NCBI GenBank assembly: GCA_022825065.1
Contig: JAJDYR010000009.1
Coordinates: 1 to 64,000, forward strand
Direction of reading: 5' to 3'
Source: a bacterium
GTDB lineage: Bacteria > UBA8248
Length of the DNA stretch: 64,000 nt
The notes below the pieces were generated by a model. It saw only the letters and a program-made list of their open reading frames with translations, was not told the origin of the DNA and ran no database searches. This document shows, one piece after another, positions 1 to 64,000 of the stretch. The translations under genes were made by a program, and so were the position numbers. The stretch's first letter is position 1, and each line of letters starts with the position of its first letter.

Positions 1-306
1 CTCATCGCCGCCTACCTGAACCTCCTCGCCGCCTACGGCGGTCTCGGCCTCATCTACCACGGCATCCGCACGATGGACAGGAACGCCGCCGCGCGCTCCG
101 CCGATTCGGAGCGCAAGCACCGTGAGGCGATGGCCAAGCACGACGAGTCCATGGCGGATATCCGCCGCAGGGAGGAAGATTCCAGACGCAGGCATGAAGA
201 GGCGATGGCCAGGCACGAGGAGTCGATGGCGTCTTTGCGCGAACTCATCGACGGGCAAACGGAAAGCCGCATGGCCCTGCGCGAACTCATCGAGCGAACC
301 AGATAG
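1..306 (+). CDS. Partial hypothetical membrane/coiled-coil protein (C-terminal end)
   Basis: An open frame enters from the left edge and stops with TAG at 304-306; about 101 residues are visible. Residues 1-22 (LIAAYLNLLAAYGGLGLIYH) look like the end of a membrane segment. A basic patch and a highly charged heptad-like region follow, containing two related units, HREAMAKHDESMADI and HEEAMARHEESMASL, which suggests a coiled coil. No conserved family is recognised. The true start lies outside the window; the internal ATG at 73 would cut off the hydrophobic part. Confidence 0.55.
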   Translation, partial: LIAAYLNLLAAYGGLGLIYHGIRTMDRNAAARSADSERKHREAMAKHDESMADIRRREEDSRRRHEEAMARHEESMASLRELIDGQTESRMALRELIERTR

Positions 307-654
307 CCGACCCCCCCTTGACAGGGGGACGAGAAAAGAAAAAGGCCCCCCTGTTAGGGGGGATTGGGGGGTTTCGGCAAGGCGGACCTCGGAAAAGCAA
401 CCCCCCCTACCCCCCCTTGACAGGGGGGCAAGAAAGAGCAAAACCCCTCCACCCCGAAGGCGCAAAACCCCCCTCAGCCCGGCGGAAGGGCGAGGCCTTT
501 TTTTACCCCCCTGTCAAGGGGGGGTAGGGGGGGTTGCCTTTCCGACCCGGCCTTTTTGCCTTCCAACGACGGGACGCATATATGCGTCCCCTACACCTCC
601 ACCTTAGAAATCGTGGTCTCGCCGGAATGACGAACAAAACCGCGCCGCCTCTTG

Positions 655-677
<23 letters not shown>
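307..677. other. Intergenic repeat-rich region between the partial gene and katG
   Basis: No gene is seen. The stretch holds a half copy of the C/G-rich palindromic element (about 308-372), a full copy (397-537), and toward the katG end the conserved tails of two other repeats: CCGGAATGACGAACAAAACCGC (split here as CCGGAATGACG plus AACAAAACCGC) and a GACAGG...CCTGTC palindrome. Short open frames here translate into low-complexity Pro/Gly runs and are repeat artefacts. Confidence 0.7.
397..537. repeat. MITE-like palindromic element, copy A
   Basis: Two near-perfect inverted termini, GCAACCCCCCCTACCCCCCC... and its reverse complement ending GGGGGGGTTGC, flank an internal part containing AAGAAAGAGCAAAACCCCTCC and GGAAGGGCGAGGCCTTTTT. 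The same termini and related internal segments recur at 3391-3507, 49464-49610 and 51189-51304. Within each terminus CCCCCCTTGACAGGGGGG is itself a short palindrome. No coding capacity. Confidence 0.8.
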
Positions 678-2999
<2,322 letters not shown>

Positions 3000-3246
3000 T
3001 CAATCCGCAGCCGGGAAGAGAGGGATGGTCCACCGCCGTCATTCCGGCAATCAATGCCGACCGAGGAGGGAGGGATTGCCCGGAATCCATTTTGACTTTT
3101 CACCGGGCAGGGCGGCACGACCTTGTCGTCGCGCGGCGTCGGGATGCGGAATCCAGAGAATTCGCCTTTCGTTTTCGTGTTCGATTCCGATCCTCCCCGC
3201 CCGGGAGTAAAAACGTCCGAACGAAGAGGCGAATAGGCAAAGGCGA

Positions 3247-3290
3247 AAATGGATTCCGGCTTTCGCCGGAATGACGAACAAAACCGCACT
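3247..3290. repeat. REP-like palindrome, ATTCCGGCTTTCGCCGGAAT type
   Basis: AAATGGATTCCGGC TTTC GCCGGAATGACG followed by AACAAAACCGC. The same core plus flanks occurs at 57610-57650; core copies occur at 51115-51146 and 57497-57530, and half copies near 615-655 and 3035-3095. It forms a stem of about 8 bp and resembles the very common intergenic REP sequences of proteobacteria. Confidence 0.75.
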
Positions 3291-3390
3291 GCCTTTTGCT
3301 AGGACATGTCTCGACCCAGGACAGGCACGGAGGCCTGTCCCTACGCCCCCCCTCCCCGGTCGGTTCGATTGCCCCCTCATTTGTTGAAAG

Positions 3391-3507
3391 GCAACCCCCC
3401 CTACCCCCCCTTGACAGGGGGGAAAGAAAGAGCAAAACCCCTCCACCGGCGGCGGAAGGGCGAGGCCTTTTTATACCCCCCTGACAAGGGGGGGTAGGGG
3501 GGGTTGC
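3391..3507. repeat. MITE-like palindromic element, copy B
   Basis: Same structure and orientation as copy A: GCAACCCCCCCTAC at the left, mirrored as GTAGGGGGGGTTGC at the right, with an internal AAGAAAGAGCAAAACCCCTCC and GGAAGGGCGAGGCCTTTTTATA. It is followed by TTGCTCCTTTGACA and TTTTCCAACAGC, a tail also seen after copy D. Confidence 0.8.
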
Positions 3508-3734
3508 CTGTATCCCCGAACAAGGAGGGTTGCTCCTTTGACACGGACTTTTCCAACAGCGCCCGGCCGGGCCGTCCGGCGGGGTTGTCCAGAAGCGGAT
3601 TCGGGGTCTGCGCGCGCGACGCCCGCCCCGCGGCCGGGGCCCGCCGCGGGCGCATTTGCGCGCATTCGCCGGCCGCGCGGTTTGGGGGGATTCCGGTATG
3701 ATGGCGGAGCCGATTCCTCCGCTCGGGGCGATGG

Positions 3735-3769
3735 AATTTCGATAAATTTCGATAAAATTAGATAAATTC
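3735..3769. repeat. AT-rich 10-bp tandem repeat upstream of the atp genes
   Basis: AATTTCGATA occurs twice in a row, then the variant AAATTAGATA, then a half unit AATTC. The 10-bp period matches one DNA helical turn. It sits about 200 bp upstream of the proposed atp promoter in an otherwise GC-rich gap. The role is unknown; candidates are curved DNA or a protein-binding array. Confidence 0.6.
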
Positions 3770-3964
3770 ACGGGGTTTTTCGGGAAATTTTTGGAAATGA
3801 CCGAGGGGAAATGCGGGCGGATGCGCGCGCGAAAACCGCCTCCGACGGCCGGATCCGGCCGCCGCCGCACCCGAGCGCGGGGGAATTCTGCCACGGCCCG
3901 CCGGGCCCGCGATACCGGCAAATGCGCGGAAATGCGTTTTTCCCGCAAAGACGCCCGGGTCGTC

Positions 3965-3993
3965 TTGACACCCTCGGGCCGTGTTGGTAGGTT
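3965..3993 (+). promoter_or_regulatory. Probable sigma-70 promoter of the atpZ-atpI-atpB-atpE genes
   Basis: A perfect TTGACA (3965-3970), a 17-nt spacer and TAGGTT (3988-3993) sit about 50 nt upstream of the first ATG at 4045. Confidence 0.6.
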
Positions 3994-4044
3994 CGCGCCC
4001 GTAAATTTCGTTGCCGCAACTTCTCGCCTGGGGGACAGAAGGGC

Positions 4045-4308
4045 ATGGCCTCCGATCCTTCTCCAGAGCCGGGGCGCGGACAACCAGCGAAGAAAACGGC
4101 CGGGGCGCGGAACCGGAAGATCCGCAGGGGTGTGCGGAACGTGCATCTCGCGACGCTGGGCTGGAACTTCGTGACCGCGCCGCTCGTAGGCGGCGGCATC
4201 GGGTATGTCATTGATTATTATGTCGATACGTATCCGTGGGCGATGGTGGCCGGGTTGTTTCTGGGTTTCGTTTCCGCTTTTGTCGATCTCATCAGAGGGG
4301 TCCGTTGA
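4045..4308 (+). CDS. AtpZ/AtpI-family F0F1-ATPase assembly protein
   Basis: 87 residues with a basic cytoplasmic N-terminus of about 35 residues and two predicted membrane helices (about 41-58 and 66-83), GWNFVTAPLVGGGIGYVIDYY and the following WAMVAGLFLGFVSAFVDLIR. This is the layout of the ATPase_gene1 (AtpZ) family, encoded at the head of many atp operons and linked to c-ring assembly or Mg2+ handling. It is directly followed by the next gene (TGAATG junction) and by atpB and atpE. Assignment rests on topology and position. Confidence 0.75.
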   Translation: MASDPSPEPGRGQPAKKTAGARNRKIRRGVRNVHLATLGWNFVTAPLVGGGIGYVIDYYVDTYPWAMVAGLFLGFVSAFVDLIRGVR

Positions 4309-4704
4309 ATGCGAAACCAAGACCCGCCGTCATTCATCCTCAGGAGCATCTCGAATTCCGGCTGGCTGATCCTTGCGGTCATGAGCCTGGCGGGAGTGGT
4401 TCTGAGGGACGTTTTGACGGGCGCCGGCGTGGCGGTCGGCGGCGCGTGCGCGCTTGGAAGTTTCCGGATGATGGATGTATACTTCGCGCGCCTTTTTCAA
4501 AAAAACATCAGCCGCCCGAAATGGTGGCATCACGTTTTATACGTTTTGAGGTTTTTCGCCCTCATGGGCGTCGTAGCGCTCGCGATAGGCTGGCTCCGGC
4601 TCCCCGTCGTGAGCGTGGTGATAGGGTTGGCCGTTCCGCCGTTGGCCATTTTCATTCACGGGGCCCGCAACGCCCTGCGAATACAAGGATCTACGAGAAC
4701 ATAG
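4309..4704 (+). CDS. ATP synthase subunit I-like membrane protein
   Basis: 131 residues with four hydrophobic segments (about 17-35, 37-52, 77-95 and 98-118), matching the ATP synthase I chain (AtpI) family. It begins at the base after the stop of the upstream gene and ends 3 bp before atpB, so it is co-transcribed. Family members assist c-ring assembly rather than catalysis. No catalytic motif is expected or seen. Confidence 0.75.
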   Translation: MRNQDPPSFILRSISNSGWLILAVMSLAGVVLRDVLTGAGVAVGGACALGSFRMMDVYFARLFQKNISRPKWWHHVLYVLRFFALMGVVALAIGWLRLPVVSVVIGLAVPPLAIFIHGARNALRIQGSTRT

Positions 4705-4707
4705 CAC

Positions 4708-5424
4708 ATGGAAAAATTTCATCCGTTCCTGTATTTCGACATCCCGGCGCTCTCCGGCTATCCGAACATCGTGTACAGCTGGGTGGTGATGGTGTTCCTC
4801 ATCACGAGCTCGTTGCTCATCACCAAAGCGCTGCAAAAGATACCCGTCGGCGGGCAAAACCTCTTCGAGGCGATTTTCGACGGGTTTTCCGCCTTCATGG
4901 AAGGCCCTCTCGGTGATGAGGGGCGACCCTTCTTCCCCCTCGTATTCACGCTGGGAACCTACATTTTCCTGTGCAACGTCATCGGAATCCTGCCGGGTTT
5001 CATGGCGCCGACGAGCAACCTGAACACCAACGTGGGTTGTGCGCTCACCGTGTTTTTCGCCACGCATTACGTGGGATTCAAGAGAAGCGGCATGGCGTAT
5101 CTCAAGCATTTTACGGGGCCCATCATGTGGCTGGCTCCTCTCATGATCCCCATCGAGATCATCTCGCATCTGAGCCGCCCACTTTCACTCTCTTTGCGCC
5201 TTTTCGGGAACATCACCGGCGAAGAACTGGTGCTCGGCGTTTTGATGCTGCTGTGCCTGCAGATTTTCCTGCCCGTTCCATGGGCGATGCAGATGTTTAT
5301 AATTTTCGGAAGTTTCATTCAGGCCTTTGTTTTCACACTCTTGACCATGATATATATCGCCGGGTCGCTTGAAGGGCACGATCACGACGAAGAGCATGGC
5401 CATGAGGCCGCCCACGCTCATTAA
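4708..5424 (+). CDS. atpB: ATP synthase F0 subunit a
   Basis: Integral membrane stator subunit that forms the ion half-channels next to the c-ring; 238 residues, five to six helices. The essential helix contains Arg164 in LSLRLFGNITGEE, the hallmark of the family. The C-terminus ends in a His/Asp/Glu-rich tail (GHDHDEEHGHEAAHAH), a local peculiarity. It lies between the atpI-like gene and atpE; the b, delta and F1 subunit genes are not in this window, so the F0 and F1 genes are split as in several deltaproteobacterial lineages. Confidence 0.96.
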   Translation: MEKFHPFLYFDIPALSGYPNIVYSWVVMVFLITSSLLITKALQKIPVGGQNLFEAIFDGFSAFMEGPLGDEGRPFFPLVFTLGTYIFLCNVIGILPGFMAPTSNLNTNVGCALTVFFATHYVGFKRSGMAYLKHFTGPIMWLAPLMIPIEIISHLSRPLSLSLRLFGNITGEELVLGVLMLLCLQIFLPVPWAMQMFIIFGSFIQAFVFTLLTMIYIAGSLEGHDHDEEHGHEAAHAH

Positions 5425-5470
5425 CAATAACGGTTCATGTAGGAATCACTTCAACAAGGAGAAGTAAGGG

Positions 5471-5791
5471 ATGAAACGTTTGGGGATAATCGGATTCGCG
5501 TTAGCCAGCTTCGTAGCCACGGCCACCAATGCCTTCGCCGCAGCAGCAGGTGACGCCGGAAGCGGTGAAGTTCTGAAATGGAGAATGATCTCCTCATCTT
5601 TCGCTCTGGCCATCGCCGCCGCAGCAGGCGCTTTCGCCCAGAGCAGGAGCATCGCCAGCGCGTTGGACGGTACGGCGCGCAACCCGGGCGCCGGCGGAGA
5701 TATTCGCGTGTCGATGATCATCGGTCTCGCCTTGATCGAGTCCCTCGTCATTTATACGTTCGTTATCTGCCTCATCATCATCCTCGGCTAG
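5471..5791 (+). CDS. atpE: ATP synthase F0 subunit c
   Basis: 106 residues: an N-terminal cleavable-looking segment (MKRLGIIGFALASFVATATNAFA; quoted here only to show the pattern K-R, hydrophobic core, A-x-A) followed by the two-helix hairpin. The polar loop is RNPGAGGDIR. The ion-carrying carboxylate is Glu90 in ALIESLVIY. Gln57 in helix 1, Ser91 and Tyr95 match positions that bind Na+ in the Ilyobacter c-ring, but the Thr position is Leu92. RBS AAGGAGAAGTAAGGG. Followed by a strong terminator. Confidence 0.93.
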   Translation: MKRLGIIGFALASFVATATNAFAAAAGDAGSGEVLKWRMISSSFALAIAAAAGAFAQSRSIASALDGTARNPGAGGDIRVSMIIGLALIESLVIYTFVICLIIILG

Positions 5792-5819
5792 ATAAACCAG
5801 CGTTCGCAAGACCCTGAGA

Positions 5820-5843
5820 GGGGGGCCGCTCGGCCCCCCTTTT
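5820..5843 (+). terminator. Rho-independent terminator after atpE
   Basis: GGGGGGCC, loop GCTC, GGCCCCCC, then TTTT. It lies 28 bp after the atpE stop and closes the four-gene atp unit. Confidence 0.85.
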
Positions 5844-6026
5844 GCATGACCCGACGTCGATTCCATGAATGCGAACCCGAAAGAAGTCCTTTGTGCGAAA
5901 CAGTTGATTTCATTTCTTTTTGTTGCTGCGCGACCCCCGCTTGCCCTGCGCATCAAAACGAATAAAATCTATTTTCGATAGCGAGACTCATGCTCGACCT
6001 CTAAACTGCGGGTGCGCGTTACATCC

Positions 6027-6668
6027 ATGTGGGAAAACACGAAAACAAAAATTCCCGAAGCGACCGTGAACCGATTGTCCACCTACGCCCGCATACTGGA
6101 TCAGGTGAAAAGTGAGGGAACCGAGCTCATCGCGTCCGCCGACCTGGCGCGGCAGTGTGGCTTCAAGCCCGCGCAAATCAGAAAGGACCTCGCCTATTTC
6201 GGTGAATTCGGCGTCCGCGGGAAGGGTTATTACATCAAGGAATTGAGGGAAAATCTAAAAAAAATCCTGGGCGTGACCCAAACATGGAAAGTCGTACTCG
6301 TTGGAGCGGGGAATCTCGGTTCGGCTCTGTTGGCGTATAAAGGTTTTCTCGCTCATGGCTTTGAAATCGACGCTGTCTTCGATAAATTCCCTGAAAAAAT
6401 ACCCCCTCACCGTATCGATTCTTTACCTGTTTTACCGATGTCGGATTTACATGAGGTCGTGAAAGAAAAGCAGATCAAGATCGGCATCATCGCGGTGCCG
6501 AGCAAAAACGCGCAAAACGTAGGGACGGCACTTGTGAATGCCGGTATTACGGGCATATTGAATTTCGCTCCCACGCAAATTCAGACGCCGCGACACGTGA
6601 AGGTAAAAAATGTAGATTTAGGCAGTGAACTGGAACACTTGTCATTTTACCTCTCCCAGAACACTTGA
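6027..6668 (+). CDS. rex: Redox-sensing transcriptional repressor Rex
   Basis: NADH/NAD+-sensing repressor of respiratory and fermentative genes; 213 residues. An N-terminal winged helix (about 10-75, with SADLARQCGFKPAQIRKDLAYFGEFGVRG-type recognition region) precedes a Rossmann domain starting at VVLVGAGNLGSALL (GxGxxG). The C-terminal helix that swaps in the dimer (LGSELEHLSFYL) is present. ATG 6027 is chosen; an in-frame GTG at 6012 is possible, and neither has a strong ribosome site. It may regulate the neighbouring atp genes, but I found no clear Rex operator near 5800-6030. Confidence 0.93.
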   Translation: MWENTKTKIPEATVNRLSTYARILDQVKSEGTELIASADLARQCGFKPAQIRKDLAYFGEFGVRGKGYYIKELRENLKKILGVTQTWKVVLVGAGNLGSALLAYKGFLAHGFEIDAVFDKFPEKIPPHRIDSLPVLPMSDLHEVVKEKQIKIGIIAVPSKNAQNVGTALVNAGITGILNFAPTQIQTPRHVKVKNVDLGSELEHLSFYLSQNT

Positions 6669-6683
6669 GGTGTTCGCAACCAT

Positions 6684-7430
6684 ATGAACGAACCACAAGC
6701 CTTCTATATCCTGGCCTTTGACACCTCGACCCCGAAAGGAAAGTGCTCGGTACTTTGCCCAAATGAAGCAGAGGGGGAGGTGCTTCTCTCAGAAGATATA
6801 CGCATTTCCAAGACGCTGTTGCCACAGGTAGAGCAACTCTTGATTTCAAGAAACATCGATACAAATATGATTCAGGCCATTGGAGTCTCCATCGGCCCGG
6901 GCACTTTTACCGGGCTACGCGTAGGACTCTCTTGTGCAAAAGGACTTTCATTGGGTTTGGGCTGTCCATTGTACGGTTTTTCCTCTTTAGAAGTCATGGC
7001 GATGGGCGCGCTGTTGAATGAAATTCGCACGGGCCGCTGCCTGCCCGATTATGTCCTCCCCTATCGAGACGCCAGGTATGGGGAGTTGTTTGCCGCGTTG
7101 TTTGAAGTATCCGGAAACCCGGAATTATCTCGGGGAATTCCCCTCACCCGTGCCCGTGAGGACGAAATCATCACTCCAGACGAGTTTCGCCCCCCGAAAG
7201 ACGGCAACACGCTACTCGCAGGGGAAAAAGAGAAATTGCCCGAAAGCCTCGTTCCCGAAGTTTCGAAAGGGCCAACCAGGCACCATGAGGTTGATTCCTC
7301 GGCCGTTGCAACCGCATGGCTTACCCAAAGAGCCCTCCAGACTCAAACACCTCCGCCTAACGCCAACATATCGCTGAATTATTGCCGAAAATCACAGGCG
7401 CAAACCAAATGGAGCGACCCACAGGGTTGA
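6684..7430 (+). CDS. tsaB: tRNA threonylcarbamoyladenosine biosynthesis protein TsaB
   Basis: Partner of TsaD in forming t6A37 on ANN-decoding tRNAs. 248 residues of the ASKHA fold: ILAFDTSTPKGKCSVL at the N-terminus and VSIGPGTFTGLRVGLSCAKGL at about 68-88 are diagnostic. The end (LNYCRKSQAQTKW) resembles the YLR-P-SQAE motif of the family. It starts 15 bp after rex. tsaD and tsaE are not in the window. Confidence 0.92.
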   Translation: MNEPQAFYILAFDTSTPKGKCSVLCPNEAEGEVLLSEDIRISKTLLPQVEQLLISRNIDTNMIQAIGVSIGPGTFTGLRVGLSCAKGLSLGLGCPLYGFSSLEVMAMGALLNEIRTGRCLPDYVLPYRDARYGELFAALFEVSGNPELSRGIPLTRAREDEIITPDEFRPPKDGNTLLAGEKEKLPESLVPEVSKGPTRHHEVDSSAVATAWLTQRALQTQTPPPNANISLNYCRKSQAQTKWSDPQG

Positions 7431-7537
7431 TCCCTGGCTCAACCTTTCGTACATTAATCGATTATTCACAGACACGATTACAACAATAAATGAGAACCTA
7501 AAATTTTCACCACGAATACCTGAAAGGAGACTTTTCA

Positions 7538-7744
7538 TTGGAAGCAACCGAAAAAGTGGAAGAAACTTTGAATCTGGACGATGAACTCACGAACCTGAAA
7601 AAAGAACACGCTGTTTTAGATGAAAAGATTCTCGCTCTTGAAAATATTCGCTTCCCTTCCCCCGAAGAGCAACAGCAGATAAAACTGCTTAAAAAAGAAA
7701 AGCTCGCTATCAAGACGCAACTGGAAACGATGGAGAATAATTGA
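7538..7744 (+). CDS. YdcH-like (DUF465) small coiled-coil protein
   Basis: 68 residues, nearly all helical and charged, with the DUF465 pattern LDDELTNLKKEHAVLDEKI...IRFPSPEEQQQIKLLKKEKLAIKTQL (shortened). It starts with TTG behind AAAGGAGA at about 8 nt spacing. Family members are widespread and poorly characterised. Confidence 0.75.
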   Translation: MEATEKVEETLNLDDELTNLKKEHAVLDEKILALENIRFPSPEEQQQIKLLKKEKLAIKTQLETMENN

Positions 7745-7809
7745 TAATCGGTATTTCGCCCGATGAAACAGGCTAGAGCATTGAAAGAGAAGATTTTACG
7801 TTTTCACTC

Positions 7810-7839
7810 TTGACCAAAACGAAAAAGGTGCAGTAATAT
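7810..7839 (+). promoter_or_regulatory. Promoter of the ilv cluster
   Basis: TTGACC (7810-7815), an 18-nt spacer and TAATAT (7834-7839), followed by about 240 nt of leader before ilvB. Confidence 0.7.
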
Positions 7840-7915
7840 CAAAGCGATTATTCAATTGTGCATGTCTTGGGTTTATTCAAAGTTTTGAAGCACGGGTAAC
7901 AAGGAAAACGGCCAT

Positions 7916-8005
7916 ATGGGTCCGGAAAAAATGTTGTGGGATAAGGAGTCTGGCGTAAGAAGGGGGCGGTGTGCCCCTGTGCGCCGTCCCCTGATTTCTT
8001 CTTAA
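7916..8005 (+). CDS. Possible leader peptide of the ilv attenuator
   Basis: A 29-codon frame with AAGGA 8-9 nt before its ATG, reading MGPEKMLWDKESGVRR and ending CAPVRRPLISS. It stops 5 bp before the terminator hairpin and overlaps an AAGAAGGGG/CCCC...CTTCTT stem. It has only scattered Val, Leu and Ile codons, unlike classic ilv leaders, so translation control is a hypothesis. Confidence 0.3.
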   Translation: MGPEKMLWDKESGVRRGRCAPVRRPLISS

Positions 8006-8010
8006 CGACC

Positions 8011-8033
8011 TGCCGGCATCATCCGGCATTTTT
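8011..8033 (+). terminator. Attenuator-like terminator upstream of ilvB
   Basis: TGCCGG, loop CATCAT, CCGGCA, then TTTTT. It lies between the promoter at 7810 and the ilvB start at 8084, so transcripts must pass it to express the cluster. Confidence 0.65.
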
Positions 8034-8083
8034 CGGATCAACTTTATTGCCAGAGTGAGAACAACTCGACTGGCTGAGAGGAA

Positions 8084-9868
8084 ATGGCCGTGGCGACCAA
8101 GGCGAAAAGCCAAACCGCAAAACAACCCACAAAACTGAAGCCGCAGAAAATATCCGGCGCTGAGATTGTCTACCGCAGCCTTGAGCGTGAGGGGGTAAAG
8201 TACGTTTTTGGACACCCGGGCGCCATTCTTCTGACGGTCTTGGATTTATTCCTTAAAAGAAGCAAAATCAAGCACTTGCTCATTCGGCACGAGCAGTGCG
8301 CCGCTCATATGGCGGAAGGCTACGCACGCGCCAGCGGTGAAGTCGGCGTATGCCTCACCACCTCCGGGCCTGGCGCCACGAACCTCATTACGGGCATCAC
8401 GGACGCCTACATGGATTCTATTCCCATCGTATGCTTCACTGGGCAAGTCGCCACCTCGATGGTGGGCAACGACGCCTTCCAGGAAGCCGACATTGTAGGC
8501 ATGACCAGAACCATTACCAAGCACAACTATCTGGTGAAAAGCACAGATGATCTTGCTGAAACCATTCAAGAGGCTTTCTACATTGCACGCACAGGCAGGC
8601 CCGGTCCGGTCCTGGTCGATCTCCCCAAGGATGTTCTCCTCGGCGATGGAGACTACCAGCTGCCGGAAAAAGTGGATCTGCGCGGCTACAAACCCACGAC
8701 CAAAGGCCATCCCAGGCAAATACAGCGCGTAGCCGAAGCCATCGAGAAATCCAAACAGCCCCTGCTCTATGTGGGTGGTGGTGCCATTCACGCGGAAGCG
8801 CATCCGGAAATCGTAAAACTCGCGGAAACTGCGGAAATTCCGGTCACATATACTCTTTTGGGGGCAGGAGCTTTCCCGAGCGCCCATGAACTCTCATTGG
8901 GTATGCTCGGTATGCACGGGACGGCATACGCCAACTATGCGACCATGGAGTGTGACCTGCTCATTGCCGTTGGTGCGAGATTCGATGATCGCGTCACCGG
9001 AAAGGTTTCGGAATTCGCAACACGGGCGAAAATCATTCATATCGACATAGACCCGACCGCCATCGGAAAGAACAAGACCGCGGATATACCGGTTGTCGGC
9101 GACGCCCGCCAGGTACTCGTTGAAGTCAACAAACTCATCAAGCCCCAGGAGCGTCCTTTGTGGAAAAAGCGGATCCAAAATTTGAGAACTGAATATCCGC
9201 TGACGTTCGACTCTCCGGAGGGGGCGCCGATCAAGCCGCAAGAGGCCATTGTCGCTTTGAGTGAGGAAGTGGGCGATAAGGCGATCATCACCACCGAAGT
9301 GGGACAACACCAGATGTGGGCCGCTCAATTTTACAATTTCACTTTCCCGCGCCAGTTCATTTCATCCGGTGGCCTTGGAACGATGGGCTTCGGCTTTCCT
9401 GCAGCCATCGGCGTGGCGCTTGCAAGGCCGGATAAGCTGGCCATCGACATTGCGGGAGACGGCAGTTTTCAGATGGTGATGCAAGAAATAGCCACAGCCG
9501 TTCAATACGACATTCCCGTAAAAGTGTTTCTGCTTAATAACGCCACGCTGGGCATGGTTCGTCAGTGGCAAGACTTGTTCATGGACCGACGATTTAGCGA
9601 AGTGGATTTCGAATCTTCGCCCGATTACGTCAAACTCGCGGAAGCATTCGGCGCCAGTGGTCGCCGGATTGTGGATAAAGACGACATCAGGCCCGCCATT
9701 CAGGAAATGATCAATACGCCGGGCCCCTTTATCTTGGACGTAATCGTCGACCCTGATGAATTGGTGTTCCCCATGGTACCCGCAGGCGGTGCGACAAAAG
9801 ACATGATCGTTCGGGACAGTCGCAAAAAGATTCTTCAAGGCAAACTCAGCGCATTGCCCGACAACTAG
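8084..9868 (+). CDS. ilvB: Acetolactate synthase large (catalytic) subunit, copy 1
   Basis: ThDP- and FAD-dependent condensation of two pyruvates, or pyruvate and 2-ketobutyrate, at the start of Val/Leu/Ile synthesis. 594 residues, including a basic N-terminal extension of about 22. The catalytic Glu70 lies in IRHEQCAAHMAEGYAR. Also present are FQEAD, LGMHGT, GARFDDRVTGK, the ThDP motif GDGSFQM...NN, and the 2-ketobutyrate-selective Trp in LGMVRQWQ. The first loop reads FGHPGA where the family usually has FGxPGG. Copy 2 follows after 12 bp. Both look catalytically complete. Confidence 0.95.
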   Translation: MAVATKAKSQTAKQPTKLKPQKISGAEIVYRSLEREGVKYVFGHPGAILLTVLDLFLKRSKIKHLLIRHEQCAAHMAEGYARASGEVGVCLTTSGPGATNLITGITDAYMDSIPIVCFTGQVATSMVGNDAFQEADIVGMTRTITKHNYLVKSTDDLAETIQEAFYIARTGRPGPVLVDLPKDVLLGDGDYQLPEKVDLRGYKPTTKGHPRQIQRVAEAIEKSKQPLLYVGGGAIHAEAHPEIVKLAETAEIPVTYTLLGAGAFPSAHELSLGMLGMHGTAYANYATMECDLLIAVGARFDDRVTGKVSEFATRAKIIHIDIDPTAIGKNKTADIPVVGDARQVLVEVNKLIKPQERPLWKKRIQNLRTEYPLTFDSPEGAPIKPQEAIVALSEEVGDKAIITTEVGQHQMWAAQFYNFTFPRQFISSGGLGTMGFGFPAAIGVALARPDKLAIDIAGDGSFQMVMQEIATAVQYDIPVKVFLLNNATLGMVRQWQDLFMDRRFSEVDFESSPDYVKLAEAFGASGRRIVDKDDIRPAIQEMINTPGPFILDVIVDPDELVFPMVPAGGATKDMIVRDSRKKILQGKLSALPDN

Positions 9869-9880
9869 GAGGTTTCATCC

Positions 9881-11575
9881 GTGGAGCTCAATGGCTCGCA
9901 AATCATGATTGAAGAGTTGAAGGCGGCAGGCATCGAGATGGCTTTCGGCATACCAGGCGGCGCTATCATGCCGTTTTACGATGAACTGTTGAAGGCGGAT
10001 TTCCCGCACATCCTCACTCGGCACGAGCAGGGGGCGGCCCACATGGCGGATGGTTACGCGCGCGTGAGCGGCAAAGTCGCCATTGTCGTCACGACCTCCG
10101 GCCCAGGAGCCACGAATCTCATCACAGGACTCGCCAATGCGCAGATGGATTCCGTACCACTCGTCGCCATAACGGGCCAAGTCGCCACTAACATGATCGG
10201 CACCGACGCCTTTCAGGAAGCCGACGTGTACGGCTGCTCCATTCCGGTCACGAAATTCAACTGGCTCATCAAAGATGTTAATGAAATTCAACATGTTACG
10301 CGTGAAGCGATTCGCGTGGCGACTACGGGCCGACCCGGTCCCGTTCTGATCGATTTCCCTAAAGACATTCAAATCACCAACACGGTATACACGCCGCGAG
10401 AATCCGCTGAATCCCCTCTTCCGGCTCCCCGGGAGTATCCCGAACTCGACACGGAGGGAATCGACAAACTGCTCGCAGCCATAGAGCGGGCCGAGCGACC
10501 CGTCATCATCGGCGGCGCCGGCATCATCAAATCCGGGGCATCGGCGGAACTTGCGAAATTCGCAAAAGCGGCCGGCATCCCGGTCATCAACACATTGTTG
10601 GGGCTTGGGGGGTTTCCAGGAACGAATGAGCTTTTCCTCGGTATGCCGGGGATGCACGGCACGGCCTATGCGAACTTTGCTCTGTGTGAATGCGATTTGC
10701 TCATCAATCTCGGCGCCCGTTTCGACGACCGCGTGACGGGCAAGGTGTCGAGCTTTTGCCCCAAAGCAACCATCGCGCACGTCGACATCGACGACGCCGA
10801 GATCGACAAGCGAGTGCACACACACATTCCGATTCTCGGGAATGTGCGGGACGTGTTGAGCGCGCTCAATGAACATCTAAGGCCTGGGGATTACGATGAG
10901 TGGCGTCAAACCTGGACGGATTGGAAGGAGAACTATCCCCTTCAATACGACTGGGACGGCTCCATCAAGCCCCAGTACGTGATCGATCAGATTCAGGAAA
11001 TCACAGAAGGCAACGGCATATATGTGACCGGCGTAGGCCAGCATCAAATGTGGGCAGCGCAGTTTATCCGCTTCAACGAGCCCAAGACCTGGGTGACTTC
11101 CGGCGGTCTCGGCACGATGGGCTTCGGCCTTCCCGCCGCCATCGGCGCGAAATTCGCCCGTCCGGAAAAAGATGTATGGCTCATCGACGGCGACGGCAGC
11201 TTCGCGATGACGCTCGTCGAACTCGCCACGGCAGCGACCTATAACGTACCCGTGAAAGTCGCCATCCTCAACAATGCGTACCTGGGAATGGTCCGCCAGT
11301 GGCAGGAATTGTTCTTCGAGAAACGCTACTCGCATTCGCATTATCCGGAAAATCCCGATTTCGGCACCATCGCGGAAGGCTATGGCGTAAAGGGCATCAA
11401 TGTTACCGACGTGAACGAAGTGCGGAATTCCCTCGAGACGGCGGCCGAACACGACGGGCCGGTGGTATTGAATTTCCTCGTCAACAAGGAGGAAAACGTC
11501 TGGCCCATGGTTCCCGCCGGCGCCGGAAACGATGAAATGCAACTCGCCCCACCCTCCAGGGAAGCAAAATCATGA
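9881..11575 (+). CDS. ilvB: Acetolactate synthase large (catalytic) subunit, copy 2
   Basis: 564 residues, the second catalytic subunit in tandem, with GTG start behind TAGGAGG. Catalytic Glu49 (TRHEQGAAHMADGYAR), FGIPGG loop, FQEAD, PGMHGT, GARFDDRVTGK, ThDP motif GDGSFAMTLVE...NN and LGMVRQWQ are all present. It is clearly divergent from copy 1 in sequence, so this is an old paralogue rather than a recent duplication. It overlaps the first small subunit by 4 bp (ATGA), indicating translational coupling. Confidence 0.95.
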   Translation: MELNGSQIMIEELKAAGIEMAFGIPGGAIMPFYDELLKADFPHILTRHEQGAAHMADGYARVSGKVAIVVTTSGPGATNLITGLANAQMDSVPLVAITGQVATNMIGTDAFQEADVYGCSIPVTKFNWLIKDVNEIQHVTREAIRVATTGRPGPVLIDFPKDIQITNTVYTPRESAESPLPAPREYPELDTEGIDKLLAAIERAERPVIIGGAGIIKSGASAELAKFAKAAGIPVINTLLGLGGFPGTNELFLGMPGMHGTAYANFALCECDLLINLGARFDDRVTGKVSSFCPKATIAHVDIDDAEIDKRVHTHIPILGNVRDVLSALNEHLRPGDYDEWRQTWTDWKENYPLQYDWDGSIKPQYVIDQIQEITEGNGIYVTGVGQHQMWAAQFIRFNEPKTWVTSGGLGTMGFGLPAAIGAKFARPEKDVWLIDGDGSFAMTLVELATAATYNVPVKVAILNNAYLGMVRQWQELFFEKRYSHSHYPENPDFGTIAEGYGVKGINVTDVNEVRNSLETAAEHDGPVVLNFLVNKEENVWPMVPAGAGNDEMQLAPPSREAKS

Positions 11576-12075
11576 GACAGGTTTACTCTATTCTCGTCAA
11601 CAACCACGCGGGCGTGCTTTCCCATGTGGCGGGCCTTTTCACGCGCCGTGGCTACAACATCGAAAGCATCGCCGCCGGACCGACAGAAGATACTACGATA
11701 ACACGCATCGTCATCGTCGCCATCGGCGAGGAAAACGAACTCGACCAGATCGCCAAACAACTCCGCAAGCTCTACGACGTGCGGGAAGTCGAGCAAATCT
11801 CTTATAACCAGGCCGTCACGCGCGAACTCGTTCTCGCGACAATCAAGGCGCCCATTACCAAAAGAAGTGAAATCATACAACTCGCCAACGCCTTCGGTGC
11901 TCAGGTGATTAACATGACCGACGATACTGTGACGCTCGAAGCGAGCGGCAACGATCATAAGGTCAGAACCCTCCTCAAGGCATTCGAAGGCTACGGAATT
12001 TCGCAGATGGCGCGCACAGGAATGATTTCGCTGCCCTACGACGGCATGCCCGAGGATTGGGAGCCCATTGCATAA
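11572..12075 (+). CDS. ilvN: Acetolactate synthase small (regulatory) subunit, copy 1
   Basis: 167 residues. The N-terminal ACT domain (about 1-75) carries Asn11, Gly14 and Asn29 at the same positions as the valine-binding residues of E. coli IlvH (VNNHAGVLSHVAGLF then RRGYNIES). The C-terminal domain activates the catalytic subunit. It overlaps the upstream ilvB by 4 bp and the next small-subunit gene by 1 bp (TAATG). Confidence 0.94.
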   Translation: MRQVYSILVNNHAGVLSHVAGLFTRRGYNIESIAAGPTEDTTITRIVIVAIGEENELDQIAKQLRKLYDVREVEQISYNQAVTRELVLATIKAPITKRSEIIQLANAFGAQVINMTDDTVTLEASGNDHKVRTLLKAFEGYGISQMARTGMISLPYDGMPEDWEPIA

Positions 12076-12605
12076 TGTCCAGAAATGCCAACAACACCAA
12101 GGATGATACACATACAATAGCGGTTTTGGTAGAGAACAAATTCGGCGTTCTCGCCAAGGTGGCAAGCCTGTTCAGCGCCCGAGGCTACAACATCGACAGT
12201 CTTTGCGTGGGGGTTACGCAAGACCCGAGCGTATCCCGAATCACTCTCGTCACGCGTGGAGACGCAAAAGTTCTCGAGCAGATCAGAAAACACCTCAGCA
12301 AGCTTATCGACACCTTCAAGGTGATGGACATGGGTGAGACGGACAGCGTCGAGCGAGAGATGATTCTCATCAAGATTTCGGCGCCGAAAGCCGCGCGGCC
12401 CGAGATTTTTCAAATCATCGACGTTTTTCGAGGCCGTGTCGTCGACGTGTCCACGGATACTATTACCGTCGAAGTCACAGGAGACGAAGGGAAAATTCAC
12501 GCCATTTTGAATTTGCTCCAACCATTCGGTATCAAAGAGATCGCCCGCACAGGCAAAGTCGCACTCACCCGTGGGGCCAAAACCCTCAAAGGCGCCAAAA
12601 ATTAA
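12075..12605 (+). CDS. ilvN: Acetolactate synthase small (regulatory) subunit, copy 2
   Basis: 176 residues with a short N-terminal extension, then an ACT domain with VENKFGVLAKVASLF and ARGYNIDSL. Asn21, Gly24 and Asn39 match the valine-binding set. SVEREMILIKI marks the start of the C-terminal domain. The ATG at 12075 overlaps the previous stop (TAATG); a frame extension to 12057 is possible but would overlap more. It occupies the place where related genomes carry ilvC before psd. Confidence 0.93.
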   Translation: MSRNANNTKDDTHTIAVLVENKFGVLAKVASLFSARGYNIDSLCVGVTQDPSVSRITLVTRGDAKVLEQIRKHLSKLIDTFKVMDMGETDSVEREMILIKISAPKAARPEIFQIIDVFRGRVVDVSTDTITVEVTGDEGKIHAILNLLQPFGIKEIARTGKVALTRGAKTLKGAKN

Positions 12606-12608
12606 TCT

Positions 12609-13265
12609 ATGAGTGAAAGAGGCCACTCCCGCAGGCCATTTGTTGCGAGAGAGGGGTGGGGCTACGTTTCGGGTTTATCGGCCATCGGCCTCATATCGGT
12701 CTTCTTCGGGGGATGGATGTGGACGGCACTTTTTTTTCTGCTGGCCGCGGCCGTAGCCGGTTTTTTCAGAGACCCCGATCGCACCCCTCCCGATGAACCG
12801 GGCGTCGTCTTGTCCCCTGCGGATGGCCGGGTCGTGGAAGTCGCCTCCACCGAGGATGGCGGAAACGTGGTCCGGATTTTCCTCTCCCCTCTGGATGTTC
12901 ACATCAACCGATCGCCCGTGGGGGGGAGAATATCGAGCATCCACTATCAAAAAGGCCGTTTTCTGGCTGCCTACAAAGAAGCCGCCTCAAGCATCAATGA
13001 GCAAAACGCCCTGGAAATCGAGACGAACACGGGCGATAATTTCAGGGTCATTCAAATCGCCGGCGTCCTGGCCCGGCGGATTGTCTGCTGGACTAAAGCT
13101 GGCGATACCATCAGCGCGGGGGAGCGCTTCGGGCTGATTCAGTTCGGCTCGCGAACGGATCTATATTTTCCGGAAGGATATAATATATCCGTGGAACAGG
13201 GGCAGCGTGTTCGCGGAGGAGAGACCATCGTTGGACGAGCAAACAACCAGACAGCCACGGAATAA
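12609..13265 (+). CDS. psd: Phosphatidylserine decarboxylase
   Basis: Makes phosphatidylethanolamine from phosphatidylserine. This is the short (archaeal-type) family at 218 residues. One or two N-terminal membrane helices (about 19-51) precede the catalytic domain FFRDPDRTPP...LSPADGRVVEV and FLSPLDVHINRSPV. The self-cleavage site that forms the pyruvoyl group is Gly-Ser in LIQFGSRTDLYF. It starts 3 bp after ilvN copy 2 and overlaps or abuts pssA. Confidence 0.93.
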   Translation: MSERGHSRRPFVAREGWGYVSGLSAIGLISVFFGGWMWTALFFLLAAAVAGFFRDPDRTPPDEPGVVLSPADGRVVEVASTEDGGNVVRIFLSPLDVHINRSPVGGRISSIHYQKGRFLAAYKEAASSINEQNALEIETNTGDNFRVIQIAGVLARRIVCWTKAGDTISAGERFGLIQFGSRTDLYFPEGYNISVEQGQRVRGGETIVGRANNQTATE

Positions 13266-14067
13266 ATTTGGTCGTCGTTCACGCAGGAGAAGACGTCGCT
13301 CTGGAAGACGCTCTTTTCAGCGAGGGATTTTCCTGGTTCCAAATCTGCTGACGACGGGAAGCCTGTTTGCCGGTTTCTATGCGATCGTCGCTTCCATTCA
13401 GGGAGACTTCACCTGGGCCTCGCTGGCCATTTTGTTGGCTATCGTTTTAGATGGGCTCGACGGCACTGTCGCCCGGTTGACGAAAAGCACAAGCCCTTTT
13501 GGACTTCAATACGATTCTTTATGCGACCTGACGGCTTTCGGCATCGCGCCGGCCGTTTTGCTATATACCTGGCTCCTCGCCCCTTACGGGAGAATCGGCT
13601 GGCTGGCCACATTCATATTCGCTGCTTGCGGCGCCTTGAGGCTGGCGCGCTTCAACGTGCTGGCGCAAGCGGGCAGCGGTTCCATAGATTTTCGAGGACT
13701 GCCGATACCCGGAGCAGCGGGTGTTTTGGCATCCATCGTATATTTGGTTGAAGATTTTTCGATAAAGCCGCACGTCCCCCTTATCCTCATTGCGGCGCTC
13801 AGCTATGTACTGGCATTCCTGATGGTGAGCACCATTCGCTACAAAAGTTTCAAGGATTTAAGCAGCCCTCTCAGAAGACCATTCCGCGTCCTCGTCGGCG
13901 CTGTGCTGGCTCTGTTCGTGGCGGCGGCGATTCCTCAGGTGGTCGCCTGTCTGGCTTTTGTGGGTTACGCCGCATCCGGCCCCTATGGAATGATAACGAG
14001 ATGGCGGAGAACCAAACGAGAGAGCGGTTCCGAAAACCTCGAAGAAACGCATTCGGAATCAACATAA
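13231..14067 (+). CDS. pssA: CDP-diacylglycerol-serine O-phosphatidyltransferase
   Basis: Forms phosphatidylserine, the substrate of the preceding psd. It has a basic N-terminus, then a CDP-alcohol phosphotransferase domain with the signature DGLDGTVARLTKSTSPFG...YDSLCD (D-G-x2-A-R-x8-G-x3-D-x3-D), and about eight helices. TTG 13231 follows GGAGGAGAG at good spacing; a GTG at 13207 in the same frame would overlap psd by 59 bp. The basic, acidic-ended C-terminus is soluble. 278 residues. Confidence 0.92.
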   Translation: MDEQTTRQPRNKFGRRSRRRRRRSGRRSFQRGIFLVPNLLTTGSLFAGFYAIVASIQGDFTWASLAILLAIVLDGLDGTVARLTKSTSPFGLQYDSLCDLTAFGIAPAVLLYTWLLAPYGRIGWLATFIFAACGALRLARFNVLAQAGSGSIDFRGLPIPGAAGVLASIVYLVEDFSIKPHVPLILIAALSYVLAFLMVSTIRYKSFKDLSSPLRRPFRVLVGAVLALFVAAAIPQVVACLAFVGYAASGPYGMITRWRRTKRESGSENLEETHSEST

Positions 14068-14248
14068 TCCTTCCCGAAGCGCGCCTTATGCCGCTGTAAA
14101 CGGTTCGAATGATGAGCCGTATCTTATCTTGTCGCTTATTGCCTCTCGATTGCGATCTCATCAAATAGTATTCATAATCTTTTCGACTCAACAACGTATT
14201 TGAAAGCCAAATTCATCTGAAGTCAGAGACAGTTCTTAACGATTCACG

Positions 14249-16579
14249 ATGATGAGAGTCTCCGTGTCGAATAGTAAAAAAATCACTACTCTGAAAACAC
14301 ATGGGCTAAATTTATCAATCGTCATTTTCTCCCTCGTGCTTTTCTGGGCACCATCTTCCCTGCAGGCACAGCAAAATAGTGGTGCGAAATCACAAGCCCC
14401 GCCCTCTCCGTCCTCGAAAAGCGACGCAGATCCTCGGTTCTTGAAGGAACGGGAAGCGTCTATAGCCATTACGGCCGATGAGTTAAGAGAAGACCGGGAG
14501 CGCCAGCGGATAATCGGTCGCGGGTCTGCAGATATCCGGTATTTAGGCAAAAGAATTAAAGCAGACCATATCGAGGTGCAAACATCGACGCGCGATGGCG
14601 TTGCTACGGGAAACATTGTTTTTCAAACGACGAATGACCGCATCGTAGCCAACCGCATCGAGTTCAATCTCGATACTGAGCGGATGGTCGTGTTCAACGC
14701 ACGCGGCATCATCGGCACCACATATTATGTAACGGGACGAGTGATAAGGCGCTTGTCAGAAGATCGGTATGAAATCCAGGGGGGCACTTTCACCACATGT
14801 GAAGGGGATCTTCCAGACTGGGCTTTCGGCTTCGAGCGGGCAACCTTCCAGGTCGAGGGCTACGCTCAACTCGAAGCCCCCACCATGACGGTGAAGGGCG
14901 TACCGGCGGCTTATTTCCCCTGGGCCATGGTGCCGATTAAAACGAAAAGAGCCACCGGCTTCCTGCTGCCGGGCATCGGATCGAGCAGTCGAAGCGGTTT
15001 CCAGTTTTCCCCCACATTTTTCTGGGCCATCGACGATTCGTCGGACGCCACCTTCGGGGTCGATTATTTCACCAAGCGCGGCGCTCGCTACAAAGGAGAG
15101 TACCGCTACGCGCCGAATCGAAACACCTCGGGACAGATAGCGGGACGCTACCTGAAAGACAAAATCGAGCGGGCAACCTTTTGGGACGTCAGAGGTTTCC
15201 ATCGCACGAACTTCATGGACATTGACGCCAATCTTCACGCCGTGATCGATTCGCAAAAACGTCCGGCAAACGACCGCTCCCTCGAAAGCGATTTGCTGAC
15301 TCGCACGCGCCAGGGTACGGACACCCACGTCACTCTCACGCAAAATCTTCCCAAAATAGCAGGGCAACTTCAGCTGGGAATGAGACGACGCGAAGGTTTA
15401 GGCGAAAACGATGGGCAATTGTTTCAAAGAGCGCCGGATATCGTTCTGGACATCCACAACAAACGTCTGGGGAAAAGCGATTTTTACTTTAACCTGGACT
15501 CCTCCTTCACCAATTTCAGAAAATCGGAGAACGAAAACACGCTCCGCTTGAGTCGTTTTCACGTCGAACCGTCTTTTTCGTTTCGTTTGGAGACTGTCCC
15601 CTGGCTCGCCCTGACGCCCGAAATCGGATTCCGCAGAACCCACTGGACGCATCAAAGGACAGAGCCGGGCGCAGATTCACATTTCGATGACACGCATGAC
15701 GTGGAATCCGGCCTCTCACGTGAAATGTGGTTTGCAAGGCTTCATGCGATTGGCCCGCGTTACAGCAAAGTCTACCGGGGAGAACTCGGCCCCTTCCGGG
15801 ATTTCAAGCACATCTTCTCGTTTGAGACGACATATCAATACAGCCCGAACAACGACGCGTATGACAGAAGCCTGATCCTCCCCCTGGATATGGTGGACAC
15901 TCTTCAGCATGAACATGCCATCGAATACGCTATCGTGAACCGTGTGCTGACGAAACTGCCTAAAAAAGACGGATTCCAGACAAGGCAGTTGTTTCGCTAC
16001 CGAATCAGCCAAACGTATGATCTCGTCGAAGCGCGTAGGAATGAAAATCTCGATACGAAGCCGAAACGTCCTTTGAGCGACATCACACTCCGGCTCGAAT
16101 CGCAGCCCTTCTCCAAACTTCGCCTGCTACAACAATTCAAATACAACCCCTATGATCTGGAAATCAGCGAACACTCCACGGGTGTCTTTGTCGACGGCGG
16201 GAAGAAATGGTATCTCAATCTCGATCGGACCTGGACGCGCCAAAGAGATGATTACCCGGAAAACGCAGAGGGAAGTTATCTGAATTTCTCCGGTGGGTTC
16301 TCCCTCAACGAGCATCTTTCCCTCGAATACGCCTCGCGTTTGAACAAAACCGAAAAGACTACATTGGAGCAAAGCATCACGGCGCGCTTCCTCGATTGCT
16401 GTTGGGGCGTGGAGCTTACGTTCACCGACACCAAGGATAAAAACGAAGTCTTCCTCGGCTTTAACCTCATCGGCCTGCTCGAAGGTGAGAGAGCCCTGGG
16501 TTTCACGAGTAGACGAAATGCATTACGAGAAGGCGAACTTTCAGGAATCAGCTCATGGGCGACTTCGCCTTTCGAGTAA
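14249..16579 (+). CDS. lptD: LPS-assembly protein LptD
   Basis: Outer-membrane beta-barrel that, with LptE, inserts LPS into the outer leaflet. 776 residues: signal peptide (about 1-40), an LptA/OstA-like beta-jellyroll (about 72-165), the conserved TCEGDLPDWAFGF, then the barrel. Cys184 and the C-terminal pair Cys717-Cys718 (RFLDCCWGVELTF) match the E. coli cysteines that form the inter-domain disulphides; the first N-terminal cysteine of E. coli has no counterpart here. This gene is the clearest evidence for an LPS-containing outer membrane. Confidence 0.94.
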   Translation: MMRVSVSNSKKITTLKTHGLNLSIVIFSLVLFWAPSSLQAQQNSGAKSQAPPSPSSKSDADPRFLKEREASIAITADELREDRERQRIIGRGSADIRYLGKRIKADHIEVQTSTRDGVATGNIVFQTTNDRIVANRIEFNLDTERMVVFNARGIIGTTYYVTGRVIRRLSEDRYEIQGGTFTTCEGDLPDWAFGFERATFQVEGYAQLEAPTMTVKGVPAAYFPWAMVPIKTKRATGFLLPGIGSSSRSGFQFSPTFFWAIDDSSDATFGVDYFTKRGARYKGEYRYAPNRNTSGQIAGRYLKDKIERATFWDVRGFHRTNFMDIDANLHAVIDSQKRPANDRSLESDLLTRTRQGTDTHVTLTQNLPKIAGQLQLGMRRREGLGENDGQLFQRAPDIVLDIHNKRLGKSDFYFNLDSSFTNFRKSENENTLRLSRFHVEPSFSFRLETVPWLALTPEIGFRRTHWTHQRTEPGADSHFDDTHDVESGLSREMWFARLHAIGPRYSKVYRGELGPFRDFKHIFSFETTYQYSPNNDAYDRSLILPLDMVDTLQHEHAIEYAIVNRVLTKLPKKDGFQTRQLFRYRISQTYDLVEARRNENLDTKPKRPLSDITLRLESQPFSKLRLLQQFKYNPYDLEISEHSTGVFVDGGKKWYLNLDRTWTRQRDDYPENAEGSYLNFSGGFSLNEHLSLEYASRLNKTEKTTLEQSITARFLDCCWGVELTFTDTKDKNEVFLGFNLIGLLEGERALGFTSRRNALREGELSGISSWATSPFE

Positions 16580-16643
16580 AAGCGCGGATTCTCTCTGATA
16601 CTATTGAGCAAACCGCTCGTTTGATGAAGCGTGGGGCAATCCA

Positions 16644-17975
16644 GTGAACATTTGCGTTATCGGCTGTGGATATGTTGGATTGGTCACGGGGGCCATTTTC
16701 GCCGATTTGGGTAACGACGTTATCGGCGTGGATATCGACAGAAGCCGCGTGGATTCCCTGAACGCGGGCGACTGTCCTATCCATGAACCCAGACTGCCTG
16801 AACTGCTGAAACGCAACCTCAAAGAAGGCAGGCTCACTTTCGCAACCTCCATTCCCGAAGCTGTTTCTACAAGTGAGATCATTTTCATATGCGTGGGCAC
16901 GCCACCCGCTGAAGATGGGGGAACCGACCTCTCGCAAGTGGAGACGGCAGCGACAGGCATCGCCCATGCGGTGAATGGCTACAAGATTATTGTCAACAAA
17001 AGCACCGTGCCTGTCGGAACGGGGGATTTCGTCCGGGATGTCATCGAAAAAAATGGTGTTGCCGCGAAAGATTTCGACGTGGTCTGTAATCCGGAATTTC
17101 TGCGCGAGGGGCAAGCGGTGCGGGACACCCTCCAGCCGGATCGCATAGTCATCGGCTCATCATCGGAAACAGCGGCAAAAACCGTTGAGCTTCTATATCA
17201 AGCCCTGGGGGCTCCTTGCATCATTACGGACACACAAAGCGCCGAGTTGATCAAATACGCCTCGAACGCGTTTTTGGCTACGAAAATCACTTTCATCAAC
17301 GCGGTGGCGAACCTTTGCGAGCAAACGCAGGCGGATATTCGGGAGGTCGTCAAAGGGGTTGGCGCAGATTCCCGAATTGGCCCTGCTTTCCTGGGAGCGG
17401 GGCTGGGCTATGGAGGTTCCTGCTTCCCGAAAGATGTGGATGCCCTGTTGCACGCCTCCAGAAGACTTGGCGCTGAAATGCCGATTTTAGAAGCCGTGAG
17501 AGCTGAAAACGACAGCCGGGTTCCCCGGTTTATACAAAGAATCATCGGGAGACTCGGCACCAAGAATCGCTTGCCGCTCGAAGGAACAACCATTGGCGTT
17601 CTGGGACTATCGTTCAAACCGGACACGGATGACATGCGAGAGGCCAAAAGCATTGAGATTTGTCATGCGCTACGTGAGACGGGAGCCAGACTGCGCGCTT
17701 ACGATCCCATCGCCACCACAAACGCCCGGCGAATCATAGGGGATGACGGTATCGAATACTGCCAAAACCCCTACGAGGCAGCTAAAGGCGCAAGCGGGAT
17801 CGTCATTGTAACCGAGTGGCGCGAATTTATTCAGTTGAATCTGAATCGCTTGAAATCAGAGATGGTGGAACCGATTATATTCGACGGGCGAAATGTCTAC
17901 TCTTCTGAACAAGTAACAGATGCTGGCTTTGAATACTTCAGCATCGGGAAAATACCCTCCAAACCTAAACCATGA
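16644..17975 (+). CDS. ugd: UDP-glucose 6-dehydrogenase
   Basis: Oxidises UDP-glucose to UDP-glucuronate with two NAD+. 443 residues with the three expected parts: Rossmann domain ([13 protein letters not shown]), central helix with [10 protein letters not shown] and CNPEFLREG, and a C-terminal UDP-binding domain. The catalytic nucleophile is Cys260 in [17 protein letters not shown] is present. It overlaps the UDP-xylose synthase by 4 bp, which makes UDP-xylose the likely end product of the pair. Confidence 0.95.
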
Positions 17976-18928
17976 AAAACTCTCGCGTTGTGGTAACAGG
18001 CGGAGCAGGCTTCATCGGCTCCCATTTGTGCGACAAACTCATCGCGCTGGGCAACGACGTCATATGCGTCGACAATTTACTTACAGGGCATCGGCTGAAT
18101 ATCGAGCATCTAATTGAAGGCGAACATCAAAACTTTACGCTCATTGAACACAACGTGAGTGAACATATTCACGTCGAGGGAAACGTGGACGCCGTTTTTC
18201 ATCTCGCTAGCCCGGCCAGCCCGAATGACTATTTGAAATTTCCCATCCAAACGTTAAAAGTCGGCTCCCTCGGCACGCATAATGCCCTGGGGCTTGCGAA
18301 GGAGAAAAAAGCGCGCTTTCTTCTGGCTTCCACTTCGGAAGTATACGGCGACCCCCAGATTCATCCGCAGAACGAGGAATACTGGGGACACGTCAATCCC
18401 ATCGGTCCTCGCGGCGTGTATGACGAAGCCAAGAGATTCTCAGAAGCCATGACCATGGCCTATCACCGTACCCACCACCTCAACGTACACATCGCCCGAA
18501 TCTTCAATACCTATGGTCCGAGAATGCGAATCGCTGACGGTCGCGCGATACCCGCTTTTATTTCACAGGCCATCAGAAATGAACCCATCAGCGTTTTTGG
18601 CGATGGAAAGCAGACGAGAAGCTTTTGTTTCATCACCGATCTCATCGATGGCGTCATCAAACTGATGGACAGCGAAATTCATGAACCCGTCAACCTCGGA
18701 AATCCTTCCGAGATGACGATTCTCGACCTTGCGGAGAAAATCATCGCACTCACAGGCGCAGACTCGGAAATCCGGCATGAGGCGCTGCCCGTCGATGACC
18801 CGAAAATTCGACAACCCGACATCGGGAAAGCGAAAAAACACCTCGGCTGGGAGCCGGCAATTTTTCTGGAAGAGGGAATTCTGGCCACAATAGATGACTT
18901 CAGGAAACGATTGAACATCAACCCTTGA
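17972..18928 (+). CDS. uxs: UDP-glucuronate decarboxylase (UDP-xylose synthase)
   Basis: Short-chain dehydrogenase-fold enzyme that converts UDP-glucuronate to UDP-xylose. 318 residues. NAD site GGAGFIGSH (10-18); [20 protein letters not shown] is the typical UXS segment; catalytic Tyr150 and Lys154 (YDEAK) with Thr121-Ser122-Glu123; [10 protein letters not shown] and [10 protein letters not shown] follow. These UXS-specific stretches separate it from GalE and RmlB relatives. Overlaps ugd by ATGA. Confidence 0.93.
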
Positions 18929-19017
18929 AATCCAGCCCTTGGATCGGCTAAATTGCAGAGCACCGGGTGGATTCCCTGCTCCACCTCCCCTACCGCCCCA
19001 CTGCTCAGAGGCATCCT

Positions 19018-19623
19018 TTGGGATCATCGGCAAAGGAATTCCTGGCCGAACGCGCCGTGAAGTATGAATCGCTGGCCACGAGCGACTACTCCCGGCAGGT
19101 AGACGATATCTCCAGCGTCATCGTCGAATGCCTGGTGTCCGAAAGGAAAATTATCGCCTTCGGCAACGGGGGAAGCGCTGCGCTCGCCATGCACTTTACG
19201 GGCGAACTCGTTGGCCGCTTCCTGGCTGATCGCGCTCCCCTGCCCGCTATCTGTCTCAGCGGCGACACGAGCGCCCTCACCGCTATCGGGAACGACTACG
19301 CGTACGAGGAAATTTTTGCACGGCAAATTCAGGCGCACGGACGAGCGGGAGACGTCGCCCTGGGGCTGAGCACGAGCGGCAAGTCCGCCAATGTCGTCTC
19401 CGCTCTCAAGCGAGCCGACGCCATCGGATTGGTTGGCGTCACGATGACAGGCGGCAGTGACAGCCCTGCTTCCCAGGCCGCCAAATATGCAGCAAAAGTG
19501 CCATCGAATGACACCGGTTTCATTCAGGAAGCCCATGAAGCCGCTCTTCATTATATTTGTCACCGCATTGATGATGTTTTCACCAGGGATTCGCAAGAGC
19601 GAAAAATCGCCTCTAATGGTTGA
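19018..19623 (+). CDS. gmhA: Sedoheptulose 7-phosphate isomerase-like SIS protein
   Basis: SIS-domain protein of the GmhA/DiaA family. Landmarks are FGNGGSAALAMHFTGELVGRF, LTAIGNDYAYEEIFARQ, LSTSGKSANV and QEAHEAALHYICHRID. GmhA makes heptose 7-phosphate for LPS core, which fits the neighbouring ugd, uxs and lptD. TTG 19018 behind CAGAGG places the NGGS motif at the usual distance from the N-terminus; a GTG at 18967 is the alternative. It overlaps the next gene by 4 bp. DiaA is a possible alternative identity. Confidence 0.8.
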   Translation: MGSSAKEFLAERAVKYESLATSDYSRQVDDISSVIVECLVSERKIIAFGNGGSAALAMHFTGELVGRFLADRAPLPAICLSGDTSALTAIGNDYAYEEIFARQIQAHGRAGDVALGLSTSGKSANVVSALKRADAIGLVGVTMTGGSDSPASQAAKYAAKVPSNDTGFIQEAHEAALHYICHRIDDVFTRDSQERKIASNG

Positions 19624-20444
19624 GTGAAAACAACGACGGGACGCGAGACGTGGAAATCGGAGTTTTAGGCAGCGGGAGCAGAGGAAACGCCGCGTTGGTT
19701 CGCTCGAACGGCGCGTCGTTTCTCGTCGATGCGGGCCTCAGCGCGAAGCAAATCACAATGCGCCTCGAAACCTACGGCATCCGCCCGCAGGACCTGATGG
19801 CCATCGTGCTCACGCATGAACACATCGATCACATCAGAAGCGCGGGCACTTTGGCGAGAAGGTGGAACCTGCCGCTTTGGACGAACAAAGCCACATACAC
19901 GGCAAGCCAGGAGACGATAGGCGAGACGCCTGCATGGACGGAGATCGAAGTGGGGCTCCCCTTTCACATCGGCGGCATACGGGTCGAACCTTTCAGCACG
20001 CCCCATGACGCGGCCGACCCCTTCGGGTTGATATTCAACGATGAAGACGGGCGCCGCGTCGGTTTCGCCACCGACATGGGGTTCGTCACAAACCTCGCGC
20101 GCCAGAGACTCCAGGGACTCCAGGGACTCGTCCTGGAATTCAACCATGACGTGGAAATGCTCATCAACGGCCCCTACCCATGGCCGATCAAACAGAGGAT
20201 TCGAGGAAAACTCGGACACCTCAGCAACGAGGACGCGGCCAAGCTGCTCAGGAACATCGTAACGGCCGACTTCGAGTGGCTCATCTGCGCTCATATCTCA
20301 CATGAGAACAATGAGAACCGGCTTCTCCTGGAGACGGCCCGAAAAGCGTTGAACGGCCATGAACGCAGAAATCTCCTGAGCGCCTCTCAGGATGAGCCGA
20401 CTCCCCTCGTCGGCGCCGGAGGAATAGCGGAGGAACTCTCTTGA
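19620..20444 (+). CDS. YycJ-like metallo-beta-lactamase-fold hydrolase
   Basis: 274 residues with the metal motif LTHEHIDHI (HxHxDH), later GFATDMG and a C-terminal AHISHENN providing further ligands. It opens with VLGSGSRGNAALV, typical of the YycJ/WalJ group of MBL-fold hydrolases (possible nuclease or phosphodiesterase activity). TTG start overlaps the gmhA stop; its own stop overlaps the purB TTG start by 4 bp. A local duplication gives QGLQGL. Confidence 0.82.
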   Translation: MSENNDGTRDVEIGVLGSGSRGNAALVRSNGASFLVDAGLSAKQITMRLETYGIRPQDLMAIVLTHEHIDHIRSAGTLARRWNLPLWTNKATYTASQETIGETPAWTEIEVGLPFHIGGIRVEPFSTPHDAADPFGLIFNDEDGRRVGFATDMGFVTNLARQRLQGLQGLVLEFNHDVEMLINGPYPWPIKQRIRGKLGHLSNEDAAKLLRNIVTADFEWLICAHISHENNENRLLLETARKALNGHERRNLLSASQDEPTPLVGAGGIAEELS

Positions 20445-21748
20445 TTCCGAGATACACACGCCCCGAAATGGCGAAAATATGGGGAGAACGGGAAAAACTG
20501 CAGCGCATGCTCGACGTGGAGATAGCCGTTTGCGAGGAAATGTGCGCGCGCGGAGAAATTCCCAGGGAGGCGCTTGAAGAGATCAAATCGAAAGCGGCTT
20601 TCGAGCCCGAGCGAATCAAAGAGATCGAGCGCGTCACAAAGCACGACGTCATCGCCTTTCTCACCAACGTGGCGGAGCACGTGGGGCCGTCCTCGCGCTA
20701 CATTCACCTCGGCATGACGAGCAGCGACGTCCTGGATACCGGGCTCGCGCTTCAGCTTGTATCCGCAGCCGACATCATTCTCGATGACATTCGAGAACTT
20801 GAAACGACCCTGAAAGAGCGCGCTCTGGAGCAGAAATGCACCATCATATCGGGCAGAACCCACGGGATGCACGCGGAACCCACCACCCTGGGTCTTAAAA
20901 TAGCCACCTGGTACACCGAGTTCGAGCGCGCTTATGAGCGAATGCAAAACGCGCGTGAAGCCGTCCGCGTCGGCCAGATATCAGGCGCTGTGGGCGCGTG
21001 CCCCCACATCCCGCCGGATGCCGAAGAGGCAATTTGCGAGCGCCTGGGTCTCGAGGTCGACCGTGTAAGCAGCCAAATCATCCAGCGTGACCGCCATGCG
21101 GAGTATCACCTTGCTCTCGCTCTGGTGGCGGCGAGCATATCCCGCGTGGCGACGGAGGTGCGCCATCTGCAAAGGAACGAAGTGGGCGAAGCGGAAGAGT
21201 TTTTCAGTAAAGGCCAGAAAGGGAGTTCCGCCATGCCCCACAAGAGAAACCCCGTGATTTCGGAACAACTGTGCGGTCTGGCCCGCGTGGTGCAGGGAAA
21301 CGCCACGGCGGCCCTGCAGAACGTCCCCTTGTGGCACGAACGCGACATCTCCCACTCATCCGTGGAACGCGTGATATTGCCGGACAGCACGATCCTCGTA
21401 GATTACATGTTGGTCAAACTCAACGATTTGATGAAGAACTGGGTCATCTATCCTGACAAAATGCTGGAAAACCTCGCGCGCTCGAAGGGATTGCTACTCA
21501 GTGAGCACGTCATGCTCGCATTGATTCGCAAAACGGGCATCACGCGGGAGGAAGCCTACGCACGCGTTCAGGCTCCCGCCATGGAAGTTTGGGCCGAGGG
21601 AGGCGATTTCCAGGCGAAACTGGCGGCGGATCCCCAAGTGGGCGGCGTGTTGGGAGAAGAGGAGCTCGCCCACTGCTTTGACATGGACGCCCATCTGAAA
21701 AATCTGGACCGAATTTTCGAACGCGTTTTCGGCCCCGATCAGGAATGA
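20441..21748 (+). CDS. purB: Adenylosuccinate lyase
   Basis: Cleaves SAICAR and adenylosuccinate, releasing fumarate, in purine synthesis. 435 residues of the fumarase/aspartase superfamily: LGMTSSDVLDTG, SGRTHGMHAEPTT, and the signature KGSSAMPHKRNPV with the flexible catalytic loop Ser. TTG start overlaps the upstream gene by 4 bp, with GAGGAAC before it. It begins the purine gene run. Confidence 0.95.
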   Translation: MIPRYTRPEMAKIWGEREKLQRMLDVEIAVCEEMCARGEIPREALEEIKSKAAFEPERIKEIERVTKHDVIAFLTNVAEHVGPSSRYIHLGMTSSDVLDTGLALQLVSAADIILDDIRELETTLKERALEQKCTIISGRTHGMHAEPTTLGLKIATWYTEFERAYERMQNAREAVRVGQISGAVGACPHIPPDAEEAICERLGLEVDRVSSQIIQRDRHAEYHLALALVAASISRVATEVRHLQRNEVGEAEEFFSKGQKGSSAMPHKRNPVISEQLCGLARVVQGNATAALQNVPLWHERDISHSSVERVILPDSTILVDYMLVKLNDLMKNWVIYPDKMLENLARSKGLLLSEHVMLALIRKTGITREEAYARVQAPAMEVWAEGGDFQAKLAADPQVGGVLGEEELAHCFDMDAHLKNLDRIFERVFGPDQE

Positions 21749-21763
21749 AACTGAATACACGGG

Positions 21764-21794
21764 GTGACAAACACAGGCTCGTTTATGTTAGGAT
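21764..21794 (+). promoter_or_regulatory. Possible promoter upstream of purC
   Basis: GTGACA (21764-21769), a 19-nt spacer and TAGGAT (21789-21794), in the 150-bp gap between purB and purC. Confidence 0.4.
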
Positions 21795-21900
21795 AGCGGC
21801 TCTTGACCGCCCGGAATGGTCGTTTTCTAACCCGTTCAAATGATGGAATAACTCTTAAAACGAAGGTTTGAACTTGCGATCCTCGAATGGAGAATTGTTC

Positions 21901-22614
21901 ATGGAACACGGCAAACAGGTTTACGAAGGCAAGGCCAAGATCATCTACGAGACCGACAACCCGGACTACTATATCCAGTTCTTCAAGGATGATGCTTCCG
22001 CATTCAACGCCAAGAAGCTGGGCACTATCGAATCCAAAGGCGTTTTCAACAACTCCATCTCCTCTCGCCTGCTGCAGGAGGTGGAGCGTCAGGGCGTGCC
22101 CACGCATTTCGTGGAAAAACTCTCCGAGCGGGAGATGCTGGTGAAAAAACTCGACATCATTCTGGTCGAAGTGGTGTTGAGGAATATCATCGCGGGAAGC
22201 CTCGCCAAGAGAATGGGCGTGGAAGAAGGCGCGCGCCTTCCGAACACGATCGTCGACCTGCATCTGAAAAACGATGAACTCGACGACCCGCTCATCAACG
22301 AAGACACCGCCGTGGCCTTCGGCTTGGCGACACGCGAAGAACTCGCCGAGATGCGCGAATACGCCTTCAAGGTGAACGACATCCTCACTTCGTTCTTCTC
22401 CGAGCGCAACATCGACCTCGTGGATTTCAAGCTCGAATTCGGACGCTGTGCGGCCGAGGGCGGCAAGCTGCTGCTGGGAGATGAAATCACGCCGGATGGT
22501 TGCCGTTTCTGGGAGAAGGGAACGGGCCGGAAACTGGACAAGGACCGCTTCCGCAGGGATTTAGGACAGGTCGAAGACGCATACGCCGAAGTCGAAAAAC
22601 TCGTCATCGAATAA
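21901..22614 (+). CDS. purC: SAICAR synthetase
   Basis: Ligates CAIR and aspartate (ATP) to SAICAR. 237 residues: YEGKAKIIYETD at the start, DDASAFNAKK, VVLRNIIAGS, and the substrate motif LVDFKLEFG, LLGDEITPDGCRFW. ATG 21901 is chosen because TGGAG lies 8 nt upstream and the family begins close to YEGKAK; an in-frame TTG exists at 21868. Confidence 0.95.
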   Translation: MEHGKQVYEGKAKIIYETDNPDYYIQFFKDDASAFNAKKLGTIESKGVFNNSISSRLLQEVERQGVPTHFVEKLSEREMLVKKLDIILVEVVLRNIIAGSLAKRMGVEEGARLPNTIVDLHLKNDELDDPLINEDTAVAFGLATREELAEMREYAFKVNDILTSFFSERNIDLVDFKLEFGRCAAEGGKLLLGDEITPDGCRFWEKGTGRKLDKDRFRRDLGQVEDAYAEVEKLVIE

Positions 22615-22633
22615 CTTTCGCCCTGAGGTAGCG

Positions 22634-22897
22634 ATGCCGAAAGCCCTGGTCTACGTGACATTCAAAGCGGGCGTACTCGACCCCCAGGGGGAAGCCGTTA
22701 GGGGAGCACTCTCCTCCCTTGGATTCAAGGGCGTGAACGACGTGCGTGTCGGGAAATTCATCGAGATTGAACTCGAAGACACCGACGACATTCTTGCCGA
22801 TCTGGAGAGAATGTGCCAGGACCTGCTCGCCAACCCCGTCATCGAAGATTACCGTATCGAAATGGCGGATGAGTCCGCTAACGGCAAGAGACGGTAA
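22634..22897 (+). CDS. purS: Phosphoribosylformylglycinamidine synthase subunit PurS
   Basis: 87-residue small subunit that bridges PurQ and PurL in the three-component FGAR amidotransferase. [20 protein letters not shown] and [11 protein letters not shown] are typical. It ends at 22897, sharing one base with the purQ ATG (TAATG). Confidence 0.93.
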
Positions 22898-23592
22898 TGC
22901 AGTTCGCCGTCATCGTCTTTCCCGGCTCCAATTGCGATCACGACTGCTACCACGCCGTCAAAGACGTTCTCAAACAACCGGTGCGGTTCGTCTGGCACAA
23001 GGAGACCTCTCTGGGAGATGCGGAAGTGGTGATACTCCCAGGTGGTTTCAGCTACGGGGATTACCTAAGGGCCGGGGCCATTTCGCGTTTCTCACCCATC
23101 ATGCGGGCTGTTACTGCACATGCGCGGGAAGGGCGTCCCCTGCTCGGCATATGCAACGGATTTCAGTGCCTGACCGAATCAGGACTCCTGCCCGGGGCCT
23201 TGAAAAGAAACGAATCGCTCCGCTTCGTTTGCGATGATGTCTGGCTCAAATGCGAAACCTCGAGAACTCCCTTCACTTGTGGCATCGAACCGGAAGAAAT
23301 CCTGAAAATGACCATCGCGCATGGAGAAGGAAATTACTTTTGCGATTCCGAGACGCTCGCCACACTCGAAGAGAACGATCAGATTGTTTTCCGCTACGTC
23401 AATGCGGAGGGTGACGTAAACCCCAAATCGAATCCCAACGGCTCGATGGAAAACATCGCGGGCATCTGCAACTTGCAGGGTAACGTGGTTGGCCTCATGC
23501 CGCATCCCGAGCGAAGCTGTGATTCTCTTCTGGGCGGGGAAGACGGGTTACGGATGTTCATGTCCGTCGTGCGAAAGGTGGTTTCATCGTGA
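22897..23592 (+). CDS. purQ: FGAM synthase glutaminase subunit PurQ
   Basis: Class I glutamine amidotransferase supplying ammonia to PurL. 231 residues: [23 protein letters not shown], nucleophile Cys in LGICNGFQ (about 87), and the His-Glu pair in PHPERS. It overlaps purS by 1 bp and purL by 4 bp. Confidence 0.95.
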
Positions 23593-25826
23593 TCACGACA
23601 GACACGCTCGCCACAAGAGAGATAGCTCTCGAGCACGGCCTTTCTCCAGACGAGTGGGAAAAGATAAAGGAAACCCTGGGGCGGAAACCCAACGTAACCG
23701 AACTCGGTGTATTCTCCGCCATGTGGAATGAGCACTGCTCGTATAAAAGCAGCCGCATTCACCTGAAAAAATTTCCCACGAAAGGCCCCCATGTCCTGCA
23801 GGGACCCGGAGAAAACGCCGGCGTCGTCGATCTCGGCGAGGGCATGGCCGTCGCATTCAAGATGGAAAGCCACAATCACCCCTCCTTCATCGAACCATAC
23901 CAGGGTGCTGCCACCGGGGTGGGCGGTATTTTGCGAGATATCTTCACGATGGGCGCACGACCCATCGCGCTGCTCGACAGCCTGCGTTTCGGGGCTCCGG
24001 AACATCCCCGCACCCCCTATCTCGTCGGTGGCGTCGTAGGCGGCATCTCGGGCTATGGAAATTGCATCGGCGTTCCAACGGTGGGCGGAGAAACGAAATT
24101 TCACCCCTGCTATAACGGGAACATTCTGGTGAACGTCATGTGCGCGGGCATCATGCGGTCAGACGCCATATTCCGGGGCACGGCTTCCGGCGTTGGAAAT
24201 CCGGTCATCTACGTCGGGGCGCCCACCGGGCGGGACGGCATCCATGGCGCGTCCATGGCATCGGCGGGCTTCGACGATTCCGCCCTCGAAAAAAGACCCA
24301 CCGTTCAGGTGGGGGATCCGTTTCGGGAAAAACTCCTGCTCGAGGCGTGCCTGGAACTGATGAAGCGCGGCGCCGTGGTCGGCATTCAGGATATGGGCGC
24401 CGCCGGGCTCACCTCCTCTTCCGTCGAAATGGCGGGCCGCGCCGGCACAGGGCTTCTCCTCCGCCTGGATGCGGTTCCCTGCCGGGAAGAGGAGATGACG
24501 CCATATGAGATGATGCTCTCGGAAAGCCAGGAGAGGATGCTGCTCGTAGCGGAAAAAGGAAGAGAACCCGAGGTGCGGGAGATATTCGAACGGTGGGACC
24601 TCCCAATGTCCGTCGTGGGGGAAGTAACCGGAGACGGGAGGCTTCGCGCAACTTTCGGAGGAGATGAAGTCGCCGACCTGCCGGTATCATCGCTGACGGT
24701 TGATGCGCCGACTTATGACCGCCCAAGAAAACCCGAGCGCGGGCTTCCATACGACGATCCGCTACTCAAACTGCCGGAACCTGAAGACATGGGCTCCACT
24801 CTGATCAAGATGCTGGGCCACCCCAACCACGGAGACAAAAAACCGATATGGCGCCAGTATGACTATAACGTTCGCACGAACACGTTGACCCCTCCGGGCG
24901 GAGACGCCGCCATCATCCGTCTGAAAGGTACGAACAAGGCGTTGGCCCTTACGACAGATGGGAACGCACGATACGGCATGCTCGATCCCTACAAGGGGGG
25001 GATGCTCGCCGTGGCGGAAGCAGCGCGAAACATCTGCTGCGTAGGCGCAAGGCCGCTCGCGATCACCAATTGCCTCAACTTCGGCAATCCCGAGCGTCCC
25101 GCGGTCATGGCTCAATTCTCTCTCTCGATCGAGGGCATGGCCCAGGCTTGCCGTTTTCTGGACCTGCCCGTGGTGAGCGGAAACGTGAGTTTTTACAACG
25201 AAACGCACGAGGTCGACATTTACCCCACACCGATCATCGGCATGGTCGGCTTGCTCGATGACATTCAAAAAAGATCAGGCCACGGGTTCGTCTCCGAGAA
25301 TGACGCCATCGCCCTGATACACCCCAAAGACGAAGCGCCATTGCCGAAAACATGCGCTCATGAGTATGTGTGGCTGGAAACGGGCCAGGAGGGAGGGGAC
25401 GCCCCGCCGATATCCCTGGATGCGGAAAAAGCCGTGCAGACAGCCTGCAGGCGCGGCATCGATATGGCTTTGGTGCGCTCCGCACACGATCTTTCCGAGG
25501 GCGGATTGGGGATCTCTCTGGCCGAATCCGCTATCGCATCACCCAAGAGCAGGCTTGGGGTCGAGGTGTGGCTTCCCGAGCAGGAGGGCAGACTCGACGG
25601 CTTGCTGTATGGCGAGGCCGCATCGCGCATTTTGGTGAGCGTATCTCCTCACGCGGTGGACTCTCTGCAAGAGGCCGTACAGAGTTGCGGAGCAGAACTT
25701 ACGCGTATCGGTCGTGTCCAGGAGGGTGCTTTCGTCGTCAAATCCCCCGATAATGTTCCCTTGATTGATTTAGCCATGCCGCACATTGTGGCGGCATGGT
25801 CAGGCGCCCTCTCCGAGGTGATGTGA
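23589..25826 (+). CDS. purL: FGAM synthase large subunit PurL (small type)
   Basis: ATP-dependent synthetase part of FGAR amidotransferase; 745 residues, the small PurL type that needs separate PurS and PurQ, both encoded just upstream. [11 protein letters not shown] and [19 protein letters not shown] (nucleotide/substrate site) and the duplicated PurM-like halves are visible. GTG start overlaps purQ by 4 bp. Confidence 0.95.
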
Positions 25827-25827
25827 G

Positions 25828-27276
25828 ATGTCTGCATGGATAGATGACCATCCAAAAGAGGAATGCGGCGTATTCGGGATTTACGGCCATCCCGAGGCGG
25901 CCAATATGGCCTACCTGGGTCTCTACGCTCTTCAGCACAGAGGACAGGAGAGTGCGGGCATCGTAGCCTCTGATGGAGAAAGGGTGCACAGTGAAGTCGG
26001 CATGGGTCTCGTTGCTGATGTTTTCACCGAAGAGCGCATCACCAAACTGCAAGGACGCATCGCCATCGGGCACAATCGCTATTCCACGGCAGGACAATCC
26101 GACATCAAAAACGCCCAACCTTTTTTGGTGAATTACGCCAAAGGAACACTCGCTCTCGGCCACAACGGAAACCTTGTCAACGGCGGCGTGTTGCGCGAAG
26201 AGTTGGAAGCCAACGGATCCATATTTCGCAGCACTACGGACAGCGAGGTTATTCTGCATCTCATCGCCCGTTCCGCGGAAAAAAGCACTGAGGGCGCCAT
26301 CATAGAAGCCGTTCAACGATTAGAGGGCGCCTACACGCTCACGATGATGACGGAAGATATGTTGATTGGCATCCGCGACCCCCACGGCTTTCGTCCCCTG
26401 GTTCTGGGCAAACTCCCCGCAGACGAGATCGGGGGCGATTCCTGGGTGCTCACGAGCGAAACCTGCGCGCTCGATCTGATAGACGCCGAATATATCCGCG
26501 AAATCGAACCCGGCGAGATGGTCATAATCGATCAAGACGGATTAAGAAGTATCACTCATTCTCCACCTCTTGAACATCAGCAATGTATTTTTGAATTCAT
26601 CTATTTCGCCCGTCCGGACAGTTTCATTTTCGGGAAAAACGCCTACGCCTTCAGGAAAAAACTGGGCGCTCGGCTCGCCGAGGAAGACAATGTGGAGGCG
26701 GATATCGTCACACCCGTTCCAGATTCGGGCCTGTCGGCCGCGCTCGGATACGCAGATGCTTCGGGTCTTCCTCTGGAATGGGGCCTGATACGCAACCACT
26801 ATGTGGGCCGCACATTTATCGAACCGGAACAATCCATTCGAAATTTCGGCGTCAAGCTGAAATTGAACCCCATGAAAGAATTCCTGGCGGATAAACGCGT
26901 CGTAGTAGTTGATGACTCCCTCGTCAGAGGCACGACGAGCAAGAAGATCGTTGAACTCATCCGGCGAGCCGGCGCAAAAGAAGTTCACATGCGCATCAGT
27001 TCTCCTCCCATCACCCACCCGTGTTTTTTCGGTATCGATATGCCTACCCTTGCGGAACTGAAGGCATCCTCGAACAGCGTCGAGGAAATCAGGCAATTCC
27101 TGGAGGCGGATAGTCTGAACTATTTATCCCTGGAGGGCATGCTGAGTTGCGCCCACCCGAATGAAGAGGCATTTTGCACGGCTTGTTTTTCCGGGGAATA
27201 TCCGATTCCTGTCGAACAAAGCGACTATCAACTCTCTCTTTTCCGGGATTTGCGCACCTCGGAGCACCGCGCATAA
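25828..27276 (+). CDS. purF: Amidophosphoribosyltransferase
   Basis: Catalyses the first committed purine step from PRPP and glutamine. 482 residues: a 12-residue propeptide, then the N-terminal nucleophile Cys13 (ECGVFGIYG). The PRPP loop is [14 protein letters not shown]. Cysteines of a Bacillus-type Fe-S form are present in [16 protein letters not shown] and [11 protein letters not shown]. It starts 1 bp after purL. Confidence 0.95.
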
Positions 27277-27281
27277 CCAAT

Positions 27282-27310
27282 TTGACCAAACTTATCGGTG
27301 ATTGTTATCC
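27282..27310 (+). promoter_or_regulatory. Possible promoter of the mltD-like gene
   Basis: TTGACC (27282-27287), a 17-nt spacer and TTATCC (27305-27310), about 70 nt before the start at 27378. Confidence 0.4.
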
Positions 27311-27377
27311 TGTCTGTTGTTTTCATGATTATTTCATCTCTTTCAGTAAATAGCCAAAGAATCAGGGAGAAGGTTTC

Positions 27378-29138
27378 TTGCTAATTCAACGAAGATGTTT
27401 TCTCCTGATGTGCATGTTCGTGATGGGTTGCAGTGCAGTGCCCCTCGCCCAAAGCGGAATTCAGCCGAAGAAAATACCAGCTGGCATCTCAATAGAGGCG
27501 CACAACCCTGCTGCTCCCCGAAAAACGGTTTTACTCCCTCCTCCAGCTCCGGAATCCGCAACGCCCAAACCACCCGAAGCCGCTCCGAAAGAATCGCCTA
27601 TGGCCTCGGTATCCATACCATTGAATGACATCGAAGCGGATAAAATCACAAAACCGTCAGACCCTGTAGATTCCAGGGACGAAAAGGCGGACAAAGACTC
27701 TGAACCTTCCCCGCATGACATCAGTCTGCCGGTGCCCGAAATCGAAGAAAGGCTCAAGGTCCGACCAACACCGGAAGCCAAGAAACCCAAGGCTTTTTTG
27801 TATGACGTCCCCGTGGTTCGCAATGCCATCGTGGATCGGTGGATTGCGTACTTTACGGGTTCCGGACGCGCCAGTTTTTCCGTCTGGTTGAGCAGGGGGG
27901 GACGCTATATCAAATTGTTCCGTGAAATTCTGAAGGAACACCAACTACCGCAGGACCTGGCGTATCTCTCTTTGATTGAGAGCGGATTCAGCCCGAAGGC
28001 ACGCTCCAGAGCCGGCGCGGTTGGTCCCTGGCAGTTCATGCCGGCCACCGCGAGGCGAATGGGCCTGAAAATTAACTATTATGTGGATGAGCGCCGCCAC
28101 CCGATGAAATCCACGCGTGCGGCTTCGGCCTATCTATCGAAACTTTACGAGGAATTCGGCGACTGGCATTTGGCGCTCGCCGCATACAACGCGGGAGAGC
28201 GCCGCATCGCCAGGGCCATTCGCAGATCGAAGCGAAAAGACTACTGGTCACTCGCCAGAACAAGATACCTGCCCAACGAAACACGCAACTACGTTGCGAA
28301 GTACCTGGCAGGGATGATCATCGCCAAAAACCCGGAAGTTTTCGGATTCGTGGACATAGAATATGCCAACTCCTGGGACTACAAAGCCGTCAAACTTTCT
28401 CATGGCACCAGCTTGAGAGCGATTTCCCGCATTTCGAACGTCTCTCTGCGCACTTTGAGGGAAATCAATGCGGAGTTGAGAACTTCCGTCACGCCTCCGC
28501 GCAATGGATACCATCTTTTTCTCCCGGTTCAAGAGGCAGAGAAATTTGCCGTGAAACTGGCGAAACTGACCAAGAAATATCACGCTTCTCCCAATGGCTA
28601 CCGCATACAGCCGGGGGATACTTTCGGCGCCATAGCGCAAAGGTTCGGAGTCCCGCTAGGCAGGATCCTCGAACTGAACACCCATCTTCATCCCAGAAAA
28701 CTTCAAGTGGGCGCCAAAATTCTTCTGCCGAAACCGCCCAAAAAACTGAAAGCGGCCCTACAAAATACCGCACCGGCAAATGGGGTTGCCCCTTTGCCGA
28801 AGTTGCATGTCGTGCAAGAAGGTGAAAACTTTTCACTCATTGCCCAGAAATACAACATCTCCACCAAAGAGTTGGTGCAGACCAATGCCGGAATCGACCC
28901 CAAGCGCCTGCGCATCGGCATGCAAATACACCTTCCTTCCAAAAAACACCTCGCAAAAACCGAAAAGAGCGAGATAAAAAAGCGAGATAAACCATTGCAC
29001 CACCTCGTCGGTCCGGGAGAGAACATCTGGCTCATCGCCAAGCGGTACGGAGTTTCAACAAAATCTCTACTCTCCTGGAACCGGCTGAGCGCCTCGGCCA
29101 AAATTTTCCCCGGAGAAAAACTCATCGTTCGCCGCTAG
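27378..29138 (+). CDS. mltD: MltD-like membrane-bound lytic transglycosylase with LysM repeats
   Basis: Cleaves peptidoglycan glycan strands. 586 residues: lipoprotein signal with Cys18 (FVMGCSA), a Pro-rich linker (25-125), an SLT domain (about 180-330) with catalytic Glu201 in SLIESGFSP and GPWQFMPATA, AAYNAGE. Three clear LysM repeats follow (about 407-450, 475-519, 540-584) and a weaker one at 333-382. TTG start behind GGGAGAAGG. Lipobox and repeats place it at the outer membrane, facing the peptidoglycan. Confidence 0.9.
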   Translation: MLIQRRCFLLMCMFVMGCSAVPLAQSGIQPKKIPAGISIEAHNPAAPRKTVLLPPPAPESATPKPPEAAPKESPMASVSIPLNDIEADKITKPSDPVDSRDEKADKDSEPSPHDISLPVPEIEERLKVRPTPEAKKPKAFLYDVPVVRNAIVDRWIAYFTGSGRASFSVWLSRGGRYIKLFREILKEHQLPQDLAYLSLIESGFSPKARSRAGAVGPWQFMPATARRMGLKINYYVDERRHPMKSTRAASAYLSKLYEEFGDWHLALAAYNAGERRIARAIRRSKRKDYWSLARTRYLPNETRNYVAKYLAGMIIAKNPEVFGFVDIEYANSWDYKAVKLSHGTSLRAISRISNVSLRTLREINAELRTSVTPPRNGYHLFLPVQEAEKFAVKLAKLTKKYHASPNGYRIQPGDTFGAIAQRFGVPLGRILELNTHLHPRKLQVGAKILLPKPPKKLKAALQNTAPANGVAPLPKLHVVQEGENFSLIAQKYNISTKELVQTNAGIDPKRLRIGMQIHLPSKKHLAKTEKSEIKKRDKPLHHLVGPGENIWLIAKRYGVSTKSLLSWNRLSASAKIFPGEKLIVRR

Positions 29139-29151
29139 AATCAAAGGTTTC

Positions 29152-29181
29152 TTGACACCTGCTTTCATGCTCTCCTAAGAT
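29152..29181 (+). promoter_or_regulatory. Promoter of bamD
   Basis: TTGACA (29152-29157), an 18-nt spacer and TAAGAT (29176-29181), about 50 nt before the bamD start. Confidence 0.65.
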
Positions 29182-29232
29182 TCCAGATAAGACGAAGTTG
29201 CACGACGATATTCCTTTTCGGTAGAGAAAAAT

Positions 29233-30006
29233 ATGCCTAAACGCTCTATTCACGAGGTCATGTTAGTTTCTTTCTCCCTGGTTTGCGTGCTGCTTCTCCT
29301 GAGCGGATGTGTCTCGCGTCCGAAGCAGCAGGCGTCACCCGGAGAATTGCTCGTCATCGGAGAGGAGGATTTGCGGGCTGAGCGTTTCGAGGCGGCGCGC
29401 CTCGCGTTCAAGCGCCTGCTGGAAGAACACCCTGACAGCAAGCACCGCCGAAGCGCGCTGTTGCGTTTGGGAGATTCATACTTCCACGCGGAAGAATTCA
29501 TTGAATCGAAGTTGCAATACGCCGAATACGTGCGCCTCTATCCTGTAAGCGCTGGAACGCCGAAAGCGTACTATTTCCTCGCGATGAGCGATTATGAGAG
29601 AAATCTCGCCATCGACCAGGACGCTTCTGTTGCAAGAGATGCCCTCAAGAATTTCCAAACTCTCGTGCGTCGCTTCCCCGGATCGGAATACACGGCCGAT
29701 GCGAAGCAGAAGATATCGGAATTAAGAGATCATCTCGCCAAAAACGCTCTGTTTATCGCGAATTTTTACTTCAGGACGAATCTGCGCGTCTCCGCAATTC
29801 CGCGCTACAAAGAGATAATTCGAGATTTTGGAGATGTCCCCCATGTCCGTGCCGAAGCCATGTACAAGCTGGGGGAAAGCTACAGGATAGAAGAGAGTTT
29901 CAAGAAAGCGGGAGAGGCCTATCGTTCCGTATTGGAGTCTTATCCTGAAGACCAGTATGCTTCACCCGCATACAACAGGCTCCTCGTCCTCACAGGCAAA
30001 AAATGA
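29233..30006 (+). CDS. bamD: Outer membrane assembly lipoprotein BamD
   Basis: Essential TPR lipoprotein of the BAM complex. 257 residues: signal with lipobox LLLLSGC (Cys26), then TPR-like repeats, including AERFEAARLAFKRLLEEHPDSKH, AEYVRLYPVS and NFQTLVRRFPGSEY, with the family's A-K-Y/F-L-A-MS pattern. It starts after its own promoter and precedes the sigma factor gene by 50 bp. Confidence 0.88.
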   Translation: MPKRSIHEVMLVSFSLVCVLLLLSGCVSRPKQQASPGELLVIGEEDLRAERFEAARLAFKRLLEEHPDSKHRRSALLRLGDSYFHAEEFIESKLQYAEYVRLYPVSAGTPKAYYFLAMSDYERNLAIDQDASVARDALKNFQTLVRRFPGSEYTADAKQKISELRDHLAKNALFIANFYFRTNLRVSAIPRYKEIIRDFGDVPHVRAEAMYKLGESYRIEESFKKAGEAYRSVLESYPEDQYASPAYNRLLVLTGKK

Positions 30007-30056
30007 TTTGCGACCCATTGTGTCCAAACACCCCAGCCGCATGCGAGCAACTTTAG

Positions 30057-31046
30057 ATGAGTGAGCCGAACGAAGGCGAGTCCGAAGACAAGAATCTGCC
30101 TGCCGTACACGACGAGGTATCCGGCGCGAAAAAAACGGATTCCTGCACTGTTAATGAAAATGAGGAGCCACCCACTTTCTCCGACTCCCCAGGCAACTTT
30201 GATGAAGATACGTCCGCTTCTCCCCCCGTGGATACGCTTTCCCTCTACATGAGAGACATCGGCAACCACCCCATCCTCAAGCGCGATGAAGAACACCAGT
30301 TAGCCCTCGCGGCAAGAGATGGAGATGAAGAAGCATTCAACAAGCTCATTCGTTCGAATTTGAGATACGTCGTCAGCGTGGCGAATCGTTACAAGGGCTT
30401 CGGTCTTTCACTCGAGGATTTGATAAACGAGGGGAACATCGGGCTGATAAACGCGATCAAACGCTTTGAGCCGGAACGCGGCGTAAAGCTCATCACCTAC
30501 GCCGTATGGTGGATTCGCCAAAGCATCATGCACGCTCTGGCGGATCAGAGGAGCACCGTCCGGCTGCCCGTCAAACAGGCGGGTCTTCTCCACAAAATCT
30601 CCATCACGTACGAGAAGCTCCGGCAGGAATTGGGGCGCGAACCAACGACATCCGAGTTATCCGAACGATTGGACATGAAAGTGACGGACATCGAGAAACT
30701 TGTACGCGCCAATCGCAATTATCTTTCTCTCGACGCGACCATCTCTTCCGACGACGACACCAGCTACCTCGATCTGCTCGAAGAACAAAGCGCCGTATCC
30801 GTGGTGGATAACGTGGTGCAGCACTCTCTCGAAGAAGAGGTGGAGGACTTGCTCGCAGAGCTCGACCCCAGAGAGCGTGACATCATTCGCATGCGCTACG
30901 GTTTCGACGGAGAGGCGATGACGCTCGAAGAAATCGGAAGAAAACTCGGGCTCTCGCGCGAAAGAATCCGGCAGATAGAAAAAAAAGTGATCACCCGTTT
31001 TCGCGCGGAAGGCACCCACGAGACACTCCATGATTTTTTGAGTTGA
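30057..31046 (+). CDS. Group 2 sigma-70 family RNA polymerase sigma factor (RpoS-like)
   Basis: 329 residues: an acidic, disordered N-terminus (1-55), then region 1.2/2 (YMRDIGNHPILKRDEEHQLA...NLRYVVSVANRYKG), the -10 recognition segment YAVWWIRQSIMHAL, region 3 and region 4 with a helix-turn-helix (TLEEIGRKLGLSRERIRQIEKKV). It lacks the long region 1.1 and non-conserved insert of a primary RpoD, so it is an alternative sigma of the RpoS or RpoH-like size class; the sequence fits group 2. Its targets cannot be told from the window. Confidence 0.88.
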   Translation: MSEPNEGESEDKNLPAVHDEVSGAKKTDSCTVNENEEPPTFSDSPGNFDEDTSASPPVDTLSLYMRDIGNHPILKRDEEHQLALAARDGDEEAFNKLIRSNLRYVVSVANRYKGFGLSLEDLINEGNIGLINAIKRFEPERGVKLITYAVWWIRQSIMHALADQRSTVRLPVKQAGLLHKISITYEKLRQELGREPTTSELSERLDMKVTDIEKLVRANRNYLSLDATISSDDDTSYLDLLEEQSAVSVVDNVVQHSLEEEVEDLLAELDPRERDIIRMRYGFDGEAMTLEEIGRKLGLSRERIRQIEKKVITRFRAEGTHETLHDFLS

Positions 31047-31048
31047 CG

Positions 31049-31657
31049 ATGTCCAAGGCAAAACCACAAAAACCTGACGCCTCTCCCGCAAGCTGGCGGG
31101 AGGCGGCCTCACGCATCATCGCGAGTGGAACCAGAGAAAAATTCACGCTAGCGAACAGTCTCACTTTAGCCCGTATCCTGATGGTTCCTTTGCTCGTCCT
31201 ATTCTTGCTCCAGGGCTCGCCCCCCGCGCAATACTTCGCGGCCGGCCTGTTCGTCATGGCGGCTTTCACGGACTGGCTCGACGGCCACCTGGCCAGAACC
31301 CGCGACCAGATCACCCCTCTGGGTGAGATCCTCGACCCCGTGGCCGACAAGCTGCTTATCGTCGCCGCTCTAATCCCCCTGGTATCGCTGGGGAAAGTGG
31401 ACGCCTGGGTCGTGGGCATTCTGCTGGGCCGGGAGCTTCTGGTGACGGCCTTCCGCGCCGTAGCCATGCGCCGGGGCCTTGTGGTACCGGCGGGCTTTCT
31501 CGGGAAAATCAAGATGGGCCTGGAGGTCGGGGCGATCTTTTTCCTCATCCTGAGCATTTTCCCGCCGCTGGGCACCGTTTTGATTTGGGCCGCCATGATC
31601 GCAGCGGTGGTTTCTGCGGTTGATTATTTTCGCCAGATCATTCGAGCCATTTCCTGA
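31049..31657 (+). CDS. pgsA: CDP-diacylglycerol-glycerol-3-phosphate 3-phosphatidyltransferase
   Basis: Makes phosphatidylglycerol phosphate, the entry to PG and cardiolipin. 202 residues with the CDP-alcohol phosphotransferase motif DGHLARTRDQITPLG...DPVADK and several helices after NSLTLARILMVPLL. The start is ATG 31049; a TTG two codons upstream overlaps the sigma gene stop. Its stop shares one base with plsY. Confidence 0.9.
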   Translation: MSKAKPQKPDASPASWREAASRIIASGTREKFTLANSLTLARILMVPLLVLFLLQGSPPAQYFAAGLFVMAAFTDWLDGHLARTRDQITPLGEILDPVADKLLIVAALIPLVSLGKVDAWVVGILLGRELLVTAFRAVAMRRGLVVPAGFLGKIKMGLEVGAIFFLILSIFPPLGTVLIWAAMIAAVVSAVDYFRQIIRAIS

Positions 31658-32262
31658 TGGGCGCTTTTTTTCTCGTCTTTCTGGTGAGCGGACTCCTGGG
31701 AGCCATTCCCTTCGGGGTGGTGATCACCCGATTGTTCGGCACCGGGGACCCGCGAAAATCGGGCAGCGGCAACATCGGCGCGACGAACGTCTTGAGAACG
31801 AGCGGCTGGAAAAGCGGTGTTCTCACCCTTCTTCTCGACGTGCTGAAAGGCGTCGCCGCCATCCTCTTCGCCCGCTATGTGTCCTCGCGCGTCTCCGCCC
31901 CCGCCCTGGAGCCCATCGCCGCCCTTGCGGCGGTTGTCGGGCACATGTATTCGCCTTTCACGGGATTTCGCGGGGGCAAGGGCGTGGCCACCGGCCTGGG
32001 GGTGTTCGCCCTCCTGACTCCGGGACCAACGGCCCTCGCCGCGCTGGTCTTTGTTCTCGCGGTGGCCGTGACGCGATACGTCTCTCTCGGTTCCATGCTC
32101 GCCGCGGCAACCGTGCCGCTCGCAGGCGTTTGGATGAACTACTCCACGTTGGTATGCGCCTCCTCCGCCCTCATCTCCTTGTTGGTGATTTGGAAACATC
32201 AGGACAACATCGGGCGATTGATGCGAGGGGAGGAAAATCGCATCGGGCGGAATAAGGGGTAA
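31657..32262 (+). CDS. plsY: Acyl-phosphate glycerol-3-phosphate acyltransferase PlsY
   Basis: Transfers the acyl group from acyl-phosphate to glycerol 3-phosphate, the first step in phospholipid synthesis. 201 residues, five helices. The three family motifs are visible: SGNIGATNVLR, GHMYSPFTGFRGGKGVAT and KHQDNIGRLMRGEENRIG. Overlaps pgsA by 1 bp, so the two phospholipid genes are coupled. Confidence 0.94.
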   Translation: MGAFFLVFLVSGLLGAIPFGVVITRLFGTGDPRKSGSGNIGATNVLRTSGWKSGVLTLLLDVLKGVAAILFARYVSSRVSAPALEPIAALAAVVGHMYSPFTGFRGGKGVATGLGVFALLTPGPTALAALVFVLAVAVTRYVSLGSMLAAATVPLAGVWMNYSTLVCASSALISLLVIWKHQDNIGRLMRGEENRIGRNKG

Positions 32263-32329
32263 GGCTTTTTTCAGGACACAAGGGTATCTGATAACCAGGA
32301 ATCATCATTCTTAAGCAACTGGAGAAAAC

Positions 32330-32695
32330 ATGCTTACCGGTTGTTCCCCGGTTTTTCTTCTCGTCATTTCAGGCGTGGGAATCGGAAGCTGGATGTTCGG
32401 AGATCACACTGCCGCCCGAATCACGGGGCTTTTGGCGATAATCGTCTTTCTCGCCTATTTCGCCCTTTTGAACTGGACGGCGCAAAACCGCCAGAAACAA
32501 GAATCAGACACCCCGCGCGAAAAGGATTTGTTTCAGGAAATCACGGGCCCGCACGATGACGGGACGCGCAGGGAGCCATTCACCGAAGACGACAGGGCGG
32601 AATGGCGGAATTACCTCAAAACAGAAGGGAAGATCCTCTGGTTCGGGGTAGCGGGACTTCTTCTGGCCCTGCTCTATCTGACATGGAAAGACTGA
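32330..32695 (+). CDS. Hypothetical small membrane protein
   Basis: 121 residues with three hydrophobic helices (about 7-24, 29-47 and 99-117) around a charged middle (QNRQKQESDTPREKDLF...EDDRAEWRNYL). ATG with ACTGGAG 5 nt upstream. MLTGC at the very start is not a credible lipobox because no charged/hydrophobic signal precedes it. I do not recognise the family; it ends 32 bp before a convergent gene. Confidence 0.6.
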   Translation: MLTGCSPVFLLVISGVGIGSWMFGDHTAARITGLLAIIVFLAYFALLNWTAQNRQKQESDTPREKDLFQEITGPHDDGTRREPFTEDDRAEWRNYLKTEGKILWFGVAGLLLALLYLTWKD

Positions 32696-32727
32696 ATCAC
32701 GAGCCTGCACGGATAAAGCGTAGAGCT

Positions 32728-33834
32728 TTATTCAAAAAACCGAATCACGGCATCCGCTACAAAATCGATATCCTCATCCGGCAATTCCGGGTAGACGGGA
32801 AGCGACAACACCTGGGCCGCCGCGGCCTCGCTCTCGGGAAAATCGCCCTGCTGATAGCCATCAAAACAGGGATGGAGATGCAAAGGAGAGGAATAATATA
32901 CAGCGCACCCAACGCCGTTCCGCAACAAGTGTTCTTGCAGCGCGCCGCGCTCGGGTGTGCGAACCACGTATTGGTGAAACACATGGCCCTCATTCGGAAT
33001 GGAGGGTGGCGTGAACCGCTCCCCGATGATCCCGCTGCTCTCGAACCTTTCCTGATATTTCCTGGCGTTTTGCCGTCTTTTTGCATTCCACTCTTCCAGG
33101 CGCTTTAGTTTGATGGACAAAACCGCCGCCTGCATCGTGTCCATCCTGAAATTACCGCCTACCTCGTGGTATTCGGAATTATCGGGCGAACCGTGAATCC
33201 TGAGCTTGCGCATGCGCTCGGCGAGCGCGCCCTCTTTGGCTAAAACCATACCGGCATCGCCAAGCGCGCTCAGGTTCTTGGTCGGGTAAAACGACAGGCA
33301 GCCCACATCCCCCATGGCGCCGGCCATACCCGGACCGACCCGCGCGCCAACGGCCTGGGCGGCGTCTTCCACCACGAAAAGCCGGTGACGTTCGGCTATT
33401 TCGAGAATCTCCGCCATCTGGGCGCAGCGGCCGTACATGTGAACGGGTATGACCCCTTTCGTGTTCGATGAAATGGCCTCTTCGAGCCGCCCCGGCGCGA
33501 GATTGAACGTTTCGGGGTCGATATCCACGAACACCGGCTTCGCGCCCAGGCGATGGATGACGCCCGCGGTGGCGAAAAACGTAAACGGCGAAGTGATGAT
33601 TTCATCGCCCGGACGAACGTCGTTCGCCATCAGCGCCAAGAGCAGAGCATCCGTGCCCGAGGAGACGGCGACGGCGTGTCCTGCGCCGCAATAGGCCGCC
33701 ATTTCGGACTCGAAAGCGCCGATCTCCTCGCCCATGACGAACCTCTGGTGGGTCATCACGTTGTCGATTGCCGCCAGAATCTGCGCTTTCAGCGGCCCGT
33801 TTTGGGCTTTCAAGTCATAAAGGGGTACGCGCAT
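32728..33834 (-). CDS. DegT/DnrJ/EryC1/StrS family PLP aminotransferase
   Basis: 368 residues of the sugar-aminotransferase superfamily. AVAVSSGTDALLLALMA binds PLP phosphate, VVEDAAQAVGA holds the ring-nitrogen Asp, and the Schiff-base residue is Lys186 in FYPTKNLSALGDAG. Members aminate nucleotide-linked keto-sugars; no partner sugar gene is adjacent, so the substrate is unknown. It may serve the same envelope polysaccharide as ugd and uxs, but it is over 13 kb away. Confidence 0.88.
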   Translation of the reverse strand: MRVPLYDLKAQNGPLKAQILAAIDNVMTHQRFVMGEEIGAFESEMAAYCGAGHAVAVSSGTDALLLALMANDVRPGDEIITSPFTFFATAGVIHRLGAKPVFVDIDPETFNLAPGRLEEAISSNTKGVIPVHMYGRCAQMAEILEIAERHRLFVVEDAAQAVGARVGPGMAGAMGDVGCLSFYPTKNLSALGDAGMVLAKEGALAERMRKLRIHGSPDNSEYHEVGGNFRMDTMQAAVLSIKLKRLEEWNAKRRQNARKYQERFESSGIIGERFTPPSIPNEGHVFHQYVVRTPERGALQEHLLRNGVGCAVYYSSPLHLHPCFDGYQQGDFPESEAAAAQVLSLPVYPELPDEDIDFVADAVIRFFE

Positions 33835-33881
33835 GGAGACTTTCTTGTCCTATCGAAAACCCTTTTGGACGAAACGCAAGT

Positions 33882-33968
33882 TGGTGCCGGAGGCCGGACT
33901 CGAACCGGCAAGGGGTTGCCCCCGGTGGATTTTGAGTCCACTGCGTCTACCAATTCCGCCACTCCGGC
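33882..33968 (-). tRNA. tRNA-Leu (anticodon CAA)
   Basis: On the minus strand the acceptor arm GCCGGAG pairs with CTCCGGC, followed by discriminator A and encoded CCA. The anticodon stem GTGGA/TCCAC encloses CTCAAAA, giving anticodon CAA (reads UUG). The long variable arm (CGGGGGCAACCCCTTG) is that of a class II tRNA, and the T arm is GCCGG-TTCGAGT-CCGGC. Confidence 0.95.
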
Positions 33969-34043
33969 AGAAAGAGGGTGTAACTTAGCCTCTCCTCATG
34001 CCCTCTGGCAAGATGCGTCTCGTATTTTCGCCGCGTGCGAGGC

Positions 34044-34280
34044 TCATCCACCATATTCCGACCAGCTCGACGCCGAAACCTCCTGCGCGTCCACTCGCCA
34101 GGAGATGGAATCCTCGCACTCGGGACACAAAACGATGAAGCGCCCCTCCGGCTCTTCTTCCATCTCGTCCCTGAACACCTTGAGGCAGTTGCGGCAATGC
34201 ACCCGGCTGCAGGCGGTGCACGCATTGGGTTGCGCATGCCGGAACCGCAAGCCGCATGCGGGGCATTCATGAGTTTCCAC
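34044..34280 (-). CDS. Small cross-brace (FYVE/RING-like) zinc protein, hypothetical
   Basis: 78 residues, GTG start behind AAGGGA. Eight cysteines form four CxxC pairs: C6-C9, C21-C24, C29-C32 and C52-C55, with spacing x2-11-2-4-2-19-2. This is the ligand order of a cross-brace zinc finger binding two Zn2+, and CSRVHCRNCLKVF resembles the core of FYVE and RING fingers. No DNA-binding basic region is evident and the C-terminus is acidic. Function unknown; divergently placed from the cyclase gene. Confidence 0.65.
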   Translation of the reverse strand: METHECPACGLRFRHAQPNACTACSRVHCRNCLKVFRDEMEEEPEGRFIVLCPECEDSISWRVDAQEVSASSWSEYGG

Positions 34281-34401
34281 GATTTCCCTTTCATCGCCAC
34301 GAAAAGCACGTCTTCATGGCGGCGTTTTCGAATCTTTGCTACATTTTCTTGAACCCAAACCATCAAATTTCCCGCATTTTTCCTGAAAGGACGAATATAC
34401 C

Positions 34402-35175
34402 ATGATTATCGACACGGACCGCCTGGATGATTACGAGATTCTCGACTTGAGCCACCCCTGGGGGCATGGCGCCCCGCTTTGGCCCTATTTCCCTGATGTC
34501 AAGATCGAAAGGTTCCACTATCACGCCAAGAGCCAGGTGCTGAGCCAGCAAATCACCACGTTCATGCACTGCACGACCCACACCGACGCGCCCGCGCACG
34601 TCATCGAGGGCACGCCTTTCATGGACGAGGTGCCGCTTCGAAGCTATTTCGGCAACGCCGTGTGCGTCGATATCCCAAAAGAGGAATGGGAGGTCATTAC
34701 GCCTGAAGACCTTGAAAACGCAAGGCCGGAGATTCGCCCGGGCGACATCGTCATCGTGCATACCGGATGGCACCGTTATTACGGCGACAACACGAAATAC
34801 TTCATCTACTCGCCCGGCCTGTACAAGGAAGCCGGGGAATGGTTCGTGGAACGCGGCGTGAAGGGCGTGGGCGTTGACCAGCAGGCGCTCGACCATCCGC
34901 TGGGCACGAAGATCGCCTGGGGGCCCCAGCCCATCTGCCCCTTCACTCTCAAGGAATATGAAGAACGCTTTGACCGGCCAACAAGCGAGGCTTTCCCCGA
35001 TTGGGAGCCCTGCCACCGCGCGTTACTGGGGAACGGCATCGTCGGCTTCGAGAACGTGGGGGGAGACATCGACAAGGTCGTGGGCAAGCGATTCGCGCTG
35101 GCCGCATTTCCGTGGCGCTGGACGGGCGGGGACGGCTGTATCGTGAGAATGGTCGCGTTTTTACCGAAAAACTAG
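34402..35175 (+). CDS. Cyclase family protein (kynurenine formamidase-like hydrolase)
   Basis: 257 residues of the cyclase/KynB-like metal hydrolase family. The metal motif is HCTTHTDAPAHV (HxxTHxDxPxH), preceded by DLSHPWGHGAPLWP and followed by GDIVIVHTGWHRYYG and GVGVDQQALDHP. Such enzymes hydrolyse aryl formamides or related lactones and amides; no kynurenine gene is nearby, so the substrate is open. AAAGGAC precedes the ATG. It overlaps the convergent fmdB-like gene by 4 bp. Confidence 0.85.
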   Translation: MIIDTDRLDDYEILDLSHPWGHGAPLWPYFPDVKIERFHYHAKSQVLSQQITTFMHCTTHTDAPAHVIEGTPFMDEVPLRSYFGNAVCVDIPKEEWEVITPEDLENARPEIRPGDIVIVHTGWHRYYGDNTKYFIYSPGLYKEAGEWFVERGVKGVGVDQQALDHPLGTKIAWGPQPICPFTLKEYEERFDRPTSEAFPDWEPCHRALLGNGIVGFENVGGDIDKVVGKRFALAAFPWRWTGGDGCIVRMVAFLPKN

Positions 35176-35504
35176 CCTACTGCTACCGGTTCGGGTTTTT
35201 TCTTGCCGGTCTGCTTCGAGGTTGCGCCATTCGAGGCCGCCGTTTCTTTCTTCTCGGTGGATTTGTTCTCTGATTTCGAATCGGAAGCCGTGCTCTGAGA
35301 CTCGGTCTCTTGCTTTTTACCGTTCGAGGCGTAATCCGTCACATACCAGCCATCGCCTTTGAGGTGGAAGGCGGAGCGGGAGATTTTGCGTCTGAGCCTG
35401 AGCTCGCCGCAACTCGGGCACTTCCGGAGAGCGCCGGCTCCCATTCGCTGGATGACTTCGTGCTCATCTCCACATGCGCTGCATTCATATTCGTAAATCG
35501 GCAC
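35172..35504 (-). CDS. FmdB-family zinc ribbon protein
   Basis: 110 residues. The N-terminal 45 form the FmdB/CxxC_CXXC_SSSS regulatory zinc ribbon: MPIYEYECSACGDEHEV and KCPSCGE give two CxxC pairs (Cys8, Cys11, Cys29, Cys32). The remainder is a Ser/Lys/Thr-rich disordered tail. Role is unknown in most genomes despite the name. Confidence 0.85.
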   Translation of the reverse strand: MPIYEYECSACGDEHEVIQRMGAGALRKCPSCGELRLRRKISRSAFHLKGDGWYVTDYASNGKKQETESQSTASDSKSENKSTEKKETAASNGATSKQTGKKKPEPVAVG

Positions 35505-35523
35505 TTCTCGTTTCTCCTCGTCG

Positions 35524-36438
35524 TTAAATGAAGGTCAGCCAATCGAACTTGCTCTCGTCGCGCCCGTTCACGATCTCGAAAAATGCGGATTGAATCCTCT
35601 GCGTCACCGGTCCGGGCTCTCCGGTGCCGATCGTCCTGTCGTCCACCTCCCGGATGGGAGTCACCTCGGCGGCCGTACCGGTGAAGAAAGCCTCATCCGC
35701 CACATAGACTTCATCCCGGGCGAAGGGAGCAACCTGCAGTTCCACGCCCTGCTCATCGGCGAGTTGAACGATGGTGTCGCGCGTAATCCCCCCCAGCACG
35801 CCATGCAGCGGCGGCGTCTTGAGCAAGCCGTCCCGGACGATGAAGATGTTCTCGCCCGACCCCTGCGTCACCAGACCCTCCGGGTCCAGCATGAGCGCCT
35901 CATCGTAGCCCGCGCCCACGGCTTCCAGCTTCGCCATCTGGCTCACGGCGTAGTTGCCCGTTGTCTTCGCCTTGGTCATGTAGCTGTTCGGGTGATGGGA
36001 CGTGAAGGATGAAACCTTGACCCGAATGCCTTTCGCCAAGCCCTCTTCGCCCAGATAGGCCCCCCAGCTCCAGACGGCCACCATCGCATGGGTGGGCGAC
36101 CCCTTGGGGTTCACCCCCATGGACCCGTAACCGAGCCAAATGAGCGGGCGGATGTAGCACGCCTTCATCCCGTTGGTGCGAATCGTCTCCAGCACCGCCT
36201 CGGTGAAGTCATCCTGTGAGACGGGCACGTCCAGACCCACAATCTGCGCGGAATCATAGAGCCTCCGCATGTGTTCCTCCAGGCGGAAAACAGCGGAGCC
36301 ACGCTCGGTCTGATAGCAGCGGATTCCCTCGAATACCCCCAATCCGTAATGCAGCGTATGCGTGAGGACATGAATTCTGGCTTCATCCCAAGGGACGAAT
36401 TTTCCGTCCATCCAAATTTTATCTGTTGCGCCTTCCAA
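35524..36438 (-). CDS. ilvE: Branched-chain amino acid aminotransferase
   Basis: PLP fold-type IV enzyme for the last step of Val, Leu and Ile synthesis. 304 residues: WMDGKFVPWDEARIHVLTH, HYGLGVFEGIRCY, YIRPLIWLGYGSMGVNP, Schiff-base Lys in TKAKTTGNYAVSQ, and GSGENIFIV, FFTGTAAEVTPI. The TTG start at 36438 has GGAGG 8 nt upstream and matches the family N-terminus; the frame reads 29 codons further without support. It complements the ilv genes at 8-12 kb. Confidence 0.93.
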   Translation of the reverse strand: MEGATDKIWMDGKFVPWDEARIHVLTHTLHYGLGVFEGIRCYQTERGSAVFRLEEHMRRLYDSAQIVGLDVPVSQDDFTEAVLETIRTNGMKACYIRPLIWLGYGSMGVNPKGSPTHAMVAVWSWGAYLGEEGLAKGIRVKVSSFTSHHPNSYMTKAKTTGNYAVSQMAKLEAVGAGYDEALMLDPEGLVTQGSGENIFIVRDGLLKTPPLHGVLGGITRDTIVQLADEQGVELQVAPFARDEVYVADEAFFTGTAAEVTPIREVDDRTIGTGEPGPVTQRIQSAFFEIVNGRDESKFDWLTFI

Positions 36439-36566
36439 AAAAACATCCTCCAGCACTGTGGGATTGTGGGGCCCGGAATTCCGAACAACCGCGCAAGTAT
36501 AGTGATTCGGCACGGATCGGCGCAAGCCTCCGAGACAAATAAATCACGCCCAATTTCCGGTCAAAA

Positions 36567-37565
36567 TCAGCTTTCGTAGACCTCGGGGTTGAGCAGGGTC
36601 TCGGGATTCACCCGCTCTCCCCTCAATACGGCCAGCACGTTCTCCCCGGCCAACCGGTTCACCCGTTCGCGCGCCTCGTGGCTCGCCCCGGCGAAGTGCG
36701 GCGTCACCACGGCGTTCGGAAGGGCGAAAAGCGGATTCTCCGGGTCCGGGGGTTCCTCCTCGAAAACATCGATGCCGGCCGAGGCGATTTCCCCTTCCCT
36801 GAGCGCGTGAACCAGCGCCGCCTCATCGATTATCGCGCCGCGCGCGCAGTTCACCAGCACCGCGGATTTTTTCATCAACCGAAACCTCCGGGCATCGAAC
36901 ATGTGGCGCGTCTCGGGCGTCAGGCTGCAATGGATCGATATGAAATCGGATTCGCTCGTCAACCTGCCCAGATCCACGGGCTCCACATCCGCCTCGCGGA
37001 CCGCCTCGTCGCGCACGAACGCGTCATACGCCAGGATGCGGCCCTGAAAACCCGACAGCAGCCGGGCCAGTTCCCGCCCGATGTTCCCGAAACCGACGAT
37101 GCCGAACGTCGCCCCGCTCATCTCGTTGGCGATCCAGATGCCCTCACGCCAGCCCCCACCCCGCAGCTTTTCCATCCCCTGTGGAATCCGGCGGCTCGCA
37201 GCCAGCATCAGGCCCAGGGCGGCTTCCGCTACGGCGACGGCGTTCGCGCCCGGGCAGTTCGTCACCGGGATTTTTCGCCTCGTGGCGGCGGGTATGTCGA
37301 TATTCTCAACGCCCACGCCAATCTTGGCGATGAGCTGCAAGCGTGCGCCAGCCTCGATCACCCGCTCGGTGATCTGCTCTCTCGACGTCACCAGCAGGGC
37401 GTCCCATTCATGGGCATCGCGCACCAATTCGTCTTCGGACCACTTCCGGTGGCCGCCGTCACGAAACTCGCCATACGGCTCCAGCATGTTTCGCAACGAT
37501 TCGATGGGCGCGCGCGCCTCGGGCACGAAAATCACGACGTTGCGGTTCAATAAACCACCCTCCAT
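36567..37565 (-). CDS. D-3-phosphoglycerate dehydrogenase-like 2-hydroxyacid dehydrogenase
   Basis: 332 residues of the D-isomer specific 2-hydroxyacid dehydrogenase family. Rossmann motif GIVGFGNIGREL; catalytic Arg in NCARGAIIDE, Glu in DVFEEEP and His in TPHFAG. It lacks the C-terminal ACT/ASB domains of full SerA, so serine synthesis is not proven; hydroxypyruvate or other 2-keto acids are alternatives. Adjacent to the aspartate dehydrogenase gene in the same orientation. Confidence 0.85.
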   Translation of the reverse strand: MEGGLLNRNVVIFVPEARAPIESLRNMLEPYGEFRDGGHRKWSEDELVRDAHEWDALLVTSREQITERVIEAGARLQLIAKIGVGVENIDIPAATRRKIPVTNCPGANAVAVAEAALGLMLAASRRIPQGMEKLRGGGWREGIWIANEMSGATFGIVGFGNIGRELARLLSGFQGRILAYDAFVRDEAVREADVEPVDLGRLTSESDFISIHCSLTPETRHMFDARRFRLMKKSAVLVNCARGAIIDEAALVHALREGEIASAGIDVFEEEPPDPENPLFALPNAVVTPHFAGASHEARERVNRLAGENVLAVLRGERVNPETLLNPEVYES

Positions 37566-37587
37566 TCAACCACCTCGCGGCAATCTG

Positions 37588-38385
37588 CTAGGTGCCGACA
37601 ATCAATGTGGATGTTCGATCTCTGAGGAAGGAAAAAGTCGAGAGATACGTCAATATGCCCGTTCGATGATTCTCGGACGGCACGTTCTCGATACGGATGA
37701 AAGAACGCCCGAATTCCCCTATCGCTTCAACCTCATGGATGTTTCGATTGACCGTGGGGTCGCACACAACCCGCAGTTTCGTCCTGTGCGGCCCGATGCC
37801 CGCGAAGCTCACGGCGGCGGACACGTTTACGTTGGCAGGAAACGCCTTGCACGCTTCCAGGGGATTCCCCTCGAAAATAACAGTCGGCTCATCAATCGCG
37901 TCGAGGTCTATCCCCCGGGCTTCGATATAGGGTGCTCCCTTGAGGCTCTCTGGCGGTTTTCTGGTCGTCATGGTGACGGATTCCATGCTGCCGGCCGAGG
38001 CCCCCTTGAGTCCGTCCAAGCCAATGATGGCGCCCGAGGGAATGAAAATGCGGGAACCTCCCCGCTTCGCCGCCTCGATCAAATCATCCCGTTCGAGAAG
38101 CGCGCCCACGGAATTGACGATAACGTCTTTTCCCCGCGCGAAACTCTCATGACAAATCGCCTCCACGGTGCCTCCGCCCGAGGCTTCCATCACGACTTCC
38201 GCCTCTTGCGCCACGCCCGCCAGATCCGTCATGCGCGGCGGGTTTTCAAGGGCTTCCAGAAAACCTTTCACCTTCTCCGGTGTACGGGTCGCGACGACCG
38301 GTATATCGACGGGAATTTTCCCCTCATCCGCCGCCTTCACTACGGCCTTGCCTATGACACCCAGACCCACGACCCCGAGTTTCAT
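37588..38385 (-). CDS. nadX: L-aspartate dehydrogenase (NadX-like)
   Basis: 265 residues: N-terminal Rossmann KLGVVGLGVIGKAV, NSVGALLERDDLI, and the family signature RIFIPSGAIIGLDGLKGASAG with the catalytic region, ending in a domain containing VNVSAAVSFAGIG. The enzyme converts aspartate to iminoaspartate for NAD synthesis or acts in catabolism. ATG 38385 has TGGAG 6 nt upstream; ATG 38397 is in frame but lacks a ribosome site. No nadA or nadC is in the window. Confidence 0.85.
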   Translation of the reverse strand: MKLGVVGLGVIGKAVVKAADEGKIPVDIPVVATRTPEKVKGFLEALENPPRMTDLAGVAQEAEVVMEASGGGTVEAICHESFARGKDVIVNSVGALLERDDLIEAAKRGGSRIFIPSGAIIGLDGLKGASAGSMESVTMTTRKPPESLKGAPYIEARGIDLDAIDEPTVIFEGNPLEACKAFPANVNVSAAVSFAGIGPHRTKLRVVCDPTVNRNIHEVEAIGEFGRSFIRIENVPSENHRTGILTYLSTFSFLRDRTSTLIVGT

Positions 38386-38529
38386 GACGCGCTCCATGAG
38401 GAAACGGACGTTATTTCAATAACTTTTCTCCACATACCTCATCCAACAAAGCAAGTGCTCTCAACACGCTTCATGGCGTTGTTGAATCCGGATAACTTGC
38501 AAAATCCATGAAGGCGCTTCTTAAAACGC

Positions 38530-39612
38530 TCAATCGGGCCAGTCGATGCGGCTCCCCAGGCCGAGACGCCAATGATCCGCCAGAACGAGCGCCATCATCG
38601 CCTCGCCGATGGGCACCGCCCGCGTCGCCACGCAGGGGTCGTGCCGTCCCTCCACCTTTACGGTCGTTTTTTCTCCCGCCGTCGTCACCGTGTCCTGCTC
38701 CAGCAATATGGAGGAAGTCGGCTTCACCGCGAAGCGAACCACAACCGGCGCGCCCGAGGATATGCCGCCCAGAATGCCGCCCGCGTTGTTCGTCCTCACC
38801 CTCGGTTCGCCGTCTTTCATCTCGAACGGATCGTTGTTCTCCGAACCCCGCATCCCGGCGGCCCGGAAACCGGAGCCGATTTCCACCCCCTTCACCGCGT
38901 TGATGCTCATCATCGCCGCCGCCAGATCGGAGTCGAGACGCCCGTAAAGCGGCTCTCCCCAGCCCGCCGGAACGCCATCGGCCCGAACCGTGATGGCGCC
39001 GCCCACCGAGTCACCCGCCTTGCGGGCTTCGAGAATAGCCGCCTCCATCCGGGACGCCGTCTCCGCGTCCGGACAGCGAACGATGTTTCGCTCTATCTCG
39101 TCCGCGTCGAAGCGCGCACCATCCCAGCATACCGGCCCCACCTGATCGACATAGCCCAAAATCGATACACCGAGACGGGTGAGGAGTTTCTTGGCTATCG
39201 CTCCCGCCGCAACGCGAGCAGCCGTCTCCCGCGCGCTGGAACGCCCACCGCCACGGTGATCCCGAATCCCCCATTTCCGGATGTAGGTGAAATCCGCGTG
39301 TCCCGGGCGAAACAGGTTGCGCAAGGGTTCATATTTGCTTGAATCGGCGTCCTTGTTCCGGATAATCACCGAGATGGGATGCCCTGTCGTCCGGCCTTCG
39401 AAGACGCCGGATAAAATCTCGGCCCGGTCCTCTTCTTTTCGCTGGGTCGTCACCCGGCTCTGGCCCGGCCGCCTGCGATCCAAATCCCGCTGGAGGTCGG
39501 ATTCATCGAGCGGCAGGCCCGCCGGACAACCGTCCACCACGACGCCCAAAGCGGGGCCATGCGACTCCCCCCAGGTTGTAAAACGAAACAAACGGCCAAA
39601 CGTGTTCGACAC
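38530..39612 (-). CDS. aroC: Chorismate synthase
   Basis: FMNH2-dependent conversion of EPSP to chorismate. 360 residues: [12 protein letters not shown] at the N-terminus, [34 protein letters not shown], and [14 protein letters not shown] with the FMN/phosphate residues. Full length. It is 26 bp upstream of nothing but follows aroK on the same strand (aroK 39639-40163 lies transcriptionally before it), giving a miaA-aroK-aroC unit. Confidence 0.95.
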
Positions 39613-39638
39613 GATTCCCCTCTCCAGCTTCCGGTCTT

Positions 39639-40163
39639 CTACAACTCTGCGCGAATTTCAGGCAGTACCGCCGCGACGACCTCCTCGGGCGCGCGCGTGT
39701 TCTCAACGACTAGCTTCGCGAGTTCTTCATAGCGCGGAACGCGCTTTTTGAAAAGCAGACGCAACGCTTCTTCGGGGTTCGCCTCGTTCTCGACATAGGC
39801 GGGCCAGCCATCGGCGCGCACCCTCTCGATGATATCATTCTCCGGCACCTCGAGATAAATCACGCAATGGGGAGCAAGCAGGGAATCGACGCCCGGCGCC
39901 ATCGGCGTGCCGCCTCCGAGCGCAAGAACGAGGTTCGGTTGACCGAGTTGCTCGCTTAGCAAGTGATTTTCCATTGCCCGGAAGGATTCTTCGCCCCTTG
40001 ACCTGAAAACCTCGCGAAACCCCAGCCGCTCTCCTGTTTCCTCGAAATGTCTTTGCTCGATCAAATCGTCGAGATCGTGGAAAGAGAACCCCATTTTTTC
40101 GGCGAGCAATGGACCGATAGTCGACTTGCCGCATCCCTTGAAACCGATGAGCACGACGCTCAA
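39639..40163 (-). CDS. aroK: Shikimate kinase
   Basis: 174 residues. P-loop GFKGCGKST, shikimate-binding DLDD, the [10 protein letters not shown] Arg, and GGG of the central loop (ALGGGTP). The lid holds RVPRYEELA. Overlaps miaA by 4 bp and is followed by aroC, the step two reactions later. Confidence 0.93.
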
Positions 40164-41149
40164 GAGGAACCCTCCATACGTGACTCCAGTTCCAGATACC
40201 GGGAAACCCTGTCATGGGCCTTTTCCAATATAGCCCCGAAATCCTTTTCCCGTGGTTCATACCAGTTCACGCCCTCGATCTTGCGGAACCAGGTGCGCTG
40301 ACGTTTCGCGTAGTTGCGGTGCAGCCTGGATATTTCCCGAACCGCCTCGTTCTCCGCCATCTGTCCCCTGCGCAACGCGAGGGCTTCCTGGAACCCAAGA
40401 CCCTCGAACACCCGGGCGCCGGTGAGATTCATCCCGGCCAGCATCGCCACTTCTTCCAGCATGCCGCCCGAGAGCATCCGCCGCACCCTGCGCTCGATCC
40501 GCTCGGCGAGGATGGGCGCCGGATATCTGAGGCCAATATACAACGAAGACGCGAACCTGGGCGCTTTTTGCCCGGCGCGCAAACGTGAAACCGGCCGCCC
40601 CGTCGCCTCATAGACCTCCAGGGCGCGAACCACCCGCCGCAGATCGTTGGGATGAAGTTTCGCGGCCGTTTCGGGGTCGACGGCGGCGAGGCGCTCGTGC
40701 ATGGCCTTATGCCCCCGCCTTGAAGCCTCCCCCTCCAATCGTTCCCTGATTTCCGGCTGCGCTTCAGGTCCCTCGAAAAATCCCTCCACCAAAGCGCGGA
40801 TATACAAGCCGCTCCCTCCCACCACGAGCGGGTATGCGCCTCTGCGATAAATATCCTCGATGCAAAGGAGCGCTTCATCCGCATAGCGCGCCGCACTATA
40901 AGTCTCTCCCGGCTCCGCTACATCCAACATATGATGCGGCACGCCGCCGCGTTCATCCGAACCGGGCTTTGCGGTGCCCACGCCGATACCCCGATAAATC
41001 TGCCTGGCGTCGGCGCCGACGATTTCCAGGGACACTCCCTCTTCCAGGAAGCGCCTGGCCAGCGCAACGCCAAAAGCCGATTTCCCCGAACACGTGGTTC
41101 CCACGATGAGAATGATGGGGCGTGAATGTCCCGACGGCTTGCGATTCAT
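40160..41149 (-). CDS. miaA: tRNA dimethylallyltransferase
   Basis: Adds the isopentenyl group to A37 of UNN-decoding tRNAs, which include the tRNA-Leu(CAA) in this window. 329 residues: P-loop VGTTCSGKSAFG, ADARQIYRGIGVGTAKP (the family usually has DSMQ/RQ), MLDVAEPGETYSAARYADEA, and the C-terminal RNYAKRQRTWFRKI. Overlaps aroK by 4 bp. Confidence 0.93.
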   Translation of the reverse strand: MNRKPSGHSRPIILIVGTTCSGKSAFGVALARRFLEEGVSLEIVGADARQIYRGIGVGTAKPGSDERGGVPHHMLDVAEPGETYSAARYADEALLCIEDIYRRGAYPLVVGGSGLYIRALVEGFFEGPEAQPEIRERLEGEASRRGHKAMHERLAAVDPETAAKLHPNDLRRVVRALEVYEATGRPVSRLRAGQKAPRFASSLYIGLRYPAPILAERIERRVRRMLSGGMLEEVAMLAGMNLTGARVFEGLGFQEALALRRGQMAENEAVREISRLHRNYAKRQRTWFRKIEGVNWYEPREKDFGAILEKAHDRVSRYLELESRMEGSS

Positions 41150-41265
41150 GGGCTGGGTGCTTCAGGCGGAGGCGGATCGTCTCGCCAAAAGATGAAAAAG
41201 TCCCGGAAGCGTCTCATATTCAGGTCGGGTATGGGAGCGGGCACATAAGCCGCTTCGCTTCAAGA

Positions 41266-41793
41266 TCAAAGCGCTTCAAGCGCATCCTGAAACGCGCCAA
41301 AATCGGCATCCGAGAACAGCACGAATTCTATCCGGGTCAGCATGCCCGTCGACGCCTGCAGGTGCGCCAGGCAGACCTCGAGCATACGGGAGGCGACCGT
41401 CTTCACATCCAGACCCCCGACGCCCGTGCCGATGGCGGGAAACGCGATGCTGCCCAGCGAATTCTCCTCGGCCACTTCGAGGCTCGCCCGGGTGCAGGCT
41501 TCCACGATTTCGGGCGAGGTCCTGAGGTCCGTCCCCATTCCCGCCGCATGAATCACGTGCCGGGCGCGGAGTTCGCCGCCACCCGTGATTACGGCATCCC
41601 CGATCCGAATCGGCCCTTTCGATACCGCCTCGGTCTCTATCGCTTTCCCGCCTTTTCTCTTGATGGCGCCGGCCACGCCCGCGCCCATCCAGAGATGGTT
41701 GTTGGCCGCATTCACGATGGCGTCCACTTCGGACTCGGTGATATCACCCTGCCGAAGAACCACGCATCCACGACCGACGCGCTTTTCATTCAT
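41266..41793 (-). CDS. Macrodomain protein
   Basis: 175 residues of the ADP-ribose/O-acetyl-ADP-ribose binding macrodomain: QGDITESEVDAIVNAANNHLWMGAGVAGAI with the conserved Asn/Asp positions, and FPAIGTGVGGLD as the second loop. The family binds or hydrolyses ADP-ribose. ATG 41793 is chosen as it starts directly before the domain; the frame extends 15 codons further. Interesting in view of the Fic AMPylase 9 kb away, but no functional link is shown. Confidence 0.85.
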   Translation of the reverse strand: MNEKRVGRGCVVLRQGDITESEVDAIVNAANNHLWMGAGVAGAIKRKGGKAIETEAVSKGPIRIGDAVITGGGELRARHVIHAAGMGTDLRTSPEIVEACTRASLEVAEENSLGSIAFPAIGTGVGGLDVKTVASRMLEVCLAHLQASTGMLTRIEFVLFSDADFGAFQDALEAL

Positions 41794-41853
41794 GAGAAAT
41801 ATTCCGGTTGGGCGGGATTGTCCCGGGGGACATGCCAACTGAAGACCGCTTGG

Positions 41854-42246
41854 TTAGAAGAGAGAATCTTCCTCCGACGATTCTCCATATGCATCGGAAC
41901 CGGCCGACGCCGAAGCGTCTCTGCCCGAGGAACCGGGCGCTCCCCCATCATCCTCGAAAGGAGCCGCTCCGGAGTGATCGACCATCTGCCTCAATTCTTT
42001 CCCCGCCTTGAAGAACGGCACATTCTTGGGCGGAATCGCGACCGCTTCACCCGTCCTCGGGTTTCTGCCGTCGCGGCTGTTTCTCGAACGCACCCGGAAA
42101 CTCCCGAATCCACGCAATTCCACCTTATCGCCATTCGACAAGGAATTCATGATGCTTCCGAACACGATGTTCACGATGCGCTCGGTGTCTTTTTTCGTGA
42201 GATTGATTTTCTCAGCTATCTGCTCAACCAACTCGGCCTTAGTCAT
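41854..42246 (-). CDS. ihfB: HU/IHF-family DNA-binding protein with acidic tail
   Basis: 130 residues. The first 90 are a complete HU/IHF domain (MTKAELVEQIAEKINLTKKDTERIV, then GFGSFRVRSRNSRDGRNPRTGE with the DNA-intercalating Pro). The last 40 form a Ser/Gly/Asp/Glu-rich tail (FEDDGGAPGSSGRDASASAG...SEEDSLF) not found in standard IHF. Position downstream of cmk and rpsA mirrors ihfB in E. coli, hence the symbol; HU cannot be excluded. AAGGAGG lies 12 nt before the ATG. Confidence 0.8.
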   Translation of the reverse strand: MTKAELVEQIAEKINLTKKDTERIVNIVFGSIMNSLSNGDKVELRGFGSFRVRSRNSRDGRNPRTGEAVAIPPKNVPFFKAGKELRQMVDHSGAAPFEDDGGAPGSSGRDASASAGSDAYGESSEEDSLF

Positions 42247-42401
42247 GAGAATCATCACCCTCCTTGCGAGCGCGATGGATACATTAGCGTTTCGGAGTAC
42301 CCAGGCTATTTATCAAAAAACGACGAACCTCCTCAGGCGGCGAGAAGTTTCGTGATCATATTTTCCACAAAATCATCGAATGGGCTCCCAAACCACCCAC
42401 G

Positions 42402-44213
<1,812 letters not shown>

Positions 44214-44311
44214 CTGTTTGCGTTACCTCGTTCTGTGAAAAGAAAATTGCCGCCACCGCTCAAGCGCCCATCGCTATCGCAGTCATCGGCATGAAGTTAG
44301 CGGAAAAAATC

Positions 44312-44340
44312 ATACTACACCCGAGAAAGGAGAGAATCAA
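44312..44340 (-). promoter_or_regulatory. Promoter of rpsA
   Basis: On the minus strand TTGATT (44340-44335), a 17-nt spacer and TAGTAT (44317-44312), about 100 nt before the rpsA start, leaving room for an S1 autoregulatory leader. Confidence 0.55.
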
Positions 44341-44348
44341 CTCGCAAC

Positions 44349-45086
44349 TCAAGCATCCTCAATCACTTCCCCGTAAACCAGGCGGATTTTCTCTAACATG
44401 ACCTCGAGCACCTGGTCAACGCCGATTTCGCTCGTCTGGATCTCCTCGGCGTCCTCGGCCTTGCGCAGCGGTGCGCTGGCCCTGTGGCGGTCTCTCTCGT
44501 CCCTGCGCTTCAAGTCTTCGCGCAGATGATCGGGGTGAAAGGGGACGCCCCTCGCCTCGAGTTCGGCGAAGCGCCGCTGGATTCGCACCTCGATGTCCGC
44601 GTCGAGAAAAAATTTGAGCCTGGCTTCCGGGAAAACGACCGTGCCGATGTCGCGCCCGTCGATGACGGCCCCGCGCTTGCGCCCGTAATTCCTTTGAAAA
44701 TCGAGCAGCGCCGCACGCACTCCGGGTATCGCCGACACGCGCGACGCCATGTCGCTAATCACCTCGTCGCGGAGCGCATCGGTAACGTCTTCCCCGTCCA
44801 GAACGTTCTTCCAGGCATTCCCCTCTTTGCGGCACTCGAAGCGCAAACCACGCGCGGAGTCGACCGCCCTGCTCTCGAAATCACCCTCCCGATTCTTGTT
44901 CAAAACCTGGTAACCCACCGCCCGGTAGAGCGCGCCGCTTTCGAGATAGTCGAAACCCAGCCTCTCCGCGACCCCCTTGGCCGCCGTGCTCTTGCCCGAA
45001 CCCGCAGGCCCATCGATGGGAATGACGATGCCGGCCGATTTTCGGCGCGATTCCTCTCTCAAGTCCAACCCTTTTTCCGCGCCCAT
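44349..45086 (-). CDS. cmk: Cytidylate kinase
   Basis: Phosphorylates CMP and dCMP. 245 residues: a 20-residue lead, P-loop DGPAGSGKSTAAKGVAERLG, LESGALYRAVGY, DGRDIGTVVFPEA and RRDERDRHRASAPLRKAEDA. It overlaps the end of tyrA by 28 bp, with the start codon inside tyrA, which indicates coupling; a later start is possible but none is better placed. Confidence 0.92.
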   Translation of the reverse strand: MGAEKGLDLREESRRKSAGIVIPIDGPAGSGKSTAAKGVAERLGFDYLESGALYRAVGYQVLNKNREGDFESRAVDSARGLRFECRKEGNAWKNVLDGEDVTDALRDEVISDMASRVSAIPGVRAALLDFQRNYGRKRGAVIDGRDIGTVVFPEARLKFFLDADIEVRIQRRFAELEARGVPFHPDHLREDLKRRDERDRHRASAPLRKAEDAEEIQTSEIGVDQVLEVMLEKIRLVYGEVIEDA

Positions 45087-45925
45087 TCGTCCCGGCCGTC
45101 CTTGGCGCGCGAAAAAGCACGCTCGAGCCCCTCGGAATCCGTCTCTTCCAGCAAACGTCGAAGTTCCGCCAGCTCTTTCTCGAACCTGTCGAGCGCGCCC
45201 AGCAGCGCCTCCTGGTTGTCCTCGCAGATTTCACGCCACATTTCCGCCCCGGATGAGGCGATTCTTGAAAAATCCCGAAACCCGCTCGACGCGTGCCGGA
45301 GCGCTCCGCCCTCCAGGGCGGTGTTCATCATGGCGTAGGCTACCAGATGCGGAAGATGGCTGATGTCGGCCATCACTTGATCATGCGTCTCGGGATCGAG
45401 AATCTCGACGTTTGCGCCCACGCCCTCCCAAAGCGCTCGCAAACGTTCGATGGTTCCGGGGTGCGTTCTCTCCGTCGGCGTCAGGATGGTCTGGTGCGCT
45501 TCGAAAAGGGAGGAAAAACTCGCCTTCACACCGGTCTTCTCGCCTCCGGCGACGGGGTGGCTCGCCAGGAATTTCACATCTCCCAAATCCATCGCCTCCA
45601 CCGCGCGCACGTAGGGCGCCTTTACGCTGCCCACGTCGGTGAGTACGGCCCCGGGAGCCATCGCGGGCAAAACCGCCTCCGTCACCCGCACCGCCGAGCG
45701 CACGGGGGTGCACACCACCACGAGGTCCGAATCGCGCACCGCCTCCAAGTGGCTCGTCTCGAAGCGATCCACGACGCCAAGCTCGAGCGCGCTTTCGAGG
45801 TTGCCCAGACTCCTGCCCGCGCCGACGAGCCTCGAAACGAGTCCCCTCTCCCGGGCAGCGCGGGCCAGCGAGCCGCCGATGAGCCCCACGCCGATGATGG
45901 TCATCTGCTCGAAAAGCACCGTCAT
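45059..45925 (-). CDS. tyrA: Prephenate dehydrogenase
   Basis: Oxidative decarboxylation of prephenate to 4-hydroxyphenylpyruvate for tyrosine. 288 residues: IIGVGLIGGSLARA, CTPVRSAV, LTDVGSVKAPYV, SHPVAGGEKTGV, and catalytic SHLPHLVAYAM. No fused chorismate mutase or ACT domain. The gene encoding EPSP synthase (aroA), often between tyrA and cmk, is absent here. Confidence 0.93.
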   Translation of the reverse strand: MTVLFEQMTIIGVGLIGGSLARAARERGLVSRLVGAGRSLGNLESALELGVVDRFETSHLEAVRDSDLVVVCTPVRSAVRVTEAVLPAMAPGAVLTDVGSVKAPYVRAVEAMDLGDVKFLASHPVAGGEKTGVKASFSSLFEAHQTILTPTERTHPGTIERLRALWEGVGANVEILDPETHDQVMADISHLPHLVAYAMMNTALEGGALRHASSGFRDFSRIASSGAEMWREICEDNQEALLGALDRFEKELAELRRLLEETDSEGLERAFSRAKDGRDEWARKKGWT

Positions 45926-45969
45926 ATCCTTTTCGTTATTCTACAAAATACATGAGGTTATATTTATAT

Positions 45970-47070
45970 CTATTTGTTATTGTTTATATTTAAAATTTTA
46001 TATAACGCCCTGATAACCTCTTCGTTCTCCTCCGGCGTGCCGATGGAAATCCGCAGGTGGCGCGGGAAACCGTACCCCGCCACGGGCCTGACGATGACGC
46101 CCTCCCTTAACAGCGCTTCGTAGACCCCCATCGCTTCGCCCACCTCGACCATCAGGAAATTCCCCTGCGTGGGCACGAAGGGAAGGCCCATGGCCGAGAG
46201 CTCGTATACGAAATACTCCCGGCCCTCGGCGTTCACCGCCACCGACCTTTCGACGTGTTCGGTGTCGCCCAGGGCGGCCTGCGCGGCCAAGAGAGCCAGG
46301 GAGTTGACGTTGAACGGCTCGCGGACGCTCTCCATCGCCTGCGCGACTTCCGCATCCGCCACGCCGTAGCCGACACGCAGGCCGGCCAGCCCATAGACCT
46401 TCGAGAAGGTCCGCATGGCGACCAGGTTCGGAAATTCGCCCAGCATCCCGGCGGCGTCGGGGTAATCTTCGAGATGCGCGTAATGAGAATAGGCCTCGTC
46501 CATCACGACGAGGGTGTTCCGCGGAATTTTTTCCAGAAATTCCCGGAGCTTCCCCTCCCTCACCGCCGTCCCCGTGGGGTTGTTCGGGTTCGCAATGAAG
46601 ACGATTTTCGTTTTATCGCAAACCAGATCGGCCATGGCGTCCAGGTCCTGGTGGTAATCGCGCATCGGCGCGCGCCTGATCTCGCAAGAAGTAAGCTGGG
46701 AAACGATGTGGTAGACGATAAAGGCGCCTTCCGAGAACACCACCGGGTCTCCGGGGTCCAGGTAGGCGTGCGCCAGAATCTCCAGCACCTCGTTCGTTCC
46801 GTTTCCGAGAACGAAATTACCGGGCTGCAAGCCATGGTGTCCGGCCAGCGCGTTTTTGAGATAAAACCCCCCGCCGTCGGGGTAGCGGTGCAATTCCTCG
46901 ATAGCGCTGTTGATGGCTTCGACCGCCTTGGGCGAAGGCCCCAGGGGGTTCTCGTTCGATGCCACCTTGATGGAATCCGTGACCCCGAGTTCGCGTTCGA
47001 GTTCCTCCACCGGCTTTCCCGGCTGGTAGACGATGATGTCCGAAACGGGCCGCGCCCTTTGAAATTTCAT
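45970..47070 (-). CDS. hisC: Histidinol-phosphate/aromatic aminotransferase
   Basis: 366 residues of the HisC family: SNENPLGPSPKAVEAI, GNGTNEVLEI, ANPNNPTG, MDEAYSHYA, PLP Lys in FSKVYGLAGLRVGYG. Its place between pheA and tyrA suggests it (also) transaminates phenylpyruvate and hydroxyphenylpyruvate. The C-terminus (KILNINNNK) is encoded by a sharply AT-rich patch. Confidence 0.9.
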   Translation of the reverse strand: MKFQRARPVSDIIVYQPGKPVEELERELGVTDSIKVASNENPLGPSPKAVEAINSAIEELHRYPDGGGFYLKNALAGHHGLQPGNFVLGNGTNEVLEILAHAYLDPGDPVVFSEGAFIVYHIVSQLTSCEIRRAPMRDYHQDLDAMADLVCDKTKIVFIANPNNPTGTAVREGKLREFLEKIPRNTLVVMDEAYSHYAHLEDYPDAAGMLGEFPNLVAMRTFSKVYGLAGLRVGYGVADAEVAQAMESVREPFNVNSLALLAAQAALGDTEHVERSVAVNAEGREYFVYELSAMGLPFVPTQGNFLMVEVGEAMGVYEALLREGVIVRPVAGYGFPRHLRISIGTPEENEEVIRALYKILNINNNK

Positions 47071-47128
47071 CCTCTCTCCTCAACCTCCAGCAACGCGAGA
47101 GCCACGCGCCCGAATCAACCCCTCAAAA

Positions 47129-47968
47129 TCATTCCGCTTCCCGCACTCGTTGCAGCACGGGATAAGAACCCAACACACGAACAAAATCCACCAGATTCCT
47201 CAGTTCCGAAATACCTTTCGTGATTGCTTCATCTTCCGCGAAACCGTCGATTTCCATGTAGAAAACGTACTCCCATGCCACTTTACGCGAAGGCCGGGAC
47301 TCGATTTTCGTCATGTTCAGTTCACGCTCCGCGATGGGCGCAAGCGCCTTGTAGAGCGCGCCCGATTCGTTTTTCAAGCCGAAGAGAAGGCTCGTCTTCG
47401 ATTGCGCCGCCCGTTCGGGTTTTTCGGTTCCGATGACGAAAAAGCGCGTCACGTTGATGATCTCGGAATCGAGTTTCTCCTCCATGATCTTCAGTCCGTA
47501 ATGGTCCGCCGCCAGTCGGCTTCCCAAAGCACCCAGTTTAGGGTCCTCAGCCGCCATCTTCGCCGCCAACGACGTGCTCAAAACCTCTTCGATCTTGACG
47601 CCCGAGGCGTTGGCCCGAAGCCAGCGCCGGCATTGGGCCACCGCGTGGGGGTGGCTGAGTATGCGCTCCACCTGCTCGATGGAGCCTGCGTTCGTGAGCA
47701 GGTGGATGTCGATGGGCAGCCGGATTTCACCCTCCACCAGCAAAGAGGATCCCAGCAGCCTGTCGAGCGTGATGTTGACCGTGCCCTCGATCGCGTTCTC
47801 TATCGGCACCACGCCCCACCGGGAGCGGCGGCCTTCCACATCATCGAACACGGCGTCGATGCTTTGTACGGGCGTGAGAGCGGCCCCCTCGCCGAAGCGC
47901 AGAATGGCCGCCTCGTGCGTGAAGGTGGCCTCAGGCCCCAGATAGCTCACTCTCGGCAAATCGTTCAT
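47129..47968 (-). CDS. pheA: Prephenate dehydratase with ACT domain
   Basis: Converts prephenate to phenylpyruvate. 279 residues: catalytic domain (5-185) with YLGPEATFTHEAAIL, PIENAIEGTV and the catalytic NVTRFFVIG; ACT domain (about 195-272) with the phenylalanine-binding GALYKALAP and IESRPSRK. No chorismate mutase domain, so mutase must be elsewhere. TGGAG ribosome site. Confidence 0.94.
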   Translation of the reverse strand: MNDLPRVSYLGPEATFTHEAAILRFGEGAALTPVQSIDAVFDDVEGRRSRWGVVPIENAIEGTVNITLDRLLGSSLLVEGEIRLPIDIHLLTNAGSIEQVERILSHPHAVAQCRRWLRANASGVKIEEVLSTSLAAKMAAEDPKLGALGSRLAADHYGLKIMEEKLDSEIINVTRFFVIGTEKPERAAQSKTSLLFGLKNESGALYKALAPIAERELNMTKIESRPSRKVAWEYVFYMEIDGFAEDEAITKGISELRNLVDFVRVLGSYPVLQRVREAE

Positions 47969-48012
47969 GACGCAAGGCTCCAGTTCAGATAAGACGCTTC
48001 GAAAACCGCGCT

Positions 48013-48041
48013 ATCCTACCCCAAGGCCCGGCGATTGTGAA
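48013..48041 (-). promoter_or_regulatory. Promoter of the pheA-hisC-tyrA-cmk unit
   Basis: On the minus strand TTCACA (48041-48036), a 17-nt spacer and TAGGAT (48018-48013), 45 nt before the pheA start. Confidence 0.5.
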
Positions 48042-48116
48042 CGCCCTGAAGCTCTGGCAAACTAGCCGGGCCTGCGAACGCAATCCGATATTTCATACGA
48101 ATTCATGAGGAAAAGA

Positions 48117-49250
48117 ATGAAGATTACAGACGTCGAGGCATACATGCTCACCGGCCCGCCGGAGGAGCGCGGCCACTGGGTCAGCCATTACCCCGTCCAC
48201 CAGGCGAACGAGTTGCTGATACGGCTCAAAACCGACGAGGGGCTTGAGGGTTTCGGCCTCGGCAGCAGCCGTCTCCTCATCAAGGGCGCGGCCGAGATGT
48301 TCAACGAAGGGCTCAAGGAACTCATCGTAGGCGAGGACGCGCTCGCTCCCGAGAGGCTGTATGAGAAGATTTTCTCCATCACCCACCAGAAGATCGCCTT
48401 TATCAAGGATTGGTCCCGAAACGGGCTGCTCATCACCAGCGCGGCCTTGGACCTCGCCATGTGGGATATTCTCGGGAAAGCGTCGGGCCAGCCCCTGTTC
48501 CGCCTCTTCGGCGGATACCGCGAGGAAGTGCCCTGCTACGTCACCTGCGCCTATTACCGCGACGGGAAGGACTTAGGCGAGTTGCGCGAGGAGATGGAAA
48601 TGCTCCGCGACCAGGGACACAGGGCGTTCAAGGCGAAAATCGGCGGCGCCTCACTCGAGGAGGACATGGCGCGCCTGCGGGTCATTCGCGACGTCATCGG
48701 CGATGAGGCCGAGCTCATGCTCGACGTGAACAGCGCCTGGGATTTGCCCACCGCCATCGAGGGAGCGCGTCTACTCACCGAAATCCGCCCCCGCTGGCTC
48801 GAAGAGCCCGTGCGCTGGTTCGACGACAGGCGCGAACTCAAGATTCTCGCGCGGAAGACGGACATCCCCCTCTCCGCCGGAGAGAGCGAACAGACGGGGC
48901 ACGGCGTGCGCGCGCTGCTGGAGGAGCAGGCGATCGACATCGTGCAGTTCGACTGCACGCGCATGGGCGGGTTCACCATGGGGAGAAAACTCGCGGCCCT
49001 GGCCGAACTCAACCACGTGGAAATCGCCCCGCACCACGACTGCTTCATCCACGCCCACATCGTGGCGGCCTCGCCGGCGGGCTGCATCGTGGAGTCGTTC
49101 ACGGACCCCGAGCGCGACCCGCTCCAGGCGGAACTCTTCGAGAACCCGCCCCGCATCGAGAACGGGACGCTCTATCTGAACGAGGAGCCGGGTCTCGGGC
49201 TTACGCTATCGGAACAGGCGATTGAGAAGTTCGGAACAAGGATTGCGTGA
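48117..49250 (+). CDS. Mandelate racemase/muconate lactonizing enzyme family protein
   Basis: 377 residues of the enolase superfamily: N-terminal capping domain (1-125), then a TIM barrel. The KxK acid/base motif is KAKIG; metal ligands are in LDVNSAW, EEPV and the following AGESEQ region; the Asp-His pair is FDCTRMGG and EIAPHHDC. This residue set is that of the mandelate racemase subgroup (sugar acid dehydratase or racemase). GAGGAAAAG precedes ATG 48117; an upstream ATG (48105) is less likely. Confidence 0.85.
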   Translation: MKITDVEAYMLTGPPEERGHWVSHYPVHQANELLIRLKTDEGLEGFGLGSSRLLIKGAAEMFNEGLKELIVGEDALAPERLYEKIFSITHQKIAFIKDWSRNGLLITSAALDLAMWDILGKASGQPLFRLFGGYREEVPCYVTCAYYRDGKDLGELREEMEMLRDQGHRAFKAKIGGASLEEDMARLRVIRDVIGDEAELMLDVNSAWDLPTAIEGARLLTEIRPRWLEEPVRWFDDRRELKILARKTDIPLSAGESEQTGHGVRALLEEQAIDIVQFDCTRMGGFTMGRKLAALAELNHVEIAPHHDCFIHAHIVAASPAGCIVESFTDPERDPLQAELFENPPRIENGTLYLNEEPGLGLTLSEQAIEKFGTRIA

Positions 49251-49637
49251 GGGGGGCGGTTCTGAAGAGAATAGGTTCTCGACAAACAAAGTACATTCCC
49301 CACCAGTTCGCTTGCGGGCTTGCGCCCTTGGCCCTTGGCTCACCGTCGGGCTTTCCCCCTCGGGAAGCCCGCCCCTCAAGGGGATGTTGAAAAAGGCCCT
49401 GCGCACCCCCTCGAATGGAGGCCGCAGGGGCGGCCCCCGCGGCCACCCTTGTCATCTGGAAAACCAACCCCCCCTACCCCCCCTTGTCAGGGGGGTAAAA
49501 AAAGCAACACCCCGACAAGTGGGGGATATGAAAAAAGGCGACGCGCCCTCGCCGGGCCGAAGGGTTTTGCTCTTTCTTGCCCCCCTGACAAGGGGGGGTA
49601 GGGGGGTTGCCTTTATCCTCTGACAAGGCGGGATTAT
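49251..49637. other. Intergenic region with MITE-like copy C
   Basis: No gene. It holds a CGGGCTTTCC...GGGAAGCCCG palindrome at about 49343-49371, a GC-rich stretch repeating GGCCGC motifs, and the copy C element at 49464-49610. Confidence 0.6.
49464..49610. repeat. MITE-like palindromic element, copy C (inverted)
   Basis: Same termini as copies A, B and D, but the internal segment is in the opposite orientation: GGGTTTTGCTCTTTCTTGCC near the right end is the reverse complement of the left-end segment of the other copies. About 147 bp, the longest copy. Confidence 0.8.
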
Positions 49638-50756
49638 TCAACAACCCCCTGCAACCCTATCCGGGAGGCGATAGCTCGTACTCCGTCCACCACCGGGATT
49701 CCGGATAAAAATCCCGCGGGCCTGCAAATCCTGTATATCCCGAAGCGCCGTATCCGTAGAGCACTTCGCCAGCCTGGCGTATTTCGAAGTATGTATATGT
49801 CCCTCAAAATCGTCCTCGAGCATACGATTCAGGACCAGACGCTGGCGTTCGTTGGCGGGCTGCCGGTTCATCTTCCCCCAAAGCTGCGCCTTGAACAGAA
49901 CGCTGCGCAGCGTATCTTCGGCATTGCCGAATGCGCGGCCAAGGCAGCCGAGGAACCATTCGAGCCAGTCCGTTATGTCCGGTGTGCCGCGTTGTTGTTT
50001 TTCCAGTTGAGCGTAATAGTCCTTGCGACCGGATTCCATTTGTGTCGAGAGGCTGTAGACACGATCCGCCATGCCGTCAGAACGCGCCAAAGCCATATCG
50101 GCGATGGCCCTGGCGATGCGGCCGTTGCCGTCTTCGAATGGATGGAGCGTGACGAACCACAGATGGGCAACCCCGGCTCTCAAAACGGGATCGACGCTGC
50201 TTTCAATCTCGAACCATTCCAGAAACGCCCCCATCTCTCGCTCAAGACGATCCGCATCCGGGGCTTCGAAATGAACCTTTTCACGTCCGAGGGGACCTGA
50301 AACAACTTGCATGGGCCCGGCTTCGGGGGTGCGCCAACCTCCGATTGTTATGCGTCGCATCCCGCTACGGCCGGTCGGAAACAACGCAGCGTGCCAATCG
50401 AACAGGCGCTCTCTCGTCAGTGGTCTGGAAAATTGCCGTGTCGCGTCCAGCATCACCTCAACGATGCCCTCGACGTCGCGGCTTGCCGGCGCAAGCCCGG
50501 CGACGTCAATACCCAGGCGTCGGGCGATGGATGAGCGCACCTCCCGGGGATTCAGGTTTTCTCCCTCGATGGCCGATGATTTGACCACATCGTTCGTCAG
50601 CGTGATGAGGCTCGCCTCACGCTTGAGTTCAAAACCCAACCCTTCCATCCTGCCGAGCAGACGACCCTGCCGATGCCGAACCTCGGCAAGCATCGAGGCG
50701 AGTTTTTCGGTGTCCCAGGTGAAGTCCGGCCAGCTATGATGTTCATATATCCACAT
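49638..50756 (-). CDS. Fic family protein (class II, DUF4172 N-terminus) with winged helix
   Basis: 372 residues. An N-terminal DUF4172-like helical domain carries the inhibitory motif Ser60-x3-Glu64-Gly65 (SSAIEGE), which blocks the active site in class II Fic enzymes. The Fic core has HPFEDGNGRIAR with catalytic His205. A C-terminal winged-helix (about 300-365: YARLAKCSTDTALRDIQDLQARGI) probably binds DNA. Fic enzymes AMPylate target proteins. ATG 50756 is chosen because the operator array ends just upstream; an in-frame ATG at 50795 lies inside that array. Confidence 0.9.
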   Translation of the reverse strand: MWIYEHHSWPDFTWDTEKLASMLAEVRHRQGRLLGRMEGLGFELKREASLITLTNDVVKSSAIEGENLNPREVRSSIARRLGIDVAGLAPASRDVEGIVEVMLDATRQFSRPLTRERLFDWHAALFPTGRSGMRRITIGGWRTPEAGPMQVVSGPLGREKVHFEAPDADRLEREMGAFLEWFEIESSVDPVLRAGVAHLWFVTLHPFEDGNGRIARAIADMALARSDGMADRVYSLSTQMESGRKDYYAQLEKQQRGTPDITDWLEWFLGCLGRAFGNAEDTLRSVLFKAQLWGKMNRQPANERQRLVLNRMLEDDFEGHIHTSKYARLAKCSTDTALRDIQDLQARGIFIRNPGGGRSTSYRLPDRVAGGC

Positions 50757-50759
50757 ATC

Positions 50760-50859
50760 ATTCACCGCATTGTTTGCAGTGATTATGCCCTGCATTCACC
50801 GCAAAAGCAAGAATAATCAACGCAAAATATGCGGTGAATAATACTCCTATTCACCGCAT
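50760..50859. promoter_or_regulatory. Operator array upstream of fic: four ATTCACCGCA boxes
   Basis: TTCACCGCA occurs at 50761-50769, 50795-50803 and 50850-50858, and inverted (TGCGGTGAA) at 50830-50838. The last two form a perfect 12-bp inverted repeat, ATGCGGTGAATA and TATTCACCGCAT, separated by ATACTCC (50829-50859). The first box overlaps the presumed ribosome site of fic. Likely bound by a dedicated regulator, possibly the Fic winged helix itself. Confidence 0.7.
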
Positions 50860-50989
50860 GGCATGCGCACCCGGATATATCCGAGCCGTTTTTATCAGCA
50901 TGGAACACGCTGATTGGTTGATATGATTGAGAAAAATCCGGGAGGACACGCAGGTCCTCCCCTACGCAAAACGCGATGGCATTGCAGGG

Positions 50990-51009
50990 GTCAGACATAA
51001 ATGTCTGAC
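50990..51009. repeat. Perfect palindrome GTCAGACAT-AA-ATGTCTGAC
   Basis: Nine-base arms around AA, in intergenic DNA among other repeats. It may be a dispersed repeat or a factor site. Confidence 0.5.
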
Positions 51010-51114
51010 TATGTGTCCGCCCAGCTCCCGTGATTGTCCCTTGCGGGACGGGGAATCCCACAGGTAGCGGCCTTGGGCCGTTTACTAAAACGGTCCACTA
51101 CAATCGAGATTACG

Positions 51115-51146
51115 CGCCGTCATTCCGGCTTTCGCCGGTATGACGG
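51115..51146. repeat. REP-like palindrome, CGTCATTCCGGCTTTCGCCGG type
   Basis: GCCGTCATTCCGGC TTTC GCCGGTATGACGGC, a further copy of the family at 3247 and 57497, with one mismatch in the right arm. Confidence 0.7.
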
Positions 51147-51188
51147 CCAAAATCCGAACCCGGGCGGCGCAGGCTCTCTCCTTGAAAA

Positions 51189-51304
51189 CCAACCCCCCCT
51201 ACCCCCCCTTGTCAGGGGGGCAAGAAAAAGCAAAACCACCTCAGCCCGGCGGCGGCGCATCGCCTTTTTATACCCCCCTGACAAGGGGGGGTAGGGGGGG
51301 TTGC
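51189..51304. repeat. MITE-like palindromic element, copy D
   Basis: CCAACCCCCCCTAC and GTAGGGGGGGTTGC termini around an internal CAAGAAAAAGCAAAACCAC and CGCCTTTTTATA. Followed by TTGCTCCTTTGACAAGGGC TTTTTCAACAGCCCC, the same tail as after copy B. Confidence 0.8.
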
Positions 51305-51562
51305 TCCTTTGACAAGGGCTTTTTCAACAGCCCCCTCAAGGGGGAGTGATTGGTTGGCGCTCTGCAAGAGAGGGAAGTGGCGTCTGCTCCCCAGTCGACT
51401 TCATACATCGAATCACGAAATCAGGGCTGTTCTGCGGCCCCAATAATGTTCGCATTCCACAAATCTTTAGCCAGTCTAAATATGATGGTGAAGGAACAGC
51501 ATTGGCTCCGACGTGTTTGGTTTCAGGTGGTTTCTTCGACCCAAAATTCCGCGTCTTTTCAT

Positions 51563-52885
51563 CTACCAGAACCGCCCGGCGGGTCGATCGAGTCCGTAGT
51601 GTTCCCGCAACGTCTTGCCTGTATATTCCGTCCGGAACAGCCCGCGTCGCTGAAGAATCGGAACCACCTCTTCAACAAAAACGTCCAGCATAGCGGGAAA
51701 AAGCGGCGGCATCACATTGAAACCATCGGCGGCGCCGTCGCGGAACCAGTCCTCAATCAAATCGGCGACCTGCTCGGGCGTGCCGGCGAAAGTAAAGTGG
51801 CCGCGAGCGCCGGCGAAACGGGCCAGAAGCTGGCGCAAGGTAAGGCCTTCGTTGCGCACGAGATTGACGACCAGCTCGGACCGGCTGCGCATGGTTTCGA
51901 CACCGGAGGGTGGAGGGAAATCGTCCGGCGTCAGCGGCCGGTCGAGCGGCAGATGCGAGAAATCATGTCCGTCGAACCGTGAAGAGAGCGTGCGGCGACC
52001 GATCTCCGGGTCCGTACTCTCGTTGAGAGCCTGTTCCATCCGTTTTGCTTCGGTCTCGGTCGACGCGATCATCGGGCTCAGGCCGGGCAGAATCAGGATT
52101 TGATTTGCATCACGGCCCGCCGCAGCCGCCCGCTTCTTGATATCCGTGTAAAACTTCTGCGCCGTCGCCTTTTCGAGGTGGGCCGTAAACACCGCCTCGG
52201 CGTGACGCGAAGCAAAATCACGCCCGGCATCCGACGATCCCGCCTGCACCAGCACCGGTCGCCCCTGCGGACTGCGCGGCAGGGTCAGCGGCCCCGCGAC
52301 GCTGTAATACTCGCCCTTGAAGTCGATTGGACGAATTCGCTCACTTTTGGCGTAGACGCCGCCGCTGCGATCATCGACCACGGCGTCATCGGCCCAACTG
52401 TCCCACAGATCTTTGACGACCCGGACGAATTCCTCGGCCATCAGGTAGCGGTCCGCATGCTTATCCTGCCCCGCATCACCGTAATTGCGCGCGACCTTCG
52501 CCATCCAGGTGGTGACGATATTCCAGCCGGCGCGGCCATTGCTGATGTGGTCAATCGTGCTGAACTGCCGCGCAAGGTTGAAGGCCTCGGAATATGTGCT
52601 CGACCCCGTCGCGATCAGCCCGATCCGCTCGGTTGCGACGGCGAGCGCCGCCAACAAGGTGATTGGTTCCAACCAGAGCCGCCCGGACCGCGGAGCATCC
52701 GGCGTCAACATCAGTGAATCGGCGAAAAAGATCGAATCAAAATGCGCCGCCTCCGCGCGCCGGGCCAAATCCACATAGTAGTTTATATCGGTAAGCGAGG
52801 CTGTCGAAGAATCGGGATGGTTCCAGGCCGCCTCGTGGTGGCCCCGGGACTGGATGAACAAATTGAGGTGAAGTTGCCTGGTCAT
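51563..52885 (-). CDS. NtaA/SnaA/DszA-type FMN-dependent LLM monooxygenase
   Basis: 440 residues of the bacterial luciferase-like fold. MTRQLHLNLFIQSRGHHEAAWNHP, FADSLM, ATERIGLIATGSSTYSEAFNLARQF, DHISNGRAGWNIVTTW, HADRYLMAEEFVRVVKDLWDSW, and PVLVQAGSSDAGRDFASRHAEAVF are typical of the nitrilotriacetate/dibenzothiophene-sulphone group. These need a separate FMN reductase, which is not in the window. The substrate is unknown. Confidence 0.9.
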   Translation of the reverse strand: MTRQLHLNLFIQSRGHHEAAWNHPDSSTASLTDINYYVDLARRAEAAHFDSIFFADSLMLTPDAPRSGRLWLEPITLLAALAVATERIGLIATGSSTYSEAFNLARQFSTIDHISNGRAGWNIVTTWMAKVARNYGDAGQDKHADRYLMAEEFVRVVKDLWDSWADDAVVDDRSGGVYAKSERIRPIDFKGEYYSVAGPLTLPRSPQGRPVLVQAGSSDAGRDFASRHAEAVFTAHLEKATAQKFYTDIKKRAAAAGRDANQILILPGLSPMIASTETEAKRMEQALNESTDPEIGRRTLSSRFDGHDFSHLPLDRPLTPDDFPPPSGVETMRSRSELVVNLVRNEGLTLRQLLARFAGARGHFTFAGTPEQVADLIEDWFRDGAADGFNVMPPLFPAMLDVFVEEVVPILQRRGLFRTEYTGKTLREHYGLDRPAGRFW

Positions 52886-53145
52886 TGAAGATAACGGCTC
52901 TCATCAGGGGAAGGCGGGATTGCTGGACATCATACTGAATTTACGAACGGGAGCACAAACCCGGCGAAACCCCACCAAGCCGGCCCTGAAAAGTCCGGTT
53001 GAAAATTTCATTCTTCCAAATCTCATCCGGTATTCGTCTTCCGCATCATGTGAGCGGGTTACTATCAGACATGATGTATGACCGTCCTGAATCAAGCGGC
53101 CAACCCGCTCCGCCTGTCCAGCCAGTCAAAACACCAATCCAGCCC

Positions 53146-53425
53146 TCACAAATACTTCCTGAACCACTCGATAGCCTCGACCATGCCGATTTCGTGGTGC
53201 TCGGGGCTGCAGAAATAATAGGACTCGTAGTGCTGCGCGCCGGGGAGCTTGACTATCTTCTTGGGCTCGCCGCAGGCCTCGTAGCATTTGATCTGCTGGT
53301 CCACGGGCACGAGGAAATCGTTTTCCGAATAGATGAACATGACGGGGCGCGGCGCGATCCTCTCGGCCACCCACTCGGGCTTGTAGCGCCGGCAGGCTTC
53401 CGCGCTCTCAAGGCGGGAAGTCCTT
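53146..53425 (-). pseudogene. Truncated duplicate of the 3' end of the alpha/beta hydrolase gene
   Basis: About 278 bp nearly identical to 54138-54415 at a constant offset of 990 bp, encoding the last 90 or so residues of the hydrolase (RYKPEWVAERIAPRPVMFIY through to EAIEWFRKYL). Similarity begins exactly at the last base of the stop codon and fades near 53425. It lacks the nucleophile Ser and has no start of its own, so it is a remnant. Confidence 0.85.
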
Positions 53426-53633
53426 TATTTTCAATAGAAATTCGGCGTTAACCAAACCACCGAACAAGTGCCTCCAACATCCGCAGGCTGGCGTGGGCGG
53501 GTCGAGCGCGAAGGACGAGGACTTGCCTTTCATCGCCCCGCGTCGTATATTTTTCTTGGCGCCCGAGTCATTTCGCAATCGCCTCATGCCTTCGGGAGAG
53601 TGCGGGGGTTGTGGCCCGCCGGGCGCCGCTTTT

Positions 53634-54119
53634 TTATTCCCTCCCGATCTCCTCGAGATTCCTAATCGCGCTCCTCAGATCATAATCCTGTGCGCGGTGC
53701 AACGTCGTCAGGTAGGTTTCCCGCCCGTCCCGCGTCGTTTTCACCACGGCTCGCCACATTTTCCCGTCTTCCTCGATGAAGCCCATGATCGCCCGTGAGC
53801 TGACAGCCGAGCGAAACACCCGCCCCTCATCCAGAATCCGCTGTACGCGCAAGTAGTCCTCAGGACCCACGTCCGCATGCCGCTCGGCCTGCTTGATCGC
53901 GGTCTCCGGCGAAAGCCGGACGGTGGGGGATTCGGCGTTCATGGCGCTCTGGACGGAACGGGTGAGTCGCGCAGCAGGCCAGGCCGAGTAGGCCGCACCA
54001 GATACGTGCCTACGGAACCCCGCACCCCTCATCTCCTCGAGTATCGACGCTCGCGCCTCGTCTGCAGGCATGTTGTCGAGCTTGTCGATGAGCCGCTCCG
54101 CTGCCTCGCCGTCCGCCAT
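53634..54119 (-). CDS. Hypothetical protein, phage-like C-terminal domain
   Basis: 161 residues: a charged N-terminus, then ETAIKQAERHADVGPEDYLRVQRILDEG, GFIEEDGKMWRAVVKTTRDGRETYLTTLHRA. This resembles, from memory of the families, the barnase/EndoU-like domains (PBECR type) fused to the C-termini of phage Mu gpF-like head proteins. It stands alone here between the two copies of the hydrolase 3' end, suggesting a phage-derived insert. Function is not established. Confidence 0.5.
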   Translation of the reverse strand: MADGEAAERLIDKLDNMPADEARASILEEMRGAGFRRHVSGAAYSAWPAARLTRSVQSAMNAESPTVRLSPETAIKQAERHADVGPEDYLRVQRILDEGRVFRSAVSSRAIMGFIEEDGKMWRAVVKTTRDGRETYLTTLHRAQDYDLRSAIRNLEEIGRE

Positions 54120-54135
54120 TCCACGCGCTCAAATG

Positions 54136-55026
54136 CTACAAATACTTCCTGAACCACTCAATCGCCTCGACCATGCCGATCTCGTGGTGCTCGGGGCTGC
54201 AGAAATAATAGGACTCGTAGTGCTGCGCGCCGGGGAGCTTGACGATCTTCTTGGGCTCCCCGCAGGCCTCGTAGCACCTGATCTGCTGGTCCACGGGCAC
54301 GAGAAAATCGTTTTCCGAGTAGATGAACATGACGGGGCGCGGTGCGATCCTGTCGGCCACCCACTCGGGCTTGTAGCGCCAGCAGGCCTCGGCGCTTTGG
54401 AGGTCGTAGTCCTTCACGTAGTCGTCGTGTTTCTGGTGGTTCTCCTGGATGACCTTGAGCGTATGGGGGTCGCAGAGCATGATCTCGGGCAGCGGCATGG
54501 TGGTCGGCTCACCGGTGGTGACGCGCTTGCGGGCGGCTTCCATTACCGTCTTCTGGAATGAATCCCACTCGTGCGGCCTTCTTACGGAGCGCATCCAGCG
54601 CTCGCCCTCGTGCACCCCCACCGAGGAGACCACCACCTTCACGCGCTCATCGAAGGCCGCCACCCAGATGGCGTTCGCCCCGCCGAAGCTCGTGCCGAAA
54701 ATGCCGATCCGCTCGGGGTCCACGCCCTCGACCGTCTCCATGTAGGAGATGGCGTCGTAGGTATCCTGCGCCTGCTCCAGGGGCCGCTGTCGGCCGCGCT
54801 CGCCCTCGCTCTTGCCGAAGCCGCGGTGATCGGGCGCCAGGATGAAGTAGCCCTCCTCCCAGAGGCATCTGGGCACGTCCATCCCGTAGACCTCCTTCAT
54901 CCCGCTGTAGCCGTGCAGACAGATGATGGCCGGTCTGGCGGGGTCGCCCGCCTGCCAGCCTTTCGGCGTATAGAGATGGGAGGCGATTTTGAGGCCGTCG
55001 CTGTAATAATATATTTCTTCGTACAT
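54136..55026 (-). CDS. Alpha/beta hydrolase
   Basis: 296 residues. CLHGYSGMKEVYG forms the oxyanion region; nucleophile Ser113 in GTSFGGAN; acid Asp in YSENDFLVP; His in PGAQHYESYYF. The pattern fits dienelactone-hydrolase/acyl-peptidase-like serine hydrolases; it lacks a signal peptide, so it acts in the cytoplasm. Its 3' end is duplicated 990 bp downstream. Confidence 0.87.
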   Translation of the reverse strand: MYEEIYYYSDGLKIASHLYTPKGWQAGDPARPAIICLHGYSGMKEVYGMDVPRCLWEEGYFILAPDHRGFGKSEGERGRQRPLEQAQDTYDAISYMETVEGVDPERIGIFGTSFGGANAIWVAAFDERVKVVVSSVGVHEGERWMRSVRRPHEWDSFQKTVMEAARKRVTTGEPTTMPLPEIMLCDPHTLKVIQENHQKHDDYVKDYDLQSAEACWRYKPEWVADRIAPRPVMFIYSENDFLVPVDQQIRCYEACGEPKKIVKLPGAQHYESYYFCSPEHHEIGMVEAIEWFRKYL

Positions 55027-55116
55027 GCAGGTTTCCCCTCCAGGCTATGCCGCGAAACTCGGCTTCAGCACAAGATTACAATAACTTACGGCATATGCGC
55101 CGCAGGATGCTTCCCG

Positions 55117-55956
55117 CTATCCGGCTTCGATGCCCCGCAACTCGCGGAGCAGGTCTCCGGCGTCGGGCGCGCGCATGAGCGCCTCACCGACGAGGATGGC
55201 ATCCACCCCCTCGTCCACCAGAGGAGCCACCTCCCGCCAGCCGAAAATCCCGCTCTCTGAAACGAGTACGAGTTCTTCTCTCTGCTCCGGCGTGAGCCGC
55301 CCGAACACGCGGGCGGTATGCGCCGTATCGACCTCGAAGGTCTTGAGATTTCTGTTGTTGACCCCGAGCACGCGGGTTCCGGCTTCCAAGGCGCGCCCGA
55401 GTTCTTCTTCGGCATACACCTCCACGAGGGCGTCCATGCCCAGTTCTTCGGTGAGCGCGCGCAAATCCTCCATCTGCGCCGTCTCGAGGATGGCCGCTAT
55501 CAGCAAAACGGCGTCCGCACCGCCCGCGCGGGCCTCGAAAATCTGGTATTCGGTGAAGATGAACTCTTTTCTGAGCACGGGCAGGCTGACCGCGCCGCGC
55601 ACCCCTTCCAGATGCGCCATCTCGCCGAGAAAACGCCTCCGCTCGGTGAGCACCGATACGGCGGCGGCCCCACCCGCTTCATAGGCCCGGGCGATTTCGG
55701 CCGGCTGGAACGTCTCGGCGATCTGTCCCTGGGAGGGAGAGGCCTGCTTCACCTCGGCGATGACGCGCATCCGGGCGCCGTCCGCATCCTCGTCCGAATC
55801 GGGCTTTCTCAGCGCACCCGCGAAATCCACAGTCGGCGGCGCATCCTTCGCCATCGACTTGAGGTCGGTTTCGGAGCGCCTTCTCTTGTCCGAGGCGATG
55901 TCCTCGCGGACGCCTTCCACGAGTTTATCGAGAACCGTATGCGTCGCAATCGTCAA
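55117..55956 (-). CDS. trpC: Indole-3-glycerol phosphate synthase
   Basis: 279 residues, TIM barrel. EVKQASPSQG replaces the usual KRASPSKG; other marks are SVLTERRRFLG, LRKEFIFTEYQI, GVNNRNLKTFEVD, SESGI and GEALM. It is separated from trpD by a repeat-filled gap. trpF, trpB and trpA are not in the window. Confidence 0.93.
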   Translation of the reverse strand: MTIATHTVLDKLVEGVREDIASDKRRRSETDLKSMAKDAPPTVDFAGALRKPDSDEDADGARMRVIAEVKQASPSQGQIAETFQPAEIARAYEAGGAAAVSVLTERRRFLGEMAHLEGVRGAVSLPVLRKEFIFTEYQIFEARAGGADAVLLIAAILETAQMEDLRALTEELGMDALVEVYAEEELGRALEAGTRVLGVNNRNLKTFEVDTAHTARVFGRLTPEQREELVLVSESGIFGWREVAPLVDEGVDAILVGEALMRAPDAGDLLRELRGIEAG

Positions 55957-56388
55957 AATTTCATGCTCCCTGGAGAAATCGACAACCTACAGGCGAGCGA
56001 AGCCGGGGTTGTTGAAAAAGTCCCCACATCTCTCTCATCCTGAGTAGCGGCCCCTCGACTTCGCTTGGGACAAGCTCCGCCCCCACCTTCCTCATCCTGA
56101 GTAGCCGCCGAAGGCGGCATATCGAAGGATGCCCTCTCGCACGCCGGAAGACGCCTCCCATCCTTCGATACGGCGCTTGCGCGCCTACTCAGGATGAGGT
56201 TTTGTGGCCACCTGCGCGGCAGAAAGGGAGCACCGCCGCGTAACCCCAATACCGCATGTCCCAGACGAGGCTTTTTCTACAACCCTGACAAGGGGGGTAG
56301 GAGGGGGTGCTATTACATTCGAGAGGGGCGTCCTCTCTACTCCCTAATTAGGGGCCTTTTCAACCACCCCAAGCCGCTCCCGCCCCGA
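55957..56388. other. Repeat-filled gap between trpC and trpD
   Basis: No gene. It contains the CATCCTGAGTAG...CTACTCAGGATG repeat family (56036-56196) and a half copy of the MITE-like terminus (CCCTGACAAGGGGGGTAGG, 56284-56302). Confidence 0.65.
56036..56196. repeat. CATCCTGAGTAG palindromic repeat cluster
   Basis: Two direct copies of CATCCTGAGTAG(C/-)GG(56036, 56092) and an inverted partner GCCTACTCAGGATGAGG at its end, with GCCGAAGGCGGCATATCGAAGGATG and CATCCTTCGATACGGCGC forming the inner stem (sequences shown in part). A large hairpin in transcribed RNA between trp genes. Confidence 0.65.
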
Positions 56389-57399
56389 TCAGGAGTTGGA
56401 CACTTCCACGAGGCGCGCCAGAACCTTGGCCGCTTCGCCCGAATCTATCGCCGATGCCGCCTGCGCGACGCCCTCTCTCAGATCCCCCGCCCTGTCCGCG
56501 GCGATGAGCGCGGCGGCGGCGTTCAAGAGGACGATATCTCGTTTGGGGCCTTTCTCTCCCGCCAGGATGGCGCGCGTGATATCGGCGTTCTCTTCGGGCT
56601 CGCCTCCCTTCACGGCGTCGGCGTCGACGCGGTCTAACCCTGCGTCCTCGGGTGTTACGTCGTACGTCCTGACCTCGCTCCCGTCCCATTCCGAGACACG
56701 CGAGGAGCCTGTGAGCGTCAACTCGTCCATGCCGTCCGACCCGTGCACCACCAGCGCCTTCTGACAGCCCACCTGGCGCAGCACGTCCGCCACCAGTTCG
56801 GTCAGTTCGGGTGCGTACACGCCCACCAGCTGGCTCTGGGCGCGGGCGGGGTTCGTGAGCGGCCCCATGACGTTGAAGATGCTGCGCATGGCGATCTCGC
56901 GCCTGGGGCCGATGGCGTGCTTCATCGCGCCGTGGAGCATGGGCGCGAACAGAAAACCCACGCCCGCCTCGTCGATACACTCGCCCACCTTTTCCGGCGA
57001 GGCCTCGATGTTCACCCCCAGCGCCTTCAGCACGTCGGCGGCGCCCGATTTGCTCGACACCGCGCGGTTGCCGTGCTTCGCCACGGGCTGCCCCGCCGCC
57101 GCCACGACGAGGGCGGCGCTCGTGCTGATGTTGAAGGTGTGCGCGCCGTCGCCGCCCGTGCCCACCACGTCGATGACGAAGGGGTGTTTCGTCTTCACCC
57201 ACGTCGCCTTCGCCCGCATGGAGCGGACGCTGCCCGCGATCTCCTCGGGCGTCTCGCCCGCCATGCGGAGCGCCACCAGATAGGCGCCGATCTGGGCCTG
57301 TGTGGCCTCGCCCGTCATGATGAGGTCCATCACCTTCTCCGCCTCATCCGCACTCAAGTGCCGGCCTTCCACGAGCTTTCCGATGGCTTCCTGAATCAT
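56389..57399 (-). CDS. trpD: Anthranilate phosphoribosyltransferase
   Basis: 336 residues: VVGTGGDGAHTFNIST (PRPP loop), KHGNRAVSSKSGAADVLKALG, FAPMLHGAMK, RSIFNVMGPLTNPA and HGSDGMDEL. Complete. AAGGA lies 9 nt before the ATG. Confidence 0.94.
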   Translation of the reverse strand: MIQEAIGKLVEGRHLSADEAEKVMDLIMTGEATQAQIGAYLVALRMAGETPEEIAGSVRSMRAKATWVKTKHPFVIDVVGTGGDGAHTFNISTSAALVVAAAGQPVAKHGNRAVSSKSGAADVLKALGVNIEASPEKVGECIDEAGVGFLFAPMLHGAMKHAIGPRREIAMRSIFNVMGPLTNPARAQSQLVGVYAPELTELVADVLRQVGCQKALVVHGSDGMDELTLTGSSRVSEWDGSEVRTYDVTPEDAGLDRVDADAVKGGEPEENADITRAILAGEKGPKRDIVLLNAAAALIAADRAGDLREGVAQAASAIDSGEAAKVLARLVEVSNS

Positions 57400-57496
57400 G
57401 TGCGCAAATCCTTATAAAGTGGTGAAGTCTTCATTGGTTCCCGCTTCCCGGCGGCAAGGGACTCTTGAAAAACCTCTTCTCGCCCGGCATTGGCCA

Positions 57497-57530
57497 CCGC
57501 CGTCATTCCGGCGAAAGCCGGAATCCATTC
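57497..57530. repeat. REP-like palindrome, CGTCATTCCGGCGAAAGCCGG type
   Basis: GCCGTCATTCCGGC GAAA GCCGGAATCCATTC. The reverse-oriented partner is at 57610-57640. Confidence 0.75.
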
Positions 57531-57609
57531 TAAAGTAGAATGACAATACTCGGCTTTTCATCTCCTCGTCACTGGCAAGAACCAATCAGAAAATAAAACA
57601 AAGCAAAAC

Positions 57610-57687
57610 AAAATGGATTCCGGCTTTCGCCGGAACGACGAACAAAACCGCTCCGCCTCGTAAGGACAGGTCGCGACCTGTCTTTAC
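57610..57687. repeat. Two repeats in tandem: REP-like plus GACAGG palindrome
   Basis: ATGGATTCCGGC TTTC GCCGGAACGACGAACAAAACCGC followed by AGGACAGGTCGCGACCTGTC TTTACG. The same tandem arrangement is at 3247-3342 and, partly, at 615-681, so the two repeats travel as a unit. Confidence 0.7.
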
Positions 57688-57835
57688 GGACACCCTCCCC
57701 GGTCGGCTCTAAACGCCGGATCACGGAATCAGGGATTTTCAACTATCCAAAAAGGGGCGCTGTACGCCCGCCCCGAGATCACCTGCGCGATTATCGCCGG
57801 TTCGGGGCCACCATACCGCGTCCGCGCGGATTCCC

Positions 57836-58420
57836 TCAAGGCCGCTCGACAGCGCCTTCGAGCGCGTTTTGGAGCAGCGACTTCCCCTCGGGCGAGAGAA
57901 TCGACTCAGGGTGAAACTGAACGCCCGCGACCGCCTTGCCCCGGACCCGGAGGCCCATGATCTCGCCCTCGTCCGTCTCCGCGCACACCTCGATCTCGGG
58001 AGGAACGCTCTCGCGCGCGAGCAGGAGGCTGTGGTAGCGCGTGGCCGTCATCGGGTTCGGGAGATCGCGGAATACGCCCCGCCCGTCATGGCGTATCTCC
58101 GAAGTTTTTCCGTGCATGATCCGCCCGGCGCGGACGACCTCGCCGCCGAAGACCTGCGCGATGGCCTGATGCCCCAGGCACACGCCCAGGATGGGGTATT
58201 CTCCGGAAAATCGCTCGACGAGCGGCATCGAGAGGCCGGCGGATTCGGGGCGCCCCGGCCCGGGGGATATGACGATCAGATCGGGCGCGAGTCCGGCCAC
58301 GTCGTCGAGCTCGAACCGGTCGTTTCGCCAGACCGTCACCTCGGCTCCCAGTTCGGCGAGATATTGAACGAGGTTGTAGGTGAACGAATCGTAGTTATCG
58401 ATCATCAATACGCGCTTCAT
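57836..58420 (-). CDS. trpG: Anthranilate synthase glutaminase subunit
   Basis: 194 residues, class I glutaminase. DNYDSFTYNLVQYL, PGPGRPESAG, nucleophile Cys in GVCLGHQAI, and FHPES His-Glu. GGAGAAGG precedes the ATG, 16 bp after the trpE stop. Confidence 0.94.
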   Translation of the reverse strand: MKRVLMIDNYDSFTYNLVQYLAELGAEVTVWRNDRFELDDVAGLAPDLIVISPGPGRPESAGLSMPLVERFSGEYPILGVCLGHQAIAQVFGGEVVRAGRIMHGKTSEIRHDGRGVFRDLPNPMTATRYHSLLLARESVPPEIEVCAETDEGEIMGLRVRGKAVAGVQFHPESILSPEGKSLLQNALEGAVERP

Positions 58421-58435
58421 GTCGCCTTCTCCGCC

Positions 58436-59971
58436 CTAGGGGAGTCCGCCCCGCGCCACGTCCAGCGCGCGCAGCGACCCCCGGGCCTTGTTGATGGTTT
58501 CCTCGTACTCGAAACCGGGCTTCGAGTCCGCCACGACGCCCGCTCCCACCTGGAGGTAGAGCCTGCCGCCGCGCGCGTAGAGCGTGCGGATGGCGATGCA
58601 GGTGTCCATGCTGCCGCCGAAGCCGAAATACCCCACCGCGCCCGAATAGGGGCCCCGGCGCACCGGCTCCATCTCGTCGATGATCTCCATCGCGCGCACC
58701 TTGGGCGCGCCCGAGACGGTGCCCGCCGGAAAGGAGGCCCTGAGCACGTCGAACGCGTCCCTGCCCTCGGCCAGCGTTCCGACCACGTTGCTCACGATGT
58801 GCATGACGTGCGAGTAGCGCTCGATCACCATCTGCTCGGTGACGCGCACCGTGCCGCGCTCGCACACGCGGCCGATGTCGTTGCGGCCGAGATCCACGAG
58901 CATGATGTGCTCGGCGCGCTCCTTCTCATCAGCCAGGAGCTCATCCGCCAGCGCCCGATCTTCCGCCTCATCGCTTCCCCGCCTTCGCGTGCCCGCGATG
59001 GGGCGCACCTCGACCCGCTCGCCCTCGAGCCGCACGAGCACCTCGGGCGATGCGCCCACGAGGGTCACGTCGCCGAGCTCCAGGTAGAACATGTAGGGCG
59101 AGGGATTCACCGTCCGCAGCGCCCGGTAGATGGCGAATGGATGCACGTCCAGGGCGCTCTCCAGGCGTTGTGAGAGCACGACCTGGATCGCCTCGCCCGC
59201 GTGTATGAGTTCCACCGTGTCGGCGACGGCCCGCTCGAACCCTTTACGGGTGAAAGACGAGTAGAGGCCCGGCATGTTCTCGACGGGATGCCCGCTCCCG
59301 CCGGCCCGAGGCGCCTCCTCCGGCGCATAGGGCGGGGCGACGGAAGGGCCTCTCAGCTTCTCGATGAGCGCATCGACGCGCGCGCACGCATCCTCGTAGG
59401 CGGCCTCTTCGCCGTCGTCGCGAATGTGCGCATGGGCCAGGACGTACATCTTCTGCGCCACGTTGTCGAAGATGACCAGGGACTTCGTGATCATGAAGTG
59501 CAGTTCGGGCAGTTCGAGATCGTCGTGCGCGTTCTCGGGCAGGCGCTCGATGAAGCGGACCGCGTCGTAGCCCATGCAGCCGATGGCGCCCCCCCAGAAC
59601 CTCGGCAGGCCGGGAAGGTCGACGGGGATGTAGGGCTGCATCAGCTGTCTGAGGGCGTCGATGGGATCATCCACGTCGAACGCTTCGCTCTCCTCGCCTT
59701 GCGTGATGCGCACCCGCCTGCCCTTGCTCTCGAAGATGAGGTAGGGCTCGCTGCCCAAAAAGGTGTACCTCGCCCACTTCTCCCCGCCCTCGACGCTTTC
59801 GAGCAGAAACGAGTGGGAGCCGTCCGCGATTTTCAGGTAGGCGGATACCGGCGTATCGAGGTCGGCGAGAATTTCGCGATAGACCGGAATGATGTTGCCC
59901 CGCTCGCAGAGGCGGAGAAAAGTCTCCTTGTCCGGCAGATGATGTTCCGGGTTCATTTTCATATGAGGCAT
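58436..59971 (-). CDS. trpE: Anthranilate synthase component I
   Basis: 511 residues. The tryptophan feedback site FLLESVEGGEKWARYTFLG (LLES motif) is intact, as are GASPEVLVRLEG, PIAGTRRRG, DLGRNDIGRVC and FPAGTVSGAPKVRAMEIIDE. Start is ATG 59971; ATGs a few codons downstream are possible. It is preceded by a trp-type attenuator. Order is trpE-trpG-trpD-trpC. Confidence 0.94.
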   Translation of the reverse strand: MPHMKMNPEHHLPDKETFLRLCERGNIIPVYREILADLDTPVSAYLKIADGSHSFLLESVEGGEKWARYTFLGSEPYLIFESKGRRVRITQGEESEAFDVDDPIDALRQLMQPYIPVDLPGLPRFWGGAIGCMGYDAVRFIERLPENAHDDLELPELHFMITKSLVIFDNVAQKMYVLAHAHIRDDGEEAAYEDACARVDALIEKLRGPSVAPPYAPEEAPRAGGSGHPVENMPGLYSSFTRKGFERAVADTVELIHAGEAIQVVLSQRLESALDVHPFAIYRALRTVNPSPYMFYLELGDVTLVGASPEVLVRLEGERVEVRPIAGTRRRGSDEAEDRALADELLADEKERAEHIMLVDLGRNDIGRVCERGTVRVTEQMVIERYSHVMHIVSNVVGTLAEGRDAFDVLRASFPAGTVSGAPKVRAMEIIDEMEPVRRGPYSGAVGYFGFGGSMDTCIAIRTLYARGGRLYLQVGAGVVADSKPGFEYEETINKARGSLRALDVARGGLP

Positions 59972-60000
59972 CGTCTTGTGAGCGACGCCTGTCCTCCATC

Positions 60001-60035
60001 AAAAAAAGCCACGGGACCGAACGGGTCGCCATGGC
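60001..60035 (-). terminator. Attenuator terminator in the trpE leader
   Basis: On the minus strand GCCATGG, bulged C, GACC, loop CGTTC, GGTC, CCG TGGC, then TTTTTTT: an 11-bp stem and a 7-T tract, 30 bp before trpE. Overlapping CCAAGCC (60039-60033) can instead pair with GGCTTGG (60117-60111), a mutually exclusive antiterminator-like option. Confidence 0.75.
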
Positions 60036-60057
60036 TTGGGGATTCACTTTCAAAAAT

Positions 60058-60153
60058 TCAGACAACAACCCTTATGGCGCACCTCCAGATTTGGCGGAGC
60101 ATCGCCAGGGCCAAGCCTCCATGCATGTTTCCCGCGTTCTCATCCGCTGCCAT
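60058..60153 (-). CDS. Possible trp leader peptide
   Basis: A 31-codon frame: MAADENAGNMHGGLALAM then LRQIWRCAIRVVV. It has a single Trp codon (60087-60085) nine codons from its stop and lies between the promoter and the attenuator. Classic leaders have several Trp codons, so this is tentative. A 2-codon longer start at 60159 is in frame. Confidence 0.4.
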   Translation of the reverse strand: MAADENAGNMHGGLALAMLRQIWRCAIRVVV

Positions 60154-60184
60154 CCCCATACTTGAGATTACCGCTGCTCCGAGG

Positions 60185-60214
60185 AAGATACCCAAATTTG
60201 GGAGAAATGGTCAA
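60185..60214 (-). promoter_or_regulatory. trp promoter with palindrome in the spacer
   Basis: TTGACC (60214-60209), an 18-nt spacer and TATCTT (60190-60185). The spacer contains the perfect palindrome CCCAAATTTGGG (60191-60202), a plausible repressor site. The -35 box overlaps the truA stop codon. Confidence 0.6.
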
Positions 60215-61011
60215 GCGTCGGTTTCTTCGGGACCCGGCGCGGCCTCGGGCGGCAGCTTCCCGCCATAGTCCACGCTGAGCAGCGCCAGCCCCTGTGGCGG
60301 GGCGTTGACGCCCGCCAGCGTCCTGCTCTTCCCTGCGAGCACCTCCCGCACGGAGTCGGCCTCGCGCTCCCCGCGGCCCACCTCCACCAGGACGCCGGCC
60401 AGGTTCCTCACCATGTGGCGCAAAAACCCATCCGCCGTCGCCTCGATGACCACTTCATCACCCGCGCGCTCGACGCCCAGGCGCTCCAGGCGGCGCACGG
60501 TGTCCTCGGGCCTCCCCTTCTCCCGGCAGAAGCTGGCGAAATCGTGCTCGCCCTCCAGTATCGCCGCCGCCCGGCGCATCGCCTCGACGTCGAGGCGCTT
60601 TCGCACGTGCCAGGTGTATCGATGGCGGATGGCGCTCGGCGAGCGGCGGTTCAGGATGCGGTAGCGGTAGGTCTTGCGGACGGCGTCGAACTGGGCGTGA
60701 AAACCGCCCACGGCTTCCCGGCAGTCGAAGATCGAGACGTCGCGGCCCATCATGGTGTTGAGGCCGATTCGCACCTTGTAGGGTTCGATCCGGGAGCGCG
60801 TATGAAAGTGCGCCACCTGCCCCCAGGCGTGGACGCCGGCGTCGGTGCGGCCCGAGCCGATGAGCCGTATCGGCTCCCCGCACATCCTCGTGAGGGCGCC
60901 CTCGATTTCGCTCTGGACGGTTCTCTGGCCGGGCTGGGTCTGCCAGCCGTGAAAATTCGTTCCCTCGTATTCAATCCACAGAACGAGGCAGCGGGTGTCT
61001 TCGGCGTTCAT
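60211..61011 (-). CDS. truA: tRNA pseudouridine(38-40) synthase TruA
   Basis: 266 residues: YEGTNFHGWQTQPGQRTVQ, catalytic Asp57 in GSGRTDAGVHA, GRDVSIFDC, KTYRYRI, and FLRHMVRNLAGVLVEVG. It starts 3 bp after the uvrA stop. Its last bases carry the trp -35 box. Confidence 0.94.
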   Translation of the reverse strand: MNAEDTRCLVLWIEYEGTNFHGWQTQPGQRTVQSEIEGALTRMCGEPIRLIGSGRTDAGVHAWGQVAHFHTRSRIEPYKVRIGLNTMMGRDVSIFDCREAVGGFHAQFDAVRKTYRYRILNRRSPSAIRHRYTWHVRKRLDVEAMRRAAAILEGEHDFASFCREKGRPEDTVRRLERLGVERAGDEVVIEATADGFLRHMVRNLAGVLVEVGRGEREADSVREVLAGKSRTLAGVNAPPQGLALLSVDYGGKLPPEAAPGPEETDA

Positions 61012-61014
61012 CGG

Positions 61015-63879
<2,865 letters not shown>

Positions 63880-63937
63880 GTGCTCTCCCGGCGCGCGCCG
63901 CCGCGCGGGGCCCCGCAGGGGCGAGGCGATGAGCGGG

Positions 63938-64000
63938 CTAGTAAAAGATGAGCCCGCCCGTCACGTTGATGTCCTGGGCGGTCATGTGAGCGGCCTCCTC
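63938..64000 (-). CDS. Partial short-chain dehydrogenase (C-terminal end)
   Basis: Minus-strand frame entering from the right edge and ending TAG at 63940-63938: [20 protein letters not shown]. The A-x-x-MT-x-Q-x-INV-x-GG ending is the standard C-terminus of classical SDR oxidoreductases. Only 20 residues are visible, so the substrate cannot be told. Confidence 0.75.

What the first reader, a model, noticed from the sequence alone, without database searches (positions are those of the whole stretch)
50760..50859. Four-box operator array controlling a Fic gene
ATTCACCGCA occurs four times within 100 bp upstream of the fic start; two form a perfect 12-bp inverted repeat with a 7-bp spacer and one covers the ribosome site. 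The Fic protein carries a C-terminal winged helix, so it could repress itself through these sites and link AMPylation state to its own expression. I know of no described case with this box.
Basis: partly seen in the sequence, partly recalled or inferred. Interest (0 to 1): 0.6.

Follow-up and report, generated by a model that had tools for sequence, protein, structure and literature searches.

The report
Self-reading operator array of Fic gene
A gene for an AMP-attaching enzyme (Fic) is preceded by six copies of a short DNA word laid over its promoter; across many bacterial phyla the word changes in step with the DNA-reading helix of the same enzyme, so the enzyme almost certainly binds, and probably switches off, its own gene.

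Summary
The fic gene (49638-50756, minus strand; DUF4172 + Fic + C-terminal winged helix) has six boxes, not four, at 50760-50858: two "> < >" triads exactly 55 bp apart (box 3 TGCGTTGATT and box 5 TGCAGTGATT are imperfect). A sigma-70-like promoter, TTG-N3-N17-TATAAT in the family consensus, lies inside the proximal triad. Of 308 DUF4172-Fic genes from many phyla, 242 carry this array or a palindrome of the same 19-bp geometry (shuffled control 0.13%). The box word differs between loci and covaries with the Fic protein's own wHTH. For bases 3, 5 and 6 the best of about 355 protein columns is residue 335, 338 or 334, all in the recognition helix; bases 7, 8 and 10 point to wing residue 357. 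Asp335 goes with C at base 3 in 142 of 142 loci, and other residues go with A in 67 of 68. Tree-aware simulations never matched the signal for bases 3, 5 and 6. So Fic reads its own boxes, and promoter overlap argues for autorepression. Fic autorepression is known once (Yersinia CccR, different operator); this box, the six-box promoter array and the specificity code were not found in the literature searched. A link to AMPylation state is untested.

The parts
49638..50756 (-). fic gene, 372 aa, DUF4172-Fic-wHTH; start ATG at 50754-50756
   Evidence: the start agrees with the DUF4172 match at residue 2 and with homologues. The ORF tool's earlier ATG at 50795 lies inside the operator
50508..50753 (-). 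DUF4172 domain (contains the class II inhibitory motif SSAIEG, residues 60-65)
   Evidence: Pfam PF13776, 122 bits, cut-off 25; genome search
50109..50144 (-). Fic catalytic motif HPFEDGNGRIAR (residues 205-216), intact
49662..49850 (-). C-terminal winged helix-turn-helix (about residues 303-365)
   Evidence: AlphaFold2 model, pLDDT 91, helices 303-313, 323-330, 334-346 and strand 361-363; PDB match 8CIL, TM about 0.9
49719..49757 (-). recognition helix (residues 334-346, TDTALRDIQDLQA); T334, D335 and L338 track box bases 6, 3 and 5
50849..50858 (-). box 1 TGCGGTGAAT (fic sense, >), distal triad
50830..50839 (+). box 2 TGCGGTGAAT (<), distal triad; with box 1 forms the perfect palindrome; best conserved box in the family
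50794..50803 (-). box 4 TGCGGTGAAT (>), proximal triad, within the 17-bp promoter spacer
50760..50769 (-). box 6 TGCGGTGAAT (>), just upstream of the start codon; GGTGA/GGAGA in it can double as a Shine-Dalgarno sequence
   Evidence: SD reading is inference
50805..50810 (-). -35-like element TTGCTT
   Evidence: TTG conserved at this place in 94 aligned arrays (T .89, T .82, G .70)
50782..50787 (-). -10-like element CATAAT, 17 bp downstream of the -35
   Evidence: TATAAT is the aligned consensus at this place in 94 arrays; the generic promoter scan did not call this weak copy

Best explanation
The boxes are half-sites read by the winged helix of the Fic protein itself. Six half-sites form two identical triads (> < >, box starts at 0, 19 and 34 bp) 55 bp apart. 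The proximal triad sits on the promoter: box 4 fills the -35/-10 spacer, box 5 overlaps the -10 end, box 6 covers the transcript start and ribosome-site region. Fic, probably as a DUF4172-mediated dimer, fills the array and shuts out RNA polymerase, keeping the level of a potentially toxic AMPylase low by negative feedback. Shown computationally: array architecture, conservation, promoter position, and protein-DNA covariation. Inferred: physical binding, the sign of regulation (repression), dimer stoichiometry, and cooperativity between triads.
For: Array found de novo: fit 56/60 here, and 151 of 308 loci exceed the maximum of 308 shuffles. 242 of 308 DUF4172-Fic loci have the array or a 19-bp palindrome, at a 0.13% false-positive rate. 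Thirty-one Fic genes without DUF4172 score like shuffles apart from one. Top covarying protein column among about 355: base 3 D335, base 5 L338, base 6 T334 (recognition helix), bases 7, 8 and 10 G357 (wing). Code: D335 with C3 142/142, A/P/S/E/I/M with A3 67/67, R with T once; in arrays Q334 with A6 47/62, T/N334 with T6 25/28, K/R334 with C6 27/30, I338 with A5 11/12, L338 with G5 93/96. Trait simulation on a tree built without the wHTH: for bases 3, 5 and 6, no column reached the observed MI in any of 200 runs; base 6 has 44 inferred changes. Fifteen informative phylogenetic contrasts agree and none is contrary. TTG-N3-N17-TATAAT aligned inside the array in 94 loci. The AF2 model puts 334-346 in the recognition helix. 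Where fic is a relic (G001, G005), a distal triad survives but the gene and proximal boxes are lost or incomplete. Precedent: CccR represses its own promoter through its HTH (PMC9755527).
Against: No binding or expression data. The window's -10/-35 are weak and no transcript start is known. About a fifth of the loci (66 of 308) have no recognised operator by the strict criterion. Triad spacing is 52-57, 68 or about 74 bp in different clades, so a fixed helical phase between triads is not kept; cooperativity by looping is unproven. Base 3 rests on few tree changes (3), and L030, the only in-clade D-to-A change, has TGA in 3 of its 5 legible boxes, not all.
Confidence: 0.86

Rival explanations
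1. The boxes are sites for an unrelated, unlinked regulator that controls fic.
For: Boxes over a promoter look the same whoever binds them; another HTH could be responsible (sequence inspection).
Against: An unlinked regulator does not explain why box bases track the recognition helix and wing of Fic itself, best among about 355 columns, beyond what the tree gives; nor why the array is found at DUF4172-Fic genes across phyla and not elsewhere in this genome.
Confidence: 0.04
2. Fic binds the array but activates its own promoter, or uses the DNA as an allosteric seat that holds the enzyme in a dimeric, deAMPylating or inactive state, with little effect on transcription.
For: CbFic2, the closest solved relative (8CIL), switches from AMPylation to deAMPylation on DNA-induced dimerisation (PMC10628234). 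The distal triad lies upstream of the -35, where an activator could sit.
Against: Box 4 within the spacer, box 5 on the -10 and box 6 at the start are repressor positions; CccR is a measured repressor. One array per genome is too few sites to titrate much protein.
Confidence: 0.08
3. The inverted repeat is an RNA structure or a transcription terminator.
For: The 12-bp inverted repeat followed by ATTTT is called terminator-like on the minus strand.
Against: It lies upstream of the conserved promoter; half the boxes are direct repeats; no Rfam family matches; covariation is with protein residues.
Confidence: 0.01
4. Chance clustering or a mobile repeat that happens to lie next to fic.
For: Several short-repeat elements flank the gene.
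Against: Array score far above shuffles and conserved across phyla at the same gene with fixed spacing.
Confidence: 0.005

Closest known systems
CccR of Yersinia pseudotuberculosis (PMC9755527)
   Same: Class II Fic with C-terminal HTH that represses its own promoter by binding inverted repeats near -35 and -10; a DUF4172 domain is ascribed to it in PMC10628234.
   Different: Footprint AGATAATCAT-N26-ATGATAATCT: two half-sites of another sequence and spacing, not six boxes in two triads. CccR is a secreted T6SS effector; nothing in this window suggests secretion (no secretion genes were looked for beyond the window's ORF list).
CbFic2 (CBU_0822) of Coxiella burnetii, PDB 8CIL (PMC10628234)
   Same: Same domain order and fold over the whole length (328 bits, TM about 0.9); HTH binds DNA; DNA changes oligomeric state and activity.
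   Different: Only random DNA was tested there and no operator was identified; the authors call for work on a specific sequence. Its helix (SRTTAYRE) resembles the SRATAYRE clade, whose box here is TGAAGCGATT.
SoFic (Shewanella oneidensis; anti-phage family in PADLOC)
   Same: Matches the PADLOC SoFic profile along residues 10-365 (141 bits); class II Fic with C-terminal wHTH.
   Different: Far below NCBIfam's SoFic cut-off (45.8 against 550 bits); fold TM only 0.55-0.58. DNA binding of SoFic had not been shown as of PMC10628234.
Autoregulated toxin-antitoxin operons, e.g. Phd-Doc, AbiE
   Same: A growth-affecting protein module represses its own promoter through multiple operator repeats.
   Different: Here toxin-like enzyme, inhibitor helix and repressor domain are one polypeptide; no antitoxin gene is involved.

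Membership tests
DUF4172-Fic protein family | DUF4172 and Fic domains above Pfam cut-offs | tested here: met
   PF13776 122.1 bits (cut-off 25), PF02661 57.1 (cut-off 24)
DUF4172-Fic protein family | Intact HPFx(D/E)GNGRxxR motif and N-terminal (S/T)xxxE(G/N) inhibitory motif (class II) | tested here: met
   HPFEDGNGRIAR and SSAIEG
DUF4172-Fic protein family | C-terminal winged HTH | tested here: met
   AF2 model and 8CIL match. Pfam DeoR-type/DIP2311 hits lie just under cut-off
CccR-type autorepressing Fic | HTH binds operator in its own promoter | tested here: inconclusive
   Covariation implies it; physical binding not testable here
CccR-type autorepressing Fic | Loss of fic or of the boxes derepresses the promoter | not testable with these tools
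   needs a reporter assay
CccR-type autorepressing Fic | Operator of two 10-bp inverted boxes with 26-bp spacer | tested here: not met
   Six boxes; palindrome half-site starts 19 bp apart. Boxes 2 and 4 are by arithmetic 26 bp apart and diverging, which may or may not be meaningful
SoFic anti-phage system | PADLOC SoFic profile match | tested here: met
   141 bits, residues 10-365; PADLOC's own cut-off was not available
SoFic anti-phage system | NCBIfam SoFic equivalog cut-off | tested here: not met
   45.8 bits against 550
SoFic anti-phage system | Protects cells from phage | not testable with these tools
   needs phage plating

The most novel reading that the evidence does not exclude
The six-box array is a sensor as well as an operator: free monomeric Fic AMPylates targets, operator-bound dimers are held in the deAMPylating or inactive state (as DNA does to CbFic2), so the promoter reports the enzyme's oligomeric or AMPylation state and fic is released when Fic is engaged elsewhere, for example during phage attack. 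The helix-to-base code would then let the native operator of almost any DUF4172-Fic protein be predicted from sequence.
Probability: 0.2. Interest if true: 0.8.

Novelty: new variant of a known kind. Interest (0 to 1): 0.62.

Why it matters
Class II Fic proteins with winged helices are widespread, yet one measured operator (CccR) was found in the papers searched, and the authors of the closest solved relative (CbFic2) state that its specific DNA sequence is unknown. This locus gives a family-wide operator, its placement over the promoter, and a residue-to-base code (334 to base 6, 335 to base 3, 338 to base 5, 357 to bases 7-10). That makes the native target of such Fic proteins predictable and their autoregulation, and any coupling to AMPylation or phage defence, directly testable.

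Tried and rejected
Counting the 10-mer with one mismatch over the whole window: 7 seen, 4.95 expected, uninformative because it ignores clustering. Generic sigma-70 scan: no hit, because the window copy is weak; the aligned consensus of 94 loci settled it. Terminator or RNA reading: rejected. Wider regulon: none in this genome. The few palindromes away from intact fic genes in other genomes were inspected: fic relics (L385, L388), a solitary triad (L374), a triad before a deaminase-like ORF (L376), and weak one-mismatch hits. Helical-phase cooperativity between triads: not supported, since clades differ in spacing. Pair contrasts for every column with optimised residue classes: hypervariable columns give similar raw counts, so that control does not discriminate; the tree simulation was used instead. 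Literature search for the box words returned unrelated hits such as primers.

Full report
Observation. The four exact ATTCACCGCA copies, the 12-bp inverted repeat with 7-bp spacer and the box directly before the start codon are all present as stated. The gene is on the minus strand, 49638-50756; the ATG at 50756 is the start supported by the DUF4172 alignment and homologues. In fic sense the boxes start at -102 (>), -82 (<), -47 (>) and -13 (>) as 9-mers. Fitting a template without any sequence prior revealed two degenerate boxes at -68 (TGCGTTGATT) and -27 (TGCAGTGATT), giving two identical triads, > < >, with box starts 0, 19 and 34 bp, 55 bp apart. The fit scores 56 of 60 column matches; 308 composition-matched shuffles never exceed 43.

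Conservation. Relatives were gathered from GTDB genomes and viral contigs; 308 had usable upstream DNA. Record titles for the first 80 include Desulfobacterota, Pseudomonadota, Planctomycetota, Verrucomicrobiota, Acidobacteriota, Bacteroidota, Chlorobi, Chlamydiota, Spirochaetota, Chloroflexi and others. 151 of 308 have a six-box array above every shuffle; triad spacing is mostly 52-57 bp, with 68 and about 74 bp in particular clades, while spacing within the triad hardly changes (19 and 34 bp in 120 of 133 strong arrays). Counting 19-bp-spaced palindromes as well, 242 of 308 loci are positive, against 0.13% of shuffles. Thirty-one Fic genes lacking DUF4172 score like shuffles (37-44), apart from one partial TGCGGAGATT-type match in L170. 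In the window's genome the palindrome is found only at fic. In the same genus, G002, G003, G004 and G006 keep fic and the array, whereas G001 and G005 keep only fic relics and a distal triad.

Promoter. Aligning 94 strong arrays on box 4 shows TTG at -7 to -5 and TATAAT at +16 to +21, a 17-bp sigma-70 spacing with box 4 filling the spacer, box 5 sharing the last three bases of the -10, and box 6 over the expected transcript start and ribosome-site region. The window reads TTGCTT-N17-CATAAT. This is inference from a conserved pattern, not a mapped start. Base 6 of box 6 is A more often than in the other boxes (53 of 94 against 34-39), which may reflect use of GGAG as a ribosome site; this is a guess.

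Who reads the boxes. The box word varies between loci: TGCGGTGAAT, TGCGGAGAAT, TGCGGCGAAT, TGCGACGAAT, TGCAACGAAT, TGCGGTAAAT, TGAGCCGATT, TGAAGCGATT, TGAGCTATAG and others. I asked which protein columns track each base. Over 215 non-redundant loci and about 355 columns, the leading column is D335 for base 3, L338 for bases 4 and 5, T334 for base 6, G357 for bases 7, 8 and 10, and weakly S324 for base 9; an earlier run on 161 array-bearing loci gave the same leaders for bases 3, 5 and 6. In the AF2 model (pLDDT 91) 334-346 is the recognition helix, 323-330 the preceding helix and 357 lies in the wing. Tables: Asp335 with C in 142 of 142, other residues with A in 67 of 68 (one R with T); in arrays, Gln334 with A in 47 of 62, Thr/Asn334 with T in 25 of 28, Lys/Arg334 with C in 27 of 30; Ile338 with A5 in 11 of 12, Leu338 with G5 in 93 of 96. 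Shared ancestry was controlled by simulating each base along a tree built from residues 1-300 only: for bases 3, 5 and 6, in 200 runs each, no column reached the observed value; base 6 has 44 inferred changes, base 5 has 17, base 3 only 3. For bases 7 and 8, 16 and 6 of 200 runs had some column as high, so the wing assignment is weaker. All 15 informative tree contrasts agree. An Asp-cytosine contact is chemically ordinary (own knowledge). This is close to a proof by sequence that Fic's own winged helix reads these boxes.

Mechanism. Self-binding over the core promoter implies negative autoregulation. The precedent is CccR of Y. pseudotuberculosis, whose HTH footprints two inverted 10-bp boxes 26 bp apart in its promoter, and whose loss raises promoter activity 3.3-fold (PMC9755527). 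The closest solved structure, CbFic2 (8CIL), binds DNA through its HTH, dimerises on it and moves from AMPylation to deAMPylation, but its specific sequence was not known (PMC10628234). Together these suggest, without showing it, that operator-bound Fic is the quiet form. The window protein keeps catalytic and inhibitory motifs and matches PADLOC's SoFic defence profile along its length, though not NCBIfam's SoFic equivalog, so a defence role is possible but unshown.

Limits. No experiment was run. One fifth of the loci have no operator by the strict criterion; some of these have palindromes of slightly different geometry. Why three half-sites make one unit is unexplained. L030, the one in-clade Asp335-to-Ala change, shows TGA in three of five legible boxes: suggestive, not clean. 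The paper library holds open-licence papers only, so absence of the box word there is weak evidence of novelty.

Noticed in passing
window 49478-49597 and 51203-51290; also 411-523 and 3405-3493: Paired inverted copies of CCCCCCTTGTCAGGGGGG (or CCCCCCTTGACAGGGGGG), about 70-100 bp apart, flank fic on both sides and occur twice more in the window; none expected by chance. They look like a miniature palindromic repeat family.
   Followed up: no
L388 (G001), L385 (G005): Same-genus genomes where fic is reduced to a relic but the distal triad survives while the gene and the proximal boxes are lost or incomplete.
   Followed up: partly
L374 1486-1529; L376 285-328: Solitary triads away from an intact fic gene, one before a tRNA-deaminase-like ORF; relics or possible extra targets.
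   Followed up: partly
L061, L064, L066, L067, L197: Flavobacterium-type arrays have triads about 74 bp apart and TGCGGTAAAT or TGCGGTGATW boxes, with a one-residue deletion in the wing.
   Followed up: partly
L149-L162 and other S-x-A-T helix loci: A distant DUF4172-Fic clade has TGAG-type palindromes such as TGAGCTATAG or ATGATCGATA with the same 19-20 bp geometry, without a clear second triad.
   Followed up: partly
L170: A Fic gene outside the DUF4172 set has a partial TGCGGAGATT/TGCGGAGAAT/TGCGGCGAAT triad upstream.
   Followed up: no
L117-L162: Many close relatives of this Fic lie on contigs classed as viral, so the gene with its operator travels on prophages or phage-like elements.
   Followed up: no
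window 16967-16976: One isolated exact copy of the box, without partners.
   Followed up: no
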